Positions 1-35,639 of a DNA stretch of 35,639 nt are shown here, piece by piece. Numbering within the stretch: the first letter of the stretch is position 1; the number at the start of each line of letters is the position of its first letter. The DNA lies in assembly GCA_025999935.1 (NCBI GenBank), contig BNXY01000027.1, forward strand, positions 1 through 35,639, written 5' to 3'. The position numbers and the translations under genes were made by a program. The DNA is from Bacteroidia bacterium (GTDB taxonomy: Bacteria; Bacteroidota; Bacteroidia; Bacteroidales; Azobacteroidaceae). The notes under the pieces are model-generated. The model made no database searches, was not told the origin of the DNA, and saw only the letters and a program-made list of their open reading frames with translations.

Positions 1-630
1 GGACAGGTCGATGGTTCGGTGATTCCGGGAATGATTGGCTTGGAAGCCGGACAATCGGGTTTCGGAGATGTTTATGCATGGTTCTCAAAATTTGTGAACA
101 AATCCATTCCCGAATTAACCGAAGAAGCCGAAAAATTGCCCATTTCCGAAATGCTGATTGCCACCGACTGGCTCAACGGGCGGCGCACACCCGACGCCAA
201 TCAATTGGTAAAAGGCACGATTACCGGATTGACGCTGGGCAGTACGCCTGCAATGGTTTTCCGCGCATTGGTGGAAGCAACCGCCTACGGCTCGAAAGCC
301 ATTATCGACCGTTTCCTCGAAAACGGCATTGAAATAGAAAACGTTATCGGTATCGGCGGCATTTCCTTGAAATCGCCGTTTGTGATGCAAACTTTGGCGG
401 ATGTATTGGGAATGCCTATCAAAGTAGCAAAAACCGAACAGGCTTGCGCTTTCGGTGCAGCCATGTTTGCAGCAGTAGCCGCCGGTGTGTATGACAAGGT
501 TGAAGATGCCCAAAAGGCAATGGGACAAGGTTTCGCATTTGAATATGTTCCAAATGCAGAAAACCATCAACTCTATCTGGAATTGTATAAAAAGTACCAA
601 GCAATTGGAAAATTCACAGAGAATTGTTAA
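1..630 (+). CDS. araB: Ribulokinase, C-terminal part (5' end outside window)
   Basis: This is the last 209 codons of L-ribulokinase, which phosphorylates L-ribulose to L-ribulose 5-phosphate in cytoplasmic L-arabinose catabolism. The reading frame is open from base 1, so the gene starts upstream of the window. The start GQVDGSVIPGMIGLEAGQSG and the following FGDVYAWF match the FGGY-kinase C-terminal domain of Bacteroidota AraB. A later GIGGISLKSPFVMQTLADVL segment with ACAFGAAMFAA is the typical FGGY nucleotide-binding signature. The stop is TAA at 628-630. A small interspersed repeat follows at once and then the symporter gene, so araB and the transporter probably form one arabinose-use unit. 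Identification as AraB rather than another FGGY kinase rests on the motif and on the arabinosidase neighbours. Confidence 0.9.
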   Translation, partial: GQVDGSVIPGMIGLEAGQSGFGDVYAWFSKFVNKSIPELTEEAEKLPISEMLIATDWLNGRRTPDANQLVKGTITGLTLGSTPAMVFRALVEATAYGSKAIIDRFLENGIEIENVIGIGGISLKSPFVMQTLADVLGMPIKVAKTEQACAFGAAMFAAVAAGVYDKVEDAQKAMGQGFAFEYVPNAENHQLYLELYKKYQAIGKFTENC

Positions 631-700
631 CCCCCAACTCTCTAAAGGGGGCTTTTGGGCATCGCAACTTTAAAAGTCCCCTTTAGGGGATTTAGGGGTC
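631..700. repeat. Small interspersed repeat with CCCCTAAA/TTTAGGGG arms
   Basis: The spacer between araB and the symporter holds a repeat with CTAAAGGGG at 642-650 and CCCTTTAG-type arms at 678-686, able to form a 9-bp hairpin. Its reverse complement is recognisably similar to 5349-5410, which lies inside a coding region. The rest of the spacer (701-735) is AT-rich. The hairpin could act as an attenuator or stabilise mRNA ends, but no clean T tract follows it. Confidence 0.7.
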
Positions 701-735
701 GTAATTTTAAATTTTAAATTTTTAATTGATACAGT

Positions 736-2481
736 ATGAATTGGAATTCACATGAATTTTTATGGCTCGACTGGGTGATTATAGCCGTCGGGATATTGGC
801 CATAACGTGGGCGGTATGGCGTTCGATACAAAAAGATAAAAAATTGCAGCAGGGCGCCAACAGCGAAGACTATCTATTCGGAAAAGGCGAACCCTGGTAC
901 ATCATCGGTGCGGCTATTTTTGCCGCCAACATCGGCTCGGAACACTTGGTAGGACTTGCCGGAACAGGCGCCAAAGCAGGTGTAGGCATGGCGCACTGGG
1001 AGATGCAAGGCTGGATGATACTCATTTTGGGATGGCTCTTTGTGCCGTTCTATCAACTTCTGAACAATAAAATGGGGAAAATCATCACCATGCCCGACTT
1101 TCTCAAATATCGTTACACGCCTGCTACGGGTTCGTGGCTGTCTATCATCACGCTGATAGCCTACGTGCTGACCAAAGTGAGCGTAACGGCATTTACCGGC
1201 GGTATTTTCATGGAAAGTTTGCTGGGATTGCCTTTCTGGTACGGAGCCATCGGCTTGATAGTCTTAACGGGAATCTTTACTGTTCTCGGAGGAATGAAAG
1301 GTGTGATGACACTGTCCGCCATTCAAACGCCTATCCTTATCCTTGGCTCTTTCCTTGTACTTTTCTTGGGATTGGCTGCGCTCGGAGGCGGCAGTATCGC
1401 CGAAGGTTGGACGGCAATGATAGACTATTCTAAAACGCTAAGCGTAGGAGCAGACGGCGTGGCGCACGGCACGAACCACATGTTCCATTTCAATACGGGC
1501 GACCCGCTGTATGACGATTATCCCGGTTTTTGGGTGTTTATCGGAGCGTCCATTATCGGCTTTTGGTATTGGTGCACCGACCAGCATATCGTGCAACGGG
1601 TACTCGGACAACGCAAAGGCGAATCTAACGACGTTGTGATGAAACGCGCACGCAGAGGCAGTATCGCGGCAGGTTATTTCAAACTGTTGCCTGTATTTAT
1701 GTTCCTGATACCGGGTATGGTAGCCGCAGCATTGGCGGCGCGTCCCGACAGCGGATTTACGTTGGACAACCCCGACACCGCCTTTGGTTCCATGGTTAAG
1801 TTTGTATTGCCCGCCGGCGTGAAAGGCATTGTTACCGTAGGATTTATATCGGCATTGGTAGCTTCTTTGGCTGCATTCTTCAACTCTTGCGCTACGCTAT
1901 TTACGGAAGATTTTTACAAACCCAAATTCAAAAAGAAAAGCGAGGCTACTTACGTTTTGGTAGGTCGCGTGGCAACCATAGTGGTCGTGATATTGGGTAT
2001 TGTATGGATACCGGTCATGATGAGTTTGGGCAGCCTTTACGACTACCTGCAAGGCATCCAATCACTGCTTGCTCCGGCAATGGTAGCCGTATTTGCCTTG
2101 GGTATATTTTCCAAGAAAATTACGCCAAAGGCAGGTGAAGCAGGTATGATAGTCGGTTTTGCTATCGGTATGTTACGCTTGCTGACCAACATATTTACAG
2201 AAACAGGCACCAAAGCAATGACAGGCTGGTGCTGGGAAAGTACAGCATGGTTCTGGCAAACCAACTGGCTTATCTTTGAAATATGGTTGCTTGTCTTCAT
2301 CATGGCGTTGATGGTTGTCGTATCGTTCTTCACACCGAAACCAACCGCCAAGCAGATAGAAGCTATCACTTTCACCGGCGACTACAAGGCGCTCATCAGG
2401 CAGAGTTGGAACAAGTGGGATGTGATTGCATCGCTGGGTGTTGTGGCGCTTTGTGTGTTGTTTTATATTTATTTTTGGTAA
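736..2481 (+). CDS. Sodium/solute symporter (SSS family, SglT-like), probable sugar uptake
   Basis: This 581-residue inner-membrane protein is built of about 13-14 hydrophobic helices. Features of the SSS (SLC5) family are the early EDYLFGKGEPWYIIGAAIFAANIGSEHLVGLAG-type region (residues about 43-77), GGMKGVMTLSAIQTPILILG near 190-210, and the WYWCTDQHIVQRVLG motif near 280. Members couple sodium entry to uptake of sugars or other solutes. The position between araB and secreted arabinosidases suggests L-arabinose or arabinose-containing oligosaccharides as substrate; this is inference from context. ATG at 736 gives the normal family N terminus. A GH51 gene follows after 21 bp, so co-transcription is likely. 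Confidence 0.9.
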   Translation: MNWNSHEFLWLDWVIIAVGILAITWAVWRSIQKDKKLQQGANSEDYLFGKGEPWYIIGAAIFAANIGSEHLVGLAGTGAKAGVGMAHWEMQGWMILILGWLFVPFYQLLNNKMGKIITMPDFLKYRYTPATGSWLSIITLIAYVLTKVSVTAFTGGIFMESLLGLPFWYGAIGLIVLTGIFTVLGGMKGVMTLSAIQTPILILGSFLVLFLGLAALGGGSIAEGWTAMIDYSKTLSVGADGVAHGTNHMFHFNTGDPLYDDYPGFWVFIGASIIGFWYWCTDQHIVQRVLGQRKGESNDVVMKRARRGSIAAGYFKLLPVFMFLIPGMVAAALAARPDSGFTLDNPDTAFGSMVKFVLPAGVKGIVTVGFISALVASLAAFFNSCATLFTEDFYKPKFKKKSEATYVLVGRVATIVVVILGIVWIPVMMSLGSLYDYLQGIQSLLAPAMVAVFALGIFSKKITPKAGEAGMIVGFAIGMLRLLTNIFTETGTKAMTGWCWESTAWFWQTNWLIFEIWLLVFIMALMVVVSFFTPKPTAKQIEAITFTGDYKALIRQSWNKWDVIASLGVVALCVLFYIYFW

Positions 2482-2502
2482 AAAATTAATTGATAATTTA
2501 AG

Positions 2503-4041
2503 ATGAAAAAAGTATTTTTAGTAATAGGTATTTTATTTATATGCTTTCGGGCATCTTCCCAAGAGAAAGAAACAGTGATTCGTGTGTATCCGAATCAAGG
2601 GAAACAAATAATTAACAAGCATATTTACGGCCATTTTGCTGAACATCTCGGCACATGTATTTACGGTGGTTTATGGGTGGGCGAAAATTCGCCTGTTCCC
2701 AATATCAACGGTTACAGGAAAGATGCTGTCGAAGCGTTAAAAAAATTGCAAATACCCAATTTGCGTTGGCCCGGCGGTTGTTTTGCCGATGAATATCACT
2801 GGATGGATGGTATCGGGCCGAGAGCCAATCGTCCGAAAATGGTCAATAATAATTGGGGCGGCGTAGTTGAGGACAACAGTTTCGGTACGCACGAATTTTT
2901 AAATCTTTGCGAATTATTGGGTTGCGAACCCTATATCAGCGGCAATGTAGGCAGCGGAACGGTGGAAGAATTAGCCAAATGGGTGGAATACATGACTTCT
3001 GCCGGAGACAGTCCAATGGCGAATTTGCGCCGTCAAAACGGACGGGAAAAGCCTTGGAAAGTGAAATATCTGGGTGTTGGCAACGAAAGTTGGGGCTGTG
3101 GAGGCGATATGCTTCCAGAATATTATTCCGATTTATATCGCCGTTATGCCGTATATTGTCGGAATTTCGACGGAAACCGGCTCTTTAAAATAGCCAGCGG
3201 AGCCAGCGATTACGATTACAATTGGACGGAAACGCTGATGAAAAAAATCGGCAACAAGATGAATGGCTTATCGCTTCATTATTATACGGTAACAGGTTGG
3301 AACGGCAGTAAAGGTTCGGCAACTAACTTTTCTACGGACGATTATTATTGGATACTTGGTAAATGTTTGGAAATCGAAGAAGTGATTCAAAAACACAGTT
3401 CCATTATGGATAAATACGACAGCAACAAACGTATCGGATTAATGGTGGACGAATGGGGAACTTGGTTCGACGTGGAACCCGGAACAAATCCCGGCTTTCT
3501 GTATCAGCAGAACACGATGCGCGATGCTTTTGTTGCCGCTTTGACCTTGAATGTCTTCAATAAATACAGCGACCGTATTTCGATGGCAAACATTGCACAA
3601 GTAGCCAATGTGTTGCAATCCATGATATTGACAAAAGACGAAAAAATGATTCTTACGCCGACGTATCATGTTTTTGAAATGTATAAAGTGCATCAAGATG
3701 CAACTTATTTGCCCTTGGAAATTCTGTCGGATACGAAAGAAATCCGGAAACGCAATGTTCCATTGGTCAGCGCCTCGGCCTCGCAAAAAGACGGTATCAC
3801 ACATATTACTTTGGCGAATATTGATTTGGATGCCGCTCAATCTATTGTGATTGATTGTTCCGGTTTAAAACTAAATAACGTGACCGGCAGAATACTGACA
3901 TCCGCCAAAATCAACGATTACAACACTTTTGAGAAGCCGGACGCGATAAAACCGCAGGTATTCAAGGATGTTAAAATATCCAACGGTAAATTGACGGTCA
4001 AACTACCGGCGAAAGCGATTGCTGTACTTGAAATTCGGTAG
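2503..4041 (+). CDS. GH51 alpha-L-arabinofuranosidase, secreted
   Basis: This 512-residue enzyme should cleave terminal alpha-L-arabinofuranosyl residues from arabinan, arabinoxylan or arabinogalactan. A signal peptide is visible at the N terminus ([20 protein letters not shown]), pointing to the periplasm or cell surface. GH51 hallmarks are [10 protein letters not shown] near residue 41, [14 protein letters not shown] near 87, the acid/base Glu195 in GVGNES, and the nucleophile Glu317 in [10 protein letters not shown]-terminal beta-sandwich runs from about 400 to the end. Length matches the single-domain GH51 type. It sits 21 bp after the symporter, and a strong terminator hairpin follows at 4099-4147, so it probably ends the araB-symporter-GH51 unit. 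Confidence 0.94.
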
Positions 4042-4098
4042 AAATGATTTTAATCATCTATATGTAAAAAAAGATTTTAGGTATCAAATTTTTTGTCG

Positions 4099-4147
4099 AA
4101 AGGCTGTCAAAAATTGTTGAAAAATATTTAACTTTGACAGCCTTTTT
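4099..4147 (+). terminator. Rho-independent terminator after GH51
   Basis: A perfect 13-bp stem (4099-4111 with 4133-4145, core GGCTGTCAAA) encloses a 21-nt loop and runs into a T tract. It lies in the 124-bp gap between GH51 and the next gene, whose start is only 19 bp further on. Either it separates two transcripts or it partly attenuates readthrough. No TAnnTTTG promoter is evident between the hairpin and the next ATG. Confidence 0.75.
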
Positions 4148-4165
4148 TAATTTAATAAACCCGTC

Positions 4166-6553
4166 ATGGCAAAACATAGTTTTTATTTATCATTATTGCT
4201 TTTCAGCTTGATTATTGGTTGGGAAGATATTTCCGCACAACCGTACAGTGCGTTTCGTCCCGGCGAAACCGGGAAAGACAACGATGGCGTTCATACTAAC
4301 GCCCCAAGAAATGATCGCGAAGATTTTATTAAAATCATCCGAAAAGTGAATGACCGGTGGCAAACCACCCATCCCGAACCGGCTAATGCCTTTTGGCATC
4401 CGGCCGCTTACCATACGGGTAATATGGCCGCTTATTTCGCCACAGGAGATGAAAAATATCGCCAATATTCCGAACGTTGGGCGGAAAAAAACGAATGGAA
4501 AGGCGCAAAATCCGATAACCGCAAACAGTGGAAATATGCGTATGGCGAAACCGATGAGCATGTCCTTTTCGGCGACTGGCAAATCTGTTTTCAAACCTAT
4601 ATCGACTTATACCGGCTCAATCCTGAAGCACGAAAAATTGCCAGGGCGAAGGAAGTGATGGAATATGAAATGTCCACGCCGAACACCGATTATTGGTGGT
4701 GGGCGGATGGGTTGTATATGGTGATGCCGGTAATGACTAAATTGTATAAAGTGACCGGAAAAGAAATCTATTTGCAAAAACTTTACGAATACTTTTCTTA
4801 TGCCAAAAACTTAATGTACGATGGCGATGCCGGATTATTTTATCGGGATGCCAAATATATCTATCCGAAACACAAAACCAACCAAGGACTTAAAGATTTT
4901 TGGTCGAGAGGCAACGGTTGGGTATTTGCCGGTTTAGCAAAAGTGTTGCAAGACTTGCCTGTTGCGGATGCGCATCGCAACGAATATATTCAAGTCTATC
5001 AAAGTATGGCAAAGGCGCTCAAAGCCTCCCAACAAGCAGAAGGGCATTGGACAAGAAGTCTCTTGGATGCTGCCCAAGCCCCCGGATTTGAAACGAGTGG
5101 AACCGCATTTTTTACTTATGGTTTCCTTTGGGGAATGAATGCCGGCATTTTAGACAAAGACGTTTATTCATCCGTTGCAAACAAAAGCTGGAATTACTTG
5201 ACAACAATCGCATTACAACCGGACGGAACGGTAGGTTACGTTCAACCCATCGGTGAACGAGCCGACCAGCATAAAAATGTGGACGCCAAAACAACTGCCG
5301 ATTTTGGAGTGGGCGCATTTCTCTTGGCAGCTTGCGAAATGTTGAATAGCCCCCTAAATCCCCCTCAGGGAGACTTTGAAACTTCCCTCCCCTTGAGAGG
5401 AAGGGTTGGGACTGACCGTGAATATTGGGCTGATTTGGCGTATCGTATAGCCGCGCCGGTGTTGAGTAATATGAGTAAAGGCGAGCTGAAAAAGAATATG
5501 CAAGTGGAAGTCAGTCCCAACTGGGACGGTCGTAACAAGAACGTTACCTATATGGAATGTTTCGGAAGATTGATGTCCGGTATCGCACCCTGGCTTTCGC
5601 TTCCCGACGATGATACGGACGAAGGGAAACAACGCAAACAGTTACGTGAATGGGCTTTGAAAAGTTACGCCCATGCCGTCGATCCTAAAAGCCCCGACTA
5701 TTTGTTGTGGCGCAACGAAGGACAGCCGTTGGTGGACGCCGCTTTCATCGCAAGCAGTTTCCTGCGCGCTCCGCAACAATTGTGGCAACCTTTGGATACC
5801 TTGACCAAACAAAGATATATCGCCGAATTTCAACAGTTGCGCCGCATCGATCCGCCCTACACCAATTGGTTGCTGTTCTCGGCAATGATAGAAACTTTCC
5901 TGATGACGGCTGACGCCCAATACGATATGTACCGCATCCATTCGGCTATTCGCAAGATAGAAGAATGGTATGTGGGCGATGGCTGGTATTCGGACGGCGA
6001 ACATTTCGCTTTCGATTATTACAATAGTTACGTGATTCAACCCATGTACAGGCAGGTACTGGAAATTCTCTACAGCAAAAAACGTCTTTCCGTGAATAAA
6101 ACGCTGGATGATGCCAAAAAGCGGATGCAACGCTACGGCATGATACTCGAACGGTTTATTTCGCCCGAAGCGTCATTCCCCACATTCGGGCGTTCCATGA
6201 CTTACCGCTTGGGCGTTTTTCAACCCTTGTCGTTGTTGGCGTGGAAAGAAGATTTACCGAAAGAATTACCCGAAGGACAGGTTCGCAACGCATTGACTTC
6301 GGTCATGAAACGGATGTTTTCGCAAGAAGGAAATTTCAACGAAAAAGGCTTTTTGCAATTGGGTTTTGCCGGTCATCAGCCCGACTTAGCGGATTCGTAC
6401 TCCAACAACGGAAGTATGTATCTTACCTCAGAAGTCTTTCTTCCTTTGGGACTTCCGGCAAATCATTCGTTCTGGACAGCGCCACCATTGGATTGGACGG
6501 GGAAAAAGGCATGGAACGGCAAATCGTTTCCTAAAGACCATGCAATAAGATAA
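4166..6553 (+). CDS. GH105 unsaturated glycuronyl hydrolase-like / DUF2264 fusion protein
   Basis: This 795-residue exported protein has a signal peptide (about residues 1-25) and two domains. Residues about 45-393 resemble GH105 unsaturated rhamnogalacturonyl/glucuronyl hydrolases: an alpha/alpha barrel with WWWADGLYMVMP, where Asp181 fits the catalytic Asp, and FWSRGNGWVFAGL near 245. Residues about 417-795 resemble DUF2264, with YMECFGRLMSGIAPWLSLP, LREWALKSYAHAVDP and SDGEHFAFDYYNSYVIQPMY. DUF2264 is a family of uncertain function found in pectin and rhamnogalacturonan loci. The linker (residues 395-415) is encoded by an interspersed repeat (5349-5410). Two bases separate this gene from the next, so they form one operon. 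Substrate is not determined; a pectic or arabinogalactan side chain is plausible. Confidence 0.85.
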   Translation: MAKHSFYLSLLLFSLIIGWEDISAQPYSAFRPGETGKDNDGVHTNAPRNDREDFIKIIRKVNDRWQTTHPEPANAFWHPAAYHTGNMAAYFATGDEKYRQYSERWAEKNEWKGAKSDNRKQWKYAYGETDEHVLFGDWQICFQTYIDLYRLNPEARKIARAKEVMEYEMSTPNTDYWWWADGLYMVMPVMTKLYKVTGKEIYLQKLYEYFSYAKNLMYDGDAGLFYRDAKYIYPKHKTNQGLKDFWSRGNGWVFAGLAKVLQDLPVADAHRNEYIQVYQSMAKALKASQQAEGHWTRSLLDAAQAPGFETSGTAFFTYGFLWGMNAGILDKDVYSSVANKSWNYLTTIALQPDGTVGYVQPIGERADQHKNVDAKTTADFGVGAFLLAACEMLNSPLNPPQGDFETSLPLRGRVGTDREYWADLAYRIAAPVLSNMSKGELKKNMQVEVSPNWDGRNKNVTYMECFGRLMSGIAPWLSLPDDDTDEGKQRKQLREWALKSYAHAVDPKSPDYLLWRNEGQPLVDAAFIASSFLRAPQQLWQPLDTLTKQRYIAEFQQLRRIDPPYTNWLLFSAMIETFLMTADAQYDMYRIHSAIRKIEEWYVGDGWYSDGEHFAFDYYNSYVIQPMYRQVLEILYSKKRLSVNKTLDDAKKRMQRYGMILERFISPEASFPTFGRSMTYRLGVFQPLSLLAWKEDLPKELPEGQVRNALTSVMKRMFSQEGNFNEKGFLQLGFAGHQPDLADSYSNNGSMYLTSEVFLPLGLPANHSFWTAPPLDWTGKKAWNGKSFPKDHAIR
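5349..5410. repeat. Interspersed repeat inside coding sequence at a domain junction
   Basis: The stretch begins AGCCCCCTAAATCCCCCTC and ends GAGAGGAAGGGTTGGG. It resembles the reverse complement of the intergenic repeat at 631-700. It is 62 nt long, stays open in the gene's frame and encodes about S395-G415, a proline/glycine-rich linker between the GH105-like and DUF2264 domains. Both domains resume cleanly on either side. Confidence 0.7.
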
Positions 6554-6555
6554 AT

Positions 6556-9500
6556 ATGAAATATATTAGCATTGTATTTATATCCCTGATTTCGCTTGTA
6601 TCCTTTGCACAAGAAATTCAACCGGATTTGAAAGGCTGGGCAAAAAACTCCGTAAACACGGTTGTTTTTCGGAACAATTCCCTTGTGAGTTTCGATACCT
6701 TGCAATTTATGGCCTATTATGATGACGAAGGTTTTCTTTGTCTGGCGAAAAGAGTTTTGAACAGTACAACTTGGACGATGAAAAAAACCGCCTATAAGGG
6801 CAATGTGCAGGATGCACACAATTGCATTTCCATCATGGTCGATGGCGATGGTTATCTGCACGTAGCGTGGAATCACCACAATTCCCCCTTGAATTATACC
6901 AAAAGTAGAGACGCCCAATTGGGCGTCTCTACATCATTGGATTTGGAAGAAAAACAGGCGATGACCGGTCAACAGGAAAACAAATTGACTTATCCGGGTT
7001 TTTACAAACTGAGCAATGGAAATTTATTGTTCCTTTATCGCGAAGGCGGTTCGGGCAACGGTAATTTGGTCGTGAATACGTATGATATCCATACGAAAAA
7101 GTGGACGCAATTACACGATAATTTAGTTTCGGGCGAAGGTTTCCGCAATGCCTATTGGCAAGCCTGTACGGATACGAAAGGTAATATTCATCTTTCGTGG
7201 GTATGGCGCGAAACGCCCGATGTAGCCACCAATCACGATATGTGTTACGCCCGCTCGACCGATGGCGGCAAAACATGGATAAATTCTAAAGGTAAAAAAT
7301 ATGCCTTGCCTATTACGGAAAAATCGGCTGAATATGCAGCCATTATACCGCAAAAAAGTGAATTAATCAACCAAACTTCCATGACCGCTGATAATGCCGG
7401 AAATCCCTATATTGCTACTTATTACCGCAAGCCGGATTCGCAAATTCCACAATACCATATTATTTTCTTGAAAAATAACAAATGGCGGGATGTGTCGCTT
7501 GATTTTAGAAAAACGCCATTCAGTTTGAGTGGAGGAGGAACAAAAAAAATCCCCATTGCACGCCCGCAAATCTTGTTTTCAAACAATGCGCCGGTATTGA
7601 TTTTTCGCGATGAAGAACGAGGGAGCAAAGTCTCCATCGCCATCTGCAATAATTTCCCCAAAAGCCAATGGCGAATCACAGACGTAACCGACTATTCTGT
7701 TGGCGATTGGGAGCCAACTTACGATACCGAATTATGGAAAACCCGGCAACAGTTGGATGTATTCATTCAAAAAACGGAACAAAAAGACAATGAGGGAACA
7801 GCGGAAATCGCAGCGCAACCCGTTTCGGTGTTAAATATTCCATGGATACAGGAAAAAGAGCCGGTTACGCCGCTTTCAGGCAAACAGGCAGGGAATAAAT
7901 ACTCGGATTATCCGATTCAACAAGTGAATCTGAATTACGTAACATTGACGGATGCTTTTTGGTTGCCCAAAATACAAACCATTCAGAAAAAAACCATCCA
8001 ATATGCTTTTGACAAATGCGATTCGGAAGGACGATTTGAAAATTTCATTACCGCCGGAAAAGTGATGAACGGAGGAACAGGCAAAACTCGCGGTGTGATG
8101 CCGTTCGATGATACGGATGTATATAAAACGATTGAGGGCGCTGCTTATTCATTAATCAGCGCTCCCGATCCGGAATTAGAAAATTATCTGGATTCCATTA
8201 TTGCAATTGTTAAAACCGGACAAGAGCCTGATGGATACCTGACCACTTGGCGAACAATCGACCCAGGCAATCCGCCCGCCCAATGGGTAAAATCCGGAGG
8301 CGGACGTTGGTTTGATCTGGGGTCAAGCCACGAATTGTACAATAGCGGACATTTGTTTGAAGCGGCAACGGCGCATTATTGGGCTACCGGAAAACGGAAT
8401 TTCCTCGATATAGCGCTCAAAAATGCCGATTTATTGGTCAAAGTATTCGGCGACAGCGCCAATTATGAAATTCCCGGACATCAAATCGCCGAAACGGGAT
8501 TAATCAAATTATACCAAATTACCGATAATGAAGATTATCTGAAATTGGCAAAGAAATTCTTGGATTTGAGAGGCGATGCCGCCCACCGGCATATTCGGGG
8601 CGCATACAGTCAAGACCATCTTCCGGTCGCTCAACAAGACGAAGTAGTGGGACATGCGGTAAGAGCGGTGTATATGTATGCCGGAATGACCGACATTGCG
8701 GCTATCTATGGCGAAAAATCGTATCTAAATGCAGTTAATAATCTGTGGAATAATATGGTAAATAAAAAACTGTATATTACCGGAGGAATTGGAGCCCGTC
8801 ACGACGGCGAATCATTCGGCGACAACTACGAACTTCCGAATCTGACGGCTTACAGCGAAACCTGCGCCGCTATCGGAAGCGTTTATTGGAACGATCGCTT
8901 ATTCCGTCTTACCGGTAATTCTAAATACTATGACATTCTCGAAAGAACGCTCTACAATGCACTCATAGCAGGTATTTCGTTGGAAGGTACGGAGTTCTTC
9001 TATCCCAATCCCTTGGAATCGGATGGAAAATATAAATTTAATGCCGGTGTGTCGTGTACACGTCATGCGTGGTTCGATTGTTCGTGTTGTCCCACGAATC
9101 TCATTCGGTTTATACCCTACATTCCCAATTTAATTTATGCAACAGAGGGCGATAATCTCTATGTCAATTTGTTTATGTCGAATAAAGCCGCGATTCCGGT
9201 TCAGGGAAAAACGGTTGATATACAACAAGAAACCAATTATCCGTGGCAAGGCAACATCAATCTCAACGTAAAAACAGAGAAACCGCAAAAATTCACATTG
9301 AAAATACGGATTCCCGGTTGGGCAAAGAATGAAGTTACTCCCGGATCGCTTTATACTTATAGCGATAAATTGGACGAAACATTTCAAGTTTTATTGAATG
9401 GTTCAAGCATTCAAACGCAAATAAAAAACGGTTATATAGAAATCTCAAAGGAATGGACGGGAGATAATCGAATCGAATTGATTTTGCCCATGAAAGTGCG

Positions 9501-11061
9501 GCAAGTGGCGGCAAGTCAAGATATAGTTGCCGACCGCGGACTTTCGTCTATTGAGTACGGACCGTTGGTTTATTGTGTGGAAGAAATAGACAATCGTACC
9601 CATTTTGACCAACTTTCTATTCAACCGCAAGCCCGTTTTTCCGTAGCAATGCAAAAGGATTTATTAGGTGGTGTGAATGTAATTTATGAAGAAACAGGAA
9701 ATGATAAAGCCATGTTTGTTCCCTATTATGCCTGGGCAAATCGAGGAATAAATAAAATGAAAGTATGGCTGCCGACTCACAATTTTAGAGAATGGGCGCA
9801 AACACCGCCTATGGGTTGGAACAGTTGGGATTGTTATGGTCCCACAGTCGAAGAACACGAAGTGAAAGCCAATGCCGATTATATGGCGAAATATCTAAAA
9901 AAATACGGCTGGGAATACATCGTAGTCGATATTCGCTGGTTTGTGGAAAACGACAAAGCCGGAGGTTACAATCAGACCGACCCACGCTATGTCTTGGATG
10001 AATACGGACGGTATCAACCTGCCGTCAATCGTTTTCCTTCGGCTGCCGATAACAAGGGGTTTAAACCCCTTGTCGACTATGTTCATTCCAAAGGCTTGAA
10101 ATTCGGCATCCACATTATGCGCGGCATTCCGAAAGAGGCAGTTGCCCGAAAACTTCCGATACGCGGAACGAACGGCATTACGGCAGACCAAATTTACAGT
10201 ACGGAAAATCAATGTACATGGTTGCGCGACAATTATACGATTGTGAAAGGGAAACCGGGTGCGCAAGAATATTATAATTCAATCATGGAATTGTACGCTT
10301 CGTGGGGTGTTGATTTTATTAAGATAGACGACCTTTCCGCGCCGATATACCATGAAGATGAAGTGGATATGATACGGAAAGCCATTGATTTAACGGGTCG
10401 CCCGATAGTGTTAAGCACCTCCCCCGGAGAAACCCCGATTGCAGCGGCAGAACACGTAAGCGCTCATGCCAATATGTGGCGTATGGTCAATGATGTATGG
10501 GACGTGTGGCGAGATTTGCCTCATTTGATGAAAGTGGCGCAAGATTGGTATCCCTACATTGCGCCGGGAACTTGGCCTGATTGCGATATGATACCGTTGG
10601 GAAGAATTTCCATTCGGGGCGAAAGAGGCGAAGATAGAATGACACGCCTCACGAAAGAGGAACAATATTCTCTCATGACTTTTTTCACCATCTTGCGTTC
10701 ACCACTGATGTTTGGAGGAGATTTGCCCAGCAACGACAAATTCACTTTGTCGTTATTAACCAATAAAGAAGTTTTGAAAATGCACCGCGAAAGTTCCGAG
10801 GTTAGGCAGTTGTTTCAGACAGACGACCAATTGGCGATAACCTCCCAAAATCGAAAAACAGGAGAGAGATATTTGGCAATTTTCAATCTGAACAACAAGG
10901 ATAATCAGACAATATCCGTTGATTTTGAAGAATTGGGCATTATCGACAGTCATTCTTTTACGGATATGTGGTCAGGCAAAAAGATAGGAAATTATGAAAA
11001 CAAGTTTAGTCAGACCTTGATTCCTCATGCTTCAAAATTATATAAACTGAGAAAGAAGTAG
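6556..11061 (+). CDS. Three-domain exported glycosidase: BNR (BNR_4) - GH127 - GH27
   Basis: This is a 1501-residue protein with a signal peptide (MKYISIVFISLISLVSFAQ). Residues about 20-430 form a BNR_4-type beta-propeller with Asp-box STDGGKTW near 235. Residues about 455-1075 are GH127, a beta-L-arabinofuranosidase family with a zinc-bound cysteine nucleophile. The expected ligand set is visible as Glu768 and Cys770 (SETC) with Cys844-Cys845 (CSCCPTN). Residues about 1079-1501 are GH27: PPMGWNSWDCYG, nucleophile Asp1258 in FIKIDD, acid/base Asp1313 in VNDVWD, and GGDLPSND. In Bacteroidota these three are normally separate proteins, so this looks like a double fusion. Together with the GH51s it could remove alpha- and beta-linked arabinose and galactose/arabinopyranose. 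Palindromes occur in the coding sequence at 6905 and 10052. The next gene starts 3 bp downstream. Confidence 0.9.
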   Translation: MKYISIVFISLISLVSFAQEIQPDLKGWAKNSVNTVVFRNNSLVSFDTLQFMAYYDDEGFLCLAKRVLNSTTWTMKKTAYKGNVQDAHNCISIMVDGDGYLHVAWNHHNSPLNYTKSRDAQLGVSTSLDLEEKQAMTGQQENKLTYPGFYKLSNGNLLFLYREGGSGNGNLVVNTYDIHTKKWTQLHDNLVSGEGFRNAYWQACTDTKGNIHLSWVWRETPDVATNHDMCYARSTDGGKTWINSKGKKYALPITEKSAEYAAIIPQKSELINQTSMTADNAGNPYIATYYRKPDSQIPQYHIIFLKNNKWRDVSLDFRKTPFSLSGGGTKKIPIARPQILFSNNAPVLIFRDEERGSKVSIAICNNFPKSQWRITDVTDYSVGDWEPTYDTELWKTRQQLDVFIQKTEQKDNEGTAEIAAQPVSVLNIPWIQEKEPVTPLSGKQAGNKYSDYPIQQVNLNYVTLTDAFWLPKIQTIQKKTIQYAFDKCDSEGRFENFITAGKVMNGGTGKTRGVMPFDDTDVYKTIEGAAYSLISAPDPELENYLDSIIAIVKTGQEPDGYLTTWRTIDPGNPPAQWVKSGGGRWFDLGSSHELYNSGHLFEAATAHYWATGKRNFLDIALKNADLLVKVFGDSANYEIPGHQIAETGLIKLYQITDNEDYLKLAKKFLDLRGDAAHRHIRGAYSQDHLPVAQQDEVVGHAVRAVYMYAGMTDIAAIYGEKSYLNAVNNLWNNMVNKKLYITGGIGARHDGESFGDNYELPNLTAYSETCAAIGSVYWNDRLFRLTGNSKYYDILERTLYNALIAGISLEGTEFFYPNPLESDGKYKFNAGVSCTRHAWFDCSCCPTNLIRFIPYIPNLIYATEGDNLYVNLFMSNKAAIPVQGKTVDIQQETNYPWQGNINLNVKTEKPQKFTLKIRIPGWAKNEVTPGSLYTYSDKLDETFQVLLNGSSIQTQIKNGYIEISKEWTGDNRIELILPMKVRQVAASQDIVADRGLSSIEYGPLVYCVEEIDNRTHFDQLSIQPQARFSVAMQKDLLGGVNVIYEETGNDKAMFVPYYAWANRGINKMKVWLPTHNFREWAQTPPMGWNSWDCYGPTVEEHEVKANADYMAKYLKKYGWEYIVVDIRWFVENDKAGGYNQTDPRYVLDEYGRYQPAVNRFPSAADNKGFKPLVDYVHSKGLKFGIHIMRGIPKEAVARKLPIRGTNGITADQIYSTENQCTWLRDNYTIVKGKPGAQEYYNSIMELYASWGVDFIKIDDLSAPIYHEDEVDMIRKAIDLTGRPIVLSTSPGETPIAAAEHVSAHANMWRMVNDVWDVWRDLPHLMKVAQDWYPYIAPGTWPDCDMIPLGRISIRGERGEDRMTRLTKEEQYSLMTFFTILRSPLMFGGDLPSNDKFTLSLLTNKEVLKMHRESSEVRQLFQTDDQLAITSQNRKTGERYLAIFNLNNKDNQTISVDFEELGIIDSHSFTDMWSGKKIGNYENKFSQTLIPHASKLYKLRKK
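6905..6932. repeat. Perfect 28-nt palindrome within the BNR coding region
   Basis: The left arm GTAGAGACGCCCAA is followed directly by its exact reverse complement TTGGGCGTCTCTAC. It encodes roughly KSRDAQLGVST (residues 117-126) in a loop between conserved BNR_4 segments, WNHHNSPLNY before and MTGQQEN after. The GTAGAGACGC arm has the look of a dispersed palindromic repeat rather than ordinary coding sequence. Confidence 0.75.
10052..10073. repeat. Perfect 22-nt palindrome within the GH27 coding region
   Basis: ACAAGGGGTTT is followed directly by AAACCCCTTGT. It encodes NKGFKPLV, a segment that is conserved in the GH27 family as I recall it, so this is not an added stretch of residues. It may be chance codon choice or a repeat that settled over matching codons. 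Confidence 0.6.
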
Positions 11062-11064
11062 AAT

Positions 11065-13449
11065 ATGAAAAAGATATTTGCATTATTAGCATTATCAATG
11101 CTGTTTCAACCACTATTTGCAAACGAACCCGATTCGGCTTATATATTTGCTTACGAAGTAAATAATGGTTTGAGTTTTGCATGGAGTATTGACCAAGAAG
11201 ATTGGCATTCCATTGGTCCGGAACACAAGTTTCTTAGTTGCGATTACGGACGATGGGGCAGTGAAAAGAAGATGCACACGCCTTTTTTGTCTCTCGCTGC
11301 CGATGGCTTGTGGCATTGCATCTGGAGCGTCAATGACCGCGATGGCGTATTGGCTCATACCGCATCCAAAGACCTGATTGCTTGGCAAAGTCAGTCCTAT
11401 AAGATAGCGCCTGTAACTTATCTCAACCAACTGCAAATAGCCGTGATACTCAATCAACCGAGAAAAGGAACGGCTCATAAAGTGGCATGGACAACGATTG
11501 ATAATTTGATAAATGAACACAAACGGGTCTCATATAATAACTTGCTTTGGTCGGAAAACGCGAAAGGCGACCCCGAACGTTTTGCTTCCCTCAAACCGGT
11601 AGATGCCGTTATAACCGTAGATAACGCCAAAAGTAAAAAAATAAGCGATAAATTGATTGGCATTTTCTTTGAAGATATTAATTACGCTGCCGATGGCGGT
11701 TTGTATGCCGAACTCATACAAAATCGCGATTTTGAATATACACCGGAAGATAATAAAAATTGGAATGCAACAACAGCGTGGCACGCCGCAGGGACAATAG
11801 ACACCCTCAATCCCATTCACCCCAACAATCCGCACTATATTGTATTAAAAGCGGGCGACAAACTGATTAATGACGGTTTTGACGGCATACCCGTTAAGGC
11901 AGGTGAAAAATACGATTTTTCGGTGTTTGCCAAAGGAAAGAAGGGAAAGTTACTCATTCAATTAATTGATAACCAAAATAATGAATTAGGAAAAACCGAA
12001 TTAACAATTAATTCGGATAATTGGAAAAAATACGAATCGGTTTTAATTGCCAATAAAACAGTTTCAAATGCCCGCCTTCAATTCTCAACTTTCAATTCTC
12101 AACTCTCAATTGATTTAGTTTCCCTGTTCCCTCAAAAGACGTTCAAAAACCGCAAAAACGGATTGCGTGCCGATTTGGCGCAAATCATTGCAGATATGCA
12201 ACCGAAATTTGTGCGATTTCCGGGAGGTTGTGTGGCACATGGCGATGGCATCGAAAATATTTATCGTTGGGAAAATACCATCGGTGCATTGGAAGCGCGT
12301 GTTCCGCAACGTAACATTTGGGGCTATCATCAGACAGCCGGTTTGGGTTATTTTGAATATTTTCAGTTTTGCGAAGATATAGGCGCCGAACCGCTTCCGG
12401 TGGTTGCTGCGGGAGTGCCTTGCCAAAACTCCGCGCATCACGGCCATCCGATGGGTGGGCAACAAGGCGGTATTCCGATGGAGGAAATGGGTGCATACAT
12501 ACAATCGGTGCTGGATTTGATTGAGTGGGCGAATGGCGATGCAAAAACGACTTGGGGAAAGAAAAGAGCCGAGGCAGGACATCCGAAACCATTTAATCTA
12601 AAATACTTGGGAGTAGGAAACGAAGACCTTATCTCGGATGTTTTTGAAGAACGCTTCACGATGATTTACAACGCCATCAAAGAAAAACACCCGGAAATCG
12701 TTGTCGTTGGTACGGCAGGTCCTTTTCACAGAGGCAGTACGGATTACACAGCCGGTTGGAATCTGGTGAATAAACTCGGTGTTCCGATGGTCGATGAACA
12801 TTACTACGAATCGCCCGGCTGGTTTATCCACAATCAGGATTATTACGATTCATACAATCGCTCCACCGCCAAAGTTTATCTGGGAGAATACGCCGCGCAC
12901 TTGCCCGGACGCCCATCCAATATAGAAACGGCTCTCGCCGAAGCGCTTCATTTGACTACTTTGGAACGGAACGGCGATGTGGTAAGCATGGCTTCGTATG
13001 CCCCGTTGCTTGCCAAAGAAGGTCATACGCAATGGAATCCCGATTTGATTTATTTCAACAATACCGAAATAAAACCGACTGTGGGTTATTTTGTGCAAAA
13101 ACTTTATGGAGAAAACGCCGGCGATGAATATTTACCCGGCAATATTCAGCTCAACAATAATCAAGAATCCGTAAAAAAACGAATTGCCTACTCGGTAGTT
13201 CGCGACAGCAAAACCAATGATGTTATTATTAAATTGGTGAATCTGTTGCCTGTGGAAGTGAAAACCAAGTTGGATATTCAGTCGCTCAACATAGCCGGCA
13301 ACAAGCTTATAAAAACTGTTTTAACAGGTAAACCGGATGATAAAACGGTTCAACCGGTACAATCAATGTGTGATATTTCGGATACATGGGTGGAACAACT
13401 GCCTGCGTATTCATTTACAGTAATCCGAGTAGCTACTAAAAAAAAATAA
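11065..13449 (+). CDS. Multidomain GH51 alpha-L-arabinofuranosidase, secreted
   Basis: This 794-residue exported enzyme has a signal peptide (MKKIFALLALSMLFQPLFAN). Residues about 20-155 are a partial beta-propeller-like segment (AWSIDQEDWHSIGPEH, TPFLSLAADGLWHCIWS) that resembles half of a GH43-type fold and is seen ahead of some Bacteroidota GH51s. Residues about 185-345 hold the start of the GH51 barrel and a CBM-like jelly roll (GIFFEDINYAADGGLYAELI, then DGFDGIPVKAGEKYDFSVFAKG). Residues about 365-640 carry the barrel: FVRFPGGCVAHG, acid/base Glu520 in GVGNED, and nucleophile Glu608 in YLGEYA. The C terminus is a beta-sandwich. It follows the BNR-GH127-GH27 gene by 3 bp and closes the operon. 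A 14-nt tandem repeat lies inside it at 12077-12104, and the last codons are part of a hairpin repeat. Confidence 0.92.
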   Translation: MKKIFALLALSMLFQPLFANEPDSAYIFAYEVNNGLSFAWSIDQEDWHSIGPEHKFLSCDYGRWGSEKKMHTPFLSLAADGLWHCIWSVNDRDGVLAHTASKDLIAWQSQSYKIAPVTYLNQLQIAVILNQPRKGTAHKVAWTTIDNLINEHKRVSYNNLLWSENAKGDPERFASLKPVDAVITVDNAKSKKISDKLIGIFFEDINYAADGGLYAELIQNRDFEYTPEDNKNWNATTAWHAAGTIDTLNPIHPNNPHYIVLKAGDKLINDGFDGIPVKAGEKYDFSVFAKGKKGKLLIQLIDNQNNELGKTELTINSDNWKKYESVLIANKTVSNARLQFSTFNSQLSIDLVSLFPQKTFKNRKNGLRADLAQIIADMQPKFVRFPGGCVAHGDGIENIYRWENTIGALEARVPQRNIWGYHQTAGLGYFEYFQFCEDIGAEPLPVVAAGVPCQNSAHHGHPMGGQQGGIPMEEMGAYIQSVLDLIEWANGDAKTTWGKKRAEAGHPKPFNLKYLGVGNEDLISDVFEERFTMIYNAIKEKHPEIVVVGTAGPFHRGSTDYTAGWNLVNKLGVPMVDEHYYESPGWFIHNQDYYDSYNRSTAKVYLGEYAAHLPGRPSNIETALAEALHLTTLERNGDVVSMASYAPLLAKEGHTQWNPDLIYFNNTEIKPTVGYFVQKLYGENAGDEYLPGNIQLNNNQESVKKRIAYSVVRDSKTNDVIIKLVNLLPVEVKTKLDIQSLNIAGNKLIKTVLTGKPDDKTVQPVQSMCDISDTWVEQLPAYSFTVIRVATKKK
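12077..12111 (+). repeat. 14-nt tandem repeat inside GH51 coding sequence
   Basis: TTCAATTCTCAACT occurs twice head to tail (12077-12090 and 12091-12104), followed by a partial copy, CTCAATTG. It encodes the low-complexity run FSTFNSQLS between the jelly-roll end (SNARLQ) and the conserved DLVSLFP. As 14 is not a multiple of three, the copies are read in different frames. Confidence 0.75.
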
Positions 13450-13487
13450 GTAGCTACTCGTTTCGTGTTGAGTAGCTACTCATTTTT
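13427..13487 (+). terminator. Hairpin terminator built from GAGTAGCTACT repeats, overlapping the GH51 stop codon
   Basis: The self-complementary core AGTAGCTACT occurs three times: 13428-13437 (in the last codons of the gene), 13449-13458 and 13471-13480. The second and third form an 11-bp stem (13449-13459 with 13470-13480) with a 10-nt loop, followed by CATTTTT. The stop codon TAA (13447-13449) touches the stem. The first copy can pair with either of the others, so alternative folds are possible. Confidence 0.65.
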
Positions 13488-13626
13488 GAACGCTTGCTTA
13501 TTTTTTCCCGCAACAATAATGATTACTTATTATTATCTTGTACTCATTTTATGCATCGCAGAAATGCAATTATTTTTATTTTTATACAAAAGGCGCAAAA
13601 AAATTATTTTTTTTCGGTAAAATTAC

Positions 13627-13657
13627 TTGTTTCATTCCAAATAAAGTGTTAAATTTG
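13627..13657 (+). promoter_or_regulatory. Bacteroidota-type promoter of the carboxyltransferase gene
   Basis: TTG at 13627-13629 and TAAATTTG at 13650-13657 are separated by 20 nt, an exact match to the Bacteroidota housekeeping promoter form (TTG, 19-21 nt, TAnnTTTG). The start codon follows 17 nt after the -7 box. The rest of the 13450-13674 gap is the GH51 terminator and AT-rich sequence. Confidence 0.75.
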
Positions 13658-13674
13658 CAGCGAAAAAAAACATT

Positions 13675-15465
13675 ATGATTATGTCAAAGAAGGAAATTAA
13701 ATTTAGTCTTGTTTACCGCGACATGTGGCAATCGTCCGGTAAATACCAACCAAGAGTTGATCAATTGAAACAAATAGCCCCTGTAATTGTGGATATGGGT
13801 TGTTTTTCAAGAGTAGAAACCAATGGTGGCGCCTTTGAACAAGTGAATTTATTGTATGGAGAAAATCCGAATCTGGCTGTTCGGGAATTTACGGCTCCAT
13901 TTAACAAAGCCGGCATACAAACCCACATGCTTGACCGCGGATTGAACGGCCTCCGGATGAATCCGGCGCCTTCCGATGTAAGAAAACTGATGTATAAAGT
14001 AAAACATGCGCAAGGTGTAGATATTACACGTATTTTTTGCGGTTTGAATGATGCGCGGAACATTATTCCGTCTATTCAATATGCCAAAGAAGGCGGTATG
14101 ATTCCCCAAGCTTCTCTTTGTATCACTTATTCGCCTATCCATACGGTAGATTATTACGTCAATCTGGCGAATCAACTGATTGAAGCCGGCGCAGAAGAAA
14201 TCTGCCTGAAAGATATGGCCGGAATTGGTCGACCACACAGCAATGGTAAGATTATCAAAGAGATAAAAAAACTTCATCCCTATATCCCCATTCAATATCA
14301 TGGACATTCCGGGCCTGGATTTTCTGTGGCATCCATGTTGAAAGCGGCTAAAAGCGGTGTTGATTACATTGATGTAGCTATGGAACCCTTGTCTTGGGGT
14401 ATGGTTCATCCGGATGTAATCACAATTCAGGCGATGTTGAAAGATGCCGGATTTGTTGTCCCCAAAATTAATATGGAAGCTTATATGGAAGCTCGCCGCT
14501 TGACTCAGACTTTCATTGATGATTTCTTGGGTTATTTTATTGATCCGAGCAATAAGATTATGACTTCGCTATTAGTCGGTTGCGGACTTCCGGGCGGTAT
14601 GATGGGTTCGATGATGGCCGACTTGAAAGGTATGCACAATGCCATCAATATGGCGCTCAAACAGAAAGGAAAAAAAGAGGTAACACTTAATAATCTGGTG
14701 GTTCAGTTGTTCAATGAAGTAGAATCTATCTGGCCGATGTTGGGTTGTCCTCCTTTGGTAACACCTTTCAGTCAATATGTTAAGAATATCGCGCTGATGA
14801 ATATTTTCGCCGCCGCAAAAGACGAACCGCGATTCTCCCTGATTGATAAAGATTCTTGGAACATGATTCTTGGTAAAACCGGAAAACTTCCCGGCCCATT
14901 GGCTCCTGAAATCATCGAATTGGCAAAAGCGAACAACTTGGAATTTTATGAAGATAATCCGCAAGATGCTTACCCGGATGAATTAGACAGATTCAAACAG
15001 GAAATGAAAGAAAATGGCTGGGACGAAGGCCCTGACCAAGAGGAATTGTTTGAATTTGCCATGCATGAACGTCAATATCGCGATATGAAATCGGGTGCGG
15101 CAAAGAACCGTTTCAATCAGGAATTGGAACAAGCCAAGGAAAAAGCCGGAACGCCGATTGTTATCAAACGTCCGGTAGTGGAAATTCCGATGTTCAGCTT
15201 TGAAGAAATCACGGCGGAATATCCGTTTGCTAAACCGGTACACGCACCTTGCAAGGGACAAGTAATCTGGCAATACGATTTAATGGATGCCTCAACCGCT
15301 CCTTTTGAAGGCGCTACCATCGAAAAAGGCGCTAATCTTTGCTACATCCAGAATTATTACGGCATTGAACCGGTGACGGCAGGTTACGGCGGAACCATTG
15401 TCGGCACCTATGTTGGTCAAGGGAAAGAGGTTCAGAAAGGGGAAATTCTGGCGTTTATCAATTAA
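13675..15465 (+). CDS. Pyruvate/oxaloacetate carboxyltransferase (OadA/PycB type) lacking the biotin lysine
   Basis: This 596-residue cytoplasmic protein carries the carboxyltransferase TIM barrel of pyruvate carboxylase subunit B / oxaloacetate decarboxylase alpha. Metal-site residues are visible: Asp16 (YRDMWQS), Lys179 (CLKDMAGIG), and His209 and His211 (YHGHSGPG). A helical extension (about 300-480) is followed by a C-terminal barrel-sandwich domain (about 520-596: APCKGQVIWQYD to KGEILAFIN). In biotinyl domains this carries EAMKM; here the aligned segment reads IQNYYG, with Tyr562 in place of the lysine. It therefore cannot be biotinylated at the usual site and may use a separate carrier, or have another role. 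ATG at 13675 and ATG at 13681 (MSKKEIKF) are both possible; homologues as I recall them favour 13681. It has its own promoter. Confidence 0.88.
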   Translation: MIMSKKEIKFSLVYRDMWQSSGKYQPRVDQLKQIAPVIVDMGCFSRVETNGGAFEQVNLLYGENPNLAVREFTAPFNKAGIQTHMLDRGLNGLRMNPAPSDVRKLMYKVKHAQGVDITRIFCGLNDARNIIPSIQYAKEGGMIPQASLCITYSPIHTVDYYVNLANQLIEAGAEEICLKDMAGIGRPHSNGKIIKEIKKLHPYIPIQYHGHSGPGFSVASMLKAAKSGVDYIDVAMEPLSWGMVHPDVITIQAMLKDAGFVVPKINMEAYMEARRLTQTFIDDFLGYFIDPSNKIMTSLLVGCGLPGGMMGSMMADLKGMHNAINMALKQKGKKEVTLNNLVVQLFNEVESIWPMLGCPPLVTPFSQYVKNIALMNIFAAAKDEPRFSLIDKDSWNMILGKTGKLPGPLAPEIIELAKANNLEFYEDNPQDAYPDELDRFKQEMKENGWDEGPDQEELFEFAMHERQYRDMKSGAAKNRFNQELEQAKEKAGTPIVIKRPVVEIPMFSFEEITAEYPFAKPVHAPCKGQVIWQYDLMDASTAPFEGATIEKGANLCYIQNYYGIEPVTAGYGGTIVGTYVGQGKEVQKGEILAFIN

Positions 15466-15525
15466 ACTATTTGAACAAATCGAAATATTATAAACATTTT
15501 CCGATTCTACTCAAAACCAAATAAA

Positions 15526-15564
15526 ATATCGCCCGACAGAAATAGTTATTCTGCCGGGCGATAT
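15526..15564. terminator. Hairpin terminator between convergent genes (GC-rich CCCGnCAG stem)
   Basis: ATATCGCCCGACAGAA (15526-15541) pairs with TTCTGCCGGGCGATAT (15549-15564) with one mismatch. Read on the minus strand it ends in TTTTATTT, so it best serves the minus-strand gene at 15567, and it may also stop the convergent carboxyltransferase transcript. A near copy lies at 17506-17544. Confidence 0.8.
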
Positions 15565-15566
15565 AG

Positions 15567-16130
15567 TTAATCGGGCAAAGTGGGGAGTTCTACTTCATGC
15601 CTCCAACCAAGCATCAGATAATTGAGCTTTTTACCCTCCGCAGTGGGCGTAACCCAGATATTGGCCTTTAGTTCCGTTTCGATTTTGCGATAGACGGACA
15701 CCGGAATGGTCGCATATTTATCTGTTTTATGAAAATTAAAATTAACTTCGATTACCTTTCCTGTATTGGAGTCTATAATTAAAGTGATGCCAAAACTCTC
15801 TCTCCGAACTCGTCCTTTTTCACTGTTAGAAAAAGCATTGTTGACAATGGAATAGCATGTTGCCCGTGTCCAAGTTTCCGTGTCGAATGCGTCATTAGAA
15901 CCATCATAATTGTAAGTATGATCCGTGCCTTTATAATACATATGCGTATAAGTAAATTGATTACTTTTGTTATAGAGAGTTACCATGTTTGATGTTGCGA
16001 TATCGCATTGATAAGTATATCCGTTTTCATTAAACGTTTTTGTCGCATTGTAATAATACGTTTGTGCTACTGTTCTATTTTGGATAAAGAACAGGCTAAT
16101 AAATACTAATAATGTTACGATTCGTTTCAT
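15567..16130 (-). CDS. Secreted protein of unknown function, type A, copy 1
   Basis: I do not recognise the family. The protein has 187 residues with a signal peptide (MKRIVTLLVFISLFFIQNRTVAQ), so the mature form is exported. The frame is open 44 codons further upstream, but the start at 16130 matches the paralogue exactly in length and signal sequence, and a promoter lies just upstream of it. The mature protein is polar and beta-rich in look (TYYYNATKTFNENGYTYQC, then FGITLIIDSNTGKVIEVNFN). It is about 90% identical to the protein at 17547-18110, with changes concentrated after the middle (for example NFNFHKTDKYATIP versus YFRFTKTNKFATIP). It is the last member of the A-B-B-A set downstream of the HExxH lipoprotein. 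Confidence 0.8.
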   Translation of the reverse strand: MKRIVTLLVFISLFFIQNRTVAQTYYYNATKTFNENGYTYQCDIATSNMVTLYNKSNQFTYTHMYYKGTDHTYNYDGSNDAFDTETWTRATCYSIVNNAFSNSEKGRVRRESFGITLIIDSNTGKVIEVNFNFHKTDKYATIPVSVYRKIETELKANIWVTPTAEGKKLNYLMLGWRHEVELPTLPD

Positions 16131-16161
16131 ATTATGGACATATTTTGCAAAATAATATCTG

Positions 16162-16192
16162 CAAATATAAGTATTTCTATCTTCTTTTTCAA
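16162..16192 (-). promoter_or_regulatory. Promoter of type A copy 1
   Basis: On the minus strand, TTG (16192-16190) and TATATTTG (16169-16162) are separated by 20 nt, matching the Bacteroidota form. The -7 box lies 31 nt before the ATG. The stretch from this box to the ATG is repeated almost unchanged upstream of type B copy 2. Confidence 0.75.
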
Positions 16193-16211
16193 ATTTAAAG
16201 AGGGAAGAAAA

Positions 16212-16246
16212 ATCGCCCGGCAGAAACAATTGCTCTGCCGGGCGAT
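16212..16246 (-). terminator. Terminator of type B copy 1
   Basis: ATCGCCCGGCAG (16212-16223) and CTGCCGGGCGAT (16235-16246) form a perfect 12-bp stem. On the minus strand it runs into a T-rich tail (TTTTTCTTCCC). The same CCCGGCAG stem is used at 15526 and 17506. Confidence 0.8.
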
Positions 16247-16295
16247 AAAATATTAGAAACACAATAGAAAATAGAAAATCTATTTTCTACTTTTC

Positions 16296-16805
16296 TCATT
16301 TATTTTTATAAGTGTTTCTATAAACACTATCCTTTAAAGAAATAAATTCTATTGACTTGATAGTCGCATCGGAATAAAATTCTTCAACTTCTTTTGTAAA
16401 ATGGCCTCTGTACTTTTGAGTTAAACCTAAAGCCTTTTCAAAAGGTTTACTTTCTTCAAAATATATAACTGTATAGGGAATGAACAGATGATGCTTCACT
16501 GCAAAATCCTGAGCTTGCATTGTGATAAAATGTACCCTTAGTCCAAAAACCTCTTGTGGATATTGTTTCTGGAAATCATATATCATCTGTACTTCAATTC
16601 CTTTTGCGCCATATTTATCCACCAATTTTAAAAACTCCGAAAACGGTTTGTTTATACAATTGTCTGCCTCTTTCTCGGCAAGTTTAAGGCAGGGAACAAT
16701 ACTGTCATAAAGGGTTTTGTACTCTTCTACAGTCTCTATTATTTGTGCATTGCAAACGGATGCAAATACGCTTAAAATGATTATCAGTTTTACGATTCGT
16801 TTCAT
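16296..16805 (-). CDS. Secreted protein of unknown function, type B, copy 1
   Basis: I do not recognise the family. The protein has 169 residues with a signal peptide (MKRIVKLIIILSVFASVCNAQ). The mature part is predicted helical and charged, with a Cys pair in SIVPCLKLAEKEADNC that could form a disulfide in the periplasm, and a segment EVFGLRVHFITMQAQDFAVK. It is about 95% identical to the protein at 16924-17433; differences cluster at the C terminus (SVYRNTYKNK versus SAIRNTNKNE) and in AQDFAVKHHL versus ARDFAVKHRL. It has its own promoter and terminator. Its position in the A-B-B-A set links it to the lipoprotein and type A proteins. Confidence 0.82.
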   Translation of the reverse strand: MKRIVKLIIILSVFASVCNAQIIETVEEYKTLYDSIVPCLKLAEKEADNCINKPFSEFLKLVDKYGAKGIEVQMIYDFQKQYPQEVFGLRVHFITMQAQDFAVKHHLFIPYTVIYFEESKPFEKALGLTQKYRGHFTKEVEEFYSDATIKSIEFISLKDSVYRNTYKNK

Positions 16806-16824
16806 ATTCTTTATTATTTGACAA

Positions 16825-16855
16825 CAAATATAAACCTTTTTGAAGATAATTGCAA
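16825..16855 (-). promoter_or_regulatory. Promoter of type B copy 1
   Basis: On the minus strand, TTG (16855-16853) and TATATTTG (16832-16825) are separated by 20 nt. The -7 box is the same as at the other two promoters of this set, but the flanking sequence differs. Confidence 0.7.
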
Positions 16856-16890
16856 ATAATATTGACAGAATACTGTTGTGAAAAAATTAG

Positions 16891-16922
16891 CCGCCCCAAT
16901 GTCTGACATTGGGGCGGTTTTT
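16891..16922. terminator. Terminator after type B copy 2 (perfect 13-bp stem)
   Basis: CCGCCCCAATGTC (16891-16903) and GACATTGGGGCGG (16905-16917) are exact complements around one base. T runs follow on both sides (TTTTT on plus; CTAATTTTTTC on minus), so it can work in both directions. It lies directly after the stop codon of the minus-strand gene at 16924. Confidence 0.8.
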
Positions 16923-16923
16923 C

Positions 16924-17433
16924 TCATTCATTTTTATTGGTGTTTCGGATAGCGCTATCCTTTAAAGAAATAAATTCTATTGACTTGATAGTCGCATCGG
17001 AATAAAATTCTTCAACTTCTTTTGTAAAATGGCCTCTGTACTTTTGAGTTAAGCCTAAAGCTTTTTCAAAAGGTTTACTTTCTTCAAAATATATAACTGT
17101 ATAGGGAATGAACAGACGATGCTTCACTGCAAAATCCCGAGCTTGCATTGTGATAAAATGTACCCTTAGTCCAAAAACCTCTTGTGGATATTGTTTCTGG
17201 AGATCATATATCATCTGTACTTCAATTCCTTTTGCGCCATATTTATCCACCAATTTTAAAAATTCCGAAAACGGTTTGTTTATACAATTGTCTGCCTCTT
17301 TCTCGGCAAGTTTAAGGCAGGGAACAATACTGTCATAAAGGGTTTTGTACTCTTCTACAGTCTCTATTATTTGTGCATTGCAAACGGATGCAAATACGCT
17401 TAAAATGATTATCAATTTTACGATTCGTTTCAT
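16924..17433 (-). CDS. Secreted protein of unknown function, type B, copy 2
   Basis: This is the 169-residue near-identical paralogue of the protein at 16296-16805, with the same signal peptide and Cys pair. Few residues differ between the copies and the differences are scattered, so the duplication looks recent or maintained by gene conversion. Its own promoter is at 17465-17494 and its own terminator at 16891-16922. The upstream 40 bp are shared with type A copy 1 rather than with type B copy 1, which shows that copies have been shuffled by recombination. Function unknown. Confidence 0.82.
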   Translation of the reverse strand: MKRIVKLIIILSVFASVCNAQIIETVEEYKTLYDSIVPCLKLAEKEADNCINKPFSEFLKLVDKYGAKGIEVQMIYDLQKQYPQEVFGLRVHFITMQARDFAVKHRLFIPYTVIYFEESKPFEKALGLTQKYRGHFTKEVEEFYSDATIKSIEFISLKDSAIRNTNKNE

Positions 17434-17464
17434 ATTATGGACATATTTTGCAAAATAATATCTG

Positions 17465-17494
17465 CAAATATAAACATTTTCCGATTCTACTCAA
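17465..17494 (-). promoter_or_regulatory. Promoter of type B copy 2
   Basis: On the minus strand, TTG (17494-17492) and TATATTTG (17472-17465) are separated by 19 nt. The sequence from the -7 box to the start codon is the same as upstream of type A copy 1. Confidence 0.75.
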
Positions 17495-17505
17495 AACCAA
17501 ATAAA

Positions 17506-17544
17506 ATATCGCCCGGCAGAAATAGTTATTCTGCCGGGCGATAT
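17506..17544. terminator. Terminator after type A copy 2
   Basis: ATATCGCCCGGCAGAA (17506-17521) and TTCTGCCGGGCGATAT (17529-17544) form a perfect 16-bp stem. On the minus strand it runs into TTTTATTT. It is a copy of 15526-15564, and the flanking sequence on both sides is duplicated too. Confidence 0.85.
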
Positions 17545-17546
17545 AG

Positions 17547-18110
17547 TTAATCGGGCAAAGTGGGGGGTTCTACTTCATGCATCCAACCAAGCATCAGATA
17601 ATTGAGCTTTTTACCCTCCGCAGTGGGCGTAACCCAGATATTGGCCTTTAATTCCGTTTCGATTTTTCGATAAACAGATACCGGAATGGTAGCAAATTTA
17701 TTTGTTTTAGTAAATCTAAAATAAACTTCAATAACCTTTCCCGTACTGGAATCTATAATCAAAGTGATGCCAAAGCTATCTCTCCGAACTCGTCCTTTTT
17801 CACTGTTAGAAAAAGCATTGTTGACAATGGAATAGCATGTTGCCCGTGTCCATGTTTCTGTGTCGAATGCGTCATTCGAACCATTGTACCGGTAAGTATG
17901 ATCGGTACCTTTGTAATACATATCCGTATAAGTAAATTGGTTACTTTTGTTATAAAGTGTTACCATGGTAGATGTAGCAACATCGCATTGGTAAGTGTAT
18001 CCGTTTTCATTAAACGTTTTTGTCGCATTGTAATAATACGTTTGTGCTGCTGTTCTGCTTTGGATAAAGAACAGGCTAATAAATACTAATAGTGTTACTC
18101 TTGTTTTCAT
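17547..18110 (-). CDS. Secreted protein of unknown function, type A, copy 2
   Basis: This 187-residue paralogue of the protein at 15567-16130 has a signal peptide (MKTRVTLLVFISLFFIQSRTAAQ). It starts only 3 bp after the stop of the HExxH lipoprotein gene, with no promoter of its own in between, so the two are almost certainly translated from one mRNA. That tight coupling is the best clue to a joint role. A 16-bp terminator follows directly after its stop. The family is not recognised; the mature protein begins TYYYNATKTFNENGYTYQC and has several Thr/Tyr-rich strands. Confidence 0.85.
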   Translation of the reverse strand: MKTRVTLLVFISLFFIQSRTAAQTYYYNATKTFNENGYTYQCDVATSTMVTLYNKSNQFTYTDMYYKGTDHTYRYNGSNDAFDTETWTRATCYSIVNNAFSNSEKGRVRRDSFGITLIIDSSTGKVIEVYFRFTKTNKFATIPVSVYRKIETELKANIWVTPTAEGKKLNYLMLGWMHEVEPPTLPD

Positions 18111-18113
18111 AAT

Positions 18114-19613
18114 TCAACAATCTTTAGATAATGTTTGTAAATATTTGAAATTATCAGTCCCTTTTCTGTTGGCATCATATTTGTAGTCATTTGCGTTATA
18201 AACATTTTGGCCGCTTCCATTTTTATAATTGCGAAACGCTGTTATCACATCGTTTTTTAGATAATTATCTAAACCGGTGGAAGTTTGTCCACTATTCAAA
18301 ACTCCTTTGGCATTAATATACGTATCTATACCAACAATAGCGTTGAGAAGAGGATCCTTGGTATACCATTCGGCCCATTTGCTATTTGTTTTGTATTCCG
18401 GTTGGCTTTTAATATACAGATATTGTGCATAATGCGCTTCGATTTCCATATTTATTTTTGCGTTATAAAACGGTGGATTTGTTTCTTGAGCATGTTGGTA
18501 GGCATGCCACATTTCATGAAAAAAATAATTGCTCTCCGAGTTGTTGCCGAACACAAAAGCATTATTCAAATAACTAAAAATAGCGCCACTACTTCCCGAA
18601 TCGAACGTTATGGAATACGATTTCCCATTAGCCGATAACGCGGCGTACAATTTATTTCCCACGCAATCTTTTAATATTTTATTCAGCCAATCCTCTACCT
18701 TTTTCCATTGAGCATCTGATAAATTGCCATTTTTGAAAAGCGCTTTTGCTTTTGGGGCGCTGTATCCATTCTCGTTACCGCCGCCATTACCCCCGCTTCC
18801 GCCTCCACCTATGTACAATCCTTCTCCTCCGTCGCCTCCATTGCCTCCATCGCCTCCATCACATCGGGAATAACAGTAATATTCATATACATAAGTATTC
18901 GGCATGATAACAACCTCCCTCTCTGCCACATAACTATTATTTATTGTAGTTATATATGACAGCACACACCACGAATCACAATACGGTGCAGTTCTTAATT
19001 CGAGCTTGGGAGAATCGTCGTTCGGGTTGGAAACCGTGTACAGTTTTCCATCTTTGTAGCCCCAGCCATTCACAAAATCCCCATCCAAATTATGAAAAAG
19101 GATATGACCTGTAAATTTTTTGTCTCTTTCCAAATAATAATTTTGTTTGAATGGTTCGAATTTTGTTGATTCCAAATAAGCCAAATCCGGTATGATGGTC
19201 ATTAGAAATCCATCAGTCTCATTTGTTTTCCGATTTTTTCGCGTTATCAAACGGGTAATTGACTTCAAATAACGGGAATCTTGTGTTTCGTCAAACTTTT
19301 CCTTACTCTCTGTGTCGAAAAAACCGAATCCTCTGTTTGAAGCAAGCCCAACCTCTACCGTTTCATAATCTTTATCCTTTTTTGTATAAGACCTCGTCCA
19401 GTTGGGTTTTACCTTTATTTTTGAATCCTTACCACCGGCTCTTAATTCAATAGCCGCGCCTTTCAAGTTTGACTCATACCATTGCTGAGCCTCCGATACC
19501 GTCAATTGCCCGTCGTCTTGATCCAACAAATCATGTTCATTGATGCAGGCATAAACTATTCCGGCCAAGCAGAATAGTAGAATTGCTTTTTTAATAATCG
19601 AATCTTTCTTCAT
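18114..19613 (-). CDS. Lipoprotein with Gly-rich hinge and HExxH zincin-like C-terminal domain
   Basis: This 499-residue protein has a lipoprotein signal (KKAILLFCLAGIVYAC, lipid Cys23) followed by acidic residues, so it may reach the cell surface. Residues about 30-225 form an N-terminal domain (SEAQQWYESNLKG, MTIIPDLAYLEST, FTGHILFHNLDGDFVNGW) of a kind I recall at the front of other Bacteroidota lipoproteins with differing C termini. Residues about 245-285 are a Gly/Asp-rich hinge. Residues about 290-499 hold HEMWH (His366, Glu367, His370) and a downstream MEIEAHYAQ segment whose Glu390 or Glu392 could be the third zinc ligand. A peptidase role is likely but the target is unknown. The type A gene follows after 3 bp. 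A far-upstream promoter would give a leader of about 270 nt. Confidence 0.85.
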   Translation of the reverse strand: MKKDSIIKKAILLFCLAGIVYACINEHDLLDQDDGQLTVSEAQQWYESNLKGAAIELRAGGKDSKIKVKPNWTRSYTKKDKDYETVEVGLASNRGFGFFDTESKEKFDETQDSRYLKSITRLITRKNRKTNETDGFLMTIIPDLAYLESTKFEPFKQNYYLERDKKFTGHILFHNLDGDFVNGWGYKDGKLYTVSNPNDDSPKLELRTAPYCDSWCVLSYITTINNSYVAEREVVIMPNTYVYEYYCYSRCDGGDGGNGGDGGEGLYIGGGGSGGNGGGNENGYSAPKAKALFKNGNLSDAQWKKVEDWLNKILKDCVGNKLYAALSANGKSYSITFDSGSSGAIFSYLNNAFVFGNNSESNYFFHEMWHAYQHAQETNPPFYNAKINMEIEAHYAQYLYIKSQPEYKTNSKWAEWYTKDPLLNAIVGIDTYINAKGVLNSGQTSTGLDNYLKNDVITAFRNYKNGSGQNVYNANDYKYDANRKGTDNFKYLQTLSKDC

Positions 19614-19775
19614 AAATAACGTGTTTAAAGTTAATAATATTGTGTATGTTTCTCAAATACAGTTATTTTTTTTGCAACAAAGAGCGACTTAATTATACGT
19701 TTATCTATCTATCAATTTTTTTTTATACCTTTATAGCGTTTTTAAACAGAAAACAGAACCTGCAAATTTCTCCTT

Positions 19776-19792
19776 GTGATATTATATATCAC
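19776..19792. promoter_or_regulatory. Dyad GTGATAT-TAT-ATATCAC, possible operator
   Basis: A perfect 7-bp inverted repeat with a 3-nt centre lies between the XRE gene and the lipoprotein gene. Its size and symmetry fit a homodimeric HTH regulator site. It lies inside the predicted lipoprotein leader. A second inverted repeat (ATTTATATT 19910-19918, AATATAAAT 19931-19939) surrounds the -33 element of the minus-strand promoter. Confidence 0.45.
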
Positions 19793-19807
19793 TGATTTGG
19801 AGGGTAT

Positions 19808-19841
19808 TCTTTGCCAATCTTTTTGGTAAAGAGGTTTTTTT
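19808..19841 (+). terminator. Intrinsic terminator on plus strand inside the divergent intergenic region
   Basis: TCTTTGCCAA (19808-19817) pairs with TTGGTAAAGA (19823-19832), with one G-U pair on the plus strand, a 5-nt loop, and GGTTTTTTT after it. No annotated plus-strand gene ends here, so it would close an unannotated short transcript or shield the region. I see no clear plus-strand promoter upstream. Confidence 0.5.
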
Positions 19842-19895
19842 AATATGTACGTTCTGTATTTTTTTGAGTTTTTATATGTTTTTAGAATTACAGCA

Positions 19896-19926
19896 CAAAG
19901 ATAAATACAATTTATATTATATGCAA
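19896..19926 (-). promoter_or_regulatory. Promoter reading toward the HExxH lipoprotein
   Basis: On the minus strand, TTG (19926-19924) and TATCTTTG (19903-19896) are separated by 20 nt, an exact Bacteroidota match. A transcript from here would have about 270 nt of leader before the lipoprotein ATG. The 19614-19971 gap otherwise holds the dyad at 19776, the hairpin at 19808 and AT-rich sequence; a weaker TGTATTTG element lies nearer to the lipoprotein start. Confidence 0.6.
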
Positions 19927-19971
19927 ATAAAATATAAATAAATTTTACATATACTTTGTATTTTTTGTTAT

Positions 19972-20358
19972 ATGGCTGAAAATGAGCGACTAAAAAAAGT
20001 GATTTTTTGGTTAATAAGCCAAGGAATTGTTAAGACACAAGAAGATTTAGCATTCCAATTGGGGTATAACCCTTCTTCTGTATCTCAAATAGTTACAGGA
20101 TTAAAACCTTTGTCGAAAAAATTTGCCAACAAAATCGGCAAATTCTCTGATAAGATAAATATAAATTATCTTTTTGGCGAGGGAGAAATGTTAATAGAAA
20201 ATTACCATGGAGAATCTAAAACAACTTCTTTAACAGAAGTTCAACCCAATGAAATAACAATTCTTTTGCAAATCATCCAATCTCAACAAAAACAATTGGA
20301 ATCTCAACAAAGAACCATAGAAATATTAGTTGGAACAATTGGAAATAAAAAAGAGTAG
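19972..20358 (+). CDS. XRE-family (phage-repressor-like) DNA-binding regulator
   Basis: This is a 128-residue protein. Residues about 8-65 fit a helix-turn-helix of the XRE/Cro type (VKTQEDLAFQLGYNPSSVSQIVTGLKPLSKKFANKI), followed by ININYLFGEGEML, a tail commonly seen in Bacteroides-phage-type repressors. The last 35 residues (IIQSQQKQLESQQRTIEIL) look like a Gln-rich coiled coil for dimer or higher assembly. The gene is divergent from the HExxH lipoprotein and its promoter region overlaps that of the lipoprotein, so it probably controls that locus and itself. A near -7 element (TATACTTTG, spacing off by one) lies 14-22 nt before the ATG. It ends 7 bp from the convergent histidine kinase gene. 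Confidence 0.85.
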   Translation: MAENERLKKVIFWLISQGIVKTQEDLAFQLGYNPSSVSQIVTGLKPLSKKFANKIGKFSDKININYLFGEGEMLIENYHGESKTTSLTEVQPNEITILLQIIQSQQKQLESQQRTIEILVGTIGNKKE

Positions 20359-20365
20359 CTAAATT

Positions 20366-21562
20366 TTAGCTGATTTTATTCAATTCAATCCGGAAAGTAG
20401 CGCCTTTTCCCACTTCCGATTTATAGACATAGATTTTGCCTTTTTGGTAGGATTCAATAATCCGTTTGACGAGCGACAAGCCCAGCCCCCAGCCTCGTTT
20501 TTTGGTGGTATAACCCGGATGGAATACGGCATTGAATTTGGATTTGGGGATTCCTTTTCCGGTATCCGAAATGTCTAAAATAGCTTTTTTGCCTTTGTCT
20601 TGCACCGAAATGGTAATGGCGCCCTGTCCGTCCATGGCATCGACCGCATTTTTAATCAGGTTTTCAATTACCCAACCGAAAAGTGATTCGTTCATCAGAA
20701 TTGGGATTGCTTCGTTTGGAAATTGGGTGGAGATGCTTACTTTGGAAGAAATTCTTCGTCCCATATATTCGACTGTCAACCGGACGTTTTCTTCCAAATC
20801 CATGGGTTGGGGGTCGGGGTTGGAACCGATTTTGGAAAAACGTTCGGCAATGGTTTTCAAACGTTGCACATCTTTATCCATCTCATCCAACAGTCGGGTA
20901 TCCGTATCCTTGGTTTTCAAGTATTCTACCCAAGCCATTAAGGAAGAAATCGGCGTACCCAACTGGTGGGCGGTTTCTTTGGATAATCCTACCCAAACCC
21001 GGTTTTGTTCGGCTTTCTGGGTGCTGTTCAAGGCTAAAAAAGAAATAATGATAAAGATGAAAACGACCGTCAATTGCACAAAAGGGAATAATTGAAGTTG
21101 TTTCAGAACCGTTGAGTCATCATAATAAACATACGAAATGTGGTTTTCGTCCGATTTTATCTCGATCGGGTCATGCTTGTCGGCAAATTTTTTTATTTTA
21201 CTTTTGAGGTATTCATCCTTATTTTCTTCCGGTATCTGAATGTTTTTAGACTCGGACTCTTTGCCTGAATTGTCGATCAAAATCACGGGAATAGTTGTAT
21301 TTCCTTCTATCAAATTCATTAACAATTTATCATAATTTATGGCATAGTCATTATTGAAAGATTCAGAATTTGTATCTTCTAAAAGCGCCTGACTGGCAAT
21401 CAAGGCAACCGATTCCGCCCAAATCTCGATTTTCTTGCGTTCTTCTTCTTTCAACTTATTCACAAGTACATTCGTTACCCAAACAGAAGCAATCGCAATA
21501 ATTACTGCTGAAATAATGAAAAAATACCGGAATGTTTTCCCTGATTTATATTCGTTTGCCAT
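20366..21562 (-). CDS. Sensor histidine kinase, orphan
   Basis: This 398-residue inner-membrane kinase has one helix near residues 10-32, a periplasmic sensor region of about 120 residues with no known domain that I can name, and a second helix near 153-176. The phospho-acceptor His199 lies in LSKETAHQLGTPISSLMAW, and the HATPase_c domain follows with ENLIKNAVDAMDG (N box), DISDTGKGIP (G1) and GWGLGLSLVKRI (G2). No response regulator is adjacent, so the partner must be encoded elsewhere. The gene lies 42 bp after exonuclease III on the same strand and may be read from that transcript. Confidence 0.92.
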   Translation of the reverse strand: MANEYKSGKTFRYFFIISAVIIAIASVWVTNVLVNKLKEEERKKIEIWAESVALIASQALLEDTNSESFNNDYAINYDKLLMNLIEGNTTIPVILIDNSGKESESKNIQIPEENKDEYLKSKIKKFADKHDPIEIKSDENHISYVYYDDSTVLKQLQLFPFVQLTVVFIFIIISFLALNSTQKAEQNRVWVGLSKETAHQLGTPISSLMAWVEYLKTKDTDTRLLDEMDKDVQRLKTIAERFSKIGSNPDPQPMDLEENVRLTVEYMGRRISSKVSISTQFPNEAIPILMNESLFGWVIENLIKNAVDAMDGQGAITISVQDKGKKAILDISDTGKGIPKSKFNAVFHPGYTTKKRGWGLGLSLVKRIIESYQKGKIYVYKSEVGKGATFRIELNKIS

Positions 21563-21604
21563 AATCGTTATGTCGAGCGCAGCAGAAACACCTACTGATA
21601 ATCG

Positions 21605-22372
21605 TTAATTATTAACTTCCACCACCACAGGCGCATGATCCGAAAAAACAATCTCCGGATAAATCGCCGCCTTTTTCAACCGGTCTTTCAATGCTTCCGT
21701 AACAATATGATAATCAATCCGCCAACCCATATTCCGTTCCCGTGCGCCTGCACGAAAACTCCACCAACTGTATTGGTTGGGTTCCGTATTAAACTCGCGG
21801 AACGAATCGACAAAACCGTGGGCTATCAACCGGTCGAACCATTCCCGTTCTTCGGGTAAAAAGCCGGAAACACCGGCGTGCCGCTCCGGATGATTGATGT
21901 CGATGGGTTTGTGGCAGATATTGTAATCGCCGCAAATCACGAGATTGGGGCGTTCCTTGCGCAATTCTAATAAATAGGCGGTAAAGGCTTCCAGAAATTC
22001 CATTTTGACCGCTTGCCGAATGTCGCCGGTTGTTCCCGAAGGAATGTAAACGCAAACCACCGTGAGGTCGCCGAAGTCGGCGCGGATTACCCGCCCTTCG
22101 TTGTCATACGCAGGAATTTTCATTCCGATAGTATAATAATCCGGCTTTACTTTGCTGAAAATCGCCACGCCGCTGTATCCTTTTTTCACAGCCGAATGAA
22201 TCAATTGAGATTCATAACCCAGATTTTGAAGGGCGAAAGTGTCGATTTGTTCCGGTTGCGCTTTCGTTTCCTGCACGCAAAAAACATCGGGGTTTTCCTT
22301 TTCCAACCAGTCGAAAAGTCCCTTACTCGCCGCTGAGCGGATGCCGTTTAAATTGAAAGAAATTATTTTCAT
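21605..22372 (-). CDS. xth: Exodeoxyribonuclease III (AP endonuclease)
   Basis: This 255-residue cytoplasmic DNA repair nuclease cuts at abasic sites and degrades 3' ends. Exo-endonuclease-phosphatase family residues are clear: Asn7 (SFNLNGIRS), metal-binding Glu35 (VQETKAQ), CGDYNICHKPIDI with catalytic Asp and Asn, WWSFRAGARERNMGWRIDYH, and the C-terminal SDHAPVVVEV with the Asp-His pair. Length is the usual one. It lies 77 bp downstream of speA, separated by an AAGGAATTTAAG repeat, and 42 bp upstream of the kinase gene. Confidence 0.95.
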   Translation of the reverse strand: MKIISFNLNGIRSAASKGLFDWLEKENPDVFCVQETKAQPEQIDTFALQNLGYESQLIHSAVKKGYSGVAIFSKVKPDYYTIGMKIPAYDNEGRVIRADFGDLTVVCVYIPSGTTGDIRQAVKMEFLEAFTAYLLELRKERPNLVICGDYNICHKPIDINHPERHAGVSGFLPEEREWFDRLIAHGFVDSFREFNTEPNQYSWWSFRAGARERNMGWRIDYHIVTEALKDRLKKAAIYPEIVFSDHAPVVVEVNN

Positions 22373-22377
22373 TGCTG

Positions 22378-22452
22378 TAAGAAATTTAAAGAAATTAAGG
22401 AAACTAAGGAATTTAAGGAAATCAAAATTCCTTAGATTTCTTAAATTCTTTA
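22378..22452. repeat. AAGGAATTTAAG-type repeat between speA and xth
   Basis: The gap is filled by degenerate copies of AAGGAAATTTAAG, first direct (GAAATTAAGGAAACTAAGG, then AATTTAAGGAAATC), then inverted (TTCCTTAGATTTCTTAAATTC). It can fold into a long imperfect hairpin and may work as a weak terminator or be a dispersed repeat. Confidence 0.6.
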
Positions 22453-24342
22453 TTCTAAATAAGTATAACCATAAAGTCCCGACCGATAATTTGAAAGAAA
22501 CTCCCTTCCTTCTTCCACCGAAATTTTTCCTTCTTTCATGGCGGATGTTACCCAGGATTCTACTGTGCGCACCAATTTTTTGGGACTGTATTGCACATAT
22601 TCCAAAACATCGGCAATTGTTTCGCCGTCAATAATTTGTTCGATTTGATAACTGTCTTTGTTCACTGAAATATGGACGGCGTTGGTGTCGCCGAACAAGT
22701 TGTGCAAATCGCCCAATATTTCCTGATACGCGCCTACCAAAAATACGCCTATATAATAAGGCTCTTTTTTATTCAAAGCATGTACCGGCAAATGGTAAGT
22801 GTAATTTTTCATGTTGATGAAATTATCTATCTTACCGTCCGAATCGCAGGTTATATCTTGTAAAGTGGCGGTTTTTCCCGGTTTTTCGTCCAATCTTGAA
22901 ATGGGAACAATGGGAAATACCTGATCAATCGCCCAAGAATCGGGCAAGGATTGAAACAGTGAAAAGTTACAGAAATATTTATCAGGCAACATTTTAGATA
23001 TTTTGCGAAGTTCCTCCGGGGCATGTTTGGTTACCATCGCCATTTGATAGACTTCACGGGCAATCGACCAATATAATTTTTCGACTTGGGCGCGGGTTAC
23101 CAAATCCACCAATCCGAGGCTGAATAAGTCGAGCGATTCTTCGCGAATTTGTTGGGCGTCGTGCCAGGTTTCAATCAAGCGGGGCTGATTCATTTCGTCC
23201 CACAATTTGTACAATTCTTTTACCAATTCGTGGGCGTCTTCCGGCAATTCTTCGTCTTCTTCCCATTCGGGTAAGGTAGTTGTTTCCAATACCTGAAACA
23301 CCAAAACCGAATGATGCGCCGTCAGCGAACGACCCGATTCTGTGATGATATTGGGTTGCGGAATATTGTTTTTGACACAGGCATCCACCAAAGTTGAAAT
23401 GGAGTCGTTGACATATTCCTGGATGGAATAATTCATACTGCTTTCGCTTCCCGACGAACGAGTGCCGTCGTAATCAACGCCCAAGCCACCGCCAATATCC
23501 ACAAAATCAACGGAATAACCCAAGTTGCGCAATTGAACGTAGAATTGCGCCGCTTCACGCAAGGCGTTTTTGATGCGGCGAATTTTGGTTACCTGACTGC
23601 CGATATGAAAATGAATGAGTTTCAGGCAATCTTCCATTTTGTTTTTTTCCAGAATATCAAGGGCTTCCAAGAGTTCGCTGGATGAAAGGCCGAATTTGCT
23701 GACGTCGCCGCCCGATTCTTCCCATTTGCCGCTTCCGGCGCTGGCTAATTTAATGCGGATGCCGATGTTGGGGCGGATTTTTAATTTCTTCGCCAATTCG
23801 GCAATCAACCGCAATTCGTTCAATTTTTCGACCACGATAAATATTCGTTTTCCCATTTTTTGCGCCAAAAGCGCGAGTTGAATATAATCTTCATCTTTAT
23901 AGCCATTGCAAATAATCAGGGAGTCGTTGCTGGTATTAATCGCCAGAACGGCATGGAGTTCCGGTTTGGAACCGGCTTCCAGACCGATATTGAATTTTTT
24001 TCCGTGGCTGACAATTTCTTCCACCACTTGCCGCATCTGATTGACTTTAATCGGATAGATGATAAAATTTTGGGCATCGTAATTGTATTCTTCCGCCGCA
24101 ATTTTAAAACAATTGGAAATTTTCTCAATGCGATTGTCCAATATATCCGAAAAACGGAGTAAAACAGGCGCAGACACATCGCGAAGGACTAATTCGTCCA
24201 GCAATTCTTTTAAATCCACTTCCGCACCGTTTTTCTTCGGAGTAACCGTAATATGTCCTTTTTCGTTAATGGAAAAATAATCCAATCCCCAACCGTGAAT
24301 GTTGTATAGTTCAGCCGAATCTTCCACACGCCATTTTCTCAT
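22450..24342 (-). CDS. speA: Biosynthetic arginine decarboxylase
   Basis: This 630-residue PLP enzyme converts L-arginine to agmatine, the first step of polyamine synthesis in most Bacteroidota. It is a fold-III (alanine racemase-like) decarboxylase: the PLP lysine is Lys99 in IIYPIKVNQ, followed by the KDEDYI region, RPNIGIRIKL, FHIGSQVTKIRRIKNALREA, and VDIGGGLGVDYDG (PLP phosphate-binding Gly-rich loop). ITESGRSLTAHHSVLVFQV and a C-terminal CDSDGKIDNF segment contain residues for the second side of the active site. Length matches the SpeA family (about 630-660). It starts 67 bp after the kinase gene at 24410 on the same strand; no clear promoter element was identified in that gap. Confidence 0.95.
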   Translation of the reverse strand: MRKWRVEDSAELYNIHGWGLDYFSINEKGHITVTPKKNGAEVDLKELLDELVLRDVSAPVLLRFSDILDNRIEKISNCFKIAAEEYNYDAQNFIIYPIKVNQMRQVVEEIVSHGKKFNIGLEAGSKPELHAVLAINTSNDSLIICNGYKDEDYIQLALLAQKMGKRIFIVVEKLNELRLIAELAKKLKIRPNIGIRIKLASAGSGKWEESGGDVSKFGLSSSELLEALDILEKNKMEDCLKLIHFHIGSQVTKIRRIKNALREAAQFYVQLRNLGYSVDFVDIGGGLGVDYDGTRSSGSESSMNYSIQEYVNDSISTLVDACVKNNIPQPNIITESGRSLTAHHSVLVFQVLETTTLPEWEEDEELPEDAHELVKELYKLWDEMNQPRLIETWHDAQQIREESLDLFSLGLVDLVTRAQVEKLYWSIAREVYQMAMVTKHAPEELRKISKMLPDKYFCNFSLFQSLPDSWAIDQVFPIVPISRLDEKPGKTATLQDITCDSDGKIDNFINMKNYTYHLPVHALNKKEPYYIGVFLVGAYQEILGDLHNLFGDTNAVHISVNKDSYQIEQIIDGETIADVLEYVQYSPKKLVRTVESWVTSAMKEGKISVEEGREFLSNYRSGLYGYTYLE

Positions 24343-24409
24343 TTCAATAGTGTATTATTGTTATTTTAAACGCGAAATTAATAATAATATTTAAGAATAG
24401 CAAGTTATG

Positions 24410-25702
24410 TCATAATTGGATGGTAAAAACACTGCCTTTTTCCGGTTCGGACTGCACGGAAATGGCGCCTCCGTGGAGGTTGACAATCTGTCGACAGATG
24501 CTTAGTCCGATGCCGGAACCTGCTGTTTTGGTCGTAAAGAACGGCACAAAAATTTTGTCCAATACTTCCGGAAGAATGCCTTCGCCGGTATCGAAAACTT
24601 GAATGACCGGGCGTTGATATTCGTTTTTGGAAACGGCAACCTGCACTGTGACGGATTTGCCCGGCGGGGCGGATTCGCAGGCATTTTTTATCAGGTTAAT
24701 CATGACCTGTTCCAGCAATCCCCGGTCGGCTTCAATGATAATATCTTGCGGTTGAACGGAATAGTTGAAGACAAAACCGTCGGCTTTCAGCAGTCGGGCG
24801 ATGTCGTCTATCCATTCGCGGGCGGGGAAACGGCTCATGACCGGTTGGGGAATGTGGGTCAGTTTTTTGTAGTTGTTCACAAAATCGACCAAACCTTTGC
24901 TGCGGCGGTGGATGGTTTGCATGGCTCGGTTCAACCATTTCCGGTTTTCGTCGTTCGGTTCCGAAAATGTTTCCGACAGGGAAATGATGGGTGTGAGCGA
25001 GTTCATGATCTCGTGCGTCAGCACGCGGATGAGTTTTTTCCACGCATCGCTTTCGCTTTCTTCCAAAACCGATTGGATATTTTTCAGACTGATCAGTTTC
25101 AATTCTCTCCCTTCCGAAATCAAATAAATGGCAGTTACCGCCAATTGATGCACGGTTTTTTCCTGCTCAAGCCGGATAATTTTCGTCTCCTTTGGCAAGA
25201 GTCGGTCTAAAGTTTCGGGTAAATCGGGGGAAACACTTTTCAAATCGGACAGCGTCCGCGGTTGGGGTTTTCCGAAGACGTCCAGTGCCGCTTTGTTTAT
25301 CCAGTTGATTTTACTTTGTTTATCGACGACGATGATGCCGAAGTCAATCCGGTTTAGCAGGCAGTCGTAGAAATTCTGTTCGGCTTCCATTTTCCGCAAT
25401 CTTTGGTTGAAATGGGAAATAGACGCTTCCATAGTGGGAATCAGTTCGAGGGCTAAACCTTTATCCGAAAAGTTTTTAAATGAAATATTAAATTCCGCAA
25501 AACGAATGGCGTCAATCAGGCGTTTCATGTCTTTCACGGTTCTTTCCTGAAAAAGGACGAGGCGGTAAATGAAGACGGCGGCGACAAGGGCGCACAAAAT
25601 ACTTACCCAGTAGAGTTTGAAGAACAGGAAAAATCCGGTTGCTACTGAAAAAAGTACCACCCGGAGGATTTTGACGAACAATTTCGATTTATAATTTTTC
25701 AC
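24410..25702 (-). CDS. NtrY-like sensor histidine kinase
   Basis: This 430-residue membrane kinase pairs with the regulator immediately upstream; their coding regions overlap by 4 bp (ATGA). Two close hydrophobic helices (about 10-30 and 33-50) have almost no periplasmic loop, so it probably senses a membrane or cytoplasmic signal. A PAS-like domain (about 105-205; FYDCLLNRIDFGIIVVDKQS) precedes the HisKA domain with His230 in VLTHEIMNSLTPIISLSETF. The HATPase_c domain has MINLIKNACESAPPG, VFDTGEGILPE and GSGIGLSICRQIV. It likely phosphorylates the NtrC-type activator. Confidence 0.93.
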   Translation of the reverse strand: MKNYKSKLFVKILRVVLFSVATGFFLFFKLYWVSILCALVAAVFIYRLVLFQERTVKDMKRLIDAIRFAEFNISFKNFSDKGLALELIPTMEASISHFNQRLRKMEAEQNFYDCLLNRIDFGIIVVDKQSKINWINKAALDVFGKPQPRTLSDLKSVSPDLPETLDRLLPKETKIIRLEQEKTVHQLAVTAIYLISEGRELKLISLKNIQSVLEESESDAWKKLIRVLTHEIMNSLTPIISLSETFSEPNDENRKWLNRAMQTIHRRSKGLVDFVNNYKKLTHIPQPVMSRFPAREWIDDIARLLKADGFVFNYSVQPQDIIIEADRGLLEQVMINLIKNACESAPPGKSVTVQVAVSKNEYQRPVIQVFDTGEGILPEVLDKIFVPFFTTKTAGSGIGLSICRQIVNLHGGAISVQSEPEKGSVFTIQL

Positions 25703-27051
25703 TCCTTTTTTGTTTTGCGATACAAAGCGTAGCGGGTAATTCCCAATAAATCGGCGGCTTTGTTTAGATTTCCGCCGCTTCGTTTCAGGGCTTTCTCGAT
25801 GGCTTCCCGTTCTATTTCAGTGAGATTCAAATTCTCGTTTTCCTTTTTCTTTTCGTTGGTTTGCAGGCTGATGCTTCCGGCTTTCAGGATTTTATCGGAC
25901 GACAAAATCACCGATCGTTCCATCACATTCTGCAATTCGCGCACATTTCCCGGCCAAGCGTAATTCATGATTTTCTCCTTGGCTTCGGGCGACAAACCGC
26001 TGATGTTTTTCTTGTATTTATGTGCAAATTTCTCAATGAAATGTGTTGCCAGCAGGATAATGTCCCGGCCACGCTCGCGCAAAGGCGGAATGTGGATTTC
26101 AATGGTATTGATGCGGTACAGCAGGTCTTGCCGGAAAGCGCCATTCACTACGGATTCGTAAATATCCATGTTGGTGGCGCTGATAAAACGGACGTCAATC
26201 GGCAGGATGCGGGTAGAGCCTAATCTTGAAATTTGTTTTTTCTCTATAGCTGCGAGCAGTTTGGCTTGCATGGCAAGCGACAGATTGCCGATTTCATCCA
26301 AGAAAAGCGTTCCGCCGGAAGCGATTTCCATTCGTCCGGCTTTTTCCGATTTGGCGTCGGTAAAGGCGCCTTTTTCGTGACCGAACAGTTCACTTTCAAA
26401 AAGCGTTTCGGGGATGGCGCCCAAATCGATGGTGGTAAATACTTTTTGCGAACGCAGGGAATGGTGGAAAACGGCGCGGGCAATCAAGTCTTTTCCGGTT
26501 CCGTTTTCCCCCAGAATCAGGATGTTGGCTTCCGTTTCGGAAAGTTTCTCAATCATGGAAAAAATTTCGAGCATGACTTCCGATTCGCCGATGATTTCGG
26601 GGTAATCGGAATTACTCAACGATTGTACCTGCATCTTGAGGTTTTCGATTTGTCGGCGCGACTCCTTCAATTTCAGTGCGGAAAAAATCGTTGCCAGCAA
26701 TTTCTCCTTTTCCCATGGCTTGGAAATAAAATCGGTAGCGCCCGCTTTGATTGCCTGTACCGCTTTTTCGGTATCGGCATAAGCCGTCATCAAAATCACG
26801 ATGGCTTCCGGGTCGGTTTCCATGATTTTTTTCAGCCACAAAAACCCTTCTTTTCCGCTTACCACGTCTTTATGAAAATTCATATCCAGCAGGACCAGGT
26901 CGGGACGGAAAGTTTCCATGTAATATTCAATTTTTTCGGGATGAACGCTTACCTTTATTTTGTCCACGTATGAAGAAAGCAGGGCGTTTAGAGCGAAGAG
27001 CACGTCTTCGTTGTCGTCGATGATTAGTATTTTTCCGTTATTGTTGTTCAT
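25699..27051 (-). CDS. Sigma-54-dependent response regulator, NtrC family
   Basis: This is a 450-residue three-domain activator. A receiver domain (1-125) has the acidic pocket IIDDNED and phospho-acceptor Asp56 in LVLLDMNF. The AAA+ sigma-54 interaction domain (about 150-380) has Walker A GENGTGKD, Walker B GGTLFLDEIGNL, R-finger region FRQDLLYRIN, and the sigma-54-contact loop as GAFTDA rather than GAFTGA. A Fis-type HTH is at 410-450 (GGNLNKAADLLGITRYALYRK). It is divergent from the TolC-MFP-permease operon, whose upstream region holds a sigma-54 promoter and two dyad sites, the most likely target. GAFTDA occurs in other Bacteroidota regulators as I recall, so it should not mean loss of function. 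Confidence 0.95.
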   Translation of the reverse strand: MNNNNGKILIIDDNEDVLFALNALLSSYVDKIKVSVHPEKIEYYMETFRPDLVLLDMNFHKDVVSGKEGFLWLKKIMETDPEAIVILMTAYADTEKAVQAIKAGATDFISKPWEKEKLLATIFSALKLKESRRQIENLKMQVQSLSNSDYPEIIGESEVMLEIFSMIEKLSETEANILILGENGTGKDLIARAVFHHSLRSQKVFTTIDLGAIPETLFESELFGHEKGAFTDAKSEKAGRMEIASGGTLFLDEIGNLSLAMQAKLLAAIEKKQISRLGSTRILPIDVRFISATNMDIYESVVNGAFRQDLLYRINTIEIHIPPLRERGRDIILLATHFIEKFAHKYKKNISGLSPEAKEKIMNYAWPGNVRELQNVMERSVILSSDKILKAGSISLQTNEKKKENENLNLTEIEREAIEKALKRSGGNLNKAADLLGITRYALYRKTKKE

Positions 27052-27078
27052 AATTAACTTACTGTTTTATAAGTGATT

Positions 27079-27254
27079 AACGAATATCAGCAGATGTCTC
27101 CCTTCGGTCGACATGACGGCGCGTGTTTTCTATGGGGAGGAGGATTTTGGGCGGCTTTGCCGCCCAAAATCCTCCTCCAATCTCCCTCAAGGAGTCAGTG
27201 TCATGTCGACTAAGCGAGCTTGCGAGCGCATGGAGACATCCTCTGATAAACGTT
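27079..27254. repeat. MITE-like element with imperfect terminal inverted repeats and a 20-bp hairpin core
   Basis: This 176-bp element has ends that pair imperfectly. The left arm 27079-27117 contains TATCAG, GATGTCTCC and TCGACATGAC; the right arm 27200-27254 contains the inverted forms, plus an extra AAGCGAGCTTGCGAGCGC. In the middle a perfect 20-bp stem (27136-27155 with 27159-27178; core GGATTTTGGGCGGC) closes over a 3-nt TTT loop. It carries no coding frame. It sits between the NtrC gene and the regulatory region of the efflux operon. Confidence 0.75.
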
Positions 27255-27300
27255 AAAGTATTCCGGCTGTAAAGGTAAACATTATATTCTTTATAAACAA

Positions 27301-27335
27301 GTGCGAAAACGCACACGTAATGTGCTTTATCGCAC
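27301..27335 (+). promoter_or_regulatory. Two tandem dyads (enhancer sites) upstream of the sigma-54 promoter
   Basis: GTGCGAAAACGCAC (27301-27314) and GTGCTTTATCGCAC (27322-27335) are two copies of a GTGCn-N4-CGCAC dyad, with starts exactly 21 bp apart, or two helical turns. They lie about 90 and 110 bp upstream of the predicted transcription start, the usual place for NtrC-type activator binding. Confidence 0.75.
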
Positions 27336-27390
27336 AAAATCACACCAATTAAAATTTATTCAAAACATTGATAAACAATAAATTAATCAA

Positions 27391-27407
27391 TTGGCACAAG
27401 ATTTGCT
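27391..27407 (+). promoter_or_regulatory. Sigma-54 (-24/-12) promoter of the efflux operon
   Basis: TTGGCACAAGATTTGCT matches the sigma-54 consensus TGGCAC-N5-TTGCT with the correct 10 nt between GG and GC. Transcription should start near 27418, 23 nt before the ATG of the TolC-like gene. A divergent sigma-54 activator gene is next door. Confidence 0.85.
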
Positions 27408-27440
27408 GCTAAATTATTGTGTCTATAAAAAATATCGGAT

Positions 27441-28919
27441 ATGAAAAAAATATATACCTTATTATTATTGGGTTTATTCACCTTGTTTGCGCAGGCACAA
27501 CAACCTGCGGATTCGGTTTTGGCATTTACGCTGAAACAGACTATCGATATTGCACGGAAACAATCGCCGGATGTGTTGTATGCCCGGCACAATTTCCGTT
27601 CGTCGTACTGGAATTATTGCTATTACAAGGCGAATTATTTGCCTTTGCTGACTTTCAATTCCACGCCTAATTTCAATCATTCCATCAATGCGATTACACT
27701 TCCCGACGGAACGGCACAGTATATTCAGCAAAATCAACTGCAAACGGACGCCTCCCTGGCGATTACCCAAAACATTGCGTTGACGGGAGGCAGTTTGTTT
27801 TTACAGACCCGATTACAGCGTTTGGATGAACTGAACAACAATCTTTATTCTTATAAATCAACGCCGGTTATTATTGGTTACCAACAATCTTTGCTGGGTT
27901 ATAACCATCTGAAATGGGATAAGAAAATTGAACCCGTCCGTTTTGAGGCGGCTAAAAAAAGCTATGTGGAAACCTTGGAATTGGTTTCAGCCAATGCTAC
28001 ACGCAAGTTTTTCAATCTGGCGAAAGCCCAGACCAATTTGGAAATCGCTCAAACAAATTATGCCAATGCTGATACCTTATATGTTTTTGCACAAGGTCGT
28101 TATGATATAGGAACCATCACGGAAAACGAAATGCTCCAGTTGGAAATCAACAAGTTGAACGAGGAAAGTAACCGTTTGAACGCCCAGTTGGAGGTGGACG
28201 ATTGCATGCAAGATTTGCGGTCTTATCTGGGCATCACCGATTCGTCGCCGATTGTAGTAATCATCGACAACGAAGTTCCCACAGGAAGTATCCATTTACC
28301 GGAAGCCTTGGAATATGCGCTGCAAAACAGTCCGGATATATTGAATATGCAACGGATGAAATTGGAGAGCGAGAGCAATGTAGCGAGCGCCAAGGCAAAC
28401 GCCGGATTGAAAGCCGATTTGTATATGCAATTCGGGCTGGCGCAAACGGGAAAAGAAATTGAAGCGGCTTATAAAGACCCTTTGAATCAGCAATATGTGG
28501 AAGTCGGCATCCGTCTGCCGATATTGGATTGGGGGCGTGGAAAAGGTCAGGTGCAAGTGGCGAAATCCCGGCGCGACATGGTATATTCGCAAGTGGATCA
28601 GGATATGAATAATTTTGAGATGAATATTGCCAAATTGGTTAAACAATTTAATTTGCAGTCGAACCAGTTGACGGTGGCGGTAAAAGCGGATTATACGGCG
28701 GAACGGCGCAATGAAGTCGCCCGGAAACTATATCTGTTGGGTAAATCGACGATTCTCGATTTGAATGCCTCCATCGCCGAAAAAGATACGGCTAAACGCA
28801 ATTATATTAATACTTTGTATAATTACTGGTCGCTGTATTACACCCTGCGGAGCATCACGCTATTCGATTTTGAAAAGGATATTCCGATTACGGAAGATTA
28901 TAAAATGTTGATACAATGA
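27441..28919 (+). CDS. TolC-like outer membrane efflux protein
   Basis: This 492-residue protein is the outer-membrane channel of a tripartite export system. It has a signal peptide (MKKIYTLLLLGLFTLFAQAQQ) and long amphipathic coiled-coil segments of the OEP family in two internal repeats: about 35-270 with KFFNLAKAQTNLEIAQTNYANAD, and 290-480 with VGIRLPILDWGRGKGQVQVAKSRRD, the typical second-repeat signature. It is first in the operon behind the sigma-54 promoter; its stop overlaps the start of the fusion-protein gene by 4 bp. Confidence 0.92.
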   Translation: MKKIYTLLLLGLFTLFAQAQQPADSVLAFTLKQTIDIARKQSPDVLYARHNFRSSYWNYCYYKANYLPLLTFNSTPNFNHSINAITLPDGTAQYIQQNQLQTDASLAITQNIALTGGSLFLQTRLQRLDELNNNLYSYKSTPVIIGYQQSLLGYNHLKWDKKIEPVRFEAAKKSYVETLELVSANATRKFFNLAKAQTNLEIAQTNYANADTLYVFAQGRYDIGTITENEMLQLEINKLNEESNRLNAQLEVDDCMQDLRSYLGITDSSPIVVIIDNEVPTGSIHLPEALEYALQNSPDILNMQRMKLESESNVASAKANAGLKADLYMQFGLAQTGKEIEAAYKDPLNQQYVEVGIRLPILDWGRGKGQVQVAKSRRDMVYSQVDQDMNNFEMNIAKLVKQFNLQSNQLTVAVKADYTAERRNEVARKLYLLGKSTILDLNASIAEKDTAKRNYINTLYNYWSLYYTLRSITLFDFEKDIPITEDYKMLIQ

Positions 28920-30184
28920 TAAATAAAACAAATATGGATATACAATTAAAGAAAAAGCATCCGTTCATTCGATATAAATATTATATCCTGGCAGGAGTTG
29001 GATTTACAGCCTTTCTGATTTACTTGTTGATAATGAGCGTAGGTCCTCGCCGATTGCGCTATGACGCCGACAAACTTGAAATTGCGGATGTCAGGCAGGA
29101 CAAATTTTTGGAATACTTGGATGTGGAAGGCGTTGTTCAACCCAAGTTGACCATCAAGTTGAACAGTTTTGAGTCCGGCAGTGTGGAACGTATTGTAGCG
29201 GACGACGGCAGTTTGCTGAAAGCGGGCGATACGATTCTCGTATTGAGCAACCCGGAACTGATTCGCACCATTGAGGATGAGCGCGACGAGTTGTCGAAAC
29301 AACAGGTCAGTTACCGCGAGAAACAGATTCAGATGGAACGGAAATCGTCGGAACTGAAACGCCAAAGTCTGGAAACAAGCTATAAATTAGACCGCTTGAG
29401 CAAGGAAAACACCTTGAACAAAGAGGAGTTTAACATCGGAATAAAAAGTAAGGCGCAATACGAAGTCGCTGTGGACGAATTTGCTTTCAACAAGGAAAAT
29501 ACCCGCCTGATTTTGGAAGAACTCAAACATGATTCACTCTTGAACTTGGTACAAACCGATTTGATGCGCAATGATTTAAGTCGCGGAGAAAAACGCTTTG
29601 AACGCAGCCGCGAACGTTTGGACAACCTGATTGTACGCGCTCCGGTGGACGGTCAATTGAGCTTTATCAATGTCATTCCCGGCGAACGGGTAAGTGCGGG
29701 CGCGAATATCGGCGAACTGAAAGTGGTTGACCAAATCAAAATCAGCACCAAGGTAAGCGAGTATTACATCGACCGGATTGTGGTCGGACTTCCGGCAACG
29801 ATTACTTATCAGGGCGAAAAATATCCCTTGAAAATTACCAAGATAAATCCTGAAATCCGCGACCGGCAATTTGAGGTGGATTTGGTTTTTTCGGAACGTT
29901 TATTAGATAATGTCCGTATCGGAAAAAGCTACCGCGTGCAAATTGAACTGGAACAACCCGAAGATGCCTTGGTCATTCCGAAAGGCAATTTCTTCCAAAC
30001 CACCGGCGGGCAATGGATTTTCAAAGTGAATGAATCGGGCGACCGCGCAAGAAAAACGTCCATTTCCATCGGACGGCAAAATCCGCGACAATACGAGGTT
30101 CTGGAAGGTTTGAAATCGGGCGACAAAATTATAGTTACGGGATATGATAATTTTGGGGATGCGGAGGAGATTGTTTTGAATTAA
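28916..30184 (+). CDS. HlyD/MacA-family membrane fusion protein
   Basis: This 422-residue periplasmic adaptor joins the inner-membrane transporter to the TolC-like channel. There is one helix near residues 22-42. Then come a lipoyl-like half (GVVQPKLTIKLNSFESGSVERI, DDGSLLKAGDTILVLSNPEL), a coiled-coil hairpin (about 115-215), the second lipoyl half (VRAPVDGQLSFINVIPGERVSAG), a beta-barrel and a C-terminal membrane-proximal domain (GRQNPRQYEVLEGLKSGDKIIVTGYDNF). ATG at 28916 overlaps the upstream stop (ATGA); an internal ATG at 28934 would shorten it by six residues. Confidence 0.92.
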   Translation: MINKTNMDIQLKKKHPFIRYKYYILAGVGFTAFLIYLLIMSVGPRRLRYDADKLEIADVRQDKFLEYLDVEGVVQPKLTIKLNSFESGSVERIVADDGSLLKAGDTILVLSNPELIRTIEDERDELSKQQVSYREKQIQMERKSSELKRQSLETSYKLDRLSKENTLNKEEFNIGIKSKAQYEVAVDEFAFNKENTRLILEELKHDSLLNLVQTDLMRNDLSRGEKRFERSRERLDNLIVRAPVDGQLSFINVIPGERVSAGANIGELKVVDQIKISTKVSEYYIDRIVVGLPATITYQGEKYPLKITKINPEIRDRQFEVDLVFSERLLDNVRIGKSYRVQIELEQPEDALVIPKGNFFQTTGGQWIFKVNESGDRARKTSISIGRQNPRQYEVLEGLKSGDKIIVTGYDNFGDAEEIVLN

Positions 30185-30195
30185 AGGTCTTCTTG

Positions 30196-30315
30196 CCTGT
30201 CATTGCGGGCTTGACCCGCAATCCCATGACAGGCGTTAATAGGCTTTTGTCGTAATTTGCAGAAAGGGTGATTAACGGTACGAAGGGGATTGCGGGTCAA
30301 GCCCGCAATGACAGG
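30196..30315. repeat. Perfect 30-bp inverted repeat with nested hairpins
   Basis: The two arms, 30196-30225 (core ATTGCGGGCTTGACCCGCAA) and 30286-30315, are exact reverse complements around 60 nt of spacer. Each arm also contains its own dyad (TTGCGGG...CCCGCAA). The left copy can extend through ATGACAGG (30226-30233). The unit occupies most of the 161-bp gap between the fusion protein and the first permease of the efflux operon. Confidence 0.85.
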
Positions 30316-30345
30316 GAAAAATAGAAAAAAATAAAATTTGAAGAT

Positions 30346-32676
30346 ATGATAAAGCATTATATAACCGTAGCGTTCCGCAACCTGCGGAAATACAAAGTTC
30401 AGAATCTAATTGGGATTCTGGGATTATCAACCGGTTTCGTGGTTTTTGCCATCTGTTGCTATTTAGTTCAATACCGTTTGACAAGAGACAGTAGTTATCC
30501 CGACCATCAACGCATGTATCGGATTGAAACACGCAGAATTACGAGCATTAATGGAAATATGAAGAATACGCTCGGCGAATTTACAGACATCGAGAAAGTT
30601 ACATCCAAAAACTGGCCTATCTCCTATTACGGGAATATGACGATTGATGGCAAAGAAACCATGGTTAATCTTAGGTTACAGGAAGTTGACACTATTTTTT
30701 TGGATTTTTTCTCTTTGCAAATCCTTTCGGGAAGTAAACAAAATATTCTTCAAACGCCGAACAGCATTGCTCTGTACGAATCAAGCGCCAAAAAATACGG
30801 CGACCCGGCAACGCTTCCGGGTACAACCATTACCTTTGACGCTGTTTCCTATACCATTACAGGGATTCTGAAAAACCTGCCCAGCAACAATAATATCTCT
30901 CATGGCAATGGACTCATTTTCAATAAATCGGACGGATATTACGGTAAGGAACATGATTTATGGAACCCGATGAGAGAAGTAAGAGTTTACGTTCTTTTAA
31001 AGAAAGGAATATCTCAAGCCGAATTTCAACAGAAATTGGATGCGTATCCTTTTGCTTTTGAGCAGCCCAATCCGGATTACAAAGAATATCTCTTTATTTC
31101 GTCCATTAATAAAATAGATGAAAGTGAGTTTGTTGTCTTGGCCGGTATATTTATTGTCGGATTATTGGTATTATTCATCGCCCTGTTCAACTACATATCT
31201 TTCCAGACGGCGCAATTTTACAACCGGCTGAAAGAATGCGCCATCCGGACAGTAAACGGTTCCGGCAACCGGCAACAACTGTTTTTGTTTTATTCGGAAA
31301 TTGTCATCGTTTTTATACTTTCTTATTTTGGGGGATTGCTGTTATTGGAAATTGTTATCCCGATTTTAGAAAATTCTCAATTTTCAAGGATGATTAACCC
31401 ATATGTAATAACCGGATTTCGGATTCAGCTGTTGCAATCCGTAATTACAGGATTGGTCATCGCATTTTTGCTTTGTATCGCACCGGTCACCATAATCGGT
31501 CGTTCCAGCGTTAGCGTGGTATTGCTGGGTATTTCGGAGCGCGGAAGCAAAGAACGGGGACGTAAAATATTGCTTTTCATTCAAATGATTATTTTACTTT
31601 TCTTTATGTCGGCGACCTTGATTATCAAATTTCAGACAAACAAAGTAAAAGAAAATGTTTTCCATACACTTTTACCCCAAGAGCAGAAAAATATCCTCAC
31701 TTTTGCATACAATGAAATGAAATTACCGGATAACTTACCCATTATTATGCAAAAGTTGAAAACATCGAACGCCATTGAAGACATTTCCTTTGCCAATTTT
31801 CCGATTTATAGTTACGGTTCTTTATTTCAAGCAAATACAGGAATTGAAGGCCACGAAAAAGAGGATGTCCGGAACTATATGGTGGATGATAATTTTCTTG
31901 ATTTCTTCAAACTGAAACTATTGAGCGGTAGCTTTTTAGACGAAAACAGCTCACCGGGAGCCGTTGTCGTGGATGAAACTTTTGCCGCTTTATTCCCCGA
32001 CCATAATCCGGTAGGAATGAGTTTTGAAAATAATACCATCATCGGCGTAGTCGAAAATATTCAGGTGGTAAAAGAAAACAAAGAGTTTACCCACGTGAAA
32101 AGGCCGGTTTACTACAGTCGCGCCGATAAGCACAAGGGAGAAATATACATTAAAGCCTTTCCCGGAAAAGCGGAAGAAGCACGGCAAGACTTGATTCAAA
32201 CCGTTCGTGAATTTCTGCCGGAACCTATCGACTTGCGCATCTCCGACTTGCACGAAAATCTCAATGAAGACCTTTTTGATATAGAAAATGTCCTCTCTCT
32301 GTTTTCAACGCTGTTTTTCATCATTAGCCTGATTCTTTCGCTGCTCAGTATTTATTCCGCTATCGCCATGAATACCGAGAAGCGCCGGAAAGAAGTGGCT
32401 ATCCGTAAAATCAACGGCGCGGAAATCAAAGACATTATTTTGCTTTTCAGCAAAACGTATCTTTGGTTGTGGAGTGCGGCGTGCATCGTGCTGTTTCCGG
32501 TTGTTTATTATTTCGGGAAGCAATGGATTAGCTCTTTCAATCAGCAAATATCGTTGAACGTTTTTTTCTTTCTCGGCATTTATTTGAGTGTGTTGGTATT
32601 GATTTTTCTCACGTTGATATTTCACATTATGCGCGTGGCGCGGTGTAATCCGGCGGAAGTGGTAAAAATGTCTTGA
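30346..32676 (+). CDS. MacB/FtsX-type ABC transporter permease (1 of 3)
   Basis: This 776-residue inner-membrane protein has a first helix near residues 21-43 (GILGLSTGFVVFAICCYLV) and a large periplasmic MacB-like domain (about 45-265). Three helices of an FtsX domain follow (VLAGIFIVGLLVLFIALFNYISF onward), then a second periplasmic domain (about 440-640) and a last three-helix FtsX block ending MRVARCNPAEVVKMS. No Walker motifs are present, so the ATPase must come from another gene. The C-terminal RRKEVAIRKINGAEIKDIILLFSKTY is the coupling-helix signature. Such double-FtsX proteins are common in Bacteroidota. The exported substrate is unknown; small antimicrobial molecules or lipoproteins are both possible. 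Confidence 0.92.
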   Translation: MIKHYITVAFRNLRKYKVQNLIGILGLSTGFVVFAICCYLVQYRLTRDSSYPDHQRMYRIETRRITSINGNMKNTLGEFTDIEKVTSKNWPISYYGNMTIDGKETMVNLRLQEVDTIFLDFFSLQILSGSKQNILQTPNSIALYESSAKKYGDPATLPGTTITFDAVSYTITGILKNLPSNNNISHGNGLIFNKSDGYYGKEHDLWNPMREVRVYVLLKKGISQAEFQQKLDAYPFAFEQPNPDYKEYLFISSINKIDESEFVVLAGIFIVGLLVLFIALFNYISFQTAQFYNRLKECAIRTVNGSGNRQQLFLFYSEIVIVFILSYFGGLLLLEIVIPILENSQFSRMINPYVITGFRIQLLQSVITGLVIAFLLCIAPVTIIGRSSVSVVLLGISERGSKERGRKILLFIQMIILLFFMSATLIIKFQTNKVKENVFHTLLPQEQKNILTFAYNEMKLPDNLPIIMQKLKTSNAIEDISFANFPIYSYGSLFQANTGIEGHEKEDVRNYMVDDNFLDFFKLKLLSGSFLDENSSPGAVVVDETFAALFPDHNPVGMSFENNTIIGVVENIQVVKENKEFTHVKRPVYYSRADKHKGEIYIKAFPGKAEEARQDLIQTVREFLPEPIDLRISDLHENLNEDLFDIENVLSLFSTLFFIISLILSLLSIYSAIAMNTEKRRKEVAIRKINGAEIKDIILLFSKTYLWLWSAACIVLFPVVYYFGKQWISSFNQQISLNVFFFLGIYLSVLVLIFLTLIFHIMRVARCNPAEVVKMS

Positions 32677-32724
32677 AAATCTTAATAAAATCAAGGTTCG
32701 GACAGAATAAAACAATATAATTAT

Positions 32725-35091
32725 ATGTTAAAACATTATCTAACATTGGTCTTTCGGGGCTTAAAAAAATACAAGTTACTGAACATTATCTGCATATTGG
32801 GACTGACAATCGGCTTTTCGGCATTTGTCTTCGGAACGTATTGGTGGTATTGGGAAAACCATTACGACAATTTTCATCCGGATGCCGACCGGACGTATGC
32901 CGTTACTTTGCGTGGGTTATCCAAAGCATCCGATGGCTCTGATTTAGAACTGAATCAGGTGCATAAGGATGATATAGCTGCGTTTCTGCAAGACCTGCCT
33001 GAAATAGAAACGTATAGTCTTGTGAATAATTGGGAACGGATAGAATACAAAGATGCGGATTTGCCGCAAAAAATCATGGGAATAGATGTTGATTCCGCTT
33101 TTTTCAATATGTTCTATGCCGAATTTATCGACGGCAGTTTCAAAAACCGGCCTTTTGACGGAACATGTATTGTGTTGACGGAAAAGACCGCCCTGGAGAT
33201 TTTCGGTAAAACGAATTGCGCCGGAGAATTGTTTACCACAACAAGCGGTTCGCTGACAATCGCCGGCGTAATCAGGGACTATCCTTCCAACACCAATTTC
33301 CGCGTCGAATTTTTGAAACTGACCCACTTTCCCCTTAACAGTGGCGGACGCATTTCTTTTTATGTGAAATTGCACCATCAAGCCGATGTAAATGCCGTCC
33401 GGAAAAAGATTGAAGAACACCGGAGCGTAGCGCAGATTCCGGATTGGCAGGGCGATACAAGCGGCTGGTCGTTTCGCTTGCGCAGTCTCCCGGAAGTACA
33501 TCTTACTTGCAGTCCGGAACTCAAAGGACGGTTTCTCAATATCCGCTTGCTGGGTTTTGCCGGTCTATTGGCTTTGCTTTGCGCATTGATGAATGCCCTG
33601 GTGCTGTTTATCGGACAACAGCAACGGAAACAGTCCAAAAACAAAACTTTCAGAAGCATGGGCGCTTCCAATCATTATTTGTTCCGGAAAAGTTTTATCG
33701 ACTTGTCTGTGCCGATTCTCATTGCGTTGGCTTTGACCGCCTTTGTCATATCCCTGTTATTCCCCTATTACCAATCTTATACGCAATGGCAGGGATACGG
33801 AATCTATGAAAACTATTTTAACCGGATTGATATGAATGCTTTATCTACCTATTCGTTCAAGTGGACAGGTGGCATATTGGCTGTTTTTCTGCTGTTGAGT
33901 TCCCCGCTGATTATCAGGATGCTCAGGAAAACCGGAGTTCGTTCATTCGCCTTGCTGCGGAATATGCTTATCGTATCGCAAATCTTTATCGGCTGTTTCT
34001 TCTTTTTCATTTCCCTTTCACTGTACAAACAGGTGGCTTTTACGCAAAACAAGGATAAAGGAATTGTGGTAAATAACATTACCCAAATTGACGTGGGCTA
34101 TTATACGAAGATAGATTTCAAATCAATGGGCGAAGAACTGCTTCGCAGTCCGTATATCGACGATGTCACTTTTACAACCCAACCGGTTTTAACCGGCGAT
34201 GGGAATATATATGAAACATACATCGGAAAGTTCTGTTTTCAGGATAATCCCGATGAAGTTATAGATGAGATACATGTGCATCTTGTCGAACCCAACTTCT
34301 TCGATTTTTTCGGAATCCGATTCAAGGAAGGCGCCACGATGACGGAAGAGAACGACATAGTCATTAATGCCACGCAACAACAAGCTTTGCCGGATAAGCA
34401 TCCGGTCGGGAAAACGGTAAAAGCAGGCGTGCTTGCGGATGCAAAAATATGCGGCGTGATTCAGGATTATTATTATTCGACCATGCAGTATCCAATTCGG
34501 GGATTATTTTTCCATCAACCGAAAGCCGGCATGGTAATAACACCCTATCAATATGCGTACATCAAAACGAAGCCGGAAAATCACGCGAAAGCCATCGAAT
34601 ATGTCAAAACCCTTCCGGAAACATTAGAAACCGGCGATGTAGCGCCCGGCAAACAGATTCTTGAATTGCAGGATATTCAAACCCAATTCAACCGTCCGGA
34701 AACGATACTGTTCCGTATTTTCGGATTCCTTTCGCTTATCTGTGTGTTAGTGGCGTCGTTCGGGATTTATTCCTTAGTAATGCTAACTATCGAACAACGG
34801 AAAAAAGAGATAGCAATTCGCAAAATCAACGGGGCGGAAGTCCGCGACATCTTGGTTTTGTTTCTTCGGAACTACTTGCTGTTAGTGATTGCCGGAAATG
34901 CGCTTTCGCTTCCGGTCGCCTATTTCTTTATTAACAGTTGGTTGGAAAATTATATTTACCGGACGCCTCTGAGTTGGTGGCTGTTTGTCGTGGTATTTAT
35001 CGTTACCGGCCTGATAGTGCTGCTGTCTGTCGTTGAAAAAGTGCGGATGGCGGCAAAGGAAAATCCGGCGGAAGTAATAAAAACAGAATAA
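32725..35091 (+). CDS. MacB/FtsX-type ABC transporter permease (2 of 3)
   Basis: This 788-residue paralogue of the preceding protein has the same plan: first helix near 21-43 (CILGLTIGFSAFVFGTYWWY), MacB-like periplasmic domain, FtsX helices from about 270, second periplasmic domain, and a final FtsX block with EQRKKEIAIRKINGAEVRDILVLFLRNYLLL. It is 48 bp after permease 1 and 2 bp before permease 3, so all three belong to one operon with TolC and the fusion protein. Multiple unequal permease copies suggest hetero-dimers or different substrates sharing one channel. Confidence 0.92.
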   Translation: MLKHYLTLVFRGLKKYKLLNIICILGLTIGFSAFVFGTYWWYWENHYDNFHPDADRTYAVTLRGLSKASDGSDLELNQVHKDDIAAFLQDLPEIETYSLVNNWERIEYKDADLPQKIMGIDVDSAFFNMFYAEFIDGSFKNRPFDGTCIVLTEKTALEIFGKTNCAGELFTTTSGSLTIAGVIRDYPSNTNFRVEFLKLTHFPLNSGGRISFYVKLHHQADVNAVRKKIEEHRSVAQIPDWQGDTSGWSFRLRSLPEVHLTCSPELKGRFLNIRLLGFAGLLALLCALMNALVLFIGQQQRKQSKNKTFRSMGASNHYLFRKSFIDLSVPILIALALTAFVISLLFPYYQSYTQWQGYGIYENYFNRIDMNALSTYSFKWTGGILAVFLLLSSPLIIRMLRKTGVRSFALLRNMLIVSQIFIGCFFFFISLSLYKQVAFTQNKDKGIVVNNITQIDVGYYTKIDFKSMGEELLRSPYIDDVTFTTQPVLTGDGNIYETYIGKFCFQDNPDEVIDEIHVHLVEPNFFDFFGIRFKEGATMTEENDIVINATQQQALPDKHPVGKTVKAGVLADAKICGVIQDYYYSTMQYPIRGLFFHQPKAGMVITPYQYAYIKTKPENHAKAIEYVKTLPETLETGDVAPGKQILELQDIQTQFNRPETILFRIFGFLSLICVLVASFGIYSLVMLTIEQRKKEIAIRKINGAEVRDILVLFLRNYLLLVIAGNALSLPVAYFFINSWLENYIYRTPLSWWLFVVVFIVTGLIVLLSVVEKVRMAAKENPAEVIKTE

Positions 35092-35093
35092 TT

Positions 35094-35639
35094 ATGATTA
35101 AGCATTATTTAAAAGTTGCCTTTCGCAACCTGCGGAAGTACAAAAGCCAGACGCTGATTAGCGTCGTGGGCTTGGCAGTAGGTTTTACCTGCTTCGCCTT
35201 GGCGAGTTTATGGATACGCTATGAAATGACGTTCGATGATTTTCACCGCGATGCCGGACGAATGTATTGCGTAAATATCCCGGATGTATTTTCTTCTACC
35301 GGCATGTCCCGGCAGACACCTTATCCTTTGGCCGGCTTTTTACAAGCCACCTTCCCGGAAATAACGGAAGCGATTGCAATTGTTCCAAGTTGGCCCGGCG
35401 GCAAAATCGAAATCGAAGGTGTGGAATATCCGGCGGATTTCGTTACTGTCGATTCCGCCTTTCTCCATTTCTTCGACGTTCGGATTATAGAAGGTAACCG
35501 AGATTTTCTGATTCCCGACAGTAAGAAAACAGGCATTACGCAGGAAAAAGCGCATCAACTGTTCGGCAAGGAAGATCCGATTGGGAAAGTGATAAAAAGA
35601 GAGGGACAGGAATATACAATTTGCGCGGTAGTGACCGGT
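35094..35639 (+). CDS. MacB/FtsX-type ABC transporter permease (3 of 3), truncated by window end
   Basis: The frame opens with ATG at 35094, two bases after the stop of permease 2, and stays open to the last base (182 codons). The start MIKHYLKVAFRNLRKYKSQT repeats the opening of permease 1 (MIKHYITVAFRNLRKYKVQ), followed by the first helix (VVGLAVGFTCFALASLWI) and part of a periplasmic MacB-like domain with ITQEKAHQLFGKEDPIGKVI. The rest lies outside the window. Confidence 0.9.
   Translation, partial: MIKHYLKVAFRNLRKYKSQTLISVVGLAVGFTCFALASLWIRYEMTFDDFHRDAGRMYCVNIPDVFSSTGMSRQTPYPLAGFLQATFPEITEAIAIVPSWPGGKIEIEGVEYPADFVTVDSAFLHFFDVRIIEGNRDFLIPDSKKTGITQEKAHQLFGKEDPIGKVIKREGQEYTICAVVTG

What the first reader, a model, noticed from the sequence alone, without database searches (positions are those of the whole stretch)
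15567..20358. HExxH surface lipoprotein translationally linked to an A-B-B-A array of duplicated secreted proteins, with a divergent XRE regulator
Seen: a lipoprotein with a conserved-looking N-terminal domain, Gly-rich hinge and HEMWH zincin-like tail; a type A gene 3 bp after it; then B, B and A paralogues, all with signal peptides; a phage-repressor-like regulator on the other side. Known: polymorphic effector loci often pair a multidomain exported effector with tandem duplicated immunity genes, and the C-terminal toxin part varies between strains. Inference: the lipoprotein could be a contact- or surface-acting peptidase and A and/or B its inhibitors or immunity partners. Neither A nor B matches a family I can name. 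Alternative: A and B are substrates or partners in peptide processing.
Basis: partly seen in the sequence, partly recalled or inferred. Interest (0 to 1): 0.75.

Follow-up and report, generated by a model that had tools for sequence, protein, structure and literature searches.

The report
Predicted lipoprotein toxin with immunity genes
A bacterium of the Bacteroides class appears to carry a surface-anchored toxin whose business end can be swapped between relatives, next to its own antidote genes and what look like spare antidotes against a rival version, which would give a job to several protein families that had none.

Summary
In detail: a 499-aa lipoprotein (lipobox, N-domain, disordered Gly-rich linker, HEMWH tail), then an A-B-B-A array of secreted proteins; A1 starts 3 nt after it. 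Comparison supports a polymorphic toxin-immunity locus. Of 13 N-domain hits, 10 carry a different tail (read by eye); three proteins with 75-76% identical N-domains have three unrelated tails. This zincin tail is followed at -4 to +3 nt by an A gene in 14 of 14 fetched loci and the window. A is Pfam DUF5043, read here as its immunity protein. B is probably not this tail's partner: without signal peptides its profile matches the proteins encoded behind JAB-tailed versions (hhalign E 5e-7; against A, C, D 0.16-0.55), so the B pair looks like orphan immunity against a rival tail. An Arg at the N-domain/linker border recurs (37 of 41 rows, 4 gaps), as in the C11-protease-activated toxins BcpT and Fab1, so proteolytic release is plausible. 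The XRE-like regulator was not found in other fetched loci. Against: the reverse survey (A to zincin) is largely circular; killing, binding and cleavage are untested. New variant of a known kind.

The parts
18114..19613 (-). Predicted polymorphic toxin: 499-aa lipoprotein with N-domain, disordered linker and zincin-type tail
   Evidence: ORF; relatives; model
19545..19613 (-). Signal peptide with lipobox (IVYAC, Cys23), followed by acidic residues
   Evidence: sequence, by eye; relatives
18972..19541 (-). N-domain shared by lipoproteins with different tails
   Evidence: (profile span)
18993..18995 (-). Arg207 at the N-domain/linker border, candidate site for an Arg-specific C11 protease (inference)
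   Evidence: R in 37 of 41 rows, 4 gaps
18117..18758 (-). Zincin-type (HExxH...E) tail, residues 286-499, predicted toxin domain
18504..18518 (-). HEMWH motif (residues 366-370); predicted third ligand Glu392 at 18438-18440
17547..18110 (-). A1, DUF5043 (PF16446), predicted cognate secreted immunity protein, 3 nt after the toxin stop
17506..17544 (-). Terminator-like hairpin after A1, repeated at 16212-16246 and 15526-15564
16924..17433 (-). B1, predicted orphan immunity protein of the kind paired with JAB tails
16889..16919 (.). Terminator-like hairpin between B1 and B2
16296..16805 (-). B2, paralogue of B1
15567..16130 (-). A2, second DUF5043 gene
19972..20358 (+). Divergent HTH/XRE-like ORF; neighbour, not seen in the other fetched loci

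Best explanation
A polymorphic toxin-immunity locus of the Bacteroidia. The lipoprotein is a surface-anchored protoxin: shared N-domain, linker, and a swappable C-terminal tail, here a zinc-peptidase-like (HExxH...E) domain. A1 is the co-translated, secreted immunity protein of this tail and A2 a spare copy. B1 and B2 are orphan immunity proteins against another tail class (JAB) of the same lipoprotein family. Shown by comparison: tail swapping, tail-specific downstream partners, duplication and decay. Inferred: that the tail is toxic to related cells in the periplasm or at the surface, that A and B bind and block their tails, and that an Arg-specific C11 (fragipain-like) protease cuts at Arg207 to release the tail.
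Against: No experiment: toxicity, binding, localisation and cleavage are inferred. The A-to-zincin survey is circular for 13 of its 14 positive contigs; of the 5 contigs that did not select their genome only 1 has an intact zincin. In the order sample only G118 tests it: 3 contigs with a related tail upstream of A, but 2 of those 3 tails are EExxH, so EExxH tails go with A there and with C elsewhere: the pairing is not one-to-one. Two unrelated hits had better E-values (5.6e-4, 8.7e-4) than the G349 hit (0.0024). B against F2, F3 and E alone is weak (0.0095, 0.13, 0.076), and single-pair hhalign values are not calibrated against a database. Foldseek found nothing at E <= 0.001. The Arg207 column lies where the alignment is poor. 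L110 has a JAB-like tail without HxH and no F gene.
Confidence: 0.78

Rival explanations
1. A surface peptidase with dedicated secreted inhibitors or chaperones, used for nutrition or self-processing and not for antagonism; A keeps the enzyme silent during export.
For: A has a signal peptide (by eye) and starts 3 nt after the enzyme gene; Bacteroidales use many surface lipoproteins for nutrition (recalled).
Against: Does not explain N-domains that are 75% identical with unrelated tails, tail-specific partner families, partners without an enzyme, or B, which groups with another tail class.
Confidence: 0.1
2. Both A and B are immunity proteins for this zincin tail.
For: All four genes sit in one array behind the toxin gene.
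Against: In the 14 zincin loci the B profile gives only one match at E <= 1e-3, a 49-position one on the opposite strand of another gene in L014. B's profile matches the JAB-paired family. Terminator-like hairpins separate A1, B1, B2 and A2.
Confidence: 0.08
3. A and B are substrates or partners in peptide processing by the lipoprotein.
For: Small secreted proteins next to a peptidase-like gene.
Against: B is modelled as one folded domain (mean pLDDT 85) and A is a full-length Pfam domain; each tail class has its own partner family.
Confidence: 0.04

Closest known systems
SitA/SitI lipoprotein polymorphic toxins of myxobacteria (PMC5562445; abstract and section 9 read)
   Same: Lipoprotein with a conserved N-terminal part, variable C-terminal domains and a cognate immunity gene.
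   Different: SitA tails are typically nuclease-like and delivery is by TraAB outer-membrane exchange; here the tails look like peptidases and the hosts are Bacteroidia. The SitA authors found no significant homologues outside Myxococcales.
BcpT/BcpI of Phocaeicola (PMC9308784; section 7 and passages read)
   Same: 499-aa predicted surface lipoprotein, cut by C11 proteases after LTR at R65 and R199, C-terminal fragment 200-499 thought to be the toxin, immunity gene just downstream.
   Different: Plasmid-borne; immunity protein is a 57-aa lipoprotein; no tail swapping in the passages I read.
Fab1/RFab1 of Bacteroides fragilis (PMC8406203; passages read)
   Same: 50-kDa protoxin cut at R200-A201 by fragipain into a secreted 28-kDa C-terminal form; immunity gene downstream; orphan immunity genes occur.
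   Different: Described as a single protein without recognisable domains; homology untested here.
Classical polymorphic toxins with Tox-JAB, Tox-MPTase and papain-like domains (PMC3482391; passages of its tables and of the JAB and immunity sections read)
   Same: Swappable C-terminal toxin domains, including HExxH metallopeptidases and HxH JAB domains, with adjacent immunity genes.
   Different: The catalogue links Tox-JAB-1 to RHS proteins and the lipoprotein Imm65; the lipoprotein carrier and DUF5043, B/F, C and D were not in the passages I read.
Tandem T7SS immunity genes esaG/tipC (PMC9484751; abstract read)
   Same: Strings of non-identical immunity paralogues that recombine.
   Different: Firmicute T7SS; no sequence relation was tested.

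Membership tests
Polymorphic toxin system | Conserved N-terminal trafficking part joined to different C-terminal domains | tested here: met
   N-domains 74.7-76.2% identical with three unrelated tails; that the N-domain serves trafficking is inferred
Polymorphic toxin system | Tail-specific gene directly downstream | tested here: met
   (adjacency and family only; EExxH tails go with A in G118 and with C in L089, L091)
Polymorphic toxin system | Orphan immunity genes and orphan tail cassettes | tested here: met
   L051, L042, L034; L090; lone JAB tail piece in L112
Polymorphic toxin system | Tail is toxic and neutralised by its immunity protein | not testable with these tools
   needs expression and competition tests
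Zincin metallopeptidase, HExxH...E type | HExxH motif plus downstream Glu | tested here: met
   H366, E367, H370, E392 invariant in A2; HExxH in 41 of 42 proteins
Zincin metallopeptidase, HExxH...E type | Zincin fold | tested here: inconclusive
Tox-MPTase4 / Peptidase_M91 toxin peptidases | Match to the Pfam model | tested here: inconclusive
   the window protein has no match; 1 and 2 of 41 relatives match at best 2.9e-4 and 3.1e-3
DUF5043 (PF16446) | Score over Pfam's gathering cut-off of 25 bits | tested here: met
   A2 147.9 bits, A1 145.7 bits
JAB-paired immunity family F (defined here) | B profile related to F and not to A, C, D | tested here: met
   pooled F 5.4e-7, F1 1.5e-6; A 0.55, C 0.16, D 0.36; F2, F3, E alone 0.0095, 0.13, 0.076; single-pair values
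SitA outer-membrane-exchange toxins | Nuclease-like tail (typical) | tested here: not met
   tail has the HExxH...E motif
SitA outer-membrane-exchange toxins | TraAB-dependent delivery | not tested
   TraA/TraB not searched for
Fragipain-activated Bacteroidales toxins (BcpT, Fab1) | SpII signal with acidic residues after the lipid Cys | tested here: met
   CINEHDLLDQDD in the window by eye, 22 of 33 rows show 2-3 acidic residues in the 6 after Cys, and in the other 11 (the window's among them) the script took an earlier Cys; no signal-peptide predictor was run
Fragipain-activated Bacteroidales toxins (BcpT, Fab1) | Cleavage after Arg at about residue 200 by a C11 protease | tested here: inconclusive
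   Arg at the border in 37 of 41 rows; C11 peptidase in the genome; cleavage not testable
Fragipain-activated Bacteroidales toxins (BcpT, Fab1) | Sequence homology to BcpT or Fab1 | not testable with these tools
   I held no BcpT or Fab1 sequence; tblastn of P0001, P0064, P0008 and P0027 against plasmids gave no match, which does not show that the BcpT plasmid is in that collection
T6SS effector | No Sec signal (recalled feature) | tested here: not met
   lipoprotein signal peptide by eye; the genome was not searched for a T6SS

The most novel reading that the evidence does not exclude
Bacteroidia own a general weapon class not described as such in the papers I searched: surface lipoprotein protoxins with a common N-domain, a C11-protease release site and swappable, mostly protease-like tails (zincin, EExxH zincin-like, JAB and other HxH, SprT-like and others), each class with secreted immunity families (DUF5043 = A, C, D, B/F), and cells that stockpile immunity genes against rival tails. 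BcpT and Fab1 would then be single instances of this plan.
Probability: 0.5. Interest if true: 0.85.

Novelty: new variant of a known kind. Interest (0 to 1): 0.72.

Why it matters
It gives a testable function to DUF5043 and to several families without a name, and suggests that Bacteroidia have a lipoprotein-based polymorphic weapon besides T6SS, in which peptidase-like domains rather than nucleases are the payload. The window shows what looks like immunity against two tail classes side by side, a directly testable case of stockpiled resistance. If Arg207 is a fragipain-type site, it links this family to BcpT and Fab1, whose killing mechanism or target was unknown in the papers cited (2022 and 2021).

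Tried and rejected

Limits: the metagenome collection had no scans, so the contigs of the B relatives P0044-P0054 could not be read. Labels read by eye or recalled, not from a call: JAB/JAMM for the HxH tails, papain-like for P0064, helical for P0055, signal peptides and lipoboxes. The profiles were built from some of the proteins they then label.

Full report
What is there. The minus strand of the window carries, in order of transcription, a 499-aa lipoprotein (19613-18114), A1 (18110-17547), B1 (17433-16924), B2 (16805-16296) and A2 (16130-15567). A1 starts 3 nt after the lipoprotein stop. GC is 0.315-0.374 in the four 1-kb stretches 16001-20000 and 0.374-0.494 in the other 31. Terminator-like hairpins separate A1, B1, B2 and A2 and follow A2. 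A1/A2 are 90.4% and B1/B2 95.9% identical, with dN/dS about 0.17 and 0.24, so both copies look maintained. A is Pfam DUF5043 (147.9 and 145.7 bits, cut-off 25); B and the lipoprotein have no family above a cut-off. The genome's order is not told; its genus holds G009, whose matches are at the same places as those of G438, the genome of L015, 'Bacteroidia bacterium MS502-62'.

The tail swaps. A search with residues 22-230 returned 13 proteins. Three carry this zincin (P0001, P0002, P0059); ten do not (by eye): two EExxH zincin-like tails (P0058, P0063), two HxH tails (P0056, P0060), two JAB-like tails (P0057, P0061), one SprT-like tail, which has an HExxH of its own (P0062; Pfam 0.0038, below cut-off), and P0055, P0064, P0065 of unclear kind. 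P0040 is a further JAB case. P0059, P0060 and P0061 have N-domains 74.7-76.2% identical and tails at 21-26%; P0059 ends before the tail does. The zincin also changes N-termini: the N-domain profile matches 7 of the 14 zincin loci, and 6 of the 9 JAB places.

Each tail has its own neighbours. A scan of the species-genome collection with the zincin profile gave 14 loci. In 14 of 14 an A gene follows, in 7 with a second A behind it (L009, L011, L012, L017, L018, L020, L022; in L017 with another small gene between); gaps are -4 to +3 nt, window included (L020). Since my A profile was built from these genes, the independent check is Pfam's DUF5043: it finds the adjacent gene in 12 of the 13 genomes held and its tandem paralogue in L020; L009's genome was not held. 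The toxin gene is broken in L013, in L021 and in one copy of L017. Conversely, DUF5043 lies on 18 contigs of those 13 genomes: 14 with a zincin directly upstream, 1 with a zincin relic (L034), 1 at a contig end, 2 orphans (L051, L042). This direction is weak, because 13 of the 14 are the loci that brought the genomes in; of the other 5 contigs only one (G441:C171) has an intact zincin. In 393 genomes sampled from the order, 5 had a DUF5043 match: the own genome; G118 with a related tail upstream on 3 contigs (2 of them EExxH) and one contig cut by its end; G074, cut by its end; G005, which is family C; and G298, unrelated. Behind the EExxH tails of L089 and L091 lies family C, behind the HTHFPLTY tail of L094 family D in four copies. 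JAB tails were found at 9 places in 8 of 101 genomes; family F follows at 8, and in L097; L110, whose tail lacks HxH, has none. The F profile was built from these proteins, so adjacency and the relations between its subgroups (F1-F3 4.6e-13, F1-E 1.7e-12, F1-F2 2e-6) are the evidence.

What B is. B has 12 protein hits, one of them the window's own. It was found only in the own genome among 45 of its family and weakly in 4 more of 393 in the order. Of these 4, one, G349, spans 151 of 172 positions (E 0.0024), and it is the gene directly behind a JAB-tailed N-domain lipoprotein; the other three are short matches in other genes, two with better E-values (5.6e-4, 8.7e-4). With signal peptides removed, B against F gives E 5.4e-7, against A 0.55, C 0.16, D 0.36; A against C 5.6e-7; the lowest other value among A, B, C, D and F is A-D 0.025. 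Subsets F2, F3 and E alone are weak against B (0.0095, 0.13, 0.076). A JAB-tailed version, broken in two pieces, with an F gene exists in the window's own genus (G008, L097). So B1 and B2 are most likely orphan immunity genes against JAB tails.

Decay and stock. The own genome holds a relic on contig C7 in which the start of the lipoprotein gene, the start of the zincin region and the end of a DUF5043 gene follow each other, and a DUF5043 piece on C4. Orphan partners (L051, L042, L090), a toxin relic that kept two DUF5043 genes (L034), genes for the N-domain alone (L015, L090, L091, L095) and a lone JAB piece with its own F genes (L112) complete the picture of a polymorphic toxin system.

Release. 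BcpT, a 499-aa lipoprotein, is cut after LTR at R65 and R199 by C11 proteases, and Fab1 at R200-A201 by fragipain; both have an immunity gene downstream (PMC9308784, PMC8406203). Fragipain and DpnB also cut CDCL toxins after TR (PMC11169675; passages). Here an Arg at the N-domain/linker border is present in 37 of 41 rows with 4 gaps, and R followed by S, T, G or A occurs in 33 of 39 border regions against 17.2 expected after shuffling. An Arg near residue 58 is less conserved (18 of 41 R, 6 K). The genome has a C11 peptidase match. This is a lead, not a test.

Relation to the literature. DUF5043 occurs in no paper of the library. Searches for lipoprotein polymorphic toxins of Bacteroidetes (20 of 31, 20 of 42, 15 of 25 and 15 of 3,315 papers listed) showed SitA of myxobacteria as the nearest concept (abstract and one section read) and the 2012 catalogue of polymorphic toxins (passages); none of the listed titles or abstract starts describes this family. 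The main text of PMC13288982 (passages) holds no 'DUF5043', 'PF16446' or 'lipoprotein'. Most subscription papers are not held.

Verdict. A new variant of a known kind, with good comparative support and no experiment. Confidence: polymorphic toxin-immunity locus about 0.8; A as immunity to the zincin 0.85 given that; B as orphan immunity to JAB tails 0.65; release by a C11 protease at Arg207 0.45.

Noticed in passing
L009, L010, L012, L015, L017, L018, L021, L089, L091, L033 and others; not in the window: A Wzy_C (O-antigen-ligase type) membrane protein, in L017 and L089 with TPRs, lies near the lipoprotein genes in 16 of 38 sources scanned, and a second large secreted protein ('TG') in 11 of 38 (profiles built partly from these loci; some sources share a genome). 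It might modify the toxin.
   Followed up: partly
L089, L091, L093, L029, L033; P0058, P0063: Zincin-like tails with Glu in place of the first His of HExxH (EExxH) recur, with C (L089, L091) or A (L029, L033) genes downstream.
   Followed up: partly
L109, P0041, L013, L016, P0030: A second type of N-terminus (motif like FIxxFVxxYGYPLW, read by eye) also carries zincin or JAB tails.
   Followed up: no
L112 1501-1905 and 1997-3198: Lone C-terminal JAB piece followed by two further F genes, behind a complete JAB-F set, as in orphan toxin cassettes.
   Followed up: no
own genome contigs C7 (L006) and C4 (L005): Deletion relic with the same gene order as the window locus, and a lone DUF5043 piece.
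   Followed up: partly
L090 6605-7282, L091 3487-4137, L095 3221-3898, L015 2254-2904: Genes that encode the N-domain alone, without linker or tail; in 3 of 4 an A, C or D gene lies within about 1.2 kb. L015 and L091 are from one genome.
   Followed up: no
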